64,000 bases of DNA from Leptolyngbya sp. FACHB-8. Lineage in GTDB: Bacteria > Cyanobacteriota > Cyanobacteriia > Elainellales > Elainellaceae. Position 1 is the first letter of the stretch. Each line of letters starts with the position of its first letter. Both the position numbers and the translations under genes were made by a program. The stretch covers positions 1 through 64,000 of the forward strand of contig NZ_JACJOO010000018.1 in NCBI RefSeq assembly GCF_014695575.1, in the 5' to 3' direction. Below, one piece after another: positions 1 through 64,000 of the stretch. The notes under the pieces are model-generated. The model saw only the letters and a list, made by a program, of their open reading frames with translations. It ran no database searches and was not told the origin of the DNA.

Positions 1-80
1 GGGAGGTGATTGAAGGAGTGAAATTCAAGGATGGGATCCGAGTAGACCCAAAAACCGACATCAGCAAGAACGCCGCTTAA
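1..80 (+). CDS. C-terminal end of an unidentified protein (runs off left edge)
   Basis: An open frame enters from the left edge (first full codon at position 3) and ends with TAA at 78-80. The visible 25 residues are hydrophilic and end KTDISKNAA. I do not recognise the family. A hairpin at 155-187 follows, as expected downstream of a real gene. The fragment is too short to exclude a chance open frame. Confidence 0.4.
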   Translation, partial: EVIEGVKFKDGIRVDPKTDISKNAA

Positions 81-154
81 TCTTTCTTCGTACACCAGAT
101 TTGACGATAACTCGGTTAAATATAGCGGCGGGTAACCGCGTTAAGTACAAAAAT

Positions 155-187
155 GGTGGTGTAGGGAGCAAAGAGGCCTACACCACC
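155..187 (+). terminator. Hairpin downstream of the left-edge gene
   Basis: GGTGGTGTAGG (155-165) pairs perfectly with CCTACACCACC (177-187) around an 11-nt loop. It lies 75 bases after the TAA of the partial gene. No long T-tract follows, so a terminator role is inferred from position and stem strength. Confidence 0.5.
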
Positions 188-579
188 GTGCGGAACCAAC
201 ATGCAAAGCGCCATAAACGGCTTAAAATTTCTTGTGATTCGATTTGCTACAGGGAAACAAAATATCTGCAATTTTGACTCCAGTGAAAATAAGCAAGCCG
301 ACCACTACAATGCTGACGTAGATCGGTACAACAAAAACCATAAGATAAGTTCTCCGCTGAAATCAAAACAGCCGATATCCACGTTTTTATAGCACTTTGA
401 CGTTGACGAAGTATGGGAATGTGGGAGGTGAGCAACCGCACTACTGTTGATTTATGCTATATATATGGCAGCTTTTTTAACTTAGCGAATAGATATGACA
501 ATGCTATGAACCTAGTATTGCGATCGCCCGTTTTCATGGGGTAGCAGGAGAAAACATATACAGGGGTCAGAAGATAAAA
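188..579. other. Intergenic region without a supported gene
   Basis: About 390 bases with only short overlapping open frames that lack a ribosome binding site and recognisable sequence. One HIP1-like stretch (GCGATCGCCC) lies near 520. I see no other feature. Confidence 0.5.
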
Positions 580-650
580 CTACTTCTAAATTCCAGATTT
601 TGTTTTAGGTGCTTCGCCCTCACACAAAATCTGGGTTTTAGAGGTTTTAC
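580..650. terminator. Long imperfect hairpin downstream of the 673-3855 kinase
   Basis: The arms (580-612 and 618-650) contain a CTAAA..CCAGATTTTG type stem, and the tip is GCTTCGC at 611-617. It lies just past the 3' end of the minus-strand kinase gene. A related hairpin sits at 23910-23970: both begin with a 'aactac(t/c)tctaaa' type flank and end with GGGTTTTAGAG. It probably terminates transcription and also belongs to a dispersed palindrome family. Confidence 0.55.
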
Positions 651-672
651 CCTGTACTGGTACCACAATCTG

Positions 673-3600
673 TCAGCTCTCAACCCTTGCGCATAATGCC
701 AGAATTGCTTGAACTAACGCTTCGGGCTCCACAGGTTTTGCTAGATGCTTCTGAAAGCCAGCGGCGATCGCCTGTTGATAATTCAACTCTCCTGCATAAG
801 CTGTGAGGGCGATCGCTGGAATAGCTCCGCCCTGCTGGGAAGGCAAGGCACGAACATGCTTAATAAACATATAACCATCCATTTCGGGCATGCCAATGTC
901 GCTTAATAGCACATCGGGTTTGTGCCGAACAAGGGTTTGTAAAGCGTCTTTCGCCGTCGCCGCTGCCATCACAGTAGCCCCAGCCTGTTCTAGCACAAAC
1001 AGGAAAAAGTCACGGGTGTCCTGTTCATCATCCAGCAGCAGGATTCGTAAGCCTTTTAATGGAGTATGAAGGCTGGGGGACATCGGCGTTGCATCCTGAG
1101 TTGGGCTCCTGCCCCCTTTTTGTAGAGCCTCTTGCAGGATCGGTAACCTGACGACAAACGTGGCACCCTTTCCATCACCCAGGCTCATGGCTGCGATGGT
1201 GCCTCCATGCAGTTCAACAATGTGCCGGGCGATCGCCAATCCTAACCCTAACCCCCCAAACCTCCGGGTTGTTGCACCATCTGCCTGCCGAAAGGTATCA
1301 AATACATAGGGCAAAAACTCAGGATCAATCCCCTGTCCTGTATCGGTTACCTGGATTTGGGCGTAATGGGGCATGGCGAATGGGGAATAAGCAGAAACCG
1401 TATCTTCTAATAGTTTCCCAGGCCCCATGACCTTCTCTAACTTCACATCAATCTGCCCTCCCACCGGAGTAAACTTGACCGCGTTAGAGAGTAGGTTCCA
1501 CGCTACTTGTTGTAACCGGCCAGAATCCCCAGAAACTTTGCCTATATCCGATTCAACATCAATATGAATTTGAACCGATTTAGTATTTGCAGCCAGGCGA
1601 ATGGTTTCTACGGCTGCATGGATAATGTTCGCCAAGTCAAGGGGCTGACTATCCAACCGCAGTTTGCCCTGAAGAATGCGTGAGACATCAAGTAAATCTT
1701 CAATCAATTGGGTTTGTAGCTGAGCATTGCGTTCAATCGTTTCCAGGGCACGGGCTGTGGTAGCTGCATCGTATTGGCGCGATCGCAGCATCTTCGACCA
1801 GCCCAGAATTGGATTGAGGGGTGTTCGCAGCTCGTGGGAGAGAACCGCCAGAAACTCATCTTTAATCCGATTGGCGGCTTCTGCATCGGCACGTGCGGCC
1901 TGTTCGGCAGCAAGGCTACGGGCTAGAGCAAGCTGAGCCTGGCGCTGTTCTGTTACATCCCGGATTGTTACAACCGCCAGAATAATTTGTCCTTGCTTAT
2001 CGCGAACAGGCGTGCCGTTATAGCTACCAAACCAAATTTTGCCAGTATCCCGACGATGAATCTGGGCCTCGTAATTAGAAACGGTTTCACCCTTCAAAGC
2101 TCTGGCAACCGGCCATTGTTCTACGGGAACAAAGTTACCCTGCAAATCCCACACTTCAAAGGTGTCTGGGAACTCGTGAAGATGTCGCTGTATTTGCTCC
2201 ATGGTATCGTACTCATGCAAGGCAAGCGCTACCGGATTGCACGCCAGCAGATTGCCCTGGGGATCTGTAATGATTAATCCCTCTCGCATGTTGTTGATGA
2301 CCGCTTCAAGCTTGTCCAGGCTCGTTCCGAGTTCATGAAGTAACTGTTCACGCTCGGCCTCTGATTTCTTGCGATCGCTAATATCCAAAAATGCTGCGAC
2401 CGATCCTCGAACAACACCCTCATCATTCAATAATGGCTTAGCATAACCAAACAAATTAAATATACGACCGTCTCCCCGAACAATATCAACTTCCGTTCCT
2501 TTAATTTCTGTTTTGTGAATGGCAGCATAGCGTAAGGGAAATTCATCCGGAGTGAGCTCTTGCCCCTCTCTTACAAGCTTGTAAGTAGGAGGCGATGTTG
2601 TGTCTGGCGTATAAGAAACATTGGCATCTGGGGTAAGCCCCAAAATTTGAGCAAATGCCGGGTTGGATTTTACTTGTTTAAATTCGGAATCGGAGGCGAT
2701 TAAGACGCCAATGGGAATGACTTCAAACAGTGTTTGCAAATCTTGGTTGAGTGCGGCGATCGCCTGTTCCCGCGCTTCAATGGCAGTCGCCATCTCATCA
2801 AAGGCTCGGGCCAGTTGTCCTAACTCCCCAGAGTCATAGGGCAGTTCCGTCCGGGCACCCAACTCGCCTCCCTGAAGCCGTTGAGTTGTACGGACAAGAG
2901 ACTTGACCTTACGGGTAAAGAAGACATCACCCCCAAACCAGGCAGCGGTTAGGGCTAAAACGGTTACACATCCTAACCCCAGCAGATTTTGTCTTAAAAG
3001 CTGATTTCCTTTTGCAAAAGCAACCCTTTTAGGAACTCCAATACGAATATGAATACTTTGGTCGACAGAGCTATTGCCCAAGGTCGTAAAAGCATAAAGC
3101 CGCTCAACCCCATCTAAACCCAATGCTTCGGTTGTTCCCTCTTTTTGACTTAACACGACTTTCGTCATAGGAGAATTTGGCACGGATTTCCCGATCCAAC
3201 GTTCTGAATCTGGATAACGAACCAAAACGGTGCCGTTGCGATCAGCTATGGTTACAACCGCTCCCTCAGGCAGCTCCATCTCAGTGACCAGTTGTTCCAA
3301 CCACGACAGTTCCAGAGCCGCTAGCACGATTGCCTTCAGCTCACCAGCTTCATCGAGAATGGGATAAGCAAAATTGAGCGTCGCCTTCCCCGTGACGCGG
3401 CCAACTTGATATTCTCCAATGGTAAAATCACGGGTTTGCCGGGCAATGCGAAAGTACGCGCGATCGCTCACGTTGATGGATTCTGTCGCTTCAGGGGCGC
3501 TACACATGACGTTGCCTGCCGCATCGACCACACCCAACCCGGCATAAGCCTGGTATTCTGGCAGCAAGTTTGTCAGTAATTGATTACAGGCTTCTACATT

Positions 3601-3855
3601 CCCATTGCGGATTTCAGGCATTTGGGAAAGGGCAATCAGCAATTGACGCGCCCCTTCACTGGTTTGGCGTTGATTCGCTGCTGCAAACCGGGTTAATCGC
3701 AATAGATTCTCCTGCACCTCAGCCACTGCACTCCGTCGTTGCGCTGCGGCAGTATGCAAAATGAGCCCCAAGGCCGGAATAACCGCCAGGAGAACAAGCA
3801 ACATTAAGCGAGTACGGAGACTAGAGAACCCGGGAGAACGGAACCAGGAGAGCAT
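673..3855 (-). CDS. Membrane-bound hybrid sensor histidine kinase (CACHE-HAMP-PAS-PAS-HisKA-HATPase-REC)
   Basis: About 1060 residues. A transmembrane helix near 14-34 is followed by a roughly 250-residue extracytoplasmic domain resembling a double CACHE sensor (phrases such as SDRAYFRIARQT and YPILDEAGELKAIV), a second helix near 300-320, and a HAMP linker. Two PAS/PAC units end in ISDRKKSEAE and RDVTEQRQAQ. The H-box reads VLSHELRTPLNPILGW; the ATPase part has DTGQGI and FGGLGLGLAI; the C-terminal receiver has LLDDEQD and the phospho-acceptor Asp in LLSDIGMPEMDG. The start is set at the ATG at 3855, preceded by a purine-rich GGAGAAAAGG; an in-frame ATG at 3903 is possible. The transmitter-receiver half is the same subtype as the five kinases at 33152-54119. 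The ligand is unknown. The gene appears monocistronic. Confidence 0.9.
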   Translation of the reverse strand: MLSWFRSPGFSSLRTRLMLLVLLAVIPALGLILHTAAAQRRSAVAEVQENLLRLTRFAAANQRQTSEGARQLLIALSQMPEIRNGNVEACNQLLTNLLPEYQAYAGLGVVDAAGNVMCSAPEATESINVSDRAYFRIARQTRDFTIGEYQVGRVTGKATLNFAYPILDEAGELKAIVLAALELSWLEQLVTEMELPEGAVVTIADRNGTVLVRYPDSERWIGKSVPNSPMTKVVLSQKEGTTEALGLDGVERLYAFTTLGNSSVDQSIHIRIGVPKRVAFAKGNQLLRQNLLGLGCVTVLALTAAWFGGDVFFTRKVKSLVRTTQRLQGGELGARTELPYDSGELGQLARAFDEMATAIEAREQAIAALNQDLQTLFEVIPIGVLIASDSEFKQVKSNPAFAQILGLTPDANVSYTPDTTSPPTYKLVREGQELTPDEFPLRYAAIHKTEIKGTEVDIVRGDGRIFNLFGYAKPLLNDEGVVRGSVAAFLDISDRKKSEAEREQLLHELGTSLDKLEAVINNMREGLIITDPQGNLLACNPVALALHEYDTMEQIQRHLHEFPDTFEVWDLQGNFVPVEQWPVARALKGETVSNYEAQIHRRDTGKIWFGSYNGTPVRDKQGQIILAVVTIRDVTEQRQAQLALARSLAAEQAARADAEAANRIKDEFLAVLSHELRTPLNPILGWSKMLRSRQYDAATTARALETIERNAQLQTQLIEDLLDVSRILQGKLRLDSQPLDLANIIHAAVETIRLAANTKSVQIHIDVESDIGKVSGDSGRLQQVAWNLLSNAVKFTPVGGQIDVKLEKVMGPGKLLEDTVSAYSPFAMPHYAQIQVTDTGQGIDPEFLPYVFDTFRQADGATTRRFGGLGLGLAIARHIVELHGGTIAAMSLGDGKGATFVVRLPILQEALQKGGRSPTQDATPMSPSLHTPLKGLRILLLDDEQDTRDFFLFVLEQAGATVMAAATAKDALQTLVRHKPDVLLSDIGMPEMDGYMFIKHVRALPSQQGGAIPAIALTAYAGELNYQQAIAAGFQKHLAKPVEPEALVQAILALCARVES

Positions 3856-4034
3856 TATTGTTACGCCTTTTCTCCGCTTTATGGAACAAAGCTGCCCAAT
3901 CATAATGCTGAAAAGCCAGCTTTAAGCTATAGCTATATTCACATCTTTTACCCCATCACAGCCGAGTCTAGAATCTTGAATTTTGCCTTTGATATAACAA
4001 AATTTAAGATTACAGACTTAGGTAATGCTCTAGA

Positions 4035-4097
4035 CATGTAGATAGGGCGTGGTAAAAGGGGCACGAAGTCTCCCTTTCACCACACTCCATCTACATG
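4035..4097. repeat. Imperfect intergenic hairpin
   Basis: CATGTAGAT at 4035 pairs with ATCTACATG ending at 4097. The inner arms are GTGGT-AAAGGG and CCCTTT-ACCAC, with a CACGAAG-type tip. It lies in the 660-bp gap upstream of the 673-3855 kinase, not at a gene end, so a simple terminator role is unlikely. Confidence 0.55.
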
Positions 4098-4293
4098 TTG
4101 AAACCTGGTCAGACTAACCACAAGCAAATTCATTGACACTAAAAATAGAGAAGAAAATAGAGCCAAAACGAAGGCGAAAACAGATTACAAAATCCATCTA
4201 AAGATAGATCTATTTTATCTGCGTTTTCACCTATGCAAATTCAACACTAACGTCCTCATTTTTCTACGGCTCTGTGTTAGAAAAAGAAAAGTA

Positions 4294-4450
4294 TTTGTTC
4301 TAGGCATAAGATAAGAGTCTACTCACATCTTAGGAGATTTCCAGCAATGAAATTACCCCCCAGGATGTTGGTGTTTTGCCCGCTTCGCGGGCAAAACACC
4401 AACATCCTGGGTAAATTCTTATGCAGAAACCTCCTTATGCCTAAAACAAA
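4294..4450. repeat. Nested palindrome with a 24-bp perfect stem at its core
   Basis: The core arms 4360-4383 and 4387-4410 are perfectly complementary over 24 bp around a 3-nt loop; the tip reads GCTTCGC (4382-4388). Outside it, TAGGAG-TTTC (near 4331) pairs with GAAA-CTCCTTA (near 4426), and 4294-4310 pairs with 4434-4450 with one mismatch. The 157-bp block could extrude as one long interrupted cruciform. It lies between the kinase and the DUF6328-like gene and encodes no protein. Confidence 0.7.
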
Positions 4451-4453
4451 ACC

Positions 4454-4496
4454 AGAGGGGTAGTTTCTGTCGCTTCGCCATAGAAACTACCCCTCT
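4454..4496 (-). terminator. 15-bp hairpin after the DUF6328-like gene
   Basis: AGAGGGGTAGTTTCT (4454-4468) pairs perfectly with AGAAACTACCCCTCT (4482-4496); the tip contains GCTTCGC at 4472-4478. It starts 26 bases beyond the stop of the minus-strand gene at 4522. Confidence 0.55.
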
Positions 4497-4521
4497 AGAT
4501 TCTGATGTAGAACCGGAGTAT

Positions 4522-5004
4522 TTAGAATCTGACTTTCCTCTGCAAAGGAATTATCCACCAGATAATACAAATCAATGCCGCTATGATGGCAGTACCAATG
4601 TGGGCCCATCTACCTCCTACTACTTCACTTAGAACCAATTGAGTAGTTGAGATTAAAGCAGTGGAGAGCGCAATTGTTCCAGCAATAATAATGCGAGTTG
4701 ACATGCGTTTAAATTTTACGCGATGCCTTAATGGCCGTTCAACTCGGTGTTGTGCAGCTGGGGCACTAAAGCAAATCAGGCTAGTAATGGCAGAAATAAA
4801 AGCAACAATATAAACCCATTTCTCAACAGGAGCGATCTTTACAAATCCCTCGCTAAAGGGTAGAAGAACAAGAAACCCAGCTAATATTTGACTCCCCTGT
4901 TGCAGAACCCGAAGTTCCTGCAACATTTCATTTAAGCTTCTTGGATCATGATCACTGCTATTGAGCGTTTCTTGAGAAGTAACTGACATATCTTGCTTTT
5001 GCAT
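4522..5004 (-). CDS. DUF6328-like small membrane protein
   Basis: 160 residues. After a hydrophilic N-terminus of about 28 residues comes the phrase LQELRVLQQGSQILAGFLVLLPF, which fits the DUF6328 family, then hydrophobic segments near 38-53, 62-80, 103-122 and 132-152, so probably four membrane helices. A basic loop (RHRVKFKR) lies between helices two and three. The family's function is unknown. There is no clear Shine-Dalgarno; an in-frame ATG five codons inside (4989) is possible. It seems to be transcribed alone, with a hairpin just downstream. Confidence 0.75.
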   Translation of the reverse strand: MQKQDMSVTSQETLNSSDHDPRSLNEMLQELRVLQQGSQILAGFLVLLPFSEGFVKIAPVEKWVYIVAFISAITSLICFSAPAAQHRVERPLRHRVKFKRMSTRIIIAGTIALSTALISTTQLVLSEVVGGRWAHIGTAIIAALICIIWWIIPLQRKVRF

Positions 5005-5354
5005 GAGTTAATATGATAAGTCATGAAACTGAAAAGGTAGGAAATTCTACCCATCCTAGATGCTTAAATTAAGGATAAATTAAAAGGTACGCTAACGTCT
5101 CTATAAAGCGGAGTCTAAAGCTAAAAATCATTCTTTAGACAGAAACGAGCGTCCCTAATATTGTATTTCGCGGCGAATTAGAATTCTAATTTTTAATAGC
5201 GTAACCCTTGAAAAAAACTTGAGTTTTGGATTGGCAGAAGCAACACATATTTTGTTCAAAAAATATTAATTGTGCTTGCCCTTTATAGGAGCTCCTCCAC
5301 CAACAAAATCTACCTTCTGAGGTGGGCGAGATACCCATCCCACAAAGCTTTTAG

Positions 5355-5409
5355 GGTAGAGAGGTACAGAGATAGATGTGGGACACTGCCCTATATCCAC
5401 CTCTCTACC
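5355..5409. repeat. Intergenic hairpin with an 11-bp outer stem
   Basis: GGTAGAGAGGT (5355-5365) pairs perfectly with ACCTCTCTACC (5399-5409), and the inner AGATAG / CTATAT-like arms extend it imperfectly. It lies in the gap between the hydrolase 3' end and the DUF6328-like promoter. The rest of 5005-5350 is AT-rich with no supported gene. Confidence 0.5.
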
Positions 5410-5446
5410 TTGAAGGGCTGCAAGTAAGTTTAAAATCACCGATTAA

Positions 5447-5535
5447 ACAACCTGTAATTGTTTTTGAGAGAGGGGTGGCAAAGTCGTTCTTTCTTCAAAA
5501 ACAATTACAGGCTATTTAATATACGATATTTGACT
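5447..5535. repeat. Palindromic repeat, family A, copy 1
   Basis: CCTGTAATTGTTTTTGA (5451-5467) pairs perfectly with 5495-5511. The right flank GGCTATTTAATA-ACGATA and the left arm recur at 12731-12830, and the left arm alone at about 54905-54950. It sits about 75-160 bases beyond the 3' end of the hydrolase gene and may also act as its terminator. Confidence 0.65.
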
Positions 5536-5607
5536 GTAATAAAGAGCGATGGGATATTTTGCGCACAAATCCTTATTACGGTCATTCAATGAGATGCTGT
5601 TATCTTG

Positions 5608-6360
5608 TCATATTGAATTGATGAACGCTTCTTTCACATGGAGAGACTCTGACATGGAAGCTGTCCGCCAAAATTTAGTAATCTGTTCACTTACTTGTTG
5701 TGGATAGAAGTAGTGAAAAAAGTAGCGACCACCTGGACACATCCAAAGGTGCGAAGCTGGATGCTCAAAATGATGCTGCCATTTCTGTAATTGATTTAAG
5801 CCAATAATCCCATCATCTACACTACCGCAAACCAGTAGGGGAACGGACACTGTAATAGGTAGTAAGTTTGTAGTACGAAATAAGTTATGGGGAGAGAGCG
5901 AAGAATACAAATCTTGCTCCAGCACTTTGACGAAAGATTCAATGGTGTCCTTTGAGGGGCAGCGCAACAGGCTATACACCATCTGGCGCAGAACCGTCTG
6001 CTGAGCACAAGGAAGCAACCGGCGCTGGGCGTAATAGTGGGCTTGCCAGTCGACTGCAGGGTGAGCCCCAACGGAAAGAAGCGTGAGCGATCGCACCCGT
6101 TCAGGATGCCTTTGGGCATAGAGTAACCCTAACAGTCCACTGATACCATGACCCAATAAATGAATGGGACGATCTCGCGACTTGAGATAGTCATGCAATA
6201 ACACCAATGCTATTGCGAAGGAGGTGGGCTCATCGGGCGTCTGTTGATACTCCCACTGGGCCAGGGAAGTAGCCCGGGAGAGGCATCTGAGCAATGGGCG
6301 ATCGAAGCCCTGCAAGGATGGACTAACGTTGAGCCAGAGGGCATCAGAAGAATGAGGCAT
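5608..6360 (-). CDS. Alpha/beta-hydrolase-fold protein, probable loss of nucleophile
   Basis: About 250 residues. The central phrase HLLGHGISGLLGLLYA followed by HPERVRSLTLL is the nucleophile-elbow region of the alpha/beta hydrolases. The usual G-x-S-x-G is G-H-G-I-S here, so the nucleophile position holds glycine. A later strand, VPLLVCGSVDDGII, matches the acid-residue region and retains Asp. The start at 6360 is preferred because TAAGGAA lies 8 bases upstream; an ATG at 6378 is in frame. No signal peptide is seen. It may be a non-catalytic or alternative-mechanism member; the substrate is unknown. It is transcribed alone. Confidence 0.75.
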   Translation of the reverse strand: MPHSSDALWLNVSPSLQGFDRPLLRCLSRATSLAQWEYQQTPDEPTSFAIALVLLHDYLKSRDRPIHLLGHGISGLLGLLYAQRHPERVRSLTLLSVGAHPAVDWQAHYYAQRRLLPCAQQTVLRQMVYSLLRCPSKDTIESFVKVLEQDLYSSLSPHNLFRTTNLLPITVSVPLLVCGSVDDGIIGLNQLQKWQHHFEHPASHLWMCPGGRYFFHYFYPQQVSEQITKFWRTASMSESLHVKEAFINSI

Positions 6361-6906
6361 TGCGAAATTCCTTAGCATTGCTGTTCAAGCAGTCTTTTAA
6401 TGGTCAGGTCGGTGAGAAGCGTGTAGCTAGCGAGAACTAGGGTGTACTTTTGAGCTGCCTGAAAGAGCCGTCCTTAACCGTTGAATTGTTGTACATCTGC
6501 ATAGTGGCCTTACAAGTCAAGAACCTCACTTATTGAGAATATAAATCAATAAGCTCACAAAACCTAGATTAAAATCTTTCGCAGTAATATGAGGTTAAGT
6601 ATTGTTAACAGAATTTAAGAGCGAACTGGACGTTGTAGAGACAGAAGACTTATTATGTAAGGTTTAAAAGTTTGACAAGTCTACTGCTTTCAAGGCATTT
6701 GAATGTTCTAAGTCTATATGAAATAAGTTTTTTGCTAGCCGAACCCATTCCTACCTTATCCGGTTTGACATGGGTAACGAACCTAGAAGATGGATCAATT
6801 TACCAGAGCTTATTAGTACTAGATCTCAATAAGACTGCATATCCTCACAACATAGCTTCTATTGTGCGGGCGATCGCACTACACACCCTGTTCCCAACTC
6901 TCCCAA
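6361..6906. other. Intergenic region between the fru operon end and the hydrolase start
   Basis: About 550 bases. It should contain the hydrolase promoter near 6380-6450. A plus-strand open frame at 6672-6962 has no ribosome binding site or family resemblance and ends inside the fru terminator hairpins, so I do not call it. One HIP1 site lies near 6870. Confidence 0.5.
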
Positions 6907-6952
6907 CAAAAATGGCGAGTGTGATGCCCTTAGGCCACACTCGCCATTTTTG
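6907..6952 (-). terminator. Second hairpin beyond the fru operon
   Basis: CAAAAATGGCGAGTGTG (6907-6923) pairs perfectly with CACACTCGCCATTTTTG (6936-6952). It lies immediately beyond the hairpin at 6959-6992, making a tandem terminator for the minus-strand operon. Confidence 0.6.
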
Positions 6953-6958
6953 CGAGTT

Positions 6959-6992
6959 TTGATGCTGAATGTTTGCAAGCATTCAGCATCAA
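6959..6992 (-). terminator. Terminator hairpin abutting the fruA stop
   Basis: TTGATGCTGAATG (6959-6971) pairs with CATTCAGCATCAA (6980-6992) around an 8-nt loop. It starts 4 bases after the fruA-like stop codon on the minus strand, with an AT-rich run beyond the stem. Confidence 0.7.
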
Positions 6993-6995
6993 TTC

Positions 6996-8804
6996 TTAGA
7001 CTGGTTCAGCTTCTTGAGTTTGAGATTGATCCACAGGGCGACGTTTGAATTGTGTGACTGCGATCGTTGTAATAAAGGTGCCAACGGCGATCGCCGCAAT
7101 GTACAAACCAATATTCCCAACGGCATTGGGGATAGCCAGAACAAAGATGCCACCATGGGGCGCTCGTAAGGTGCAATTGAACAGCATGGACAATCCCCCT
7201 GTTACAGCAGAACCGAGAATACAAGCGGGTAGAACGCGTATGGGGTCATTGGCTGCAAAAGGAATTGCACCTTCTGTAATAAAAGAAATGCCCAATACAG
7301 AAGCAACTTTTCCGGCCTGTTGTTCTGCCAGCGTAAACTTACGCTTCGCTATAAATGTGGCTAGAGCCAGACCCAGGGGTGGCGTCATACCCGCGGCCAT
7401 CACAGCCGCCATCGGGGCATAGATGTTGCTGGAGAGTAACCCAACTGCAAAGGTGTATGCGGCCTTGTTGACAGGGCCACCCATATCTACCGCCATCATC
7501 GCACCAAGGATCAGTCCCAACAACACCGCGTTGGTGCTACCCATACCTTGCAGAAATGAAGTTAACCCATCCATGATGGCGCGTACGGGACCGCCAAACA
7601 CATAGACCAGCAATAAACCCACCACGAGAGTTGCCAGTAACGGAATTACCAGCACCGGCTTCAAGCCCTCAAAGTTCGTCGGCAAGTTAATCTTATCGCG
7701 CACAAATAGGGCGACATATCCGGCTAAAAATCCGGCTAAAATGCCGCCGAGAAAACCCATACCCAGGTTGGCCGCCAGCATCCCACCGATCAGGCCAGGA
7801 GCCAGACCAGGACGATCGGCAATGGAGAAAGCAATATAACCTGACAGGACGGGAACAATCAGTGCAAAAGCAGATTTTCCGCCAATTTGCATTAAGGCAT
7901 CACCAAACGTACCCTCCGGTGGATTAATGCCAAACACGAAAGACAGGGCAATGATCAAACCCCCTGCTACGATAACGGGCAACATGAAGGATACACCCGT
8001 TAGCAGGTGCTTATAGGGACCAAGGCGTTTCTGCGATCGCTCCGCCTTAATCCGCTGCACCGAGTCTAAATAGGCTTGCCCACCACCCTGGGGAGCGGGA
8101 GCGGCGAGAGCAGCCCGGACGACCTCAGAGCCATCGTGAATCGCAGCCTTTGTGGAAGTTTCATACACTCGCTTACCGTCAAAGCGGGACAAATCCACAT
8201 GGGTATCGGCCGCGATGACCACTGCATCGGCTCGTGCAATTTCGTCTTCCGTCAAGGCCGTTTTTGCCCCAACAGACCCCTGGGTTTCGACCCGCATCTC
8301 ATGACCCAGTTTGGCAGCTCCTTGCTTCAACGCTTCAGCGGCCATAAAGGTATGCGCAATGCCCGTGGGACAGGAAGTAATCCCCACTAAGAATTTAGAA
8401 CCCGTTGTAGGCGTTGTTGCGGCAAGAGCCGCCGTCGCTTCTGTTGGTTCATCCGGCATGGGGTCATGGGGATGGGGCGTCGTTTTAAGCCGCGAAAGAT
8501 CAGGAGCCGACTGTAGCAGGGTGACTGCATTCTGAATCACCATCTCTGTATTGCGAATCGCCTCACTACTCGACACTGCATAGATCGGCTTGCCTGCGAA
8601 GCGCTCCCGATCAAACTGGTGATCGGTACCGACAATTACCAGATCTGCCGCCTGAATATCGTCGTTAGACAGCGATGCTACACCCGGATCTTCCGCTTTT
8701 AGTTGATGCCCTAACGCTTGAGCCGTACTCTTTAGGGCTTCCGCCGCTAAATGGTTGTGCGCATCTCCCGCTGCACTGTTAGTTACCGCAACAATTTTTG
8801 TCAT
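6996..8804 (-). CDS. fruA: PTS fructose transporter subunit EIIB'BC
   Basis: 602 residues; imports fructose across the plasma membrane while phosphorylating it to fructose 1-phosphate. An N-terminal B'-like domain (1-100) lacks the active cysteine (VTNSAAGDAHNH where B domains have CPTGIAHT). The true IIB domain (about 137-230) has Cys145 in TSCPTGIAHTFMAAEAL. A linker leads into the IIC membrane domain (about 262-590) with many hydrophobic helices, starting YKHLLTGVSFMLPVIVAGG and including the conserved AVDMGGPVNKAAY. The B'-B-C order matches enterobacterial FruA. A purine-rich AGGAT lies upstream of the ATG at 8804. It is the last gene of the operon, 107 bases after fruK, and is followed by two terminator hairpins. 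Confidence 0.93.
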   Translation of the reverse strand: MTKIVAVTNSAAGDAHNHLAAEALKSTAQALGHQLKAEDPGVASLSNDDIQAADLVIVGTDHQFDRERFAGKPIYAVSSSEAIRNTEMVIQNAVTLLQSAPDLSRLKTTPHPHDPMPDEPTEATAALAATTPTTGSKFLVGITSCPTGIAHTFMAAEALKQGAAKLGHEMRVETQGSVGAKTALTEDEIARADAVVIAADTHVDLSRFDGKRVYETSTKAAIHDGSEVVRAALAAPAPQGGGQAYLDSVQRIKAERSQKRLGPYKHLLTGVSFMLPVIVAGGLIIALSFVFGINPPEGTFGDALMQIGGKSAFALIVPVLSGYIAFSIADRPGLAPGLIGGMLAANLGMGFLGGILAGFLAGYVALFVRDKINLPTNFEGLKPVLVIPLLATLVVGLLLVYVFGGPVRAIMDGLTSFLQGMGSTNAVLLGLILGAMMAVDMGGPVNKAAYTFAVGLLSSNIYAPMAAVMAAGMTPPLGLALATFIAKRKFTLAEQQAGKVASVLGISFITEGAIPFAANDPIRVLPACILGSAVTGGLSMLFNCTLRAPHGGIFVLAIPNAVGNIGLYIAAIAVGTFITTIAVTQFKRRPVDQSQTQEAEPV

Positions 8805-8911
8805 TCGATCTATCCTGATTTACACAAAAGTGAATAACTAAAGAATGAAATTGTGAATGCAAATACTCAAAGGAAAACCTTTCTTCTCTCCGTTGCCTGC
8901 CCTCTGACGTC

Positions 8912-9862
8912 CTAATCCAGATGCCGCAATGTGACGCGATCGCCATACTCTGCAATCGTCGCCATCGGTGGCAGCCGGGGACCAATCTGCGTGAGCGCCC
9001 CCATCGCAAATGCTGTTCCCAGGCGGGCGCAGGCATCTAAGGGCTTCCCCTGAATGTGAGCCGCTACAGTCCCCGCGACCATCGCATCTCCGGCTCCCAC
9101 CGTACTTTTCACATCGACCGATGGCGGTTGCGCGTGAATGGCATTATCCGCATCCACAAACAACGCGCCATCCGCTCCAAGCGACACGACCACCCAACGA
9201 ATACCCTGCTGCACCAGAGAACGGGCTGCTTCAACAAGGCGAGCTTCAGTATCGAGGGATTGCCCCAACACCTCCTGCAACTCCAGTTGATTGGGTTTGA
9301 TGAAATCGGGAGCGGCGGCGATCGCCTGCTGCAACGGGGGGCCACTGGTATCGAGAACGACGTGTTTTCCAGCTTGCTTAAGGCGGGTCGTCATCTCTTG
9401 GTAAATACTGGGCGGCACTCCAGCCGGTATGCTCCCCGATAGGATGAACCACTCATGGCGAGCCGCTAACTGCTCAAACACCTGGTCTAATTGTTTTAGG
9501 TCGTCCTCGACAGGAGATTGGCCGGGAAAGTTGATATCCGTCACCTGTTGCTGGGCTTCGTCCACAATTTTGACGTTGACGCGGGTGTTGCCAGCGATGC
9601 GAACAAAGTGATTGGCGATCGCCTTTTGCTGAAACAGCGCTTCAAACCGCTCTGGATTCTCGCGGCCCAACAATCCGGTCACGCTAACGGCATAACCGTA
9701 ATCCGCTAGAAAGGAGGCGACATTGACCCCTTTTCCTCCAGCATCCGTTTGTTCCCAAGCCACTCGGTTCACCGCATTGGGGGTGAAATTGGGAATAGCC
9801 GCTGTCTGGTCAACAGCCGGGTTTAGCGTTACGGTGACGATGCCCGGCGATGGAGTAGTCAT
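8912..9862 (-). CDS. fruK: 1-phosphofructokinase (PfkB family)
   Basis: 316 residues from the ATG at 9862. It phosphorylates fructose 1-phosphate to fructose 1,6-bisphosphate in the cytoplasm. PfkB signatures are present: AGGKGVNVA near 41-49, FIKPN near 187-191, VSLGADGAL near 226-234, and the C-terminal anion hole and catalytic base STVGAGDAMVAG with Asp259. The opening phrase VTLNPAVDQT is typical of hexose-phosphate PfkB enzymes. The ATG overlaps the fruB TGA as ATGA, which suggests translational coupling and decides this start over an upstream in-frame one at 9892. Its position between fruB and fruA makes fructose 1-phosphate the likely substrate rather than tagatose 6-phosphate. Confidence 0.93.
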   Translation of the reverse strand: MTTPSPGIVTVTLNPAVDQTAAIPNFTPNAVNRVAWEQTDAGGKGVNVASFLADYGYAVSVTGLLGRENPERFEALFQQKAIANHFVRIAGNTRVNVKIVDEAQQQVTDINFPGQSPVEDDLKQLDQVFEQLAARHEWFILSGSIPAGVPPSIYQEMTTRLKQAGKHVVLDTSGPPLQQAIAAAPDFIKPNQLELQEVLGQSLDTEARLVEAARSLVQQGIRWVVVSLGADGALFVDADNAIHAQPPSVDVKSTVGAGDAMVAGTVAAHIQGKPLDACARLGTAFAMGALTQIGPRLPPMATIAEYGDRVTLRHLD

Positions 9863-12321
9863 AGACTGCGAACCTCCTCCGCGGTCTGGCAACGCAGCGA
9901 TCGTTGAGCCAGTTTTTGCATGCGCGTCAGAGGCAGACTACGAATGCGCGCTTTCACCGCCGGAATGCTGGCAATACTCATGCTGAGTTCCGACACCCCT
10001 AGCCCCGTGAGAATGGCTGCACCGAGCGGATCTCCCGCAATACCGCCGCAGACACCAACCCACTTACCCTCAGATTCGGCGGCTTCGACGGTCTGGGCGA
10101 TCGCTCGCAATACCGCTGGGTGCAACCCGTCTGCCTGCTTGGCCAGAGCCGGATGCCCCCGATCCATGGCCAACAGGTATTGCGTCAGATCGTTGGTACC
10201 TACTGAGAAGAAATCGACTTCCCGGGCAAACTCCCTGGCCATTAGAACAACGGATGGCACCTCCACCATCATCCCAACTTCTAAAGGCGGTGCATTAAGG
10301 CTGCGCCGTACAGACTCCAAAATCGCCTTGGCAGCTCGTAGCTCCTCTAAGGTTGCCACCATAGGAAACATGATGCGGAGGTAACCCGACGAGGCTGCTT
10401 GCAGAATGGCACGCAGCTGCGTCTCAAATAGCTCCCGCTGAGTCAGACACAGGCGAATGCCTCGTACTCCCAAAAATGGGTTCTCTTCTGCGGGCAGATT
10501 TAGATAGGGAATTTCCTTATCACCACCAATGTCCAATGTCCGCACAATCAGGGGCAAGCCGTTCAAACTTTGGGCCATGCGCTGATAAGCGGCGCTCTGT
10601 TCTGCTTGGGTGGGCGGCTCTGTGCGGTTTAGGAACAGAAATTCGGTACGCAGGAGGCCTACTCCTTCACCCCCCGCTAGAATCGCTTGCTCGGCCTCCT
10701 CCGGTGCCCCAATGTTGGCAACTACCTCGACTCGATGACCATCTGGGGTCAAGGCAGGTTGGAAGCGTGATTGCCATTCCACATCCCGCAACGCCAGGTG
10801 CTCCTGCTGAGCCTGGGCTGCAACGACCAAATCGGCTTCGGAGGGTTGGGCGTAAAGAACACCGCGATCGCCATCCAGCACTGCCACCCCACCCACAGGC
10901 AGGGAGAGTACAGTCTCTCCAGCACCTACCACAGCAGGAATGTTGAGCGATCGCGCCATAATCGCGGCATGGGATGTCGCCCCACCCCGAGCCGTACAGA
11001 AGCCTTGAATCCGGGCCGGATCAAAACTTGCCGTGTCTGAGGGGGTCAGATCGTTCGCCACTAAAATCACAGGCGTGTCGGGCAATTGCACAGTCTCATC
11101 AACGCGCTCTGCCAGGTGCCGCAGCACTCGTTGACCAACATCGCGCACATCTGTCGCTCGCTCTGCCAGCAGCCGATCGCTCAGTCCTTCTAATGTCTTC
11201 GCTCGCGCCTCAGTTTCCTGTTGCCAGACTGAGGCTGCAGTTTGCCCAGAGGCTAAGCGAGCGGTGGTCGCTTGCAACAACTCAGGGTCATCCAAGAATT
11301 CCTGATGTGCTTGAAAGATGGCAGCTTTTCCGGCACCGGCTCGTTGTTTTACCGTGTCATATAAATCGGATAGTTCTGCTTTAGCCGTCGCGATCGCGGC
11401 CAACAACTTCCGCAGCTCTGCTTCGGGGCTTTCGGCCGTTTCAGAGAAGATGAGGCGGCTGCGTTCATAGCGGTGTAGGGGAGCGATCGCAATTCCCGGT
11501 GAAGCAGACACTCCATTGATGCTAGGTGAACTCAGGTTAAGGGCTGGTAACTCAATAACGGGGGTTGTTGGCTCCTCATCGGTTTCCTCTAATCCCTCTT
11601 CAACAGCAACTTGCAACGCTTTCAGGGCGGCGGCAGCATCCCTTCCTCGGGCCATCAAGCGAATTGTGCTACCAGACTCTACCCCCAGCTTTAGGAGGGA
11701 CATTAAGCTTTTGCCATTGGCCGTGCGATCGCCACACCGCACCTGAATGTCTGCATCAAAGGCTTTAGCTCGTTCTACAAATGCCGTCGCCGGGCGGGCA
11801 TGTAGTCCTGATTTGCCTCGAATAACTAAATCAACGCCCTGCTCAAACTCTACATCCTGCTGATGACCATTAGACGAGCCTGCAGTCTCGGTCGTGGAGC
11901 GGGTTAACCGTTCGATGATTTCGCTGGGGTCATTGGTGTGAACTAATCTTTGTACCGCAGCCGGGTCATCTAACACATGAGTCAGGTTTGTGAGAATTTG
12001 TAAGTGCTCATCCGAGCGGGCTGCAATGCCTACAACCAGATGCACTCGTTCCCCGGGATTCCACTCCACTCCATCCGGAATCTGCGTCACCGAAATCCCT
12101 GTTTTGCGAATCCAATCTCGGTCTTGAGGCTGCCCGTGAGGAATGGCGATGCCATTACCTAAATAGGTGTTCGCTTGCTCCTCTCGCCGCAGCATACTAT
12201 CGACATAACCGGGTTCTACAAAACCGCTATCAACCAGCAATTTTCCCGCTTGTTGAATTGCCTCTCGCTTGTTGCCAGGTCGAGCTTTCAGACAAACATT
12301 TTCCAGCCCTAAATTAATCAT
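9859..12321 (-). CDS. fruB: Fused PTS phosphoryl-transfer protein EIIA(Fru)-HPr-Enzyme I
   Basis: 820 residues carrying phosphate from PEP to the fructose transporter. EIIA domain 1-142 has His62 in AIPHGQ; HPr domain about 160-245 has His174 in GLHARPA; Enzyme I about 268-815 has His451 in GGATSHAAIMARSLNIPAVVG, the PEP-binding region GVRGIRLCL, and TNDLTQYLLAMDRG. All three phospho-histidines are present, so the operon should be self-sufficient. The start at 12321 has GAAGGA 8 bases upstream. It is the first gene of the fruB-fruK-fruA operon, an order familiar from proteobacteria; no FruR/Cra-like regulator gene is adjacent. Codon use and internal HIP1 sites look native, so any transfer would not be recent. 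Confidence 0.93.
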   Translation of the reverse strand: MINLGLENVCLKARPGNKREAIQQAGKLLVDSGFVEPGYVDSMLRREEQANTYLGNGIAIPHGQPQDRDWIRKTGISVTQIPDGVEWNPGERVHLVVGIAARSDEHLQILTNLTHVLDDPAAVQRLVHTNDPSEIIERLTRSTTETAGSSNGHQQDVEFEQGVDLVIRGKSGLHARPATAFVERAKAFDADIQVRCGDRTANGKSLMSLLKLGVESGSTIRLMARGRDAAAALKALQVAVEEGLEETDEEPTTPVIELPALNLSSPSINGVSASPGIAIAPLHRYERSRLIFSETAESPEAELRKLLAAIATAKAELSDLYDTVKQRAGAGKAAIFQAHQEFLDDPELLQATTARLASGQTAASVWQQETEARAKTLEGLSDRLLAERATDVRDVGQRVLRHLAERVDETVQLPDTPVILVANDLTPSDTASFDPARIQGFCTARGGATSHAAIMARSLNIPAVVGAGETVLSLPVGGVAVLDGDRGVLYAQPSEADLVVAAQAQQEHLALRDVEWQSRFQPALTPDGHRVEVVANIGAPEEAEQAILAGGEGVGLLRTEFLFLNRTEPPTQAEQSAAYQRMAQSLNGLPLIVRTLDIGGDKEIPYLNLPAEENPFLGVRGIRLCLTQRELFETQLRAILQAASSGYLRIMFPMVATLEELRAAKAILESVRRSLNAPPLEVGMMVEVPSVVLMAREFAREVDFFSVGTNDLTQYLLAMDRGHPALAKQADGLHPAVLRAIAQTVEAAESEGKWVGVCGGIAGDPLGAAILTGLGVSELSMSIASIPAVKARIRSLPLTRMQKLAQRSLRCQTAEEVRSL

Positions 12322-12367
12322 TCACACAATCCTTCAACAGCTTAAAAATTTAATGCTTAAAAACTCT

Positions 12368-12433
12368 CCCCCAACAGGGGGTGGCAAAAACTCATATTGC
12401 TGTACACAGGCGATGCGCAATGCCTGTTGTACA
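12368..12433 (-). promoter_or_regulatory. Inverted repeats in the fru operon leader
   Basis: Between 47 and 112 bases upstream of the fruB start lie CCCCC-aaca-GGGGG (about 12369-12382) and a longer stem TGTACACAGGC (12401-12411) with GCCTGTTGTACA (12422-12433), which pair with one bulged base. The position suits an operator or a leader structure. No match to the E. coli Cra site was seen. The role is inferred from location only. Confidence 0.35.
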
Positions 12434-12719
12434 AAAGCCTCCAAAGAGAACGCAAGCCAAACAACCACGGTGTAGCTTCAGCCCTAACTTTCTTGATTAT
12501 GAAAGTAGAAACTACTAAATTGAAGGCCACTTCAAAAAACGATAGGTTTTATCCTTCAAAGCAATGTTTTATTACATTAAGGCTGTCTAAAACCACCCTA
12601 AAGTAGGATGAAAATTCTTAGTTAATAAAATGTCTAATACTTAAGATAAAGTCGCTAATTTTAGCGCAAAACAGACAGGTTTGCTTCTGTTCAATACCTT
12701 CACTGAACTCCCAGTTGCC

Positions 12720-12830
12720 TTACTAAGGATTACAAACAAAATAGCCTGTAATTCTTTTTGTGGGAGGGGCAGCGAAGCCGCCCCTCCCACAAAAAGAATT
12801 ACAGGCTATTTAATACACGATACTAAGCAT
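12720..12830. repeat. Palindromic repeat, family A, copy 2 (29-bp perfect stem)
   Basis: The arms 12742-12770 and 12780-12808 are perfectly complementary over 29 bp; the apex contains GCGAAGC (12772-12778). The right flank TATTTAATACACGATAC matches copy 1 at about 5513-5530. The left flank ACTAAGGATTACAAACAAAATAG matches the half copy at about 54900-54920. It is in the fru/WD40 divergent gap and not at a gene end. Confidence 0.75.
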
Positions 12831-12941
12831 TGAACTACCTAGCGGTAGGTAGGATTAAATATGAAGCCCCAAAAAGCTATGCTGTGTGCTTCGCAAACGG
12901 CACAGCCTGCTGAATAGAGTTAGGCTGTTAACTAGCCCTAG

Positions 12942-13064
12942 ACCTGTTTTAGTAGGTGCCTGGGTGCCATTATCCGGGATGTAGTAGAACTTGCCAAAAT
13001 TGCAAATGAGATTGCGATTCGAAATCCGGTTCTCGTATTGGTTGTTAAAGAAATTAGGAGTTAA
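12942..13064 (+). pseudogene. Possible gene remnant, unidentified
   Basis: An open frame from just after a TAG (12939) to TAA (13062-13064) encodes 40 residues without any normal start codon. The composition is protein-like, with an amphipathic stretch RDVVELAKIANEIAIRNP followed by a hydrophobic LVLVVKEI. It could be the 3' end of a decayed gene, or chance. I do not recognise a family. Confidence 0.25.
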
Positions 13065-13610
13065 AGACGACAAGAAGCAGAAATCCGTAATAATTCCGTT
13101 AAAATTTGATCAAGCAAGATTGAGTGGTACAATCTATTAAATTATTGATGAGCTCGGCTTGGTAATCTTATTTTTGAAGGTGCATTTTGGCGAAGCTTCA
13201 AAGTTTAGCGATCGCTAAATTTGCACCACCTTTAAATCTGTGTTTTCTCTTCACTATGCAGGTTTAAAGTGTCTGTAGCGTCCGAAAGCACAAAGATTAC
13301 ATCAAGCGAAAGCACAAAGATTACATCAAGTACTGTAGCCTCAATGTGAGATAAGTTCCACTGCCCATTTTGGTGTGTGCAGAGTACATCAGAATGGCTG
13401 TTTCGAAGGTAGTACAAAGCGCGTTACTCGAAGTTCTTAACCCAAATTCAAGCCACCGTACTTTCAGTGATGAAAGGCGTTGGTGCAGAAAATGAGAAAT
13501 TAAATGTCCGTTTTATCCAGGCTACTTTACCGATAACTGCAAAGGGCTATCCTCCAATTTGGGGTACGGTTGGGTCAATTCATTCCATTGCAGACTACTG
13601 GATTATTTCC
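13065..13610. other. Intergenic region upstream of the WD40 gene
   Basis: It holds a GCGAAGC heptamer at 13190-13196, a perfect 16-bp palindrome TTTAGCGATCGCTAAA centred on HIP1 (13204-13219), and a 24-bp perfect tandem duplication (13283-13306 and 13307-13330). The open frame extends upstream to 13467, but that part lacks a ribosome binding site and resembles no protein. Nothing else is supported. Confidence 0.5.
13283..13330. repeat. 24-bp perfect tandem duplication
   Basis: The unit starting CGAAAGCACAAAGATTACAT and ending CAAG occurs twice head to tail, at 13283-13306 and 13307-13330, without mismatch. It lies in non-coding sequence and looks like a recent replication-slippage event. Confidence 0.85.
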
Positions 13611-14774
13611 ATGCTCTCTAGAAGGTTCTACTCCCCCAAACCTGGACAAATTGCACTGACCTTAGCCACGATTTTAGGCCTGTCCTATGGGACAAATCAG
13701 GCGATCGCCTCCGCATCTACTCCATCTCCAACACCGTCTCATTCATCTCTTCTCATTAGCCAAGCAACAAATACCCAAGCTGATCCAAGCTGGGCAGAAG
13801 GGACAAGCTCTGTCATCACCTACACTCAAACCCAGGGAGGCCACGATCGCCCAGTTCGCGCGGTTGCCTTTAGCCCTGATCGGCAGTTTCTGGTAACCTC
13901 AGGGGGCGATCGCACGATTAAGGTATGGGATACTCGTAACCTCAGAAATGATCCTGGAAACCCCGCACGTGTGCAAAATATTGTCGTGAATGCGGGCGAT
14001 CGTGAGATTGTGTCCCTTGCCTTTAGCCCCGATGGTAGCCTTCTAGCCAGTGGTAGTTTGAATGGAACCGTGCGGTTATGGAACTGGCGCACAGGGCAAT
14101 TGGTTCACACCTTATCAGGCCACTCGGATATTGCAAACTCGCTCAGTTTCACACCCGATGGACAAACCCTGGCAAGTGGTAGTGGTGATAACACGATTCG
14201 CTTCTGGGATGTCAACACGGGTGATCAGAAATACCTGCTTACAACTGGACAGGCGGTTAACAAAATTGCCTTTAGTCCTGATGGTGCCACGTTAGCTGTC
14301 ACCGGAGCCGACAGAATGGGGTCTCTATGGGAGTGGCAGGAGGAAGAGGAGCCAATTCTTACCTCTCGGGTCTATGCTCGCTCGATTCAAACCCTGGCCT
14401 TTAGCCCCGATGGGCAACTATTAGCCTTTAGCCCAGATATGCAAAGTCCTGCGGGCCCCGTACCGGAGGGTAACCGTGAAGACTACAACACAATTCACCT
14501 GCTGGATGCGGAAGACTTCAGCGAGGTTGGTGAACCCTTGCGGGGCCACAGCGACTACATTACAGGATTGACCTTCAGCCCCAGCGGGCACCTGATAGCG
14601 AGTGCAAGTCTGGATGGCACCGTTCGGCTTTGGGACATCGAGCAGCAGCGGCTTGTCCGAACATTCCAGGGCAACACGAGTGCTGTGCTAAGCGTTGCAT
14701 TTCGGCCCGATGGACGAGCTCTGGCCATCGGCAGACGAGATGGCAGCGTGAGTATATTTCTTTCACGTGAATAG
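13611..14774 (+). CDS. Exported WD40-repeat protein
   Basis: 387 residues from the ATG at 13611. This start puts a signal peptide at the N-terminus (MLSRRFY, then a hydrophobic core to about residue 33 with ASA residues nearby). A low-complexity Ser/Pro/Thr linker follows. Seven WD40 units can be counted, recognised by AFSPDG-x-LA-SGS and the closing IKVWD, VRLWNW, IRFWD, SLWEW, VRLWD, making one probable beta-propeller. An acidic loop (WQEEEEP) and a longer insertion (DMQSPAGPVPEGNRED) interrupt blades four and five. WD40 propellers are protein-interaction scaffolds; the partner is unknown. An upstream in-frame ATG at 13467 would bury the signal peptide, so it is not preferred. It is convergent with the S10 peptidase gene. 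Confidence 0.85.
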   Translation: MLSRRFYSPKPGQIALTLATILGLSYGTNQAIASASTPSPTPSHSSLLISQATNTQADPSWAEGTSSVITYTQTQGGHDRPVRAVAFSPDRQFLVTSGGDRTIKVWDTRNLRNDPGNPARVQNIVVNAGDREIVSLAFSPDGSLLASGSLNGTVRLWNWRTGQLVHTLSGHSDIANSLSFTPDGQTLASGSGDNTIRFWDVNTGDQKYLLTTGQAVNKIAFSPDGATLAVTGADRMGSLWEWQEEEEPILTSRVYARSIQTLAFSPDGQLLAFSPDMQSPAGPVPEGNREDYNTIHLLDAEDFSEVGEPLRGHSDYITGLTFSPSGHLIASASLDGTVRLWDIEQQRLVRTFQGNTSAVLSVAFRPDGRALAIGRRDGSVSIFLSRE

Positions 14775-14800
14775 GATTCTAAGCGCTTTGCTAGGAGACG

Positions 14801-14831
14801 TGTTTTTCGTGCGCGTTGCGCACGAAAAACA
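14801..14831. terminator. Convergent terminator hairpin
   Basis: TGTTTTTCGTGCGC (14801-14814) pairs perfectly with 14818-14831 around a 3-nt loop. It lies between the ends of two convergent genes (14774 and 14860) and has T-rich and A-rich arms, so it can act in both directions. Confidence 0.7.
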
Positions 14832-14859
14832 TCTTTAAGGCAGCAGTTGTGTTGGAGGC

Positions 14860-16344
14860 TTAAGCGATCGCCCGGTTATAAAATTGCATCATTTCACCAA
14901 ACCATTGATGACGGGACGCTTCCCAGGTATAAAACATGTGTCCACCCTGAAAATGGCGAATGGTTAAATTGGGGCGCACTGCAGGATTAAGCTTCATCAA
15001 GTCAGCTAAATGGTTGGAAGCAAAATAAGGTGTAACCAGATCAAACAATCCGTGAGTGATATAAACCTGCATGTAGGGATTCAAGGTCATTCCAACCCGC
15101 AAATCATCCACTGCACCAATAAAACCCTGTTTCAAGCCACCTTTGAGCTCGAATTTCCAGGCTTTGAAGGTATCAAAATTCAGCAAATGGTAAGTCAAGT
15201 TTGTTTCAACCCCTAACGTACCTCGTAGGTGGCTATTGATAGCCCCTGTAAACAATCGATCCAGGCCATCTAAGGTGGGGTCGGTGCCTTCGTAGAGGGG
15301 GCGATCGGGGAAGGGATCGATCGCTGTAATCGAGGCATCATACAGGCCCACAATGCGTTGCTGATCACGTAGCAATTCTCGGGCAAATACTTCAATACCA
15401 ATGCGTCCACCGTGGCGGGCTACTAACGTTACAGGCAGCCCAATTAAATTTGCACATTGCTGGTAAGCCTGTTGCCGCTCATCTTCAGGGAGAGCGTCTC
15501 CCATAGCTAGTAAAGGAATCAGGGTTTTGCGGGCAAATGATTCAGCTGCCGCGAGGTGAGTCTGCAAATTCTCGCCAGCCAATTGGGCACGGTTATGGTG
15601 AGCTGCCGACCCTGCCATAGAAGGGAGCACCGTCGCCCAAGTCGTCAGGTTGTAGTCAGTTCCTTCTAATAAACTGAACTCGAGTGCCGGAGAAATAAGA
15701 ATAGCCCCTGACAACCCTACACCAAATTCCTGTTGCAATTTACGAGCTAGCTTCGCCACTCGGAACCCTCCATAGCTCTCCCCAGCAATGAAAATAGGCG
15801 ATAGCCAGCGATTATGTTTCGAGAGGAAGTTCTGAATGAACTCTCCCAAAGCTTTCAGGTCTCGTTCAACTTCCCAAAATTCCGTTTCTTTCTCCTCCGG
15901 CTTCTCAGATTTTGGCTTCTCATCTGCTTTAGCCTCCTCCTTCTCAGGGGAAACAGCCCGGCTAAAACCCGTTCCTACCGGATCGACGAACACCAGATCT
16001 GTAAAGCTCAACCAACTTTCTAAATTATCGACAACGTTGACCGGAGGTCGCAGTAAGTCTCCCTGTTCCCCAAAGGCAATCCGCTTTGGGCCTAATGCCC
16101 CCATGTGTAAATAGGCAGAAGCAGCACCAGGCCCACCATTAAATACAAAGGTGAGCGGACGGGGCGTTGAGCCCTGATGATCTACCAAATAAGCCACATG
16201 AAATATTTCGGCGATCGCCTTCTCACGCTCATACAGAGGTTGCCACTCGGCGATCGCCGTATAGTGAATCGCCCCATCCGCCAGGGAGAGAACATGGGTT
16301 GTCGTGCTAGATTTACGAGCTGTAGAGGTGAAGGAATCGGACAT
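14860..16344 (-). CDS. Serine carboxypeptidase-like protein, peptidase family S10
   Basis: 494 residues. The S10 hallmarks are in order: FNGGPGAASAYLHMGALGP (oxyanion region), DPVGTGFSRA, the nucleophile elbow FIAGESYGGFR, the catalytic Asp in GLFDLVTPYFA and the catalytic His in GGHMFYTW. The family removes C-terminal residues from peptides at acidic pH or acts as an acyltransferase. No signal peptide is visible, so the bacterial enzyme appears cytoplasmic. A 25-residue Lys/Glu-rich insertion follows GTGFSRAVSP and is hydrophilic and low in complexity. The start at 16344 is chosen because GGGAAG lies 7 bases upstream; an ATG at 16371 is in frame. The substrate is unknown. Transcribed alone. 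Confidence 0.88.
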   Translation of the reverse strand: MSDSFTSTARKSSTTTHVLSLADGAIHYTAIAEWQPLYEREKAIAEIFHVAYLVDHQGSTPRPLTFVFNGGPGAASAYLHMGALGPKRIAFGEQGDLLRPPVNVVDNLESWLSFTDLVFVDPVGTGFSRAVSPEKEEAKADEKPKSEKPEEKETEFWEVERDLKALGEFIQNFLSKHNRWLSPIFIAGESYGGFRVAKLARKLQQEFGVGLSGAILISPALEFSLLEGTDYNLTTWATVLPSMAGSAAHHNRAQLAGENLQTHLAAAESFARKTLIPLLAMGDALPEDERQQAYQQCANLIGLPVTLVARHGGRIGIEVFARELLRDQQRIVGLYDASITAIDPFPDRPLYEGTDPTLDGLDRLFTGAINSHLRGTLGVETNLTYHLLNFDTFKAWKFELKGGLKQGFIGAVDDLRVGMTLNPYMQVYITHGLFDLVTPYFASNHLADLMKLNPAVRPNLTIRHFQGGHMFYTWEASRHQWFGEMMQFYNRAIA

Positions 16345-16469
16345 ATAATGCTTCCCAGCGTATTTTCTCACTTAAACGTTAACAACACTTCCACAAACTC
16401 GAACAGTTCAGCAATGCTCATTTTAGAATCCGGCCCGAAAATCGCTCGTCTCAGGTGAGCGGTCTTCGG

Positions 16470-16522
16470 GCTTCAAAGCCGAGAGTTCGTGCCCTACAAG
16501 CACGAACTCTCGGCTTTGAAGC
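16470..16522. repeat. 23-bp perfect hairpin
   Basis: 16470-16492 pairs perfectly with 16500-16522 around CCTACAA; GCGGTC and GACCGC extend it outside with a few unpaired bases. It lies between the S10 peptidase start and the hybrid kinase end, upstream of the former. The remaining sequence to 16690 holds nothing else I can support. Confidence 0.65.
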
Positions 16523-16691
16523 TTACCATGAGGACCGCCGCGAATAGTTTTGTAGATTGCAAATGCATCCTAAAACCCGGAAAAAGTGCACTGCGCGAAC
16601 TCTGTCTTGATTGTAGATTTTTTGGATGTACGAAGCACGTTCAATAACCTTCTGGTTCAAAGCATGTATTACCCTACCATTCAAAAAATAT

Positions 16692-16783
16692 TAGGGCTTA
16701 CGCACGCTCACCATATTTGGAGCATTTATGTTGTGTGTAGTGTGCGAAGCACATCACACACAACATAAATGCGTAAGCCCTGA
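16692..16783 (-). terminator. Two-tier hairpin after the three-gene signalling operon
   Basis: The outer arms TAGGGCTTACGC (16692-16703) and GCGTAAGCCCTGA (16771-16783) enclose an inner stem 16722-16738 / 16756-16772 of 17 bp with a GCGAAGC apex (16744-16750). An unpaired 18-base stretch sits on one side only. It starts 5 bases beyond the stop of the minus-strand kinase gene. Confidence 0.65.
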
Positions 16784-16787
16784 ACAT

Positions 16788-19070
16788 TTACGATTCCTGT
16801 ATTTCAAGAGGAAGTTGCACGGTAAATCGAACAAGAGCGTTAAAACTTTCTGCCTTAATAGAACCGCTTAAATGTTCCACTAAACGTTTTACCAGGGCTA
16901 GTCCTAGGCCGGTGCCACCATGTTTCCAGCGATCGACATTGGCGACGCGGTAAAACTTCTCAAATAGGTGAGGTAAAACGTCGGCTGGAAGTTCTACCCC
17001 AGAGTTGCAGACCTGAATTTGCACAGTCCTATCCTTAACCCAGGACGTTAGGATAATTTGCTCATGGGGCGGCGTGTACTTACAGGCGTTGTGTAGCAGT
17101 TCAACGATAATTCGGTTCAGTGCCGATACATCCGTTGTGATGCAGGGGAGATCAGGAGACAAGTCCACAGTGAGTTGCTGTTGTTGTTCCTGAGTACGAA
17201 CAAAAAAGGGTTCAGCAATAGAAACTAGCAGATCATTCAAATCAACGCTTTCTAAGTCGAGCACTTGAACATTAGCTTCCAGACGTTGCAAGTCCAGCAG
17301 GTCGTTAATCAAGTTGAGTTCCTGGGTGCAGCCCTCCTCCAGGATTTCGACGTAGCGGGTGAGCCGATCGCCCTGAAGCCCTGGATGGCTCAGGCTTAGC
17401 TTCACCATTTGAATGGCCATTTTGATATTAGCCAGGGGCGATCGCAGTTCGTGAGAAACGGTACTGAGAAAATCATCCTTCAACTGTCCCAACTGTTCCA
17501 GCGCTTTTACCTGACTTTGAGCTGCTTGATATAAGCGAGATTGACGTAAAGCGATCGCTGTTTGGATGCCAATCTGCCGTAACAAACTCACCTCCCAGGA
17601 TTGCCACTCGCGGGCTCCGCTATTCTGGTAGGCCGCCAAAAAGCCCCAGAGTTTCTCATCCACAAAAATGGGGGAAATCACATAAGCTTTCGCCTGAAAT
17701 TGCTCCAGTAAATCGATGTGGCACCGGGCGTGCCCAACAGCATAGATGTCGTTAACTGCGAACATTTCATTATTTTGATACCGTCCTCCCTGAGTTTCCT
17801 GCAAATAGGTGTCTTCCCATCTCTTCTTGATGTGCCCTCCCACCAGGGGTACCCACCCATCTCCTACCGACTCTGCAATAAACTCCCCACTCCAATCCTC
17901 TGCAAATTGATAAACCGCAACCCGGTCAACCTGAAGCGTCTGACGGGTTTCGTTCAATACAGTTGCTAAAATTTCCTCTAAATCCAGCGAGCGATGAATA
18001 TTTTGAATAATTAAACGCAATAACCGTTCTTGTTCAGCTTGTTGTTGCAGGGATTGAGTTCTCTCCCGTACCCGTTGTTCAAGCTCCTGATTCAGTTGTT
18101 GCAAAGCAGTTTCTGCCCGCTGGCGTTCTGCCAGCTCCAACTGAGTTTGTCGATAGAGATTAGCTTGCTGAATAGCGATGGCGACTTGATTCGCCAGTTG
18201 TTTTAATAATTGAATTTCATCCTCTGTCCACTGTCGTGGTTGAGTACAGTGGTGGGCAATTAACAATCCCCACAACCCGTTGGGTTGCATGATAGACACC
18301 ACAAGATTAGCCCGAACCTGGAACTGCCGGAGGAAATTTGCATAGCAAGGTGGAATACGAGCATCGTCAATGTCGGCGATCGCTCGCACCTGTTCATCAA
18401 AATAATGAGTGAGCAACTCTAATTTCAGACATAGATCGCCAATCTCCTGGCCCAAAATAGCCTGCCAATTCTCGTTAACGGACTCCTGCACAACATGGCC
18501 CTGCCCCTCAGGGTTGAGCTTGAAGAGAATCACGCGATCGGTCTGTAAAACCTGGCGTACTTCCGTCACGGTAACTCGCAGAATGTCGTCCAGATTGAGG
18601 GACTGTCGAATCCGCTCCGTTACCATGCGAATTAACTGCTCTCGTGCCGCCGTCTGGTGGAGTTGGATTTCTGCATGCCTACGTTCTGCCCGAACAAGTG
18701 CCTCGCGCACTTCTCGTCGTGCTGCCTCTGCCAACCGGGTTAGATTCCCTTTCATCAAATAGTCGTGGGCTCCCTTCTTCATCAGGGCGACTGCAGCCTC
18801 TTCCCCAATCGTGCCTGACACCACAATAAAGGGCAAATCGAGTTGACTTTGCTGGACAATTTCTAGAGCGGCTCGGGCATCAAAGCTGGGCAAGCGATAA
18901 TCAGAAATAATCAAATCCCAGGATTGATACATCAAAGCATTCCGTAGTGCATCCGCTGTTTGCACGCGTTCCCAGGTTAAATCAAAGCCGCTCCGGCGCA
19001 GTTCCCGTAATATCAGTAGAGCATCATCCTCGGAATCTTCGACGATTAAGACCTTGAGGGATTCACTCAT
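16788..19070 (-). CDS. Receiver-GAF-GAF sensor histidine kinase with cyanobacteriochrome-like GAF cysteines
   Basis: 760 residues, no membrane segment. Domains: receiver 5-125 with phospho-acceptor Asp57 (IISDYRLPS); GAF1 about 145-305; a coiled coil rich in Gln/Glu 307-355; GAF2 about 357-512; HisKA with His540 ([14 protein letters not shown]); HATPase to 755 ([12 protein letters not shown]). GAF1 has Cys242 in [18 protein letters not shown], and GAF2 has Cys450-His451 in [16 protein letters not shown]. That is the place where cyanobacteriochromes carry the bilin-binding Cys-His pair, so light sensing by GAF2 is possible but not proven. The ATG overlaps the stop of the regulator gene before it (ATGA at 19067-19070), which couples their translation. 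The N-terminal receiver may accept phosphate from the operon's first kinase. Confidence 0.88.
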
Positions 19071-19498
19071 AACGCTATCCCTCCCTCTGGCAGCGGTTCA
19101 TTGAGTAACGCCCAGTAAAGCCCTAATTGCCGCACAGCTTCCGTGAAGTGTTCCATCTCAACAGGCTTTCGCACATAGCTATTGGCACCGAGGCTATAGC
19201 TTTCAACAATATCTCGGTCTTCACTGGATGAGGTGAGTATAACAACAGGCAACAGGCGAGTGCGTTCATTGGCCCGCAGTTCTCGAAGAACTTCCAACCC
19301 ATCTAGTTTCGGCAATTTGAGATCGAGCAGGATGACACAGGGAAGCGAGTCTAACCTACCAACTAGCTCTAAGGCTTCTTCACCATTGTGAGCGACCAAA
19401 ATTTCATTTGCCAATTTGCCGCGTCGAAGAGCACGGATGGTGAGGCGTTCATCATCAGGATTATCTTCCACGAGGACAATGGTGCGCAGGGAAGTCAT
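19067..19498 (-). CDS. Rcp1-like single-domain response regulator
   Basis: 143 residues, a stand-alone receiver with no output domain. The acidic pocket is [10 protein letters not shown], the phospho-acceptor is Asp59 in [12 protein letters not shown], the switch residue lies in [11 protein letters not shown] and the conserved Lys in YVRKPVE. The NPDD motif and the extended C-terminus ([20 protein letters not shown]) are typical of Rcp1, the partner of phytochrome-type kinases. It starts 3 bases after the upstream kinase stop and overlaps the next gene by 4. It probably shuttles phosphate between the two kinases of this operon. Confidence 0.92.
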
Positions 19499-19501
19499 AG
19501 C

Positions 19502-22500
19502 TTAAGCGTTTACTCCGGTGAGTAGCTTAGGGATCGTGAAATAGAGGGTAGCACCCTGCTCTACAGCGGCCTCTGCCCAGACCTGCCCACCGTGCCGATG
19601 AATTGCCCGTTGAACTGTAGCTAACCCAATGCCAGTACCCGGAAACTCATCCGTATTGTGCAAGCGTTGAAAGACGCCAAACAGTTTCGCTGCATAAGTC
19701 ATATCAAAGCCTGCTCCATCATCACGGATAAAATAAATTAATTCTCCATGTTGTTTGATTATGCCAAATTCAATCCGTGCAGAGGAATGATGACTGGTGA
19801 ACTTCCAGGCGTTTGCCATCAAGTTAGTGATTGTCACCGACATCAACGTTGAATCGGCAGATACGATCGCATTGGGTGCAACCACAAACTCTACCTGTCG
19901 CTCTGGTTCTGAGGCTTTTAGCTCCGCTGCTTGCCGCTCTACGAGTTTGGAGAGGTTTACCGTCTTAGGTTGCATTTCATAGCGAGAAATACGAGAGAGG
20001 TTCAGTAAATCATTAATTAACATGCTCATCCGCTGGACGTTATGCCGTATGCGAGCAAAATAGTCCTTTCCCTCTGCGTCAAATTGATCACCATAGTCTT
20101 CGAGTAGGGCTTTGCTAAACCCATCAATTGCCCGTAGAGGAGCACGTAGATCATGGGATACAGAATAGGCAAAAGCTTCCAGTTCTTGATTAGACGCTTT
20201 TAGTTGAACTGTCTTTTCTAACAGTTTCGCTTCAATTTGTTTACGTTCCGTAATATCCAATGTTGTACCGGTTAAAAGGATCACATTTCCTGCTTTATCG
20301 ACCAATGTTTCTCCTTTAGATTGCATGTACGCAATAGAGCCATCGGTACAGCAGATACGGCACTCAATGTCGTAGGGTTGGTGAGTGTCAATGGCTTGTT
20401 GGATGCTTCGCTGATGCAGGTCGCGATCATCCGGGTGAATCAGTTGCTGAAGCTCCCTAAAAGATTTTGGCGTCCCCTCGACTGGGTCACGTTTGAATAA
20501 ACGAAAGACTTCTTCAGACCAGCTAATTCTTTGAGTAACCAGGTCAAGCTCCCAGCTACCAAGTTTGCCAATGCGTTGAGCTTGCCTCAAGTGAATATCG
20601 CTTTTTTGAAGCTGGGCTTCTGTTTCCTTGAGCTGTGTAATATCTACGTGGCAACCAACCATCCGTAAGGGTTGCCCGGTAATATCCCAATCAATCACTT
20701 GGCCAGCACAAATTACCCAAACCGTGGAGCCATTCTTGTGTCGGTATCGCACTTCACTATAAAAAGGTTCCTCGCCATGACTTTGTATATGGCGATCGAG
20801 ACATGCCAACGTCTCTGGTAGATCTTCTGCAAAAATTAGCTTCTGCCAGGTATCAACCTCATCCGGTAATTCATCTTCCCTGTATCCAAACATCCGCTTG
20901 ATGCCGGGACTCCAGTAGTTGGTTTTGGCTGAAAAGTTCATATCCCAATATCCAGCCAAAACTCCGTCAAGAATGTTTTCAAGCAGGGCTAACTCCAGGC
21001 GGAGCTTTTCTGCCTGAAACCGCTCTGTTTCTGCTTGTTTACGATCGCTAACATCTAAGTTGACCCCAGTGCAACGCACGGGCTGACCATCAGTCCCCCG
21101 TGCAATCAGGTAATAGGAGGCAACATAGCGCAGGCTACCATCTGACTGCTGCACACGGAACTCAATAGTCCCCTCGCCTCTCTCTGCCAAGTCTTGATGT
21201 ATCGTTGCCTGACAGTAGGCCAAATCATCCGGGTAGATCACCGCTTCCCAGTCTCGATAGGTAATGTCTCCGGCCCGCTGAAGCCCATAAAGCTCGTAAA
21301 CACGATCGTCCCAACTCAAATGATTGTTGGCGATATCCCAATCCCACACACCCATTTTGGCGGCCTGTACGGCCAGGTTGAGGCGATCGCTCAGATCATG
21401 CAACTGATTCTCTACCCGTTTGCGATCATCAATATCGGTATGGGTTCCTATCATTCGTAGCGGCTGGCCGTCGGCATCCCATGCTACGACTCTACCTGAG
21501 GATAAAATCCATTTATAGTCGCCAGACTGGGTGCGTTGGCGAAATTCTACTTTGTATTGGGGTAGGGTTCCTGCAATGTAGGCTTGATAGATCGCCGCTA
21601 CAGGTTCCTGATCATCAGGGTGAAGGCGTTCCAGCCACCAGGCATGAGTTTCGTGAAAGGTAACGGGGTCGTCATAACCTAGCATAAGAGCATATTCAGG
21701 GCTGACCACTGCTTCCCCCGTCTGGATATTGAGGTCATAAAGCCCCTGATTTGCAGCACCCAGCGCTAACCGTAGTCGCTCTTCACTCATGGCTAATTGC
21801 TGCTCAGCTTGTGCTTGCTGCCGAGCATTGGCAATGGTTTGCCCCAGTATTCCTAGCAGCCGAGCCGTCTCCTCATTCCAGAGCACAGGTTGGCTGAAAG
21901 AAGCAAACCCAAATAACCCGACAACTCCCATACGCCCTATCAGAGGGACGGAGAGGACTGCGACTAAACCAAAGCGCTGCCAACCCAGTTGATCAATTGC
22001 CGCCTCGGGGCCAAGCTCTGCAACATTTGGTACATAAACAATTTCTCGTTGTTGCAACTTGGCGACTGACCAGGGAAACGCAGCGAAAGGAACATGTTGT
22101 AGATGTGAAATTCGACAGGGGCAGTGAGGTTGAGACCACTCGTGGGTCATGCTCATGGTGCTGTTATCTAAATCAAATGTGACTAGATAGCTGCTGTCTA
22201 CCTGAATAACCTCACTTATAAGCTGCAAGCTTCGTTCAATCTCTGCATCCAGACTATCGGAGCTCAGATTGACAAATCGACTCGTGATTTCAGCAATGAG
22301 CTGATTGAAATCTCGCTGTGTTTTTAGGGTCTGTTCAGCCAGTGTGCGATCGCTGATATCAACATGAACACCAAGCAGCCTAAGAAACTGGTGCCAAAAG
22401 TAGGGCAAGTTCCGTCCTTGATGAATCGATTCAAAGCTCGTTCTACTAACATAAGCAGAAAGGGCGGATTCGTTTCCACCCTTTTCGCCTGCCTTGCCGG

Positions 22501-22672
22501 AGCTGGCTTTCAGTAGAAAAGCAAGCCGTACCACCAAAAACAAAGCAAAAGCCAATATGATGAGGCCATCCGAACCTGTCGATAACCACATCAACTGGGG
22601 TTCCCACGGGTCACAGTTGCCCTGAGAAATCAGCACTAAATAGATAAGCTTGTCATAAAAGAATGGAATCAT
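19502..22672 (-). CDS. Multi-PAS/GAF sensor histidine kinase with phytochrome-type transmitter
   Basis: 1056 residues from the ATG at 22672, with GAGGGG about 11 bases upstream; a GTG at 22699 is also in frame. A short membrane segment (about 36-56) is followed by a PAC-like stub (RLLGVHVDISDRTLAEQ) with no PAS core before it. Then come a GAF domain (about 110-285) and four PAS/PAC units (ends TDIDDRKRVENQ, LDVSDRKQAET, VDITQLKETEA, LDITERKQIEA). The transmitter has the Cph1-like H-box FAYSVSHDLRAPLRAIDGF and the G-box GTGIGLATVQRAIHRHGG with the preceding FGVFQRLH. That transmitter class usually works with Rcp1-type regulators, and one follows 3 bases downstream. The signal is unknown. Confidence 0.9.
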   Translation of the reverse strand: MIPFFYDKLIYLVLISQGNCDPWEPQLMWLSTGSDGLIILAFALFLVVRLAFLLKASSGKAGEKGGNESALSAYVSRTSFESIHQGRNLPYFWHQFLRLLGVHVDISDRTLAEQTLKTQRDFNQLIAEITSRFVNLSSDSLDAEIERSLQLISEVIQVDSSYLVTFDLDNSTMSMTHEWSQPHCPCRISHLQHVPFAAFPWSVAKLQQREIVYVPNVAELGPEAAIDQLGWQRFGLVAVLSVPLIGRMGVVGLFGFASFSQPVLWNEETARLLGILGQTIANARQQAQAEQQLAMSEERLRLALGAANQGLYDLNIQTGEAVVSPEYALMLGYDDPVTFHETHAWWLERLHPDDQEPVAAIYQAYIAGTLPQYKVEFRQRTQSGDYKWILSSGRVVAWDADGQPLRMIGTHTDIDDRKRVENQLHDLSDRLNLAVQAAKMGVWDWDIANNHLSWDDRVYELYGLQRAGDITYRDWEAVIYPDDLAYCQATIHQDLAERGEGTIEFRVQQSDGSLRYVASYYLIARGTDGQPVRCTGVNLDVSDRKQAETERFQAEKLRLELALLENILDGVLAGYWDMNFSAKTNYWSPGIKRMFGYREDELPDEVDTWQKLIFAEDLPETLACLDRHIQSHGEEPFYSEVRYRHKNGSTVWVICAGQVIDWDITGQPLRMVGCHVDITQLKETEAQLQKSDIHLRQAQRIGKLGSWELDLVTQRISWSEEVFRLFKRDPVEGTPKSFRELQQLIHPDDRDLHQRSIQQAIDTHQPYDIECRICCTDGSIAYMQSKGETLVDKAGNVILLTGTTLDITERKQIEAKLLEKTVQLKASNQELEAFAYSVSHDLRAPLRAIDGFSKALLEDYGDQFDAEGKDYFARIRHNVQRMSMLINDLLNLSRISRYEMQPKTVNLSKLVERQAAELKASEPERQVEFVVAPNAIVSADSTLMSVTITNLMANAWKFTSHHSSARIEFGIIKQHGELIYFIRDDGAGFDMTYAAKLFGVFQRLHNTDEFPGTGIGLATVQRAIHRHGGQVWAEAAVEQGATLYFTIPKLLTGVNA

Positions 22673-22895
22673 TATATTAAGTTGCCCCTCAATTAGCACT
22701 GTTCAGTACTTACACAAAATTTGAATAGTTTTTATCGTCGGTATGTTGAAAGACCACTAAATTAACTATTGTTAAGATTGGTTCGCAAGCTGACATCTCA
22801 ATTATTCCAGGATACATGTTCTACTTCCCTAGCAACATCAAGTTTTTTAAGTAATCAATCGGCAACATCATTTTATTAAGTAGGTAGTTGCTATA

Positions 22896-23047
22896 GGATG
22901 CATCTCACTTACAAGTAAAGTTAAATGCTTATGATAAAAAGTGGTGCGGCGCAAAGCGTCGCACCACTTTTTATCATAAGCATTTAACCCGACATAATAT
23001 CACTTACAAAAGTGGGTTTCTAAATCTGCAAAAGTGGGATGCACCCA
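22896..23047. repeat. Palindromic repeat, family B, copy 1, with another hairpin lodged inside
   Basis: The left part (ATGCATCTCACTTACAAGTA, about 22900-22919) and right part (CACTTACAAAAGTGGGTTTC then AAATCTGCAAAAGTGGGATG-CACC, about 22993-23045) match the two sides of the family B element at 58648-58738. Between them is an unrelated hairpin: arms 22921-22948 and 22960-22987, 28 bp, perfect, tip GGCGCAAAGCG. The arrangement suggests insertion of one palindrome into another. It lies in a divergent promoter gap. Confidence 0.7.
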
Positions 23048-23128
23048 TTGCCATAAGATCCAAAAGATTGTGCTGACCGTGAAGCAGGCGGCCCGATCTT
23101 TTGAGTTCTATATTTAACATTAGTTCGG

Positions 23129-23197
23129 ATAGTTTTTCTAAAACCCTTGTTTTGCATGCGCTAAGCGCATGCAAAACAAGGGTTTTAGAAAAACTAT
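23129..23197. repeat. 33-bp perfect hairpin in a divergent intergenic gap
   Basis: 23129-23161 and 23165-23197 are perfectly complementary over 33 bp with a 3-nt loop (TAA). It is the longest uninterrupted stem in the window. It lies about 105 bases upstream of the pyridoxamine-oxidase-fold gene and about 460 bases upstream of the PAS/GAF kinase, so it cannot be a 3'-end terminator for either. Confidence 0.75.
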
Positions 23198-23301
23198 TCG
23201 GAGTGTTGATTGAACAATTGACAAGAAAAATCCAACCTTTGTTGGATTAGATTCAATGCTCCTTCGTTTATCACTAGAGATATACCCGAAGAGGAAAAGC
23301 T

Positions 23302-23805
23302 ATGACTTCTGCGATTGAACAAAGCAATCAGATTCAGAAGCTACAAAGCCTGATCAAGGACATTGAGTATGGAATGCTGACGACAATCGATAACGGTTAC
23401 TTGCGTAGTCGGCCGATGGCAACTCACAAGGAAATTGATGCGGATGGCATACTTTGGTTCTTCACCGATGTAACCTCTCATAAAGTGGCCGAGGTCGAGC
23501 AGGAACATCAGGTCAATGTTAGTTACTCAGCCCCTGACAAACAAACGTATGTTTCTATTTCAGGCAGAGCAGAGGTAGTAAGGGATCGTACAAAGATGCA
23601 GGAGTTATGGCATCCCTCCCTTAAAGCCTGGTTTCCGCAGGAGTTAGATGAACCTAACATTGCATTGCTCAAAATCACTGTAGAGCAAGCTGAGTATTGG
23701 GATTCGCCAGCAGGTTGGGTCGCCAAAACTCTGGGCTTTATCAAGGCTACGGCTACGGGAGAAAGAGCAGGAAGTGGTGAGAATGCCAAGATCAACTTGC
23801 AGTAA
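23302..23805 (+). CDS. General stress protein, pyridoxamine 5'-phosphate oxidase fold
   Basis: 167 residues, soluble. The sequence follows the GSP26/YdaG pattern of FMN-binding split-barrel proteins: a short N-terminal helix, YGMLTTIDNGYLRSRPMATH, ILWFFTDVTSHKVAEVEQEHQVNVSYSAPD, YVSISGRAEVVRD, then LLKITVEQAEYWDSPAGWV. Relatives bind FMN or F420 and are induced by stress; the physiological reaction is not settled. The start is supported by GAGGAAAAG 6 bases upstream. Transcribed alone, with two hairpins downstream. Confidence 0.88.
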   Translation: MTSAIEQSNQIQKLQSLIKDIEYGMLTTIDNGYLRSRPMATHKEIDADGILWFFTDVTSHKVAEVEQEHQVNVSYSAPDKQTYVSISGRAEVVRDRTKMQELWHPSLKAWFPQELDEPNIALLKITVEQAEYWDSPAGWVAKTLGFIKATATGERAGSGENAKINLQ

Positions 23806-23837
23806 TATGGCTGTCACCCACTAGCTTTTACCAAAAG

Positions 23838-23868
23838 GAGAGAGGTAGAACGAAATCCTACCTCTCTC
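23838..23868 (+). terminator. Hairpin after the stress-protein gene
   Basis: GAGAGAGGTAG (23838-23848) pairs perfectly with CTACCTCTCTC (23858-23868), 32 bases after the stop codon, followed by TTAT. Confidence 0.65.
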
Positions 23869-23909
23869 TTATAACAACACCTTCAGTACGGAACAAAAAA
23901 TAGAACTAC

Positions 23910-23970
23910 CTCTAAAACCCAATTTTGTTGTGAAGGTGAAGCTCCCACAACAAAAAATTGGGTTTTAGAG
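23910..23970. terminator. Convergent terminator hairpin (family C)
   Basis: 23910-23932 pairs with 23946-23970 with a 2-base bulge; seven T residues follow (23971-23977). It lies between the convergent ends of the stress-protein gene and the GH31 gene. Its CTCTAAAACCCA-ATTTTG arm resembles the hairpin at 580-650. Confidence 0.7.
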
Positions 23971-24056
23971 TTTTTTTCTTGTACTCAAGAAAGCATATTT
24001 AGCTATCCAAAATATAAGAATTCAGATAGCTAAAATGCGTTTGTTTGGGTTTGCGT

Positions 24057-26528
24057 CTAGACTTCCTTAAGAGCGATATACATGCGATGGAATGTATGAT
24101 CGCATCGTATCTGATTTTCCTCACAGGGCATCTCTACATCATCCATCCAGCTTTGCTGTGCGGTAGTTCCATGGACATGCACAATGATGGATTTGTAAGG
24201 GAAGACATAGTCTCCATGTTGCTCCCAAATCAGCTCTATACCCTGACCCTCGCGCCTTACATGAAAGTAATCCACCCGAGATTCTTCATAGCCATCTCCA
24301 GCATCACTATAAAGTTTTGTGGTGCGGTTTTCATTCTGAGGTGAGTAGAGGTGGAGAGTTAATTCCTCCTTCTCGCTCATGGGGAGAATGCGACCTGCTT
24401 CTACCAGGAGGGGAATGTGCTCAATGGGGGCTTCCAGTTCTACGGTTGTGTTACCTTCCAGCAGGCGATCGTCCCAGAAGTGGTACCAGTGACCACTGGG
24501 AAGGATAACGGAGCGCGATCGCTGCCCATCCTCCGTAGCAGGGCACACCAGCAGAGCATCCCCTAACAAGAACTGGTCATCTACTGACCATAGTTTTGAA
24601 TTACTGGAATCATTCCAGAAGACAGGACGTACAGGTGCCACCCCAGTCTGGGCCGTTTCCCAGGCGAGGGTATAGAAATAGGGCAACATGCGATAGCGTA
24701 GCCGCAGCGCTTCACGAATCAGGCTGACGGTAGGCTCGCCATACATCCAGGGAGTCCGGTGCTCAGCATTATTGGAAGAATGGGTACGGCAGAAGGTAAA
24801 GAAACAGGACATTTGGAACCACCGGAGATACAACTCGGGGCTAGGATTGCCCTGGAAACCTCCAATGTCACAGCCACTATAAGGAACACCTGATAGCCCC
24901 AAACCCATAACGATAGACATCGTGAGCTTCAAATTAGGCCAACATGCATAAACATCCCCGGTCCAGGTCCAGGAGTAGCGCTGTACACCGGCCCATCCAG
25001 CTCGGGTCACTAAAAAGGGACGATGGTTAGGGCGGTAATCCCGCAGGCTACTGAAGGCGGCTTGGGTTTGCATCATCCCATACACATTATGGGCTTCACG
25101 ATGGTCGCCGCCGCGCCCTTCCATGTAGTGCCGGGTTGCCTTTGGAAGAGAGGGATCACCGCTGCCAGAAAAAACAGCCGGTTCATTCATGTCGTGCCAA
25201 AACCCAGCGACACCGACTTCTAACAAGTAGGCGTACTGGCGTGTCCACCAGCGGCGGACGCGCGGATGGGTGTAATCAGGAAAGACGGTCCAACCGGGCC
25301 ATACAGGAGCAACGATCAGCTCACCATCGGGCGTGGTACAGAATGCTTCAAGGATCCGTCCCTGAAGGAATGCTGTGCCGTGGCGTTCGTACTTAATACC
25401 GGGATTGACAATGGTGATGAATTTGATATCGTGGGCCTGAAGTTCTTGCACAAACTGGCCGAGTTTTGGAAAGCGATCGGGGTCAATGGTGAAAGCCCGG
25501 AACCCTGTTTGCACTTCAATATCTAGATGGATAGCGCTGAGGGGCAGGTCATATTTCTCGAAGTTCCGGTAGGTTTCTCGGATGGCATCTTCGTTGCGGT
25601 AGCCCCAGCGAGATTGATGATAGCCCAGAGACCAGAGGGGCGGTAGGGGCGATCGCCCGGTCAGGTCGGTATACCGCTCAAGCAGTTCGGCTGGGCTACC
25701 ACTGGAGATGTAGTAGCGCAGGCTACCACCCGTGAACTCAGCCTTGGCGGTGTCACTAAAGGTGATGGAACCTTCAAAGGAGTTTTCGTAGAACACCAGA
25801 TAGCTGCCCAGGTCATTTAACCCCATGTAGATGGGAATGCAGAGATACATGGGGTCTTGCTCTGGCATGTACCGCCCAGCCGCATCATAGTTCCACATTC
25901 GGAATACTTTGGGCTGGTCGGTGTGCTGACCTTTGCGGGAGCCTTTCTCAATCTTCTCGCGAGCGGTTCGTAAGTTGAGTGGGAAGGCCCGTTCGCCCAG
26001 GCCGTAGACTGCTTCTTCGGGACGCAGGGAGGCTTCATCCGTGAGGGCGACTCCGGCTCGTACAGGAGGCAATGTATGGCGGAAAACCTGACCGTTGCCA
26101 TCGTAAAATTGCAAGCTACCGTCTTGATTGACCTGAATTTTGGAGACAGCTCCCGTGTGAATGGGGGAGACTGACCATCCCCCTTCAGTATCTTGCAGGT
26201 TTACAGGCACGTCAGGCCATTCGGTGCGGGCGATCGCATAGGGCACAGGTAACAATCCTGGTTGCCACGTGACACGCACCAGATCCGCAGTCAGGAAATA
26301 AATTTCGAGCTCTGCTTCTTCGAAGTAAAACTTAGCTCCATTGGCAATGGGTTCTGCTTGATTGAGCTTGCCCGGAGTAACAGGTTGCCCAGGTGGGGGG
26401 CCAGGAAACATGGCTTCAATGCGATCGCGTTTCCACGAGTACATCATTCCAAGCGGTGCGTAGGTCGCATAGAATTGCAACCCCTGGGCGAATTTCCACC
26501 GTTGCCAGAGCCAGCGTTTAATACTCAT
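24057..26528 (-). CDS. Glycoside hydrolase family 31 alpha-glucosidase
   Basis: 823 residues, a typical length. A beta-sandwich N-domain (to about 270) contains YGLGERAFPLNLR. The catalytic barrel (about 290-640) has the nucleophile Asp446 in GFWHDMNEPAVFSG and the probable acid/base Asp524 in WTGDVYACWPNLK, plus GVPYSGCDIGGFQGNP. A C-terminal beta-domain follows. The family releases glucose (or xylose, depending on the member) from the non-reducing end of alpha-glucans. No signal peptide is visible, so it probably acts inside the cell on maltodextrins or glycogen-derived oligosaccharides. It lies divergent from a debranching-type enzyme, which fits a shared glucan pathway. There is no clear Shine-Dalgarno at the 26528 ATG. 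Confidence 0.92.
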   Translation of the reverse strand: MSIKRWLWQRWKFAQGLQFYATYAPLGMMYSWKRDRIEAMFPGPPPGQPVTPGKLNQAEPIANGAKFYFEEAELEIYFLTADLVRVTWQPGLLPVPYAIARTEWPDVPVNLQDTEGGWSVSPIHTGAVSKIQVNQDGSLQFYDGNGQVFRHTLPPVRAGVALTDEASLRPEEAVYGLGERAFPLNLRTAREKIEKGSRKGQHTDQPKVFRMWNYDAAGRYMPEQDPMYLCIPIYMGLNDLGSYLVFYENSFEGSITFSDTAKAEFTGGSLRYYISSGSPAELLERYTDLTGRSPLPPLWSLGYHQSRWGYRNEDAIRETYRNFEKYDLPLSAIHLDIEVQTGFRAFTIDPDRFPKLGQFVQELQAHDIKFITIVNPGIKYERHGTAFLQGRILEAFCTTPDGELIVAPVWPGWTVFPDYTHPRVRRWWTRQYAYLLEVGVAGFWHDMNEPAVFSGSGDPSLPKATRHYMEGRGGDHREAHNVYGMMQTQAAFSSLRDYRPNHRPFLVTRAGWAGVQRYSWTWTGDVYACWPNLKLTMSIVMGLGLSGVPYSGCDIGGFQGNPSPELYLRWFQMSCFFTFCRTHSSNNAEHRTPWMYGEPTVSLIREALRLRYRMLPYFYTLAWETAQTGVAPVRPVFWNDSSNSKLWSVDDQFLLGDALLVCPATEDGQRSRSVILPSGHWYHFWDDRLLEGNTTVELEAPIEHIPLLVEAGRILPMSEKEELTLHLYSPQNENRTTKLYSDAGDGYEESRVDYFHVRREGQGIELIWEQHGDYVFPYKSIIVHVHGTTAQQSWMDDVEMPCEENQIRCDHTFHRMYIALKEV

Positions 26529-27250
26529 GGTGCTGCGTTGATGCCGTGTTCAGCATTACGATGTCATGGTTAACGCAAAAACGGCCCCTCCCTTGCGTTG
26601 GGATTAGCTTGCTTTTACTCTCCTACTGAAGAGGGATTTAATATCGTGAAATCTAAACTTTAAACGCTGAGCAGCTTCATATAAAACGGTATTAGAATAT
26701 TAGCCCTATCGTAAGGCATCACCCCTTAGTAGGTTTTAGAATGGCAGATTCGCTATTAGTTTTGAGAAGAGTTATAGCGGTAGTTGATTTTCTTAGAATC
26801 TGTAGGGACAAATAGCGATTCGTCCTTCTATAACGAACCCAAGCTTTTCCAAAACCTGCCATTCTAGCGATAGAAGCCGTGGGGATCAAAGCGTTGGTAC
26901 AGGATTCTAGATAGCCACTGTTGAGGATTATCGTTCGGTCCCGCAGTCCTGGCTTAGGGCAACACCGCCCTTATCCCCTGCATGGGGAACCGCTGCCCGT
27001 CTTCCAGGCTCCCTCGAAAAAGAGGTTTTGCATGGATAATGTTAGGCCCCCTCGGCTTGCTTGGTTTCGGATCAGGCTTGTGTGCGTTTTTAGCGGGGTT
27101 ACTCTGTCGTGAGCTCATGAGCGAAAGCTTTATAGTCTATGCCAATACAGCCTTCTAGAAAACCTGCATTCATGGCCCCGATAGTCATCACCTGAGCACT
27201 CATAAAGCCTACGCCTTAACTCTTACCTCCGTCCCCCCTGGCTCCTAACG
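26529..27250. other. Divergent intergenic region between the two glucan enzymes
   Basis: About 720 bases without a supported gene. It holds a 7-bp inverted repeat AACGCAA/TTGCGTT (26572-26599), AGAATGGCAG (26738-26747) and its inverse CTGCCATTCT (26856-26865), and opposed copies of an AATAGCGA-type motif between them. Promoters for both flanking genes must lie here, but I cannot place them with confidence. Confidence 0.5.
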
Positions 27251-27277
27251 CCCCTGCCCCCTCACCCCTTGCCCCCC
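27233..27277 (-). promoter_or_regulatory. G-quadruplex-type motif just upstream of the debranching gene
   Basis: Read on the minus strand, there are G-runs of 6, 4, 5, 4 and 6 (27277-27272, 27268-27265, 27261-27257, 27254-27251, 27238-27233). The first four are separated by loops of only 3, 3 and 2 bases. This meets the usual quadruplex pattern. It is 24 bases before the ATG at 27301, on the template strand, and takes the place of a Shine-Dalgarno. Confidence 0.5.
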
Positions 27278-27300
27278 TATCCATCCACCGATCCAACCTT

Positions 27301-29532
27301 ATGACTGACCCAACCGAACTTAACTCAGCACTCACCGAGCGCCCACCCTCTACTGCGGAGCAGATGCCATCTTCGCAGTGGCCCTATGCAGCACCCAAGA
27401 AGCCTTTGGCAACACTGTTGTTAAAGGATAATGATTTGCTGTTTATCAGCGATAACCTGGGAAATTTACCACGGGAAGATGGGCGACCTAACGCCAGCCT
27501 GGGGCTATTTTGCCGTGATACTCGGTTCCTCAGTTACCTCGAATTGCAGATTGAGGGGCGATCGCCAACGTTGCTCAGCAGCAATGCAAATCAGGGATTT
27601 GCCCTCTCTGTGTCTTGCACGAATCCGTGGATTAACGATCAACTTCCTGTGGAAAGTATTTGGATTCAGCGGGATATGGTGTTGCAGGGTGGGCTGTTTG
27701 AAGAGATCACTCTGACGAATTACAGCATGCAGTCCGTGCAGTTCGAGTTAAGCCTGAGCCTGGATGCTGATTTTGTTGACCTGTTTGAAATTCGGGGCTG
27801 GCAGCGACAACGATGGGGAAAAATTCAGCGCTATCCGTGGCAAGAACAATCTTCAGCAGATGCACCCGAGTTGCGGTTGGCTTACCAGGGCATTGACCAG
27901 ATCGAGATGGAGTCACGGATTCGATTTCTTCATCGTCCACCCGATCAATGTCAGGATTACACAGCTCGTTGGCACGTTAACTTGGCTCCCCATGAAACGG
28001 AGGTGTTGGGTTATTGGGTACAGCCATTAATCGCTGGTCAACCCGCATCTGCAACCAGTGGCCCGACGACCTTGAGTCAGGCGATCGCCGCCGAAGCGAA
28101 GGAGGAACAGGGATGGCGTGAGCGCATTACCCACATTCGCAGTGATAAGCCCATTATCAATACCATTCTGGAACAGGCCGAGAAGGACTTGTTTTTGCTG
28201 GGCCAAACCTTTGGTAAAGATAACAATACAGCGCTTTCTGCTGGGGTGCCCTGGTTTGCCGCGCTGTTTGGGCGGGATGCGTTGATTGCGGCTACGCAAA
28301 CGCTCATGCTAGATCCGGAACTGGCCCGGCAAACCCTTACGGTGCTGGCTCAATATCAGGGGAAGAAGGTTGATCCCTGGCGGGAAGAGGAACCCGGCAA
28401 GATTCTGCATGAATTGCGTCTGGGAGAAATGGCCCGTTGTGGCGAAATTCCTCACACGCCTTACTATGGCACAGTGGATGCAACGCCCCTCTGGTTACTG
28501 CTCTACTGCAAGCACTACGCCTGGACAGGCGATCGCCAACTGCTCGACGACCTCTGGGACAATGCTCTGGCCGCTATGGAGTGGATCGATCGCAGCAGCG
28601 CAGCCACAGGTTATCTCACCTATCAGTGTCTATCCCCGAAAGGCGTGCTGAATCAGGGTTGGAAGGACACCGAAAAAAGTATGGTGGATCGCCATGGGAA
28701 CCTGGCTAAGGGAGCGATCGCCCTCTCAGAAGTGCAAGGGTATGTGTATGCGGCTCGCATGCAGATGGCCGCGATCGCCAGCCTAAAGCAACGCCCAGAT
28801 CTGGCCGAACGTTGGCAACAAGCAGCTCAGGATTTGAAACAGCGGTTTACCCAAGACTTCTGGATGCCCGATCAGCGCTACATTGCCCTGGCTCTAGATG
28901 GTGAAGGCCGTCCTGTAGATAGCATCACCTCCAATCCTGGCCATTGCCTGGGGTTAGGGATTCTCCAACCTGAACAGGCTTTGGCCGTGGCTGAACGTCT
29001 GCAAGCTCCCGATATGTTTAGCGGATGGGGCATTCGTACCCTCAGTAGTGAGTCCCCAGCTTATAATCCCATGGGCTACCATCTTGGTTCCGTGTGGCCC
29101 CATGACAATGGTATTATTGCCACCGGGTTGCGAACGATTGGTCGTACTGAGCAGGCGTTGGCGATCGCCCAGGGCATTTTAGACATGACAGCCCGCCAAC
29201 GCTATTACCGTCCCCCCGAGCTGTTGTGCGGTACGGAACGCACACCCACAACTAGCCCAGTGGCCTACCCGGTAGCCTGCTCACCTCAGGCCTGGTCTAC
29301 AGGCTGCCTGTTCCAATTGCTACAGGTCATGGTCAATCTTCAACCCGATGCTCCCAATGGCATGCTGCGTATCGTGCGGCCCTCGCTGCCTCCGTCAATT
29401 CAGTACCTCTCTGTCAACAACCTCCATATTGGCCAAACTCGGCTGGATTTGGAATTTGAGCAATTGCATGATCAAACTGCTTGCCGAGTCGTGAGGCGAG
29501 ATGGGGATCTGCAAGTTGTGATTGAGGTGTAA
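27301..29532 (+). CDS. Glycogen-debranching-type amylo-alpha-1,6-glucosidase
   Basis: 743 residues. The N-terminal domain (about 35-245) matches the bacterial GDE_N_bis type (FISDNLGNLPREDGRPNASL, GLFCRDTRFLSYLEL). The C-terminal (alpha/alpha)6 barrel (about 280-730) includes WFAALFGRDALIAATQTL, YYGTVDATPLWLLL, GWKDTEKSMVDRHG and PYGYHLGSVWPHDN-like phrases (seen here as NPMGYHLGSVWPHDNGI). The family hydrolyses branch points or related glucosyl linkages in the cytoplasm. The leader before the ATG is C-rich with no Shine-Dalgarno. It is divergent from the GH31 gene and closed by a strong hairpin at 29540-29596. Exact substrate uncertain. Confidence 0.88.
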   Translation: MTDPTELNSALTERPPSTAEQMPSSQWPYAAPKKPLATLLLKDNDLLFISDNLGNLPREDGRPNASLGLFCRDTRFLSYLELQIEGRSPTLLSSNANQGFALSVSCTNPWINDQLPVESIWIQRDMVLQGGLFEEITLTNYSMQSVQFELSLSLDADFVDLFEIRGWQRQRWGKIQRYPWQEQSSADAPELRLAYQGIDQIEMESRIRFLHRPPDQCQDYTARWHVNLAPHETEVLGYWVQPLIAGQPASATSGPTTLSQAIAAEAKEEQGWRERITHIRSDKPIINTILEQAEKDLFLLGQTFGKDNNTALSAGVPWFAALFGRDALIAATQTLMLDPELARQTLTVLAQYQGKKVDPWREEEPGKILHELRLGEMARCGEIPHTPYYGTVDATPLWLLLYCKHYAWTGDRQLLDDLWDNALAAMEWIDRSSAATGYLTYQCLSPKGVLNQGWKDTEKSMVDRHGNLAKGAIALSEVQGYVYAARMQMAAIASLKQRPDLAERWQQAAQDLKQRFTQDFWMPDQRYIALALDGEGRPVDSITSNPGHCLGLGILQPEQALAVAERLQAPDMFSGWGIRTLSSESPAYNPMGYHLGSVWPHDNGIIATGLRTIGRTEQALAIAQGILDMTARQRYYRPPELLCGTERTPTTSPVAYPVACSPQAWSTGCLFQLLQVMVNLQPDAPNGMLRIVRPSLPPSIQYLSVNNLHIGQTRLDLEFEQLHDQTACRVVRRDGDLQVVIEV

Positions 29533-29539
29533 TTTTACT

Positions 29540-29596
29540 TATGCCCAAACGGAAGAGAGGTGGGGCGAAACCCCACCTCTCTTCCGTTTGGGCATA
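29540..29596 (+). terminator. 26-bp perfect hairpin after the debranching gene
   Basis: 29540-29565 pairs perfectly with 29571-29596 around CGAAA, beginning 7 bases after the stop codon. No long T-run follows. Confidence 0.7.
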
Positions 29597-29621
29597 TGCT
29601 GTTTATGACATCTATAGGACA

Positions 29622-29670
29622 GGTTATTTCTTGAAAAGCAGCGCTCCGTGAGGCTTTTTAAGAAATAACC
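29622..29670. repeat. 18-bp hairpin, one wobble
   Basis: GGTTATTTCTTGAAAAGC (29622-29639) pairs with 29653-29670 with one G-T pair. The flank AATAACCCTTCTGGTTCTAA resembles sequence near 16650-16670, and a GGGTTATTT motif recurs in the hairpin at 58840-58898. The remaining bases to 29910 hold no supported gene. Confidence 0.55.
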
Positions 29671-29910
29671 CTTCTGGTTCTAAGCACGTAATGCCATATT
29701 CTGAACCAAGCCCTGGTTTTAGAAAGATGGAAGATGCAAGTTATAGTTACTCAACCGGATTTGATGTAAAAGCAAATGGTAGGGGTTCTCGATTTATAAT
29801 TTGCTCAACTAGCAGACAACCTTTTCTTGCGCCCGTCAAAACAAACAATACAGCCAGGTGTTTCTGGTTTCGGTTGAAGTTACCCCTGTATCAATCGGAG
29901 CGGCAGAGTG

Positions 29911-30831
29911 ATGCCAGAACGACCCTCTCTCACCATTGATCTCACCCAATCTAGCGAACTGCTACAACTGGTTCCTCGCCCTCCCCTTCTGACTAGCCAA
30001 CAAGCAGAATGGAAGAATATTCTCGTTCAGCATCACCAGCAACCACCCTGGGAAATGCCAGAAAATACGGTAAATCAGCATGTTGTTGTCGTTCATCACA
30101 AAGTCGGTTCCCGTCTCCAGGTGAACCGAACGATGAATGCCATCAAGCGACAGGAATACATGCGCAATGGTAGCTGTGTCATCGTTCCAGCAGCGGTTCC
30201 CCATGAAAGCAGTTGGGGCCATGAAGCCGAATTTACCTTACTGATTTTCGAGCCGGCTTATCTTGCTCAACTGGCTTATGAAACATTGGAGGGCGATCGC
30301 ATCGAACTCATTCCTCAATTTGCCCGCATCGACCCCATAATCGCCAGTGTAGGTTCAGCCCTTAAAGCAGAGCTAGAAAGCGACAGCATAAGAGGACGGC
30401 TTTATGCAGAATCTGCTGCGGTCTTCCTGGCAACCCACCTATTGCATCATTATTGCTCCCGCACACACCCCATCAAAGTAACAGCAAAAGGATTACCCAA
30501 ATACAAGCTTCAGCAAGCGATCGCCTATATTGAGGCACACTTAGGTGAAGAAATTTCTTTGGAAGCGATCGCCAATCACCTGAATATGAGCCAGTATTAC
30601 TTCTGTCATCTATTCAAAAAATCAATGGGAGTATCACCCTATCAATACGTGTTACAACAACGGATTAATAAAGCAAAGCATTTATTGAAACACCAAAAAT
30701 CAGTGATTACTGACGTAGCATTAGAATGTGGATTTGCCAATCAAACTCACTTCACAAAACACTTCCGTAAGCTAACAGGTATTACACCCAGAAGCTACAG
30801 AGAACAGTATAGTTTTACTCATTTTGGCTAA
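29911..30831 (+). CDS. AraC-family transcriptional regulator
   Basis: 306 residues. The N-terminal half is a cupin-like sensor (HHKVGSRLQVN, IVPAAVPHESSWG). The C-terminal half (about 205-300) is the double helix-turn-helix: KLQQAIAYIEAHLGEEISLEAIANHLNMSQYYFCHLFKKSMGVSPYQYVLQQRI and DVALECGFANQTHFTKHFRKLTGITPRSYR. The start is set at the ATG at 29911, with GGAG at 29897-29900; a GTG directly before it is also possible. It is convergent with the aldo/keto reductase gene, which it may control. A similar regulator is encoded at 57629-58567. Confidence 0.9.
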   Translation: MPERPSLTIDLTQSSELLQLVPRPPLLTSQQAEWKNILVQHHQQPPWEMPENTVNQHVVVVHHKVGSRLQVNRTMNAIKRQEYMRNGSCVIVPAAVPHESSWGHEAEFTLLIFEPAYLAQLAYETLEGDRIELIPQFARIDPIIASVGSALKAELESDSIRGRLYAESAAVFLATHLLHHYCSRTHPIKVTAKGLPKYKLQQAIAYIEAHLGEEISLEAIANHLNMSQYYFCHLFKKSMGVSPYQYVLQQRINKAKHLLKHQKSVITDVALECGFANQTHFTKHFRKLTGITPRSYREQYSFTHFG

Positions 30832-30870
30832 TAAAGAGTGATACAGCGCAAAGCGCTGTACCACTCTTTA
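30832..30870. terminator. Convergent terminator hairpin
   Basis: TAAAGAGTGATACAGCGC (30832-30849) pairs with 30853-30870 with one mismatch around a 3-nt loop (AAA). It follows the AraC stop at once and lies 21 bases beyond the aldo/keto reductase stop. T- and A-rich ends let it work in both directions. Confidence 0.7.
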
Positions 30871-30891
30871 TGGTGATCAGATAAACGAATC

Positions 30892-32004
30892 TTACGATAC
30901 TCCTGCCGCAGGTGCATCAATCAACACATTGGGTATGTATCCAGATGGTTTGAGCCCGACGGGTTTGGCCCCATGAATCATAGCTTGATGACCTGCTTCG
31001 AAGAAACTATAGGGGAACTGAGGATCTGGACGACCCACCGTTTCCAGGCGATCGCTTAACTCTGTGGGCAACTCAAAATCCAATGCTTTGAGGTTATCTT
31101 CTAACTGCGATAGTTTTGTTGCCCCAACAATGACAGATCCGACACCGGGTCGTGTTGCAGTCCAATTTACAGCAATCTGCGCCATGCTACGGCCTAGCTC
31201 TTTTGCCACGGCCTCTAGTTCTGCAACAATTTTCCAGTTGCGATCGCTAAACTTTTGAAACGCTGTGTTCTGGCTATCCTTCATCACGTCGAGGCGTCCC
31301 TCGGCATTTAACACCCCTTCACTGGGGCGGTACTTACCGCTCAAAAGCCCACCCGCTAATGGGCTCCACACCATTACTCCCATCCCCAATTCCACTCCCA
31401 GGGGAACAAATTCCTTCTCAATATTGCGCTCTACCAGGGAGTATTCCAGTTGCAATGCGCTGATGGGCTCGTAACCACGCCATTCTGCCAGAGTTTGTGC
31501 CCGTGCTGCATACCAGGCCGGGGTATCACTCAAACCGATATAGCGAACTTTACCCGATCGCACCAAATCATCCAGAGTTCGCATCACTTCCTCAACAGGC
31601 GTAATACTATCCCAGGTATGCAAAAAATAGAGATCAATATAATCCGTTCCCAATCGCTTTAATGAACCTTCTACCGCACGCATAATGTTCTTGCGGCCAT
31701 TTCCTCCAGCGTTGGGATTACTAGGGTCTGCGTTGTAGGTGAACTTGGTGGCAATAACCATGCGATCGCGTAAGTTACGTTCTCCAATAAACTTGCCGGT
31801 CCACAATTCGCTGGTTCCATTGGTGTATAAATCGGCAGTATCAACAAAGTTACCTCCCGCATCCACATAGGTGTTGAACATCTGGCGGGCCGTGTCCTCA
31901 TCTGATCCCCATCCCCATTCAGTACCAAAGGTCATCGTGCCGAGAGAAAGACGGCTAACGCGCAGACCCGAGCGCCCGAGAGTGTAGTAAGCATCGAGAG
32001 CCAT
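30892..32004 (-). CDS. Aldo/keto reductase
   Basis: 370 residues, NADPH-dependent TIM-barrel oxidoreductase. The catalytic tetrad is present: Asp55 and Tyr60 (FVDTADLYTNG), Lys87 (IATKF) and His129 (YFLHTWD). Other signatures are LGTMTFGTEWG near 21-31, GKVRYIGLSDTPAW, and the cofactor region VIVGATKLSQLEDNL. The pattern is that of the YajO/Gfo-independent 'general' aldo/keto reductases acting on small aldehydes and ketones. A C-terminal extension of about 40 residues (FFEAGHQAMIHGAKPVGL) is typical of this subgroup. It is 179 bases downstream of the YnfA-like gene on the same strand and probably has its own promoter. Confidence 0.9.
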   Translation of the reverse strand: MALDAYYTLGRSGLRVSRLSLGTMTFGTEWGWGSDEDTARQMFNTYVDAGGNFVDTADLYTNGTSELWTGKFIGERNLRDRMVIATKFTYNADPSNPNAGGNGRKNIMRAVEGSLKRLGTDYIDLYFLHTWDSITPVEEVMRTLDDLVRSGKVRYIGLSDTPAWYAARAQTLAEWRGYEPISALQLEYSLVERNIEKEFVPLGVELGMGVMVWSPLAGGLLSGKYRPSEGVLNAEGRLDVMKDSQNTAFQKFSDRNWKIVAELEAVAKELGRSMAQIAVNWTATRPGVGSVIVGATKLSQLEDNLKALDFELPTELSDRLETVGRPDPQFPYSFFEAGHQAMIHGAKPVGLKPSGYIPNVLIDAPAAGVS

Positions 32005-32183
32005 AACCTGTTGCTCCTTAAGATTGTTCAGTTGTTAATTCTTGAACGTCCTGAATGGGACTGGCATTTGGATTCCAGATAAAGAGAAACTTTAGCCCCA
32101 CATCGGAAACCGACGTCGTAACCGCACTAGGACAAACATTAGCAAGGGGTTCAAGGATTATGCAGTTCTTCTTTACAATAGTT

Positions 32184-32513
32184 TTAGGGGCGCGGAGCAT
32201 ACATCATGATGTAAACTCCAAGCAAACAAATGAAGCCACCCAACACATCAAAGTGATCAGGCTTTACACCATCAATACGCCATCCCCATAGAATAGAAAG
32301 CACGATAAATACGCCTCCATAAGCGGCGTAGATGCGCCCGAAATGAGTCGATTGTAATGTCGGAATAATGCCATAGAGGAAAAGCAGCACCCCTCCTATC
32401 AGGGCATAGCGCAAGTCTCGGGCTTCCTTGATCCACAACCAAATCAAATAGCCGCCTCCAATTTCACATAACCCAGCCAGGACGAAATAAATCAATGAAT
32501 TAACCAGGGTCAT
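32184..32513 (-). CDS. YnfA/UPF0060 family small membrane protein
   Basis: 109 residues with four predicted membrane helices (about 4-24, 33-52, 62-79, 88-105). The phrases [50 protein letters not shown] and [28 protein letters not shown] are diagnostic of UPF0060. Relatives are related to small multidrug transporters; the function here is not known. Length fits the family exactly. Confidence 0.93.
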
Positions 32514-32701
32514 TCAATTTCTACCCGTGAATGGCTCGACAATGCCACGCATCTTACCAGCCACGAATTACGAGCACAAACCCAGTTCAGGAGGAAGGCC
32601 ACTTGCGATCGCTTCCCCAGATGGCACGCACCTGAACGGGCATCTCAGGCCCTCTCTCTAAAGACAGATTCTCGATTACGACTTATTAGGTAATGATGCA
32701 A

Positions 32702-32717
32702 TATGACGAACGTCATA
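32702..32717. promoter_or_regulatory. Candidate operator palindrome before the XRE gene
   Basis: TATGACGAACGTCATA (32702-32717) is a perfect two-fold symmetric site (6-bp arms, 4-bp centre) located 14-29 bases before the ATG of the XRE regulator, where autoregulatory operators often lie. Function inferred from symmetry and position. Confidence 0.45.
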
Positions 32718-32730
32718 GTCATACAATCCT

Positions 32731-33078
32731 ATGGTATTGGCTCCCAAAAGCGCATCCAAAGAAGCAGTGGTATTAAAACAACCTGAAGTAAGCAACCTGG
32801 TTCGTGAACTGCGTCAACTCATGCAACTGACCCAGGTGCAGCTAGCCGCTGAGCTTGGTGTTGCCTACGAAACGATTAACCGCTGGGAAAACGGGCACAT
32901 GCAGCCGTCTGCCCTGGCTTTAAAACAGCTTCGTACTGTAATTAATCAGCTCAGCACCTCCCCCTCGGAATCCCTAAAGGATGGCAGTCAAGCCCTGCTA
33001 CAAAAATATTTTGGTGGAAAAGATTTCACCCAAAAGGACACTACAGCACTGCACTCAATTACAGAAAAATCGACCTGA
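32731..33078 (+). CDS. XRE-family helix-turn-helix regulator
   Basis: 115 residues. The helix-turn-helix spans about 21-75: LVRELRQLMQLTQVQLAAELGVAYETINRWENGHMQPSALALKQLRTVI, a standard Cro/C1-type fold with the TQVQLA and YETINRWE helices. The C-terminal 40 residues are polar with no recognisable domain. It lies 73 bases upstream of the first giant kinase on the same strand, with no terminator between, so co-transcription is likely. It is the only stand-alone DNA-binding protein in the kinase cluster and a natural candidate for its regulator or output. Confidence 0.9.
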   Translation: MVLAPKSASKEAVVLKQPEVSNLVRELRQLMQLTQVQLAAELGVAYETINRWENGHMQPSALALKQLRTVINQLSTSPSESLKDGSQALLQKYFGGKDFTQKDTTALHSITEKST

Positions 33079-33151
33079 ACCAGAATCCGCTCAATCGGCA
33101 GAGATTGTAACCGTCATCGTTTGGGATTAACAGAGCGGAGACACGTAACGT

Positions 33152-36100
33152 ATGATTCAGCATCGTCAAGCATCGGATCAGCGATTTGCAGGAGATAGCA
33201 CCATAGCCACAGAGATACGATCGCACAATTGGTCACAAACCTCTCTGGGTTCGATCGAAGCTTGGCCTCCGAGTCTCAAAACTACCCTCAATATTCTGTT
33301 TCATACCCCTTATCCCATGTTTTTGGCCTGGGGGAGCGATCGCATTCTCTTCTATAACGATGCCTGCTCCTCTTTATTAGGTCAGGGACAAGGCCCACAG
33401 TCCTTAAGTCAGCCCATAAACGACACAGATGGGATATGGCCTATGGTCTCCTCTATGGTTGAACAAGTCTTCGCAACCGGGCAATCGGTGCAACGCAATC
33501 AACGACTCCCTGCCAGGCTAGACCATAATACGGAGACACCCATTTACACCTGGTTCTACAATCCTCTCTGGGACAGTGATGGGCAAATCAGTGGGGTATT
33601 TGCGACAGGAATTCAGGGGACTGCTTCAAGCGAAGGCCAGTCTTTCCGCGTTAACAATGATCTTGTCGAGCCGCAAGTTGAGGAGGGCTGCATACCCGCA
33701 ATTCTCGGAGAGCATGAAGACTTTCGTGACGTGTTCACGGTGACCAGTGTTGGCATGGCCCAAGCGGATATTAAAACCCGTCAACTACTCCATGTTAATG
33801 CAGCCTTCTGTAGCATTACTGGATACACCGAAGCTGAGTTGCTCGAACTTCGGGTGGATGATATTGCTCACCCCGACGAACGTGAAGGCGATCGCCAACG
33901 ATTCGCTCGTTTGCTTTCAGGAGAAACAACAACCTACCAGGCAGAAAAACGTTATTTGCATAAGGATGGCAGCATCATATGGGTACTGGTAACCGGTAAT
34001 GTGGCCGTTGATGCGAATGGGCGATCCTTACTGATAGCCGTTATTCAGGACATTACAGAGCGTAAACAGGCCGAGGACGACTTGCGCAAGAGCGAGGAAC
34101 GATTTCGCCGAGTAACTCAGGCTGTTGATGGGCTTATTTTTGATTGGAACTTGCAGACCAACGAAGTCTATCGCTCGGAAAAGTTATACACCCTGATTGG
34201 CGTTGAGCCAGAAAACGCTCCGCCAGAGGCAAGCTGGTGGCATGAGCGGATTCATCCCGATGATGTGAGCCGTCTACAACCACGCATACACGAGCTGCTC
34301 ATCAGTGCCGAACAACTTTATCAAACCGAGTACCGGGTTCGCCACGAAGATGGGCATTGGGTAGATGTATGGGAGCAATCCTGTTTAATTCGTGATGAAC
34401 AGGGGCAGGTCATTCGCATCGTTGGTTGTACGGTTGATATTAGTGATCGCAAGCGTGCTGAGTATGAACGTAGTCAAGCGGATGCTGCTCTACGGAAAGG
34501 GGAAGAACGACTGCAAACAGCTTTAGAGGGTTCAAGTGGTGGATTATGGGATTGGAACATTACTACCAATGAAACCTATCTGAGCCCTCGTTGGTTAGAG
34601 ATGCTGGGGTATCAGGAAGGTGACTTGCAGCAACATGCCCACACATGGGAGCACATGATCCATCCTGATGATAAAGCATGGGTTATGGAACGCACGGAAG
34701 CCCATCTCCAGGATGGCTCTGTACCCTACAAGTTTGAATATCGGCTGTTGTGTAAAACCGGGGAGTGGAAATGGATTGCCACTTATGGAAAAGTCGTTTT
34801 GCGAGATGCAAAAGGTAATCCATTGCGAATGGCAGGAATCCATCATGATATTAGCGATCGCAAAGTCAAAGAATTAGCCTTACAACGCAGTGAAGAGCGA
34901 TTTCGGATTAGCCAGGAACTCTCGCTAGATGCATTTACAACCATGGATTGTGTGCGAGATGAGAACGGGGCGATCCTTGATTTTGCCTGGACTTATGTCA
35001 ATCCTAAAGCAGCAGAAATTCTTCAGAAGCCAGCCGAGGCCTTGGTGGGACAGCACTTGCTAGACGTGTTCCCAGTCAATCGGTTCAACAGCGAACTGTT
35101 TGAACGTTATGTGCGCGTCGTCGAAACAGGAGAATCCCACGATATTGAACTCCAGTATGAGGTGAACGGAATTATAGGTTGGTTCCGCAACATGGCAGTA
35201 AAGCTTGAAGATGGCCTTGCGGTTTCCTTTAGCGATATCACAGCCCGCAAGCAGGCTGAAGCCGAGCGAGAGCATTTACTACAAGACCTGGCAACAGAGC
35301 AGGCTCGATTTGAGGCTGTGCTGCGGCAGATGCCTGCGGGTGTGATAATTGCTCAATCACCCTCGGGTCAACTAATCTTAGGAAATGAACAGGCCGAACA
35401 AATCTGGCGACATCCGCTTCTTCTCGCCGATGGGATTAACGAATACCGTGAGTATCGAGGTTTCCATGCCGATGGTCGGCCTTATGAGTCCGAAGAATGG
35501 CCATTAGCACGCTCATTAATGGCCGGTGAAGTTGTCACCCAAGAGGAAATTCGATTTTTACGGGGAGATGACACGGAAGGGGTCATGGAAGTCAGTTCAA
35601 CTCCCATTTACGATCGGCAGGGCCAAATTATCTCGGGAGTTGTGGTCTTTCAAGATATTAGCGATCGCAAACGCATCGAAGAAGCCCTGAGGACGAGTGA
35701 AGAACGCTTGAGGTTCGCCATAGAGGGGGCTGACCTGGGTACGTGGGAATATGAGCTGGGAACCCGGAAAATTATCTGGTCTGAGCAATCCAAAATGATG
35801 TTTGGGTTCCCGCTTGATGCCGAGGTGGATTATGACAGCTTCATTCAGGCCATCCACGCAGACGATCGCGATCGCATTCATACAGCGGTTGAACAGACAC
35901 TTGCCCAGCAAGATATTTATGACGCTGAGATGCGCACCGTTTGGGCTGACGGCTCCGTTCACTGGTTACGATCCATTGGCCGGGCGCGTTATGACCACCA
36001 TGGGGTAGCAACCGACATGATTGGAGTGGTATTAGACATTACCAACCGCAAACAAGCCGAGTTGGAGCGTGAACACCTGCTGGCGCGTGAGCAACAATAT

Positions 36101-37846
36101 GTCAGCCAGTTGCAGGGTTTGACGGCTGCGGCCCTGGCGATCAATTCGGCTCTGTCTGTTGAAGAAGTGTTGCAAGTGATTACCGATCAGGCCGCATTCA
36201 TCATTGGGGCGCACCAATCAGTTATCAGCATGACCTTGAATCAGAACTGGGCGCAAGCTGTCAGTGCTGTCTACTTATCCGATAAGTATGCTCAGTGGCG
36301 AGACTATAACACCAAACCAGATGGGTCAGGTATTTATGCCTGTGTGTGTCACATGAATCATCCGATGCGGATGACCCAGGCTGAATTGGAAGCCCATCCC
36401 CACTGGAAAGGGTTTGGAGCAGAAGCTAACCATCATCCCCCCATGTGGGGCTGGTTAGCGGCTCCTTTAAAGGGACGCGATGGCAAAAACATTGGATTGA
36501 TTCAGCTTTCTGACAAGTTTGAGGGCGAGTTTACCGAAGCAGATGAGGCTATTCTGGTACAACTGGCGCAACTGGCATCGGTTGCCATTGAAAATGCGCA
36601 GCTTTATGAAGCAGAGCAGCAGGCCCGAGCCCTGGCTGAGGTCGCCCGGGAGGAAGCCCAATCAGCTAATCGGTTGAAGGATGAATTTTTGGCGGTGCTG
36701 TCCCATGAGTTGCGATCGCCCCTCAACCCCATTCTGGGCTGGTCAAAGCTGCTGCAAACAGGCCAGTTTGATGAGCAGGGCACACTACAGGCTTTACAAA
36801 CGATTGAGCGCAACGCCAAGCTGCAAACTCAATTGATTGAAGATTTACTCGATGTGTCGCGTATTTTACAAGGCAAAATGGCGCTCACCACCTGTCCGGT
36901 AAATCTCGTTTCCGTCGTGGAATCTGCGATGGAAACCGTGAGGTTAGCGGCCAAAACGAAAGCGATTGATCTGCAATGGGCTTTTGGTGATGTTGGCTCT
37001 GAGCCAAATCAGCAAAAGCCCATTGCTAAAACGCAATATTCCCAATACACGGTATTAGGGGATTCCGTACGGTTACAGCAAATTGTGTGGAATTTACTCT
37101 CTAATGCCGTTAAATTTACTCCCGGAGGTGGCCATGTAGACGTGAAATTGGAAGTGGCTATGGGTAGCTATGCCCAAATTACGGTTTCTGATACCGGCAA
37201 AGGAATCAAGCCAGAATTTCTCCCCTATGTGTTTGACTACTTCCGGCAGGAGGATGGGACGACAACTCGCAAGTTCGGTGGCCTGGGGTTGGGGCTGGCG
37301 ATCGTGCGGTACCTGACCGAACTCCACGGCGGCACCATTCAGGTGGAAAGTGCTGGCGAAGGGCAGGGGGCAGTATTCACCGTACGCTTTCCGCTCCTCC
37401 ACGGGGCTGTCGAATCAGGTAAGGCGATCGCCCCCAGTTCCTCACTCAACAATTTCAGCCATCTCAGCATCTTAGCGGTAGATGATGAGGCCGATATGCG
37501 CGATCTGGTGCAGGTTATTCTGGAACAACAGAATGTACACATACGGTTGGCAGCCTCTGCAACAGAAGCTCTGGCCATGTTTGACGAGCAACAACCTGAC
37601 ATTCTCATCAGTGATATTGGGATGCCTGAGATGGATGGTTACCAGCTCATACAGACAATCCGTCAGCGATCGCCCAAACAGGGAGGTCTCGTTCCCGCTA
37701 TTGCTCTCACCGCCTATGCGGGAGAGTACAACCAACAACGAGCCCTTAATGCAGGGTTTCAACAACACGTGTCGAAACCGATTGAGCCAGAAGAATTGAT
37801 AACCGCGATCGCAGAATTGGTAAATCCGGGACGAGAATTGACATGA
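33152..37846 (+). CDS. Giant hybrid histidine kinase 1 (about 7 PAS-GAF-HisKA-HATPase-REC)
   Basis: 1564 residues, no membrane helix. Approximate layout: divergent PAS 20-160 (PYPMFLAWGSDRILFYND); PAS 190-310, 320-440, 450-575, 580-705, 715-850 and 860-985, each ending in a DITERKQAE-like PAC motif; GAF 1000-1155 with a His-rich stretch (CVCHMNHPMRM, EANHHPPMWGW); HisKA with His1185 in [15 protein letters not shown]; HATPase 1280-1410 (DTGKGI, FGGLGLGLAIV); receiver 1425-1560 with Asp1488 in LISDIGMPEMDG. GCGGAG lies about 14 bases before the ATG. The stop overlaps the next ATG (ATGA). So many PAS units suggest several signals or a long relay; ligands unknown. Confidence 0.92.
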   Translation: MIQHRQASDQRFAGDSTIATEIRSHNWSQTSLGSIEAWPPSLKTTLNILFHTPYPMFLAWGSDRILFYNDACSSLLGQGQGPQSLSQPINDTDGIWPMVSSMVEQVFATGQSVQRNQRLPARLDHNTETPIYTWFYNPLWDSDGQISGVFATGIQGTASSEGQSFRVNNDLVEPQVEEGCIPAILGEHEDFRDVFTVTSVGMAQADIKTRQLLHVNAAFCSITGYTEAELLELRVDDIAHPDEREGDRQRFARLLSGETTTYQAEKRYLHKDGSIIWVLVTGNVAVDANGRSLLIAVIQDITERKQAEDDLRKSEERFRRVTQAVDGLIFDWNLQTNEVYRSEKLYTLIGVEPENAPPEASWWHERIHPDDVSRLQPRIHELLISAEQLYQTEYRVRHEDGHWVDVWEQSCLIRDEQGQVIRIVGCTVDISDRKRAEYERSQADAALRKGEERLQTALEGSSGGLWDWNITTNETYLSPRWLEMLGYQEGDLQQHAHTWEHMIHPDDKAWVMERTEAHLQDGSVPYKFEYRLLCKTGEWKWIATYGKVVLRDAKGNPLRMAGIHHDISDRKVKELALQRSEERFRISQELSLDAFTTMDCVRDENGAILDFAWTYVNPKAAEILQKPAEALVGQHLLDVFPVNRFNSELFERYVRVVETGESHDIELQYEVNGIIGWFRNMAVKLEDGLAVSFSDITARKQAEAEREHLLQDLATEQARFEAVLRQMPAGVIIAQSPSGQLILGNEQAEQIWRHPLLLADGINEYREYRGFHADGRPYESEEWPLARSLMAGEVVTQEEIRFLRGDDTEGVMEVSSTPIYDRQGQIISGVVVFQDISDRKRIEEALRTSEERLRFAIEGADLGTWEYELGTRKIIWSEQSKMMFGFPLDAEVDYDSFIQAIHADDRDRIHTAVEQTLAQQDIYDAEMRTVWADGSVHWLRSIGRARYDHHGVATDMIGVVLDITNRKQAELEREHLLAREQQYVSQLQGLTAAALAINSALSVEEVLQVITDQAAFIIGAHQSVISMTLNQNWAQAVSAVYLSDKYAQWRDYNTKPDGSGIYACVCHMNHPMRMTQAELEAHPHWKGFGAEANHHPPMWGWLAAPLKGRDGKNIGLIQLSDKFEGEFTEADEAILVQLAQLASVAIENAQLYEAEQQARALAEVAREEAQSANRLKDEFLAVLSHELRSPLNPILGWSKLLQTGQFDEQGTLQALQTIERNAKLQTQLIEDLLDVSRILQGKMALTTCPVNLVSVVESAMETVRLAAKTKAIDLQWAFGDVGSEPNQQKPIAKTQYSQYTVLGDSVRLQQIVWNLLSNAVKFTPGGGHVDVKLEVAMGSYAQITVSDTGKGIKPEFLPYVFDYFRQEDGTTTRKFGGLGLGLAIVRYLTELHGGTIQVESAGEGQGAVFTVRFPLLHGAVESGKAIAPSSSLNNFSHLSILAVDDEADMRDLVQVILEQQNVHIRLAASATEALAMFDEQQPDILISDIGMPEMDGYQLIQTIRQRSPKQGGLVPAIALTAYAGEYNQQRALNAGFQQHVSKPIEPEELITAIAELVNPGRELT

Positions 37847-40800
37847 GCTGTACAGATGCAAGCCTGCCAGGCAACGAGCATAGCATTCTAGAGCATCTGA
37901 CCGATGGTGTGGCCGTTCTTGACAGTGAATGGGTTTTAACCTACCTCAACCGACAGCAGGCAGAGTGGTTTGGAGTGCCTAAAGCAGACGCGCTTGGCAA
38001 ACCAATCTGGGAAATCGACCCAGCCTGGAATTGTTCTGAGGTTCGACAACCATTACAGCAAGCCATGACCACCCAAACCCCACTCCAGTTGGAGTATGTT
38101 TGCCCAAAGCGGCAGAACTGGTTTGAGCTACGGGTTTCCCCGACCGGCACAGGTCTAACAATCCTCGCGATCGACATTACTTCACGCAAGCAAGCAGAAG
38201 CTGGGTTACGCGATAGCCAGTCTCGGTTCCTAGCATTCATGAACCATAGCCCTGTTTCGGCCTGGATTGTGGGTGAATCAGGGCACCTGCTATATCTCAA
38301 TTCCACCTACTTAGAGACTTTCTACTTTGATGAAGATGTGACCGGAAAACATATTTCCGAAATCTTTGAGCCAGAAATAGCTCAACAGTTTCTCAAAAAT
38401 AATCAGCAGGTTTTTGAAACCGGGCAAGCTCTTCAAACCATTGAACATACCCTTAGCCCAGATGGCAGTATTCGCAGTTTTTTGGTGTGTAAATTTCCGA
38501 TTTTTCATGAATCTGGGGAGAAGCTTCTGGGGGGAGTTGCCGTCGATATTTCTGAGCAGAAACGCACCGAAGCAGCACTGCGAGAAAGTGAGCACCAGCT
38601 GAGACTGGCGCTGCGTACAGCAAAACTGGGTTCCTGGCAGTATGACTTAACCACCAATACCCTCACCTGTTCTGAGCAATGTAAAGCCAACGTTGGGTTG
38701 CCTGCGGACGCTGAATTTACCCATGAAATTCTGTTTACCGCATTGCACCCTGAGGATCGCGATCGCGTTCAAGCTGCCATTCACCGATCCATTACAGAAC
38801 ATACCGATTATGAAGTGGAAGAACGCTGTTTCCACCCAGATGGGAGTTTACATTGGCTTATTGCTCGGGGCGGATTGATCTTCGACGACGAAGGTAACCC
38901 AAGCCGTCTTGTTGGCGTGACGCTCGATATTACCGAGCGCAAACAGTTTGAAGAATCACTCAAGGCAGCCAATCAAAGAGTTTCTAACATTCTTGAAAGT
39001 ATCACGGATGCGTTCATTGCCTTTGACCCGGAGTGGCATTACACCTATGTCAATCAGGAAGCCGCAAAGCTGTTGGGCAGACCGGTCGAAGAGTTGTTAG
39101 GCAAGAAATGGCAAGATGTCTTTCCGGAGCTGGCTGAAAGCAGGACGCTTTTTAGCCAGCAGATGGAGAAAGTCATGGTCGAACGTGCCACAGTTCATTT
39201 TGAAGGGTTTTCTCCAGTGATGAATCGCTGGGTAGAAGCTTCGATTTTTCCAGCAACCCCCGGCATCTCGGTGTTCTTTCGTGACATTAGCCAGCGCAAA
39301 CAGGAGGAACGGCGCAAGGCATTGCAATACAGCATCTCCCAAATTCTTGCCGAGGCGACAACGCTGGTGGATGTGGTACCCGCTCTATTGCAAAGCATGT
39401 GCCAGGCGTTAGGGTGGCAAGTGGGTTTAATTTGGAGAACCGATCGCACAGACTCCATCTTGCATTTCACCAATAGTTGGACTGAATCAACCATAACTCA
39501 GCGATTCATCGAGGCCAGCCAGCGTATCACATTTATTCCTGGAACCGGATTACCTGGGCAAATTTGGCGCGATCGCCAGCCCCGTTGGATTGAGGATTTG
39601 ACGCAGGATACAAATTTTCTGAGAGGGAAGGCGGCATCCGAAGCTGGGCTGAAGGCCGGATTTGCCTTCCCCATTTTGCTGGGGGATGATTTTTTTGGGG
39701 TTATTGAGTGTTTTAGCGATCGCATCCAATCCCCTGATGCAGACCTACTTCAGTTGATGGCAGCCATTGGCAGACAAATTGGGCAATTTATGGAACGCAA
39801 GCAAACGGAGGCAGCGTTACGGGAAAGCGAGGAGTTATTCCAGAGTTTTATGAGCCATAGCCCAGTCGCCGCTTACATCAAAGATGAATCTGGACGATAT
39901 GTTTATGTCAACACTTTAATTGAGCAGTTGTTTGATCGCCCGGCAACAGAATTGATAGGCCATACCGATGCAGACTGGTTTCCCGCCGAGGCGATCGAGC
40001 AGATTCGTGCCCACGATGCAGCGGTGCTAGCTAAAAATGAAGCCCTACAAATTCTGGAGACTGTACCCTTTAGTGACCAGGTGCGTCACTTTATGGCCTT
40101 TAAATTTCCCCTACAGGACGCCTCAGGGAGACGGCTTCTAGGGGGAGTGTCAGCGGATATTACCGATCGCGTTCAGGCGGAGGAGGAACGCGAGCGATTA
40201 CTGGCCCGCGAAAAAGCAGCCCGAGAACAAGCGGAATCGGCCAATCGCATTAAGGATGAATTTCTGGCTGTGCTTTCCCATGAGTTGCGATCGCCCCTCA
40301 ACCCTATTCTGGGATGGTCGAAGCTGCTTCAGCAAGGCACGTTGGACGCGCAAACTCATCGCCGTGCGCTTGAGACAATCGAGCGCAATGCCAGGCTGCA
40401 AACTCAGTTAATTGATGATCTCCTGGATGTCTCACGAATTTTGCAGGGCAAGCTGAGCTTGAGCACCTGTTCTGTTAACTTAGTGGGTGTGGTTGAAGCG
40501 GCCATCGAAACAGTACGGTTGGCCGCAGAAGCTAAACACATTCAGATTCATACCGATATAGCTCTTGAAGATGGCCGCGTATTAGGGGATGCGACTCGTT
40601 TGCAACAAATTGTCTGGAACTTACTCTCGAATGCCGTTAAATTCACTCCAGAAGGTGGCCGTGTCAATGTGAGCGTAGAAAAAGTAACGGGTCAGTCATC
40701 ATCGGTTGCGAATCAATCCTCTGGCTCACTCCCCCACTACGTTCAAATTAGGGTTTCGGATACAGGCAAGGGCATCAATCCCACTTTTTTGCCTTATGTA

Positions 40801-41403
40801 TTTGATTACTTCCGTCAGGAAGACGGCAAAACGACGCGCCAGTTTGGAGGGTTGGGACTAGGGCTGGCGATCGCCCGTCATCTCACTGAATTACACGGAG
40901 GGAAGGTCGATGTGGAGAGCCCTGGAGAAAGCCAGGGGTCAACATTTACCGTTCAATTGCCCGTGATGTCGCTAGCATCCACTTCTACGGATACAGTCTC
41001 TGGTCATCCACAATCCATTGATTTAAGTGAACTCAGAATTTTAGTCGTGGATGACGATGAGGATATGCGAGCATTAACGCAAGTTATCCTGGAACAGCAA
41101 GGAGCACAGGTTTCCCTTGCGGCCTCTGCGGCTGAAGTATTGCAGCTATTCGATCATCATCCGCCTGACATCTTTATTAGCGATATTGGCATGCCAGAGG
41201 TCGATGGTTATATGTTAATGCGACAAATTCGGAATCGAGCGCCAGATCAAGGGGGGCTTGTCCCGGCGATCGCCCTCACGGCCTACGCCGGAGAACATGA
41301 TCAACAACTATCACTGAAGGTTGGATTTCAACAGCATGTGGCAAAACCAGTGGAACCGGAGGAGTTGGTGAGAGCGATCGCCACTTTAGTGCGGCGTTCT
41401 TAA
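37843..41403 (+). CDS. Giant hybrid histidine kinase 2 (4 PAS-GAF-PAS-HisKA-HATPase-REC)
   Basis: 1186 residues, cytoplasmic. Approximate layout: PAS 10-115 (LTDGVAVLDSEWVLTYLN), PAS 125-245, PAS 250-370, PAS 375-485 (ITDAFIAFDPEWHYTYVN), GAF 490-655 (GLPGQIWRDRQPRWIEDL), PAS 660-785 (YIKDESGRYVYVN), HisKA with His813, HATPase (DTGKGI, FGGLGLGLAIARHL), and a receiver with VVDDDEDM and FISDIGMPEVDG. The second and sixth sensor units share the phrases FMxHSPVxAxI and HxMAFKFP/FLVCKFPIF, so one was probably copied from the other. Translation is coupled to kinase 1 through the 4-base overlap; kinase 3 begins 50 bases on. Confidence 0.92.
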   Translation: MSCTDASLPGNEHSILEHLTDGVAVLDSEWVLTYLNRQQAEWFGVPKADALGKPIWEIDPAWNCSEVRQPLQQAMTTQTPLQLEYVCPKRQNWFELRVSPTGTGLTILAIDITSRKQAEAGLRDSQSRFLAFMNHSPVSAWIVGESGHLLYLNSTYLETFYFDEDVTGKHISEIFEPEIAQQFLKNNQQVFETGQALQTIEHTLSPDGSIRSFLVCKFPIFHESGEKLLGGVAVDISEQKRTEAALRESEHQLRLALRTAKLGSWQYDLTTNTLTCSEQCKANVGLPADAEFTHEILFTALHPEDRDRVQAAIHRSITEHTDYEVEERCFHPDGSLHWLIARGGLIFDDEGNPSRLVGVTLDITERKQFEESLKAANQRVSNILESITDAFIAFDPEWHYTYVNQEAAKLLGRPVEELLGKKWQDVFPELAESRTLFSQQMEKVMVERATVHFEGFSPVMNRWVEASIFPATPGISVFFRDISQRKQEERRKALQYSISQILAEATTLVDVVPALLQSMCQALGWQVGLIWRTDRTDSILHFTNSWTESTITQRFIEASQRITFIPGTGLPGQIWRDRQPRWIEDLTQDTNFLRGKAASEAGLKAGFAFPILLGDDFFGVIECFSDRIQSPDADLLQLMAAIGRQIGQFMERKQTEAALRESEELFQSFMSHSPVAAYIKDESGRYVYVNTLIEQLFDRPATELIGHTDADWFPAEAIEQIRAHDAAVLAKNEALQILETVPFSDQVRHFMAFKFPLQDASGRRLLGGVSADITDRVQAEEERERLLAREKAAREQAESANRIKDEFLAVLSHELRSPLNPILGWSKLLQQGTLDAQTHRRALETIERNARLQTQLIDDLLDVSRILQGKLSLSTCSVNLVGVVEAAIETVRLAAEAKHIQIHTDIALEDGRVLGDATRLQQIVWNLLSNAVKFTPEGGRVNVSVEKVTGQSSSVANQSSGSLPHYVQIRVSDTGKGINPTFLPYVFDYFRQEDGKTTRQFGGLGLGLAIARHLTELHGGKVDVESPGESQGSTFTVQLPVMSLASTSTDTVSGHPQSIDLSELRILVVDDDEDMRALTQVILEQQGAQVSLAASAAEVLQLFDHHPPDIFISDIGMPEVDGYMLMRQIRNRAPDQGGLVPAIALTAYAGEHDQQLSLKVGFQQHVAKPVEPEELVRAIATLVRRS

Positions 41404-41453
41404 CGCCAATGATGCCAGCCTTGCTTCCCATGACCGTCATCTTGTGATTCCCT

Positions 41454-44400
41454 ATGACAGACCTGCCCTTGCTGAGTGTTAACACGGCCCTCATACCTGC
41501 CAATGAACCAGAACGGTTGGCAGCACTCCGGCGCTACAACATTCTGGATACCCCACCAGAAATAGCGTTCGATCGCATCACGGCTCTGGCAGCACGGTTG
41601 TTTAATGTGCCCACAGCACTCGTTTCCCTGGTGGATGGATCCAGGGCGTGGTTTAAGTCTTGCTATGGCTTCAATCAACAGGAAGTGGCACGGGATGCGA
41701 CAATTTGTAGCTTTGCTCTGCTCTGTGATGATGTTTTAGTTGTTCCCGATGCTAGACAGGATGAGCGATTTGCTTGCAATCCCTTTGTACAACGTGAACC
41801 CGGTTTGCGGTTCTATGCAGGTGCGCCCTTACTCACGTCGGATGGCTTTAATTTAGGAACGCTCTGTTTGTTGGACAGCAACCCCCGGGACAGCTTCACC
41901 GACGACCAGAAAGCGACGTTAAAAGACTTAGCCGCTGTGGTAATGGACGAACTGGAGTTACGATTAGCAGCTCGGAAAGTTGCTCAGGTCGATGCTGCTC
42001 TGTTAGAGGTAACTCAGGGAGTATCTGCCGTCACGGGCAAGGCTTTCTTCAATGCTTTGGTGCGACATCTCGCAAAAGCTTTAGGAGTAAATTACGCCTG
42101 TATTAGTTTGCTCACGGACGAGATCATAGAAACTGTTAGAACCGTTGCCTTTTGCGCAAAGGGCGAAATCGTTGATAATGTCGAATATTCGCTACAAGGG
42201 ACGCCCTGCCGAGAAGTGATTCGTCAACAAAAGATCGGCTGCTATATCCACAGTGTTCAAAAGTTGTTTCCTGACGATCTCTTTCTGGTTTCACTGGGCA
42301 TTGAAAGTTATGTATCAATACCTTTTTTTAGTTCCCAGGGGAAGCTGCTCGGTCTACTCGGCGTGATGGATGACAAACCCTTGGAAAATTCTGCGCTGGT
42401 GGAATCCATGCTGGCCCTTCTGGCTACACGTATTGCGGCAGAAGTGGAACGGCATCAAGCCGAAGAGAAACAACAGGAAGCCAACCAACGCTTGCAACTT
42501 TACGCGGATGTCGTTCGTAACACACAAGTCGGCATTGCGGTCTGGCAACTGGAAGACCTGGATGATCCGGGTTCTTTTCGCCTGGTTACGGCTAACCCTG
42601 CGGCTTCGGATGCACTGGGGTTTGATTTAGAACCCATGGTAGGGACAACCCTAGCAGAAAGTTTTCCAACGCTTCTGCAAACCCCATCCGCACAACAATA
42701 TCTGGATGTCATTCGCACAGGGCGATCGCTGGATTTAGGCGAAGTCTCCTATAGCCGGGAAGGTCTTCCGGCAGAGTTGTACAGCCTTAAAATCTTTCCC
42801 TTGCCGGATCACTGCCTCGGCTTTGCTTTTGAAAATATCACAGCTCAAAAACAACTGGAAACCCAACTGCAAGAGAGCCAGCACTATAACCAGCAAATTG
42901 CAGAAGCTATGCCAGGTGTTTTATTTGTACATGACATCATTAATCAGGAGAATGTTTATACAAATCGCCAAATTGCTGATTTGTTGGGATATACCTCTGA
43001 ACAAGTTCAAGAAATGGGAGCAAACGCGATTGCGACGTTGGTTCATCCCGATGATTTGCCGCATATCCTTGCCTACTCGGAAACATTCAAGACGTTAACG
43101 GATAGCGAGGTTTTAGGGATCGAGTATCGGGCTCGCCATGCAAGTCGTGAATGGCGCTGGCTTTATACCCGCAGCGTGGTGTTTAATCGCACCGCTGATG
43201 GGCTACCTCGCCAAATTTTAGGTGTCTCTATCGACATTAGCGATCGCAAATACTCAGAACAGGCGTTGCAGAAAAGTGAGGCTTGGGCACGACTGGCAAC
43301 ACAGGTAGCCCAGTTGGGTGCCTGGCGATTGCATCTGGACACAAACCAGGTAGAAATGGATGAGCGGATGCGCCAGATTTGGGGAGAACCGGACGATGCT
43401 GTGATGGTTCCGCTTCCTGCCGTGTTAGAACGCATTCATTCAGCGGAGCGCGATCGCGTCGCCGATGCAGTGAATGCAGCCATTGCCTCTGACTCAACGG
43501 GCGCTTACGAAATTGAGTATCGCATTGTGTGGGATGACGGCACTGAACGCTGGGTATTGGCAAAAGGCCAGGCTCAATTTGAAGGCGAAGGGGCAGCTCG
43601 CCATGCTATTGATTTCTTTGGCACACTACTCGACATCACCGAACGTAAACAAGCCGAAGCCAATCTGGCAGAACAGGAACAGCGGTACCGCTATATCTTT
43701 GAGGCGGTTAATGTAGCGATCTGGGAAGAAGATTTTTCGAGTGTGAAAGTGGCGATCGATCAACTCAAAGCTTCAGGGATTCAAGATTTTCGTCAATACT
43801 TTGCAGAACATCCTGAATTTGTACAGCAGATGCTGCATCAAGTCAAAATTCTGGATGTCAATCATGCCGCTCTGCAAATGTTTGGTGCTCAGGAAAAAGC
43901 AGAACTGCTATCGTCTCTCGACCAAATCGTTGTGGCTGAAACACAAGCCACATTTATTGATGAGTTACTGGCGATCGCCAATGAAGAAACTTTCTTTGCC
44001 ACAGAAACAGTATTACAGACGTTACAGGGCGATCGTCTTAATGTCTGGGTAAGCATTACCTTTCCACCAGCCTCGGAACCCTACGACCATGTGCTGGTTT
44101 CGCTGCTCGACATCACTCAACGCAAACAAGCCGAAGTCGCACTACAAGCTAGCGAGGAACGCTATCGTCATCTGGCAGAAGCAACCCCACAAATTGTTTG
44201 GACAACCGATGCGAGGGGTTTGGCGACATACTTCAACCCATACTGGTATGACTACACGGGTTTGAGTGAAGCCGAATCCATGGGTCTGGAAAGCATCAAT
44301 GCTATGCATCCTGAGGATCGCGATCGGGTGCTTCAACAATGGTCAGTTGCGATCGAAACGGGAGAAGAACACAGCACTGAAATTCGCTTGCGGCGACAGG

Positions 44401-46955
44401 ATGGAGTTTATCGCTGGTTCCTCTGCCGAGCCTTACCCGTACGTAACGCCAATGGGGAAATTACCAGTTGGGTGGGCACAGACACGGATATTGATGATCA
44501 AAAGCATATTCAAGAGATACTGCGCGAAAGTGAGGAACGGCTATCTCTGGCATTGCAATCAGCTCAAGCAGGCATGTGGCAATGGTTTAAGGCAGACAAC
44601 TGCGTGATCTGGTCGAAAGAGACATACCGGATGTTGGGGTATGAACCAGAACAGTGTCTTTCCACCCTTGAAGCCTGGTATCAGGCCATGCATCCTGATG
44701 ATCGCAGCAAGATGTCGCAGATCATACAACAAACCTTAAACGAAAATAGCAACCTTTATTTTGAATACCGAGTTTGCTTACCCGATGGTTCTGTACGCTG
44801 GCTTGCGGATATTGGACAAATCACCTATGACGACCAGGGCAATCAGGAAGGGCTGATTGGGATTCAAATCGATATTACCCAACGTAAACAAAGTGAATTA
44901 GAGCGTGAACGCAGTGAAGCCATTCTCAATGCCTTTCTGACAGCCTCCCCTATTGCCTTAACGCTCTTTGACCAAAACCTGCGTTACATCTATGCGAACG
45001 AAGCTCTGGCACAGCTTAATGAGTTGCCCCTTGGGGTGCATATCGGTCGGACTCTGCAGGATGTGGTACCCGATATGGCTCCTCAATTTGTCCCCATGTT
45101 GCGGCGAATTATAGAAACCCAGGAACCCGTCCTCGGCCTAGAGTACAGCGGCGAGATCCGGCCCGGTGTGTATCGGCATACCATCGCGAATCATTTCCCG
45201 GTTTGTCTACCCGATGGAGAAGTCTTAGGGGTTGGGGTTACCATCACCGATATTACCGAGCTCAAGCATATTGAAGCCGAACTCCGCCAACACACCCAAC
45301 GACTGAATCTACTCTATGAAACCGCCCGTGACTTGCTTTCCTCTAAGCAACCTACGGAGTTGATGAATCGATTATTTGCCCGTCTTTCAGAGCAGTTAGA
45401 TTTGCACTACTACTATCACTTCCAACTCACGGAGCAGGAAGGGCAGGAGCAGTTGCAACTGATGCACTATGCGGGTATTTCGGAGGAACAGGCGCAATTT
45501 TTTGGAACCCTGGATTTAGGTCAGGCCATGTGCGGTCTGGTAGCCCAGGAGCGACGTCAAATTGTGCTTAATCAACAGGAAATTGCCAGTCATGGTAATG
45601 CCCATGTGCTCTGTACCATGGGAGTATCTGCGTATGCTGGGCAACCCTTAATGGTGCATGGACGGCTACTGGGCACATTGTCTTTCGCCAGCCTCACTCG
45701 CACTCAATTCACCCCCGAGGAAGCTAATCTCTTACAAGCTATTTCAGAGCATGTAGCGATCGCCCTTGAGCGTGCAGAATTAGTTACATCCCTACAAAAA
45801 CAGACAGAAGATTTAGCTCAGGCAAATCGGGTCAAGGATGAGTTTTTGGCTGTGCTGTCCCATGAGTTGCGATCGCCCTTAAACCCCATTTTGGGTTGGA
45901 CAAAACTGCTCCAAACTAACAACTTCGATCCTATAAAAACAAAGCAAGCTCTCAGCATTATTGAGCGGAATGCGAAACAACAAACCCAATTAATTGACGA
46001 CTTGTTAGACATCTCCAAAATTCTACGAGGCAAACTTGTTTTAGAAGAGGCCGTGGTTGACTTGCGCCGCACCCTTGAAGCGGCGTTAGAAACCATGCGG
46101 TTAGCCGCCGAAGCCAAGCATATTCCCATCACCATTAACGTTGAGCCAAACCTTCCGCCTGTTTTGGGAGATGCCGGACGGTTACAGCAAATTATTCTAA
46201 ACCTGCTTTCCAATGCGATTAAATTTACCCCAACCGGTGGGCAAGTAGACGTCAGCTTAAAGCGTATAGGCGAGGAAGCACAGCTTCAGGTGAAGGATAC
46301 AGGGAAAGGAATCGTCCCTGAATTTCTACCCCATGTGTTTGACTCATTCCGTCAGGAGGATGGGCGCACGACGCGCAAATTTGGTGGGTTAGGGTTAGGG
46401 TTAGCCATTGTACGTCAGTTGACTGAGTTACACGGGGGAACCGTACAGGCGGATAGTCAAGGGGAAGGTACAGGAGCTACCTTTACCATCCGCTTACCCC
46501 TGATGAAGATCCCCAACCTGGGAGCTGCCCCCCCCTCCGCGCAAGCTGCGGTAAGCCAAGGAAAACCGTTGCAGGGGTTGCGAATTCTGGTCGTTGACGA
46601 TGAAGCGGATATGCGAGATTTGGCCGTTACAATTTTGGAGCAAGCAGGGGCACACGTTCAAACCGCTGCATCAGCGATGGAAGCCCTATCCCTGGTCGAG
46701 CAATTTCAGCCCAGAGTCATGGTTAGTGATATTGGGATGCCAGATATTGATGGATATGAATTAATGCGGCAGTTAAGACGCCGATCGCTACATCAATCCC
46801 AACCGTTGGCAGCGATCGCCCTCACCGCCTATGCCATGGAACAAGATCAGCAGCAAGCCCTGGCGGTCGGCTACCAATGCCACTTCGCTAAACCTATTGA
46901 ACCGGAAGTATTAGTCGAAGCAATCGCAACCTTAGCGGCGGCTCAGGAGCGATAA
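41454..46955 (+). CDS. Giant hybrid histidine kinase 3 (2 GAF-7 PAS-GAF-HisKA-HATPase-REC)
   Basis: 1833 residues, the largest protein in the window, cytoplasmic. Approximate layout: GAF 12-165 (RRYNILDTPPEIAFDRIT, SLVDGSRAWFKSCYG), GAF 170-335, seven PAS units between 345 and 1270, one with a long insertion (about 740-880, QYFAEHPEFVQQMLHQVK), GAF 1275-1445, HisKA with His1470, HATPase (VKDTGKGIV, FGGLGLGLAIV), receiver with VVDDEADMRDL and MVSDIGMPDIDG. A run of eight C residues (46528-46535) lies in the linker before the receiver. The start has only a weak ribosome binding site. Kinase 4 starts 2 bases after its stop. Confidence 0.92.
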   Translation: MTDLPLLSVNTALIPANEPERLAALRRYNILDTPPEIAFDRITALAARLFNVPTALVSLVDGSRAWFKSCYGFNQQEVARDATICSFALLCDDVLVVPDARQDERFACNPFVQREPGLRFYAGAPLLTSDGFNLGTLCLLDSNPRDSFTDDQKATLKDLAAVVMDELELRLAARKVAQVDAALLEVTQGVSAVTGKAFFNALVRHLAKALGVNYACISLLTDEIIETVRTVAFCAKGEIVDNVEYSLQGTPCREVIRQQKIGCYIHSVQKLFPDDLFLVSLGIESYVSIPFFSSQGKLLGLLGVMDDKPLENSALVESMLALLATRIAAEVERHQAEEKQQEANQRLQLYADVVRNTQVGIAVWQLEDLDDPGSFRLVTANPAASDALGFDLEPMVGTTLAESFPTLLQTPSAQQYLDVIRTGRSLDLGEVSYSREGLPAELYSLKIFPLPDHCLGFAFENITAQKQLETQLQESQHYNQQIAEAMPGVLFVHDIINQENVYTNRQIADLLGYTSEQVQEMGANAIATLVHPDDLPHILAYSETFKTLTDSEVLGIEYRARHASREWRWLYTRSVVFNRTADGLPRQILGVSIDISDRKYSEQALQKSEAWARLATQVAQLGAWRLHLDTNQVEMDERMRQIWGEPDDAVMVPLPAVLERIHSAERDRVADAVNAAIASDSTGAYEIEYRIVWDDGTERWVLAKGQAQFEGEGAARHAIDFFGTLLDITERKQAEANLAEQEQRYRYIFEAVNVAIWEEDFSSVKVAIDQLKASGIQDFRQYFAEHPEFVQQMLHQVKILDVNHAALQMFGAQEKAELLSSLDQIVVAETQATFIDELLAIANEETFFATETVLQTLQGDRLNVWVSITFPPASEPYDHVLVSLLDITQRKQAEVALQASEERYRHLAEATPQIVWTTDARGLATYFNPYWYDYTGLSEAESMGLESINAMHPEDRDRVLQQWSVAIETGEEHSTEIRLRRQDGVYRWFLCRALPVRNANGEITSWVGTDTDIDDQKHIQEILRESEERLSLALQSAQAGMWQWFKADNCVIWSKETYRMLGYEPEQCLSTLEAWYQAMHPDDRSKMSQIIQQTLNENSNLYFEYRVCLPDGSVRWLADIGQITYDDQGNQEGLIGIQIDITQRKQSELERERSEAILNAFLTASPIALTLFDQNLRYIYANEALAQLNELPLGVHIGRTLQDVVPDMAPQFVPMLRRIIETQEPVLGLEYSGEIRPGVYRHTIANHFPVCLPDGEVLGVGVTITDITELKHIEAELRQHTQRLNLLYETARDLLSSKQPTELMNRLFARLSEQLDLHYYYHFQLTEQEGQEQLQLMHYAGISEEQAQFFGTLDLGQAMCGLVAQERRQIVLNQQEIASHGNAHVLCTMGVSAYAGQPLMVHGRLLGTLSFASLTRTQFTPEEANLLQAISEHVAIALERAELVTSLQKQTEDLAQANRVKDEFLAVLSHELRSPLNPILGWTKLLQTNNFDPIKTKQALSIIERNAKQQTQLIDDLLDISKILRGKLVLEEAVVDLRRTLEAALETMRLAAEAKHIPITINVEPNLPPVLGDAGRLQQIILNLLSNAIKFTPTGGQVDVSLKRIGEEAQLQVKDTGKGIVPEFLPHVFDSFRQEDGRTTRKFGGLGLGLAIVRQLTELHGGTVQADSQGEGTGATFTIRLPLMKIPNLGAAPPSAQAAVSQGKPLQGLRILVVDDEADMRDLAVTILEQAGAHVQTAASAMEALSLVEQFQPRVMVSDIGMPDIDGYELMRQLRRRSLHQSQPLAAIALTAYAMEQDQQQALAVGYQCHFAKPIEPEVLVEAIATLAAAQER

Positions 46956-46957
46956 CC

Positions 46958-49900
46958 ATGATCAATCAACCGCTTCTGAGATATGGATTGGCGCTTGTGA
47001 CAACAATCACGGCCCTGCTGCTGATGTTGGCGTTTGACCCCATCGTTCATCTGTCTCAGGCTTCCTTTTTGCTCTTTTTTGGTGCCGTTACCCTCACAGC
47101 TTTATATGGCGGACGTAATCCTGCGATCGTTGCAACGGTTCTGGCTGCCGTATTCGCTAACTATTTCTTCCTCGGTCCCAAGTACCAATGGACGATGGAT
47201 TTAGCCAGTAGCATTCGAATGCTACTGTTTCTGGGGCAAGGAATTCTCATTAGTGTTTTAGTCGGGGCACTTCGAACAGCACAAGAACAGGCTCAGAAGA
47301 GCTTGAAGCAACTGCAGGCTTCAGAGATAGAAATCAAAACACTCAACCAGGAACTGCAACATCAAGTTGACGAATTAACGGTTGCCGAACGAACCCTGAG
47401 AGCGAGTGAGGAACGGTTGCGGGTTGCTCTGAAAAATGCACCAATCGCTGTTTTTAACCAAAATACAGAATTAGTCTATACCTGGATTTATAACCCAACG
47501 TTTGATTATCAGGTTGATCAAGTAGTGGGTAAGCGCGATCGCGACTTAGTTCCCGAGAAGGATGCCCTACTTCTCGATCGAATCAAAGGGGGTGTCCTGG
47601 CAACAGGTGTGGGAGTACGAGAGGAAGTCAAGCTCACCATTGATGGAGAAATTTACCATTATGACTTGACTGTTGAACCGTTACAAAATGAGCAGGGTGT
47701 TGTTATTGGAGTTACGTGCGCCGCCATTGATGTCACGAAGCGCAAACAAGCGGAGGAATCGCTGTGGCAAAGTGAGCAGCGATTCCGACAGTTGGTTGAA
47801 TCCAATATGTTTGGTGTTGCGTTTAGTCGAGCCAACGGAGAAATGTATTATGCCAATGATTATTTTCTCAATATGGTGGGGTATACCCGAGAGGATTTGA
47901 AGGCTGGGCGTATCCAATGGCTTGACATGACACCCCCAGAATTTCGCCTCCTGGATGAGCAGGCCAACTTGGAGTTACAGGAATTTGGCGTTGCAACCCC
48001 TTTTGAGAAAGAATACATTCGCAAGGATGGTAGCCGAGTTCCCATTCTGGTAGGCGTCACTTTATCTCAAGAACCGTCCGATCACGAGCAGGAATCTATT
48101 TGCTTTTATATCGATTTGACTGAGCGCAAGCGGGTAGAAGTTGCATGGCAGGAAGATAAACAAATCCTGGATGCTCTGATGGAATATATTCCTGAAGGCA
48201 TTACCATTGCCGATGCCCCCGATGTCATCATTCGCAAAGTCAGTAAGCATGGGCAACAGTTAGTCGGACGGCCACTAGAACGATTGGAGGGCACTACGGC
48301 CAGCACTCATGTGGATGACTGGGGCATCTTTCGGGCCGATGGCATCGCACGACCCACTGAGGATGAACTCCCTCTAACTCGTGCAGTACGCCAGTCGGAA
48401 GTCGTCGTGAATGAAGAATGGGTTGTTCAACAGCCCGACGGCGGCAAAATCAGTATTCTCTGCAATGCAGGCCCCATTCATGATGCCAAAGGCAATACGA
48501 CAGGGGGTATTCTGGCCTGGCGAGACATTACGGAGCGTAAGCAAGCCGAGGAAAGACTACGGCAGGCCCTACAAAAACTCACCTTCCACGTTGAAAATAC
48601 TCCCATAGCGGTGATTGAGTGGAACCGAGATTTTCGAATCACTCGCTGGTCCGGAGCAGCCGAACGAATTTTAGGTTGGTCGTCAGAGGAGGTTCTTGGC
48701 AAGCCATTGGCAGACTTACATTTCGTTTATGAAGACGATATGCAAGAAGTCACTGACGTTTGCGAACGATTGGCACTGGGTGAAGAACCTTTTATCTTTT
48801 CGTATAACCGTAACTACACAAAGAACAGGGATGTCGTGCATTGTGAATGGTACAACTCCAGTCTGCGGGACACGAATGGACAGATGCTCTCTGTTCTATC
48901 CCTTGTTCTAGATGTCACCGATCGCAAACAAGTTGAAACGGAACGTGAACAACTCTTAGCACGGGAACGAGCGGCTCGTACCGAAGCGGAAGCCGCTAAC
49001 CGTGTTAAAGATGAATTTTTGGCCGTACTTTCCCACGAGTTGCGATCGCCCCTTAACCCCATTCTCGGCTGGTCTCGCCTCCTGCAAACCAAAAAGCTTG
49101 ACGAAGCAAAAGTGACTGAAGCCCTCAAAACCATCGAACGCAATGCCCGCCTGCAAGCCGAACTGATCGAAGATCTGTTGGATGTCTCCCGAATTTTGCA
49201 GGGCAAGCTGACCCTCAATCTTTCGGCCATTGATTTAAGCACAACGATTCAAGCCGCTATCGAAACGGTTCGTTTAGCCGCTGAAGCCAAAGCGATCCAC
49301 ATTGAAACCGAGTTACAGCCCGGCTCAGATCCGATTGTTGGGGATGCTAGCCGCTTACAGCAAATTGTATGGAATTTGCTTTCTAACGCCGTTAAGTTCA
49401 CCCCATCTGGGGGCAGGGTTCATATACGGCTACAACAGGCCGGTTCTCAGGCGCAAATTATTGTCAGTGACACTGGAAAAGGCATTTCTCCAGAGTTTCT
49501 GCCCCACGTGTTCGAGTACTTTCGGCAAGCTGATTCCTCTACCACTCGCAAATTTGGAGGGTTGGGGTTAGGACTTGCTATCGTGCGCCACCTGGTGGAA
49601 CTACATGGAGGAACTATCCAGGCCGAAAGTCCGGGGGAAGGTTTGGGTGCTACCTTCACAGTTCAACTGCCGTTGATGGCAAGGGTTGCTGCCACGTCTC
49701 AACGTCATGTCTTACCCAAGCAACGGCCTAACCTGAATGGCATCAAGGTGCTGGTGGTTGACGATGACCCCGATGGTCGTGAGTTTGTCGCCTTTTTATT
49801 GGAACAGGAAATGGCAACCGTTATCACGGTCGCGTCTGCCCATGAAGCTCTGACAACGCTGCTCACCGTTAAGCCCAACATATTACTCAGCGATATCGGC

Positions 49901-50125
49901 ATGCCCGATACGGATGGTTATACATTCATCCAGAAAGTCAGGTCACTGCCGCCCCAACAGGGGGGAATGATTCCGGCGATCGCGCTCACTGCCTATGCCT
50001 CAGAGTTTGACCAGCAGTTAGCCCTACAAGCCGGGTTTCAAAAACACATCTCCAAACCCATCGAACCGGATGCCTTAATCCAGGCCATCATCGATTTAGT
50101 AGGAGTAATGGCAATCCCTGAGTAA
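46958..50125 (+). CDS. Giant hybrid histidine kinase 4 (DUF4118 membrane module-4 PAS-HisKA-HATPase-REC)
   Basis: 1055 residues, the only kinase of the five with membrane helices: four in the first 110 residues, in a KdpD/DUF4118-like arrangement (LTALYGGRNPAIVATVLAAV, FANYFFLGP). A coiled coil (AQEQAQKSLKQLQASEIEIK) leads to four PAS/PAC units (about 145-265, 270-395, 400-525, 530-655), then HisKA with His693, HATPase and a receiver (VVDDDPDGREF, LLSDIGMPDTDG). GGAG lies 8 bases before the ATG, inside the end of kinase 3, so translation is probably coupled. It may be the membrane anchor of the array. Confidence 0.92.
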   Translation: MINQPLLRYGLALVTTITALLLMLAFDPIVHLSQASFLLFFGAVTLTALYGGRNPAIVATVLAAVFANYFFLGPKYQWTMDLASSIRMLLFLGQGILISVLVGALRTAQEQAQKSLKQLQASEIEIKTLNQELQHQVDELTVAERTLRASEERLRVALKNAPIAVFNQNTELVYTWIYNPTFDYQVDQVVGKRDRDLVPEKDALLLDRIKGGVLATGVGVREEVKLTIDGEIYHYDLTVEPLQNEQGVVIGVTCAAIDVTKRKQAEESLWQSEQRFRQLVESNMFGVAFSRANGEMYYANDYFLNMVGYTREDLKAGRIQWLDMTPPEFRLLDEQANLELQEFGVATPFEKEYIRKDGSRVPILVGVTLSQEPSDHEQESICFYIDLTERKRVEVAWQEDKQILDALMEYIPEGITIADAPDVIIRKVSKHGQQLVGRPLERLEGTTASTHVDDWGIFRADGIARPTEDELPLTRAVRQSEVVVNEEWVVQQPDGGKISILCNAGPIHDAKGNTTGGILAWRDITERKQAEERLRQALQKLTFHVENTPIAVIEWNRDFRITRWSGAAERILGWSSEEVLGKPLADLHFVYEDDMQEVTDVCERLALGEEPFIFSYNRNYTKNRDVVHCEWYNSSLRDTNGQMLSVLSLVLDVTDRKQVETEREQLLARERAARTEAEAANRVKDEFLAVLSHELRSPLNPILGWSRLLQTKKLDEAKVTEALKTIERNARLQAELIEDLLDVSRILQGKLTLNLSAIDLSTTIQAAIETVRLAAEAKAIHIETELQPGSDPIVGDASRLQQIVWNLLSNAVKFTPSGGRVHIRLQQAGSQAQIIVSDTGKGISPEFLPHVFEYFRQADSSTTRKFGGLGLGLAIVRHLVELHGGTIQAESPGEGLGATFTVQLPLMARVAATSQRHVLPKQRPNLNGIKVLVVDDDPDGREFVAFLLEQEMATVITVASAHEALTTLLTVKPNILLSDIGMPDTDGYTFIQKVRSLPPQQGGMIPAIALTAYASEFDQQLALQAGFQKHISKPIEPDALIQAIIDLVGVMAIPE

Positions 50126-50402
50126 CAGTAACCAATCTTCTGTGAGCCTTGTAGGTGCAATCTAGTATCTATCCCGAAGGCTTCCCCAGAACGTGCTTTA
50201 AAGCGGAGTGTACCGTCCCTCCTCTGGTAGATCCTAAATCGCTAAAAATCCCCTTTAATATAGAGATCAACCGTATGTTGATACGGTGAATGACTGCCCA
50301 AAAGGAGTAAAAATCAGGTCAGCTGGGGGTGGGCAACTGACCCGCAGGCTCATTTACCGCAGTTAGCTGATGGGTTTGCTTTTTAATTTTGGTACAACAC
50401 CA
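50126..50402. promoter_or_regulatory. Gap before kinase 5 with a perfect palindrome and a second hairpin
   Basis: ACCGTATGTTGATACGGT (50270-50287) is perfectly symmetric (7-bp arms, 4-bp centre). GGTCAG (50317-50322) pairs with CTGACC (50337-50342) around a G-rich loop. This is the only long gap inside the kinase cluster, so kinase 5 may have its own promoter and operator here. AAAGGAG (50300-50306) is too far from either start to serve as its ribosome binding site. Confidence 0.5.
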
Positions 50403-53400
50403 ATGAGACGGGACAAAACAGGCCGATTTATTCCGAACTGGACGCAGGAAATCAAGCACGCCGTTAATCTTTCACTCACACAAACCGCCTGGCAGCTTTT
50501 AGAAAAGCAAGCTCAAAACCAGGGTATTTCCCGTTCTGAATTAATCGAATGTTTTGCCCGCAGTTTAGCACAAGCCCATCCGGCCCTTATAGATCATCAT
50601 GGATCGGTGCAAGCCGCCTCCCCAACCGATCGCTCCGTTGCAAGCCCCTTGAAGGAGCAGGAATTCCTTCAGGTGCTTCTGGATAATGTGCAGGCAGGCA
50701 TTGTTGCCTGTGATGCCGATGGAGAATTGAAGCTGTTCAATCAAGTTGCCCGTTCGTTTCACGGTTTACCCGAAAAGCCCCTACCACCAGAGCAGTGGGC
50801 CGAGTTTTATGACTTGTATTTGCCTGACGGCAAGACTCCTATGGCCACCCAGGATATTCCCTTGTTTCGGGCCCTCCAGGGGGAGTCTGTGCACCAGATG
50901 GAGATGATGATCATCCCCAAACAGGGACTACCACGAACGTTGCTGGCAAACGCTGAAGCAATTGTCACGCCTACGGGGAAAAAGTTGGGTGCCGTGGTCG
51001 TGATGCACGACATCACGGAGCGCAAGCAGATAGAAATGGTGTTGCGCGATCGCGAAACCCAGCTTCAAAGTATTTTCCAAACCATTCCCGATGGCATTGT
51101 GATTTTGGATCGATCCGGTCAAATTACCGCTGCAAATCCAGCAGCAGAAGCGATTCTTCGATTAACCAACAGCAACATCACGGAGCGGATCTACAATAAT
51201 CCTTCCTGGACCATTACAACGGTTGAGGGCTTACCGTTTCCAGAGGAAGAGTTGCCTTTTGTTCGTGTCATAGCAACTGGACAGCCAGTTTATGGTGTTG
51301 AACATGCCATTACTCACACCGATGGCACCACAATTATTCTTTCGATCAATGCCTCACCTCTGTTTGATGCGGACGGGCAGATGATTAACATCGTCACCGC
51401 ACTCAGCGACATTACGGCTCGCAAGAAGGCAGATGCAGCGTTGCGGGAATCAGAAGAACGTTATCGCTCAGTCATTGAGATGGCTGCAGAAGGCATTATT
51501 CTTCAGTATGCAGATGGCAAAATCTTCACCTGCAATACCAGTGCTGAACAGATTTTAGGCCAGACAGCAGAGCAGTTGATGGGACGTACCTCCCTGGATC
51601 CCGGGTGGCAGTCGATTTATGAGGATGGTTCTCCGTTTCCAGGGAACTTACACCCATCTATGGTGACACTGCGAACGGGAGAGCCCCAATCCAATGTGAT
51701 CATGGGTATCCGGAAGCCAGATGAAACTCTAACCTGGATTTCCATCAACACTCGCCCTTTGTTTCGTCCGAAAGATACAAAACCTTTTGCCGTTGTCGCT
51801 TCATTTTTTGACATTACCCAACGCAAACAGGTGGAGGAACAACGGTCAACCTTAATCCAGGAACAAGCCGCTCGGTTAGCGGCCGAAACAGCACAGCAAC
51901 AATCTGCATTTCTAGCAGAAGTGAGTGCCGTGCTGTCATCCTCCCTGGACTATGAGCAAACGCTTCAGAGCGTTGCGGATTTGGCCGTTCCCCGGGTCGC
52001 CGATTGGTGCAGCGTGGATTTAGTGAGTGACGATCGCATCATTAGTCGCGTGGCTGTAGCTCACACGGACCCAGAAAAAGTAAAGTTTGCCTGGGAGGTA
52101 GTGCAGCGGTTTCCCCCCTCTCTAGATAATAACTACGGCATTGCTCAGGTTATTAAATCGGGGCGCAGCGAAATTGCAGCCCATATTACGGATGAGCAGT
52201 TAGCTGTCATTCAGAACCAGGAGTACTTACAAGTCATTCGGGGGTTGGGTATAAAGTCTTGTATCATCGCACCGTTAGAGGCGCGAGGCCGAGTATTGGG
52301 TACGATTTCGTTCATCTATAGCGAATCAAACCGCCAATATGGCAAAGCTGATCTGATACTGGCAGAGGATCTAGCCCGTCGAGCCGCGATCGCCATCGAC
52401 AATGCCCGGCTGTTCCAAGAAGCTCAACAGGCCTGTCAGGCGGCTGAGAAGGCCGCTGATCGTACGGCTCGTCTGCAAACAATCATGGCAGCTCTATCGG
52501 AGTCCCTAACTCCCCAACAGGTGGCTGATGTGATTGTGCAGCAAAGCATTGCTGCATTATCAGCGGATTCTGCCCTGATGACGGTACTGACGGATGACGA
52601 GAAAGAATTAGAGATTATCAAAGCGGTGGGATACCACACGGATATCGTAGAATCATGGCGACGGTTTCCGGTGTCGGCAGCAGTTCCCCTGGCGGATGCG
52701 GTCCGCACAGGAACGCCAGTTTGGGCAGAGACAAAGGCCGAGCGGTTAGCTCGTTACCCGCATCTGGCAGACATTTACAGCCGCTATGATTTCAACTCAT
52801 GGATCTCGTTGCCGCTGATGAGTGAAGGCAAAGCCGTAGGCGGTATGCTGCTCAGCTTTAAAGAACATAAGTCTCTCAGCCAGGATGATCGCGATTTTAT
52901 TCTGGCCGTGAGCCGGCAATGTGCCCAGGCTATTTCTCGTGCTCAGGCCTACGAAGCCGAACGCAAAGCACGGGCAGAGGCAGAAGCTGCCAACCGCATT
53001 AAAGACGAGTTCCTAGCCGTGCTTTCCCATGAGTTGCGATCGCCCCTTAACCCCATCTTGGGCTGGGCGAAACTCCTGCAAACCAGAAAATTAGATGCGG
53101 CAAAAGTTACCGAAGCGTTAAAAATCATCGAGCGTAACGCTCGTCTGCAATCTGAATTAATTGAGGATTTGCTGGATGTATCGCGCATTTTGCAGGGCAA
53201 GCTCAGCCTGAACCGGGCTGCTGTTGACCTCACCACGACCATTCATGCAGCGCTCGAAACAGTTCGCTTGTCTGCTGAGGCCAAGGCGATCCAGATTGAA
53301 ACGCAACTGGCGACTAATGTTGGGCAGGTTTTAGGGGATTCCAGCCGTCTCCAACAAGTCGTCTGGAATCTCCTGTCGAATGCCGTCAAATTCACACCGG

Positions 53401-54119
53401 AGGGCGGCAAGGTTCATGTGCAACTGGAGCAGATGGGTTCCTACGCCCAAATTATTGTCAGCGATACGGGAAAAGGCATCGCACCAGAATTTCTTCCTCA
53501 CGTGTTCGAGTATTTTCGGCAGGCTGACGCAACAACAACGCGCAAATTTGGCGGCTTAGGGCTGGGCCTGGCGATCGTCCGACATCTCGTTGAATTACAC
53601 GGGGGAACGATTCAGGTAGAAAGCCCAGGGGAAGGGCAGGGTGCAACGTTCACGGTACAACTGCCGCTGCTTGCCAAGATTTCTCCGGCATCCCCCGTAG
53701 GGGAACTTCATACGCATCTACCCAGTTTGAATGGGATCAAGGCCTTAGTCGTCGATGATGACGCTGACGCTCGTGACCTGGTTGCATTTTTACTGGAACA
53801 CGAACAGGCAACCGTCATAACGGCTTCCTCTGCGTCAGAAGCGCTAATTGCTCTAGCCAAATTTCAACCGGACATCTTGTTAAGCGATATCGGCATGCCA
53901 GATATGGATGGCTATATGCTTCTACAAAAGGTGCGATCGCTTCCTCCCGATCAAGGGGGGTTGATTCCGGCGATCGCCCTCAGCGCCTATGCAGCGGAAT
54001 ACGACCAACGTCAGGCACTCAGAGTTGGTTTTCAGAAGCACATTCCCAAACCTGTTGATCCAGAAACTCTGATCAAAGCCATTTCTGAATACATTCACGT
54101 TAAATCATCAATCCATTAG
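50403..54119 (+). CDS. Giant hybrid histidine kinase 5 with N-terminal ribbon-helix-helix segment
   Basis: 1238 residues from the ATG at 50403 (an in-frame ATG at 50370 adds 11 residues; neither has a good ribosome binding site). Residues about 1-60 read as a ribbon-helix-helix (CopG-like) domain: RDKTGRFIPNW, strand VNLSL, helix TQTAWQLLEKQAQNQG, helix SRSELIECFARSLAQ. Then three PAS units (about 90-220, 225-355, 360-485), two GAF domains (about 510-675 and 690-850), HisKA with His876, HATPase and a receiver (VVDDDADARDL, LLSDIGMPDMDG). A DNA-binding head on a hybrid kinase is unusual and could let the kinase act directly at DNA. Its stop overlaps the stop of the convergent peptidase gene by 4 bases (54116-54119). 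Confidence 0.88.
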   Translation: MRRDKTGRFIPNWTQEIKHAVNLSLTQTAWQLLEKQAQNQGISRSELIECFARSLAQAHPALIDHHGSVQAASPTDRSVASPLKEQEFLQVLLDNVQAGIVACDADGELKLFNQVARSFHGLPEKPLPPEQWAEFYDLYLPDGKTPMATQDIPLFRALQGESVHQMEMMIIPKQGLPRTLLANAEAIVTPTGKKLGAVVVMHDITERKQIEMVLRDRETQLQSIFQTIPDGIVILDRSGQITAANPAAEAILRLTNSNITERIYNNPSWTITTVEGLPFPEEELPFVRVIATGQPVYGVEHAITHTDGTTIILSINASPLFDADGQMINIVTALSDITARKKADAALRESEERYRSVIEMAAEGIILQYADGKIFTCNTSAEQILGQTAEQLMGRTSLDPGWQSIYEDGSPFPGNLHPSMVTLRTGEPQSNVIMGIRKPDETLTWISINTRPLFRPKDTKPFAVVASFFDITQRKQVEEQRSTLIQEQAARLAAETAQQQSAFLAEVSAVLSSSLDYEQTLQSVADLAVPRVADWCSVDLVSDDRIISRVAVAHTDPEKVKFAWEVVQRFPPSLDNNYGIAQVIKSGRSEIAAHITDEQLAVIQNQEYLQVIRGLGIKSCIIAPLEARGRVLGTISFIYSESNRQYGKADLILAEDLARRAAIAIDNARLFQEAQQACQAAEKAADRTARLQTIMAALSESLTPQQVADVIVQQSIAALSADSALMTVLTDDEKELEIIKAVGYHTDIVESWRRFPVSAAVPLADAVRTGTPVWAETKAERLARYPHLADIYSRYDFNSWISLPLMSEGKAVGGMLLSFKEHKSLSQDDRDFILAVSRQCAQAISRAQAYEAERKARAEAEAANRIKDEFLAVLSHELRSPLNPILGWAKLLQTRKLDAAKVTEALKIIERNARLQSELIEDLLDVSRILQGKLSLNRAAVDLTTTIHAALETVRLSAEAKAIQIETQLATNVGQVLGDSSRLQQVVWNLLSNAVKFTPEGGKVHVQLEQMGSYAQIIVSDTGKGIAPEFLPHVFEYFRQADATTTRKFGGLGLGLAIVRHLVELHGGTIQVESPGEGQGATFTVQLPLLAKISPASPVGELHTHLPSLNGIKALVVDDDADARDLVAFLLEHEQATVITASSASEALIALAKFQPDILLSDIGMPDMDGYMLLQKVRSLPPDQGGLIPAIALSAYAAEYDQRQALRVGFQKHIPKPVDPETLIKAISEYIHVKSSIH

Positions 54120-54859
54120 CTCACTTGTGTATTGCTATATCTATCTCCAAGGTAGATAGGTTCGAGAGGTGTTTCTCGAACATCACCATCCTGGCGTTCT
54201 ACACGATAGGCTTTTGCAGAGGGACGAGAACTTACAATTTTTTCCAGAGTTTCATTGACGAAATGTAAGCCAACTCCATCGTCTGCGGCATAACCATCTT
54301 CCAGCGCTCCCTCTGAAATTAACTCATGATAAACAGGTCTACGATTGGCTTCCCCATCATAATGGGGGCAATGGGTACCCTTTAAAAACCCAAGACAATT
54401 CAACGGCTTTAAAACACCGTTACCAGGGTAATCGCTAACCCCGGATTCAAACCAACACAGTGAACCAGCACTAAATCCGCAAAGAATGGTTCCCTGTTCC
54501 CAAGCCTCCTTCAAGACGCTATCCAACTCCCAATCGTGCCAAAGCGCCAATAAATTTTTGGTGTTTCCACCACCCACATAAATGATGTCTTGTTCCAGTA
54601 GAAAACCTCGCAGGTCAAGGGTCGGAGGATGAAACAACGAGAGATGACTGGGTTGGCAGGGGAATTTCAAGAATGTGGAATAGAACCTGACAATGTAGCG
54701 ATCGCTATCCCCACTGGCGGTTGGTAGAAAGCAAACTTTAGGCTGAGGCTTACTGACTAGCTCCAGGACATATCGGTCGAGTAAGAGGTTATCCGGTTCT
54801 ATCGAAAGACCGCCTCCACCCATAGCCACAATATGCTTGTCTGGAAGAGATGCTGACAT
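54116..54859 (-). CDS. Peptidase family S51 protein (peptidase E / cyanophycinase-like)
   Basis: 247 residues. The catalytic serine is Ser130 in ILCGFSAGSLCWFE; other S51 marks are VAMGGGGLSIEPDN at the start, the VCFLPTASGDSDRYI strand and IIYVGGGNTKNLLALW. His and Asp candidates follow in KGTHCPHYDGEANR. PepE cleaves Asp-X dipeptides, while cyanophycinase releases beta-Asp-Arg. The length and lack of a signal peptide favour the cytoplasmic PepE-like group, but cyanophycin-related use is possible in a cyanobacterium. GAGGCGAG lies upstream of the ATG at 54859. Confidence 0.88.
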   Translation of the reverse strand: MSASLPDKHIVAMGGGGLSIEPDNLLLDRYVLELVSKPQPKVCFLPTASGDSDRYIVRFYSTFLKFPCQPSHLSLFHPPTLDLRGFLLEQDIIYVGGGNTKNLLALWHDWELDSVLKEAWEQGTILCGFSAGSLCWFESGVSDYPGNGVLKPLNCLGFLKGTHCPHYDGEANRRPVYHELISEGALEDGYAADDGVGLHFVNETLEKIVSSRPSAKAYRVERQDGDVRETPLEPIYLGDRYSNTQVS

Positions 54860-54897
54860 TTTTCTCGCCTCAATTACTGGCAGGATGTATCTAGGAT

Positions 54898-54950
54898 AAG
54901 CTAAGGATCAAAAACAAAATAACCTGTAATTCTTTTTGTGAGAAGGGCCG
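54898..54950. repeat. Family A repeat, half copy
   Basis: CTAAGGATCAAAAACAAAATAACCTGTAATTC... (54901 onward) matches the left flank and left arm of family A copy 2 (about 12724-12770) with a few changes, but the right arm is absent. It lies between the WYL-regulator stop and the S51 peptidase start. Confidence 0.6.
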
Positions 54951-54979
54951 CAAGATGTGAGCTACTAATGTTGGATGCA

Positions 54980-55942
54980 TCAACCTTTTGTGTAGAGTGC
55001 GATCGCCTCTTTTGCCGTTTGTAGAATGCGATCGCGCAATTCTAATGGCTCCAGCACCTCCATCTGCCCCCCAAACCCTAGCACATAGGCACAAGCCGCT
55101 TCTTCGATATCAAACCGGATTGAGGCGGGAATCCACCCCTCTGCATCGGGTGAACCGATATGCTCTATTTTGGCGAAATATCCGGCATAGCGCAGCCGAG
55201 GCAATGCATCCGGAGCAACCCGAAGCAGCACCTCATAGCGCGGCAAATTGGCTTTGAACTCAACGAGCGATCGCTGCCAATACTCAGCTAAATTAAATCC
55301 ATCTGGACGAATGCAAGGAGACTCCATGACTCTGGCATTCCGCACTCGTGAGATGCGATAAGAACGCACCTCCTCATCCACGGCAGCAATAAAGTACCAG
55401 ACACTCCCTTTCGCAACCAGTCCCAGCGGATTAACAATTCGTTCAACCAGCTTGCCATCACTGCGCTCATAACTGAGTTCCAATTGCCGCTCCTGCCAAA
55501 CGGCAGCTTGCAGAACCGGAAAAGCTGACATCTCCTCTTCCCAACGCTGCCATCCCGCCGGATCAAGGTGAATGCGCTGGCTTACGACTTCAGCCTGCTG
55601 ACGGTTAGCTGTGGGCAATGCGGCCAGAAGCTTTAGTAAGGCAGCCTCAAACGCTTGGCCCCAGCCTAAGTCAGCCAGCAGGTGAGTGGGTTTGGGCAGA
55701 AATAACGCCTGAATCTCTGCCAAATTCAGCCCGGTCAAGGTGGTCTGGTAGTTATCTAACAGGCTCCACCCCCCACTCTGCCCGCGTTCGGCAGTCACAG
55801 GCACCCCGGCACTACTGAGAGCTTCCATATCCCGATGAATGGTTCGTTCAGACACCTCTAAACGCTCCGCTAACTCGTGTGCCGTAAGACGACCATGTAC
55901 CTGGAGCAGCATCAGGATTGAAAGGAGGCGATCGGCACGCAT
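54980..55942 (-). CDS. YafY-type transcriptional regulator (HTH + WYL)
   Basis: 320 residues. An N-terminal winged helix-turn-helix (1-60: RLLSILMLLQVHGRLTAHELAERLEVSERTIHRDMEALSSAGVPV) is followed by the WYL domain (about 140-220, LSYERSDGKLVERIVNPLGLVAKGSVWYFIAA, YRISRVRNARV) and a WCX-type C-terminus ending ELRDRILQTAKEAI. WYL domains sense nucleic acids or small ligands. The gene is divergent from the SDR oxidoreductase gene across a 152-bp gap, the usual layout for a regulator and its target. Confidence 0.92.
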   Translation of the reverse strand: MRADRLLSILMLLQVHGRLTAHELAERLEVSERTIHRDMEALSSAGVPVTAERGQSGGWSLLDNYQTTLTGLNLAEIQALFLPKPTHLLADLGWGQAFEAALLKLLAALPTANRQQAEVVSQRIHLDPAGWQRWEEEMSAFPVLQAAVWQERQLELSYERSDGKLVERIVNPLGLVAKGSVWYFIAAVDEEVRSYRISRVRNARVMESPCIRPDGFNLAEYWQRSLVEFKANLPRYEVLLRVAPDALPRLRYAGYFAKIEHIGSPDAEGWIPASIRFDIEEAACAYVLGFGGQMEVLEPLELRDRILQTAKEAIALYTKG

Positions 55943-56094
55943 AAGGACAGGAGATGGAACGGGTGGATGAAGGGGTTATTCTTTTGAGTTTACGTGAAAT
56001 ATGACAATGGGTGTCAGGAAAGGAGCCCTATGCTGCAAAAAGAGAGCTGAGACACAGTTTTTCAACCATTTGAAAGAATTGCAGGAGATAAACT

Positions 56095-57006
56095 ATGCAA
56101 CCACTCAAAGATAAGATTGCGATCGTTGCTGGAGGCACACGTGGGGCAGGACGGGGCATTGCTGTAGAGCTAGGTGCAGCCGGAGCAACGGTTTATGTGA
56201 CAGGGCGCACAACTCGAACTCAGCGATCGGAATACAACCGTCCCGAAACCATTGAAGAAACCGCAGAGCTAGTCACACAAGCCGGTGGAAAAGGGATTGC
56301 GGTACAAGTGGATCATTTAGACCCAAAACAAGTACAAGCATTGGTTACCCGCGTTGAACAGGAACAAGGACGGTTAGATATTCTCGTCAATGATATTTGG
56401 GGTGGAGAAAATCTAGCGCAGTGGAACACTCCAGTTTGGGAGCACTCATTGGAGGGCGGCTTACGAATGTTACGATTGGCGATCGATACCCACATCATTA
56501 CCAGTCACTTTGCCTTACCACTGCTCATCAAAAATCCAGGTGGATTGTTAGTCGAAATCACGGATGGTACGGCTGACTATAATAACACCCACTACCGCTT
56601 ATCTCTGTTTTACGATTTGGCAAAAACTTCTGTAACCCGTATGGCCTGGGGCTTGGCCCAGGAACTTCAGCCCCACCAATGCACAGCTATTGCTCTCACA
56701 CCCGGATGGATGCGCTCAGAGATGATGTTAGAAATTTTTGGGGTCACCGAAGCAAACTGGCAAGAGGGTGTAGCAAAAGATCCTCACTTTATCATTTCTG
56801 AAACTCCACGCTATATCGGTCGGGCTGTTGCTCACCTGGCTGCAGACCCCGATGTTGCCCGCTGGAATGGGCAATCTCTATCCAGCGGGCAACTGGCCAA
56901 GGTGTATGGCTTCACCGATTTGGATGGCTCACAGCCTGAAGCATTCCGCTATCTTCCAGAGGTGCAAGAGTTAGACAAACCTGCCGATGCAACGGGATAC
57001 CGATAA
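56095..57006 (+). CDS. Short-chain dehydrogenase/reductase
   Basis: 303 residues, cytoplasmic. Rossmann nucleotide site GGTRGAGRGIA (13-23), then RTT after strand two, which favours NADP(H). LVND replaces the usual NNAG motif. The catalytic pair is Tyr173 and Lys177 (FYDLAKTS), with a serine or threonine in VEITDGTADYN. The C-terminus (LSSGQLAKVYGFTDLDGSQP) is characteristic of a bacterial SDR subgroup of unknown substrate. AGGAG lies 8 bases before the ATG. Divergent from the WYL regulator and convergent with the MAPEG gene. Confidence 0.9.
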   Translation: MQPLKDKIAIVAGGTRGAGRGIAVELGAAGATVYVTGRTTRTQRSEYNRPETIEETAELVTQAGGKGIAVQVDHLDPKQVQALVTRVEQEQGRLDILVNDIWGGENLAQWNTPVWEHSLEGGLRMLRLAIDTHIITSHFALPLLIKNPGGLLVEITDGTADYNNTHYRLSLFYDLAKTSVTRMAWGLAQELQPHQCTAIALTPGWMRSEMMLEIFGVTEANWQEGVAKDPHFIISETPRYIGRAVAHLAADPDVARWNGQSLSSGQLAKVYGFTDLDGSQPEAFRYLPEVQELDKPADATGYR

Positions 57007-57021
57007 TCCCAGTGAGAACAA

Positions 57022-57474
57022 TCAATGATTGAAGGTAGCCAGGGAAAGCAAACTGATTAAGCAAATAAATTGAATGACCAAGCTAAACAAACGTAAATTT
57101 GGATTCGCACCCAGCATATGAACAATGGAATGGAAAAGCCGAAAAACAATGTAGGTGCCAGCGAATAGATCGACTAAAGTTCCAGAGGCTCCCCGAACAA
57201 CCAGAAGAAAGACAACACCCAGGTAAAGGGGAACGTTTTCCATCAAGTTGGCCTGTACTCGTAAGAACCGCCAAAGCGGACTTGTATGATCAGAAGTACC
57301 GAAGTCTTTAGGGCTTCCTCCTGCGGCTAAATGTCGTATGCGGACGATGAGCAATAGGACAACAACGACAATCGCCCATAGAATAAGAACGACTAAACCC
57401 CAAAGAGGAACTGTCATAGGTGATGCAAGTGGTGCATCGACTACAGCAGAAATGAACATCTGTTCAATTAGCAT
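57022..57474 (-). CDS. MAPEG family membrane protein
   Basis: 150 residues with four hydrophobic segments (about 22-45, 78-97, 100-118, 128-146). The diagnostic phrase is RVQANLMENVPLYLGVVFLL, followed by GTYIVFRLFHSIVHMLGANPNLR. MAPEG proteins include microsomal glutathione S-transferase relatives; bacterial members may detoxify lipophilic electrophiles with glutathione. GGAGGT lies directly upstream of the ATG. It is 155 bases downstream of an AraC gene on the same strand, and a glutathione reductase gene lies 1.5 kb away. Confidence 0.9.
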   Translation of the reverse strand: MLIEQMFISAVVDAPLASPMTVPLWGLVVLILWAIVVVVLLLIVRIRHLAAGGSPKDFGTSDHTSPLWRFLRVQANLMENVPLYLGVVFLLVVRGASGTLVDLFAGTYIVFRLFHSIVHMLGANPNLRLFSLVIQFICLISLLSLATFNH

Positions 57475-57628
57475 CGCTTACCTCCGATGAAACGAGGGCC
57501 ATGTTCCAGACCGTTATTGGGTGTGTTGCACACCCTGATTGAGGGGTCTGAAGCAAAGCCGAACTTGTCTCTACTGTAGAGAGGCAGGCTATTGAAGCTC
57601 TAGAAGAAAGTTGCCAGGGTTTAGAAGA

Positions 57629-58567
57629 TTATTGCGATCGCCCACTCTCCTGAAAATACAATCGTGTTTGAAGTTGTTTGGGTGTCATTCCCAGCTTGCT
57701 TTTAAGGGATCGAGTTAAGTGGCTTTGATCGCTAAAGCCTGCTCGTAGTGCAATCTCAGAAATACTTAGCTCACTGTATTGCAGAAGATAGGTTGCGTGA
57801 TCCAGGCGACATTGCAGAATGTATTGGTGAGGTGTCACTCCCATGTTTTGCTTGAATAAACGCAAGAAATGGTAGGGGCTAATTTGGGCGATCGCTGCAA
57901 CTTCCTCCAGCTTTAAAGGTTGATGCAGGTGTGCTTTGATGTAATCCTTTACCAAAGCCAACTTATTGCGAGATAAACCATTTCCGTAGCTAGAGAGTTT
58001 GGGGCGAGTGGTGCAATAGTTCCGCAACAGATGAATAGCAAGTGCCGTTTTAAGGCTATCAAGTAGCAAAGCACTCGCTATGCCACCCGTTTTTGCTTCT
58101 GCTCGAAGAGTCGAAAAGATACCCTGCACAAACCCGTCCGGTTGGCTCATGAAGCGAGGCGTCAGCTCAACCTGATCAAGATTTACCCAGTCTTGGCCGA
58201 GCTGGTACAGAAGCGCTGGTTCAAAGGCCAACACCATAAACTGAACCGGAGCATCCCAACTACAACGATGAACGATGCCTGCGGGAATAATAGCAATATC
58301 TTCTGCACTTCGTCGTTCTTGCTGCCGTTTGCCATCGAGCGATCGCATACCCAACGCACTCATGCCTGATGAATCTGGTACACCACAGGCCAGCACATGC
58401 ATTGTGTGCTGATGTTCGCCCGTTGCAAAAATGGGCTGTTGATGCAGTTCAAAATGTAAACCATCCCAACCAGAACTCCTCAAAATTGCAGGATTGGGAA
58501 CGATCGCATCAGAGGCATTATCCTGCTGATAATCCAATTGTTTGATCGAGTGATTGGGCATGTTCAT
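57629..58567 (-). CDS. AraC-family transcriptional regulator
   Basis: 312 residues from the ATG at 58567 (a TTG at 58576 is possible). N-terminal cupin-like sensor (GEHQHTMHVLACGVP, IIPAGIVHRCSWD) and C-terminal double helix-turn-helix (about 210-305: LVKDYIKAHLHQPLKLEEVAAIAQISPYHFLRLFKQNMGVTPHQYILQCRL, EIALRAGFSDQSHLTRSLKSKLGMTPKQL). It is of the same type as the regulator at 29911-30831 but clearly divergent. Its likely target is the MAPEG gene downstream or itself. Confidence 0.9.
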   Translation of the reverse strand: MNMPNHSIKQLDYQQDNASDAIVPNPAILRSSGWDGLHFELHQQPIFATGEHQHTMHVLACGVPDSSGMSALGMRSLDGKRQQERRSAEDIAIIPAGIVHRCSWDAPVQFMVLAFEPALLYQLGQDWVNLDQVELTPRFMSQPDGFVQGIFSTLRAEAKTGGIASALLLDSLKTALAIHLLRNYCTTRPKLSSYGNGLSRNKLALVKDYIKAHLHQPLKLEEVAAIAQISPYHFLRLFKQNMGVTPHQYILQCRLDHATYLLQYSELSISEIALRAGFSDQSHLTRSLKSKLGMTPKQLQTRLYFQESGRSQ

Positions 58568-58629
58568 CGCCTGCAACAGATGAAGAATGAATCTATTCTC
58601 TCATCTTGAACGAAAACTCAAGACATGCT

Positions 58630-58836
58630 CTTACAGCGCTTTGCGCTGGGTGCATCCCACTTTTGTAAGTGAGGCAGGCAAAGCCTGCCTCACTTACAAA
58701 AGTGGGTTTCCAAATCTGCAAAAATGGGATGTGCACCCTTTGCGCTTGAATCAGCCACGGTTGTTTTTATGGGAGCCCGTGGAGCGCGACTCTCATAAAA
58801 ACAACCAGATTTTAAGCGTTTGAAAAGCGCTGTAAG
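58630..58836. repeat. Nested palindromes including family B, copy 2
   Basis: The outer arms CTTACAGCGCTT (58630-58641) and AAGCGCTGTAAG (58825-58836) are perfect. Inside: GGGTGCATCCCA (58648 on) with TGGGATGTGCACCC (58725-58738); a 24-bp perfect stem 58656-58679 / 58683-58706; and a 17-bp stem 58759-58775 / 58790-58806 with one wobble. The right part matches family B copy 1 at about 22993-23045. It lies in the 460-bp gap between the divergent AraC and glutathione reductase genes. Confidence 0.7.
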
Positions 58837-58839
58837 GTC

Positions 58840-58898
58840 CTGTTTGAAAGGGTTATTTTCCATACCTTTTGGGCGTGGAAATTAACCCTTTCAAGCAG
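58840..58898. repeat. 23-bp imperfect hairpin
   Basis: 58840-58862 pairs with 58876-58898 with one mismatch and one wobble. It directly follows the nested palindrome block and shares GGGTTATTT with the hairpin at 29622-29670. Confidence 0.55.
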
Positions 58899-59030
58899 TT
58901 CTAAGCGAACTCGCCCATAGGTTAGACGACGCTGTGAGTCATTATTGCTAGATTATCAAAGTCTGCAGCGCCTTCAGATTACGACCCTGTCAGGCTGCAC
59001 CCTATCCCCTGAGACTTGAGATTATTGAGA

Positions 59031-60371
59031 ATGACATACAACTTTGATTTATTCATCATTGGTGCAGGCCCGGCAGGCTTGGCCGCTGCAAAACAGGCCG
59101 CTCAGTATGGAGTGAAGGTTGCGATCGCGGAACAGGATCAACTGGGCGGATGCTGCGTCAATCGAGGCTGTGTGCCAAAGAAAATGATGATTTACGCAGC
59201 AGATTATGCCGCATCCATGCAAAATGCCGTTGATTATGGTTGGGAGCAGTGCTCCAGCAACTTTCACTGGCAGACATTTCGGAAAAAGCGCGATCAAGAA
59301 CTCCAACGCTTACGCCAGGTACATCAACAGGCATTGGAACAAGCAGGAGTGGAATTCCTGAAAGGGCGTACTCAATTTTTAGATGCCCACACCCTTGATG
59401 TGGAGGGGCAGAAATATACGGCGGATAAGGTTTTGATTGCCGTCGGGGGAAAGCCCATCAAACCTGATATTCCGGGAATTGAGTACACCATGAACTCTGA
59501 TGAGTTACTGGATTTAGAGCAGCTGCCCAAGCGGATTGCCATTATTGGTGGTGGATATATTGGTGCCGAATTCGCTAGCACCCTGCGTGAGTTCGGCTGT
59601 GATGTTACCGTCATGAACCGAGAATCTTGCCTGTTGGAAGGCTTTGATGAAGCTGTGCAAGTTGCCGTGCGGAATGGATTTATCCAACGGGGCATCCAAA
59701 CCCTCTGTAGTACAACAACAGACAAAATCAAGCAAATCTCCGAAGGGCTATGCCTGCACCTAACAGGGGATTGTCCCGAGACAATAGTAGTTGATAAAGT
59801 ATTGTGCGCGATCGGTCGTGCCCCCAATCTGGAAGGATTAGGGTTGGAAGCTGCGGATGTGGAATTCGATCAGAAAGCCATCGCCGTCAACCACCAGAAT
59901 TGCACCAGCCAACCGAACATCTATGCCGTTGGTGACTGCACCCATCGCAAGCAACTCACCCCAGTTGCCCGAACCGAGGGACGCAGGGCCGTTGATGCCA
60001 TGTTTGGCAAACCTGGTGATGAATTGGATGATCAACTCATTCCTTCCTCAGTTCTCAGTCGTCCTGAAGCGGCGAGTGTGGGCTTAACCGAAACCCAAGC
60101 ACGAGAGCAGTACGGGGACAACATTGAATGTCATTGCAAAGAGTTTGTGCCGCTCCGGTACAGCCTGACAAATGACAAAGAAAAGGCACTGATGAAGTTA
60201 GTCGTTGAACGTGAGAGCGATCGCATTCTAGGCTTTCACATGGTTGGTGAAAATGCGGCTGAAATTGTGCAGGGTGCTGCGATCGCCCTTCAAAAAGGAG
60301 TAACACGACAAGAACTAACTCAAATCATTGGCGTCCATCCCTCAACTGCAGAAGAATTATTTTCCATCTAA
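59031..60371 (+). CDS. gor: Glutathione reductase
   Basis: 446 residues from the ATG at 59031. It reduces oxidised glutathione with NADPH in the cytoplasm. FAD site GAGPAGLAAAKQAA (11-24); redox-active disulfide Cys42/Cys47 in GGCCVNRGCVPKK; NADPH site IIGGGYIGAEFASTLREFG with VMNRESCLL; FAD motif YAVGDCT; and the catalytic His436-Glu441 in GVHPSTAEE. The extra Cys41 next to the disulfide is a small oddity. Trypanothione or mycothiol reductases are less likely on sequence pattern. A TTG at 59016 is in frame but not preferred. Transcribed alone. Confidence 0.92.
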   Translation: MTYNFDLFIIGAGPAGLAAAKQAAQYGVKVAIAEQDQLGGCCVNRGCVPKKMMIYAADYAASMQNAVDYGWEQCSSNFHWQTFRKKRDQELQRLRQVHQQALEQAGVEFLKGRTQFLDAHTLDVEGQKYTADKVLIAVGGKPIKPDIPGIEYTMNSDELLDLEQLPKRIAIIGGGYIGAEFASTLREFGCDVTVMNRESCLLEGFDEAVQVAVRNGFIQRGIQTLCSTTTDKIKQISEGLCLHLTGDCPETIVVDKVLCAIGRAPNLEGLGLEAADVEFDQKAIAVNHQNCTSQPNIYAVGDCTHRKQLTPVARTEGRRAVDAMFGKPGDELDDQLIPSSVLSRPEAASVGLTETQAREQYGDNIECHCKEFVPLRYSLTNDKEKALMKLVVERESDRILGFHMVGENAAEIVQGAAIALQKGVTRQELTQIIGVHPSTAEELFSI

Positions 60372-60790
60372 CCGGTCTACGGTGCGGTCTTTAGCACGCA
60401 TCGTAGATCGCACTCTCCAAAGCATCGGATAACAACCTGTTTTGAAGCGGAGCCGCAAAATTGGTGCGGCTGAAGCTGGATAACATGTTTCTGACAATCT
60501 GCCCGCAAAATTAAGGCTTCAAGCAAAACCCTCTTACGAAGTACTTCAATATTTGCAGTGGTGTAAATTGCGCCATTCACCCAACTTCATTCTGTTGGAA
60601 GTTTCAGGGCTATTCCTACGATAGAGATTCCCTCAGGGAAACAGCCGATATGCTATCGGACAAGTCTTTTAGCCATCGACAGTCTTTCGAAGGCAAAGAG
60701 TTTAAGATCTCCAGCTCCTAAGCTCTCTGCCTGAAGACCAAGCTTTGCAATGGCAAGCTGTCATTATCTCTACCAGAGGTCCCTGTAGAT
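60372..60790. other. Intergenic region between glutathione reductase and isoaspartyl peptidase
   Basis: About 420 bases. It contains a short stem AGCCGCA (60451-60457) / TGCGGCT (60465-60471), a possible terminator core for the reductase gene. The promoter of the next gene must lie in 60600-60770. No gene is supported. Confidence 0.45.
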
Positions 60791-61696
60791 ATGAGTCAGA
60801 CAAAACCCGTCATCATCGTTCATGGTGGTGCAAAAACTATTTCAGAAGACAAGGTAGAAGCAAACCATGCTGGATGCCGAGCCGCAGCGCTGGCAGGTTG
60901 GTCAGTACTCGCACAAGGGGGTAGCGCTGCCGAAGCCGTTGAAGCCGCTATTCGAGTGCTAGAGTCCGATCAAACATTCAATGCCGGTTTCGGTTCAACC
61001 CTCAACAGCGAAGGAGAGGTCGAAGTCGATGCGGCCATCATGGATGGCGCGACCCTGTCCTGGGGAGCTGTGGCCGCGGTGCAGGGAGTTCGCCACCCCA
61101 TCGCTGCCGCTCGCCGCATCATGGAGGAGAAACCTCGGTTATTGGTAGCCCGCAGTGGAGAGCGGTTTGCGTTAGAACACGGATTGGAAATGTGTGCCAA
61201 AAAGGATCTGATCAGTGAAGAGCAATATGAGGAGTGGAAAGAGGACGTTGAAGTGTTAGACCGGCCTAACACAGTAGGCTGTGTCGCTCTGGATATCAAT
61301 GGTAACCTGGCAGCAGGCACCTCTACAGGAGGCACCAATGGACAACCCCAGGGCCGAGTCGGGGATACAGCGCTTGTAGGTTGCGGTCTGTATGCCGACA
61401 ACCGATTAGGAGGATGCTCTACCACAGGGGATGGGGAGTCTATTATTCCAGTCGTTTTAGCGAAGAGTGCAATTGATGCCTTAGCGGGAGGACGGCATCC
61501 CGATGAGGCCGCTCAGCAGGCGATCGCCACTCTTCAATCTCGTGTAGAGGGAGAAGCGGGCTGTATTCTGATCGATTGCCAGGGGCGTATTGGCTGGGCC
61601 TACAACTCCGAAGACATGGCCGTAGCCTATATGAACGAAGAATTATCAGAACCTGCCACATTTACAGGTAAGGAGCAGCCGTTGGCAGCCGCCTAA
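60791..61696 (+). CDS. iaaA: Isoaspartyl peptidase / plant-type L-asparaginase
   Basis: 301 residues, an Ntn-hydrolase made as a precursor that cleaves itself before Thr161 (RPNTVGCVALDINGNLAAGTSTGG). Substrate-binding phrases are IIVHGGAKTI at the start, FNAGFGSTLNSEGEVEVDAAIMDG, and GRVGDTALVGCGLYADN. The family hydrolyses beta-aspartyl dipeptides, including the beta-Asp-Arg released from cyanophycin, and L-asparagine. An AGAGGT lies about 12 bases before the ATG. The ATP-grasp gene follows 101 bases on, in the same direction. Confidence 0.92.
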   Translation: MSQTKPVIIVHGGAKTISEDKVEANHAGCRAAALAGWSVLAQGGSAAEAVEAAIRVLESDQTFNAGFGSTLNSEGEVEVDAAIMDGATLSWGAVAAVQGVRHPIAAARRIMEEKPRLLVARSGERFALEHGLEMCAKKDLISEEQYEEWKEDVEVLDRPNTVGCVALDINGNLAAGTSTGGTNGQPQGRVGDTALVGCGLYADNRLGGCSTTGDGESIIPVVLAKSAIDALAGGRHPDEAAQQAIATLQSRVEGEAGCILIDCQGRIGWAYNSEDMAVAYMNEELSEPATFTGKEQPLAAA

Positions 61697-61708
61697 CTCC
61701 TTTTGTCA

Positions 61709-61774
61709 TAGCCCCCGCTTGTAGAGTTGGACACTTGATACGGCGGGGGCTAAGCCTTGCTCATCAAAGTGTCC
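61709..61774 (+). promoter_or_regulatory. Candidate RNA pseudoknot between the peptidase and ATP-grasp genes
   Basis: TAGCCCCCGC (61709-61718) pairs perfectly with GCGGGGGCTA (61743-61752), and GGACACTT (61729-61736) pairs with AAGTGTCC (61767-61774). The two stems interlock in H-type pseudoknot order. The element starts 12 bases after the peptidase stop and ends 23 bases before the ATP-grasp ATG. It could be a terminator, an attenuator or a processing site. Confidence 0.4.
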
Positions 61775-61797
61775 TAAATCTACTGGCCAGTAGTTCC

Positions 61798-63084
61798 ATG
61801 AAAACCCAAAACATCCTTCCCTTTTTTCAGGGCAATAGCCTTTCCGATCTGTTCGCGCAGGATATCCATGACGCGCACTATGCGTTGCTCTTGAATTATC
61901 CAGCGACGGCAAGTTGGGCTGCCTACCCCAATGTCCAGAAATATTTCCTGCAAGATGGCAGCAGTGAATCGACCAAAACATCCTTTGACAAAATTTGTCA
62001 GAAGGAACCCTGGAAAAACCTGGCAGTGTTGGGAGAAAAGCTACCGGGTATCGTGATCAGTCCGCCACAGAAGTTACTCACGCAGTACTGGCAAGAGTAT
62101 TTTGGCTTTGGCAATATCCCGGCCGAAATGATGGATTGTTCTAATTACCTGGATGAACTGAGTGAGGGCGATCGCATCGATCAGCTGATCACCCTGTTTC
62201 CTTTCGACCATTTGCGGCCAGAGAGGCATGCGGTTAAGCCCGATACCCATTACCACCTGCTTAGCAAAGCAACTCTATCAAAGCTAGGTATTCTCTGCCC
62301 CAACTATCAAACCTATAACCTCAGCTCACAGGATCTGGATCAGCTTCCGCTACCCCAACAATTCCCTTATCTGATTAAGACATCTCACGGTCTTTCAGGT
62401 GAAGGAACTTATATTATTCGCAATTCAAGCGACCTCAACTATTGCTTGGAAGAACTCAGAAAATACCTGCACATTAATTTATTGGAAACCATTATTGTTT
62501 CTGAGTTTGTGAAGCACGAAGTCAATAATTACTGTGTGCAGTTCTACGTCAATAAACAGGGGGCTATTACTCTGATTGGGGTAACTCAGCAATTGGTCAG
62601 TCCTGAGGGTAATTATTTGGGTGGGGTCATCGACTATACAGATGACCTCGGCAAGTTTTTAGACATGATTAAATCTGTGGGCCAGTATGCCCATCAACAG
62701 GGATATTTTGGAGTCATTGGGTTCGACGTCCTGGAAGATCGTGACGGTCAACTTTATACAATTGATGCAAACTTTCGGATCAACGGTTCGACGCCGCTCT
62801 GTCTCCAACGGCATCAATTGATGAGCCTGGATAAAGCGATCGCTAAATACTCCAGCGATTACAGAATGGAAGGCACCCTGGATTCCATTCTGACGACGCT
62901 ACGGCCTCAGCTAGAGCGCAAAGATTTTCTGATTCTGTCGGCGCTGGAGAAGGTGAAATACGGCAAGATCTACACCGAAATCTACGGAATTGTCACCGGA
63001 GAAACATTGCAGGATATGCAACAGATTGAGCAAAGCTTGCATAGTAAAGGGCTGCTATTAGCAGGCTATACAGTAGCGGTTTAG
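61798..63084 (+). CDS. ATP-grasp ligase, pre-ATP-grasp/PGM1-like type
   Basis: 428 residues from the ATG at 61798. An N-terminal pre-ATP-grasp region (to about 150) is followed by the ATP-grasp fold (about 170-350): YLIKTSHGLSGEGTYII as the glycine-rich nucleotide loop, IIVSEFVKHEVNNYCVQFYV, and the metal/ATP site IGFDVLEDRDGQLYTIDANFRINGSTP. The C-terminal 70 residues (FLILSALEKVKYGKIYTEIYGIVTGE) fit the PGM1 C-terminal module. Such enzymes join an amine to a carboxylate through an acyl phosphate, often forming peptide bonds. The product is unknown. It follows the isoaspartyl peptidase gene and may share its transcript. The weak ribosome binding site and an upstream in-frame extension to 61735 leave the start slightly uncertain. 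Confidence 0.82.
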   Translation: MKTQNILPFFQGNSLSDLFAQDIHDAHYALLLNYPATASWAAYPNVQKYFLQDGSSESTKTSFDKICQKEPWKNLAVLGEKLPGIVISPPQKLLTQYWQEYFGFGNIPAEMMDCSNYLDELSEGDRIDQLITLFPFDHLRPERHAVKPDTHYHLLSKATLSKLGILCPNYQTYNLSSQDLDQLPLPQQFPYLIKTSHGLSGEGTYIIRNSSDLNYCLEELRKYLHINLLETIIVSEFVKHEVNNYCVQFYVNKQGAITLIGVTQQLVSPEGNYLGGVIDYTDDLGKFLDMIKSVGQYAHQQGYFGVIGFDVLEDRDGQLYTIDANFRINGSTPLCLQRHQLMSLDKAIAKYSSDYRMEGTLDSILTTLRPQLERKDFLILSALEKVKYGKIYTEIYGIVTGETLQDMQQIEQSLHSKGLLLAGYTVAV

Positions 63085-63092
63085 GTGTAGCA

Positions 63093-63182
63093 CCTATTCA
63101 CTCTCACAGGAATAGGTCACAATATGCTGAAACCTTTGCAGCAAGGATACTCCGCCATCACGCTTACTACAAAGGTTTCAGC
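63093..63182 (+). terminator. Two hairpins after the ATP-grasp gene
   Basis: CCTATTC/GAATAGG (63093-63115) is followed by GCTGAAACCTTTG (63126-63138) with CAAAGGTTTCAGC (63170-63182), the latter with a 31-nt loop. They begin 9 bases after the stop codon. Confidence 0.5.
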
Positions 63183-63822
63183 TCTTTACCCACAAATGGC
63201 CTCAAAAACCTGGTATTAATACCTATCTCTATTTCCATTCTCAGAACGCCTGTATTCAACTGTTTTATAAGGACAGTTTATAGGTTTTGGACTAACATTA
63301 AACCCAATTAAATAAGCCCGATTTAGGGTAACAGAGAACTCCTATATATCAAGCTTATTTGAGTAATTATATGCAGGTCGGCAATTGCAGCTATACCAGG
63401 AGAGATTAACGATCCCTCCGGATACAAAGGAATAGCAAAGAAAGAGATTTCATCCCCTCATTTGATGCTGAGGCTGGAGAGGTATACTCACCTTCTTTAC
63501 TATTCAGATAGTCACTGAGGGATGGTACTACAAGCTGCCCTTTACCTGCTGTCCCCGTCAAGGCAAGCACAACAATATTCATAAAATTGGGATTCAATAG
63601 AAACTGATTTCAATTCAATTGAATAATCATAAAATCTATATATGGATTGTGCGCTGTGCCTTATGCTTGGCACAATCCATCTTTGAGTTATTTATAGGGG
63701 CTATATGTTGAGGTTAGACCCATTAAATATGGACCGTAGCTTTAAACAACTGCGAAAATAGAGTTACGCAGGGACGCGTAATAGGGCACTCTTAGAAAGA
63801 TGCAATTTGACTCCAGGTTCCC
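63183..63822. other. Intergenic region upstream of the GH2 gene
   Basis: About 640 AT-rich bases. ATGGATTGTGC (63642-63652) pairs with GCACAATCCAT (63670-63680). A minus-strand open frame at 63406-63597 has no ribosome binding site and no family resemblance. The promoter of the right-edge gene must lie here. Confidence 0.45.
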
Positions 63823-64000
63823 ATGAAATCATTTGGAAAAAGTTTAGAAATTCAGTCCTGCGATTTGGTAACCGCAGCCAAATTGCAAGCCGACTCAGCA
63901 TATCCCCGCCCCCAGTTACGTCGTAGCCAGTGGACCTCCTTAAACGGTACGTGGAAGTTCACCTACGATGATGAGGGAGAGTATATGCGTCCCAGTGATG
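63823..64000 (+). CDS. Glycoside hydrolase family 2 protein, N-terminal fragment (runs off right edge)
   Basis: ATG at 63823 opens 59 codons to the window edge without a stop. The phrase AYPRPQLRRSQWTSLNGTWKF followed by YDDEGEYMRP is typical of the N-terminal sugar-binding domain of GH2 enzymes (beta-galactosidase, beta-glucuronidase, beta-mannosidase group). Catalytic residues lie outside the window, so the substrate cannot be judged. No signal peptide is evident. Codons look native to the window. Confidence 0.75.
   Translation, partial: MKSFGKSLEIQSCDLVTAAKLQADSAYPRPQLRRSQWTSLNGTWKFTYDDEGEYMRPSD

Follow-up and report, generated by a model that had tools for sequence, protein, structure and literature searches.

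The window (the whole 64,000-nt stretch of DNA analysed here, from a genome of 6.9 Mb) contains five consecutive large kinase genes at 33152-54119, as delimited by reading frames, with the kinase cores taken from the tree. The last of them, kinase 5, starts at a conserved ATG at 50403; an in-frame alternative ATG at 50370 is not conserved. Close relatives start with M-K/R-R at the position of ATG 50403, and an alignment of 14 sequences shows G7, F9, and W13 as invariant. Pfam identifies kinase 5 as a hybrid sensor histidine kinase, with HisKA (E 4.2e-15), HATPase_c (E 5.9e-32), and receiver (E 2.8e-22) domains. The motif patterns of the H box, N box, G box, and receiver were found in 28, 31, 31, and 30 of 32 full-length relatives, respectively, and all 28 named relatives are cyanobacterial. 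Pfam gave no match in kinase 5 up to E 1 for proline dehydrogenase or P5C dehydrogenase, nor for a helix-turn-helix (HTH) domain; the C-terminus is Response_reg. The features of the gene and its upstream region are collected in Table 1.

Table 1. Kinase 5 and the DNA in front of it, in window coordinates.
Feature	Position	Strand	Basis
Conserved leader: box A, TTTAAT box, operator-like palindrome	50213..50287	+	Leader model R1, 56-leader alignment
Box A, CTCCTCTGGTAGATC, counterpart of the CTCC-TCTTAAGG-AGATT block	50219..50233	+	Alignments
TTTAAT, counterpart of the TTNAAT box (5/6 positions invariant in 38 aligned leaders)	50254..50259	+	Alignment
Putative operator ACCGTAT-GTTG-ATACGGT; core CCGT-N8-ACGG at 50271-50286	50270..50287	.	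Window search, family sites
115-nt spacer, operator to ATG	50288..50402	+	54/56 genes have 7-12 nt between core site and ATG
RHH hybrid histidine kinase (kinase 5)	50403..54119	+	Frames, Pfam
RHH domain, residues 17-58 (strand expected at ~19-25; helices at 27-40 and 44-58 in the model)	50451..50576	+	Profiles, model, fold matches
Recognition-strand residues A20, N22, S24 (CopG residues 4, 6, 8)	50460..50474	+	HMMER alignment, covariation
Three PAS domains, ahead of the GAF pair	from ~50679	+	Pfam
Two GAF domains	51951..52934	+	Pfam
HisKA and HATPase_c kinase core; nearest in tree is neighbouring kinase 4	53001..53669	+	Pfam, tree
Receiver domain, C-terminal	53745..54083	+	Pfam

The initial annotation had recognized at the N-terminus the strand-helix-helix pattern of CopG-type DNA-binding proteins, and this was borne out by matches to the Pfam family RHH_1 (ribbon-helix-helix) and by fold matches. 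All 28 aligned N-termini matched RHH_1 in a profile search (best E 8.7e-7). The 66 residues of the window alone gave E 0.0049 and 17.2 bits, which is under the curated cut-off of 20.5, and among seven full-length relatives scanned, two scored above the cut-off (24.6 and 23.4 bits), three scored under it, and two had no RHH_1 match at E 0.01. The family profile aligned weakly with CopG residues 1-33 (E 0.011) and, also among RHH proteins of known structure, with the antitoxin Rv0298 (E 0.0026); designed helical proteins appeared among its weak matches as well. The monomer model of the N-terminus had a pLDDT of 80 overall and of 90-96 over residues 21-50, with the two helices following an extended segment in which no strand was assigned in the monomer. 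CopG-DNA occupied the top Foldseek rows with probability 1.00 but E 0.15, and no Foldseek match was found at E<=0.001. In VIA-align, the first row was the PutA-RHH/operator complex 2rbf (Z 6.1, rmsd 1.4, 44 aligned residues), tied with Arc and CopG; these first rows spanned Z 5.9-6.1, 44-45 residues, and rmsd 1.1-1.7, and a Z below 8 may reflect merely a common arrangement. Taken with the family context, the profile and fold matches make the assignment of the kinase 5 N-terminus as an RHH domain secure. The same N-terminus is present on other kinases: five, that of kinase 5 included, occur in the own genome, each opening a frame of 1104-1775 codons, and further RHH-headed genes occur in relatives.

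Related domains were also seen in other settings. Stand-alone RHH proteins of ~70-130 residues, kin to the kinase heads, occur in many of the searched cyanobacterial genomes (L017, L027, L033, and others), and two frames, of 287 and 323 codons at L184 and L183, carry the same RHH type at their C-terminal end; the L184 frame has a start that is TetR-like by eye.

A perfect 18-bp palindrome had been annotated in front of the gene. Its position was correct, with ACCGTATGTTGATACGGT at 50270-50287, 133-116 bases before ATG 50403, but it is made of 7-bp arms around a GTTG centre that is not self-complementary. The palindrome alone is no better than chance, because six inverted repeats of the 7-4-7 type, and 66 with spacers of 0-8, occur in the 64 kb. 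It is unique in the window with up to 3 mismatches allowed, and the window copy is the sole exact match in the own genome; at <=2 mismatches there are 14 matches per strand, fewer than for the reversed control (28). A position matrix trained on relatives scored the site at 10.9 bits. Of 127,970 window positions, 3 attain this value, its own included. The window's operator copy is weak by this matrix and is a divergent member of its family.

The upstream DNA of 56 distinct RHH-headed genes was compared as a leader set. In 54 of these genes, the distance from the best match to CCGTGTATGCATACGG to the ATG is 7-12 bp; it is 23 bp in L087 and 116 bp in the window. The strict form CCGT-N8-ACGG was present in 47 of the 56 best sites, including that of the window, and the others are similar. 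The distances between operator and ATG vary by a base or two, which makes it unlikely that the leaders have an upstream reading frame in common. A typical leader is ~80 bp long with the operator-like site inside it, and the leader alignments show two blocks ahead of the operator, TTNAAT and, further upstream, CTCC-TCTTAAGG-AGATT. TTNAAT resembles neither a -35 nor a -10 element well by eye, and scanning the + strand for promoters and terminators gave no match.

We built a sequence-only leader model, R1, from 38 leaders, excluding that of the window and dropping near-copies. With matches allowed up to E 10, it hit the window solely at 50213-50287, with all three blocks aligned, at E 1.7e-5 for the window and E 0.0018 over the 6.9-Mb genome, values that are rough according to the tool. 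R1 found no leader at the other four kinases of the cluster. It is thus the leader as a whole that sets the palindrome apart from chance. Because a model blind to the window matches solely at 50213-50287, the palindrome is kinase 5's divergent copy of the family site, with ~105 bp extra between it and the ATG.

The 115-nt spacer that separates the operator from the ATG has a single further match in the genome, of 19 nt at E 0.37; it is otherwise unique and is not a repeat family there. It contains an inverted repeat with 9-nt arms at 50317-50342 and a 5-bp inverted repeat, TTGGTACAACACCAA, at 50389-50403, which ends on the A of the ATG and is preceded by a second TTTAAT. These inverted repeats and the second TTTAAT are possibly a replacement start region, and the long spacer could weaken or alter control at kinase 5 relative to its relatives.

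We surveyed 388 genomes of the class. Among the matches listed, cut at E 5.2e-22, there were 50 RHH-headed frames in 34 genomes; two of them are short, with 382 and 139 codons, and the check for kinase parts covered the full-length ones. The exact sequence CCGTKTAYGYATACGG occurred at 22 sites and its reversed control at none. Twenty of these sites lie directly before listed RHH-headed frames, one belongs to an orphan full leader (L118), and one is within a coding region (L130). The leader model gave 58 matches at E<=0.01, 42 of them at E<=1e-9, and 40 of these 42 precede an RHH-headed frame, the other two being orphans (C67:5874 of the own genome and G303:C2:699006). A leader match was present at 44 of the 50 listed frames, a recovery that is partly by construction because the model was trained on some of them; the window, the orphans, G073, and G223 are independent of the training. 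The six listed frames with no match are in G303 (operator present), G037, G056, G092, G113, and G131. Fourteen of the 58 matches had no listed frame, with ~4 such matches expected by chance from the E-values at E<=0.01: the two orphans, two weaker matches that pointed to divergent RHH-headed frames absent from the list (G073, which has kinase motifs, and G223, truncated at the contig end), and ten weak ones. At the three of the ten that were examined (C56, G230, and G237), no RHH kinase was found.

The palindrome is not supported as a genome-wide regulon site, although weaker sites may exist. At <=2 mismatches, the family consensus has 10 forward and 12 reverse matches in the own genome (control 7 and 22), and the exact sites in the 388 genomes are nearly all at RHH-headed frames. 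The near-sites C28:14922 and C87:16222 were unconvincing as leaders (E 0.22 and 0.29).

The orphan full leaders L118 (1501-1516) and L169 (~1501-1581), in G303 and at C67:5874 of the own genome, have no intact RHH-kinase beside them, and a degraded MKR reading frame follows the leader at C67:5874. The orphans are probably relics of lost copies. At L185 (2531-7911), an RHH-kinase frame is split into pieces of 382 and 1465 codons and the operator is retained. Eleven plasmid records have an RHH match, one of which is of the kinase type (Kovacikia minuta, 89% identical). Viral contigs were considered as a source of relatives, and none of the 11 stretches with the pattern was confirmed.

The half-site of the operator covaries with the recognition strand of the RHH domain. 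In a table of 67 unique genes, 66 of them with a usable site and with site templates chosen after the sites had been seen, the combinations of RHH residue 20 and half-site were A/S with TATG (10 genes), R with TnTA (52), R with another half-site (2), Q with another half-site (1), and K with TnTA (1). Thus, TATG accompanies A or S at residue 20 in 10/10 genes, and TnTA accompanies R in 52/54. The window gene, with A20/N22 and CCGTATG, has the A-type half-site, and the relative L166 combines A20/R22 with the perfect palindrome CCGTATGGCCATACGG. By our grouping, the five paralogues of the own genome carry four operator types. The A/S genes come largely from a single lineage, so that few evolutionary events underlie the covariation, which is support rather than proof. 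In a VIA-align match of RHH residues 19-66 to MazE6 residues 4-51, residues 20 and 22 correspond to K5 and A7, and the invariant S43-R44-S45 corresponds to S28-R29-S30. MazE6 is reported to bind an 18-bp site that holds its own -10 region, and in the modelled MazE6-operator complex K5 and A7 touch bases whereas S28, R29, and S30 touch the backbone (PMC9477884).

Alternatively, the leader may be bound by another conserved regulator, or be merely an unusual promoter, and the RHH domain may bind elsewhere or mainly serve dimerisation. The two further conserved boxes in the leader, which an RHH domain need not explain, are in keeping with this possibility. However, leader and RHH domain travel together at 40 of the 42 strong leaders, the model sees no leader at the four neighbouring kinases, and the half-site tracks residue 20 of the RHH domain itself. 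We therefore consider another regulator improbable.

The palindrome might also act as an RNA hairpin in the 5' leader that controls translation. It lies 7-12 nt ahead of most start codons, and in RNAalifold folding of 53 aligned leaders (that of the window and two others dropped) each of the four outer pairs could form in 48-53 of the 53. The consensus energy of -3.6 was far under that of column shuffles, as it would be for any conserved palindrome. Yet the sole structure obtained was a near-invariant 4-bp stem with no compensatory change, the reverse strand folded equally well (-3.5), and the inner positions change so as to break pairing, with T-T at positions 5/12 in CCGTTTAYGYATACGG sites. 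We rejected an RNA element as the main explanation, and consider it very unlikely, since a 4-bp stem lacking covariation is better accommodated by a DNA site that an RHH dimer would read.

In the kinase tree, RHH-headed kinases are scattered among the others. The RHH label requires 9 changes, of which well-supported branches force at least 4. Shuffled labels need 9.3 on average, so the label shows no excess clustering; the tree has only 10 non-RHH rows, two of which (window_m44904 and L008_p9617) are on very long branches and are probably not real kinases. The core of kinase 5 groups with that of kinase 4, which has no RHH domain, with 100/99 support. Over 46958-54119, kinases 4 and 5 are 74% identical in the last 370 residues (72% in DNA) and have little in common before that. 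The two genes share a duplicated or exchanged core within the cluster, and conversion of the neighbouring core is possible. The best plasmid matches to kinase 5, from Leptolyngbya boryana, align over residues 100-1242 with 52% identity, and the one examined has 42 unrelated residues in place of the RHH domain. Since RHH kinases are scattered in the tree and this boryana match is without RHH, leader and RHH domain seem to stay together as a unit while the sensor and kinase bodies behind them vary, and we read the tree pattern as suggesting module reassortment.

Sequence constraint on the operator was assessed in 47 genes (1081 pairs), with 9 of the 56 dropped, that of the window among them. Mean pairwise ungapped identity reached 0.82 for the operator, against 0.50 for the preceding 60 bp, 0.26 for DNA beyond that, and 0.46 for fourfold sites within the RHH domain. 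As the 60-bp mean (ungapped) is barely above the fourfold value, constraint ahead of the operator is confined to the blocks. Among the other four paralogues of the own genome, kinase 5 being left aside, fourfold identity was 0.12-0.20 in five of six pairs and 0.48 in the sixth, and operator identity was 0.56-0.94 over all six. In the five low-fourfold pairs, each with few fourfold sites, the operator was 0.56-0.75 identical and the preceding 60 bp 50-67%. The operator likeness is most simply read as selection, because the fourfold sites of the paralogues are saturated while the operator and the 60 bp before it stay similar. That leader and RHH domain are alike through recent recombination or gene conversion copying a 5' module, the palindrome being functionless, would fit kinase cores that do not follow the RHH grouping and the existence of orphan leaders, but is scarcely credible against saturated fourfold sites (12-20% in 5/6 pairs) beside operators that are 56-75% identical.

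RHH proteins bind two-fold symmetric sites as dimers, with the paired strands inserted into the major groove as a two-stranded ribbon, and histidine kinases are expected to be homodimers. With an RHH module in the protein and a matching symmetric site before its own and its relatives' genes, kinase 5 probably controls its own production. We consider it likely that the N-terminal RHH domain of this hybrid kinase forms a dimer, binds the kinase's own promoter region, and confers autoregulation in the manner of PutA. Two RHH subunits would form such a ribbon, and its target would be the major groove at the CCGT-N8-ACGG palindrome, within the leader conserved before the kinase's own gene. Protein bound 7-12 bp before the ATG, as in most relatives, would hinder the initiation or elongation of transcription, and the most likely outcome would be negative autoregulation of the kinase level, possibly gated by PAS/GAF signals or by phosphorylation. 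The earlier suggestion that the kinase may sit on DNA is strengthened by the RHH domain, by a leader nearly confined to RHH-headed genes, and by a half-site that tracks the recognition strand; the repression or tuning of its own gene that was proposed with it is something we infer rather than observe.

PutA, the trifunctional proline utilization A, is described as a large multidomain protein in which an N-terminal RHH domain drives dimerisation and which acts as an autogenous repressor of its regulon (PMC5293562). Kinase 5 resembles it in being a multidomain protein headed by an RHH domain, and the mechanism proposed here is that of PutA. PutA, however, is a flavoenzyme able to switch to the membrane, whereas the RHH domain of kinase 5 precedes the PAS, GAF, HisKA, HATPase_c, and receiver domains of a hybrid histidine kinase. 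Kinase 5 may work like PutA by analogy but, having no match to either dehydrogenase domain, is not a PutA member. The autorepressors of the CopG, Arc, and MazE6 type share the RHH fold and a symmetric site in their own promoter region, to which the putative operator of kinase 5 would correspond, but, in contrast to kinase 5, are small stand-alone proteins or antitoxins. Hybrid two-component systems with a C-terminal AraC-type HTH combine a kinase and a DNA-binding domain in one chain. Kinase 5 is likewise a single chain, with an N-terminal RHH and a C-terminal receiver instead. One sentence in the 2007 description of cTFbase mentions CopG-family domains fused to PAS, GAF, HisKA, and HATPase_c in freshwater or soil cyanobacteria, the architecture of kinase 5, and that sentence gives no operator, leader, covariation, or mechanism (PMC1858693). 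Our searches of the open-access literature turned up no account of the operator, the leader, the cassette, or the match between strand and operator. The fusion has been on record since 2007, and the operator, leader, and strand match of this probable RHH autoregulator within a sensor kinase appear to be new.

A broader reading, which we put forward tentatively and regard as doubtful in its full extent, is that these proteins form a class of DNA-tethered kinases. The leader and the RHH domain would be a cassette placed on varied sensor-kinase bodies, giving autoregulatory circuits and operator codes specific to each paralogue, with the signal state (PAS/GAF or phosphorylation) passed to the RHH head. 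If this is true, one protein would be both a sensor kinase and a signal-gated repressor, with no need for a separate response regulator. Sensor kinases are normally thought to contact DNA only via response regulators. Kinases that seemingly read their own promoter region directly, in at least 34 of the 388 genomes, would therefore represent a distinct two-component wiring, and, because recognition strand and operator can be read as matched pairs, the separate expression of similar hybrid kinases in one genome becomes testable.
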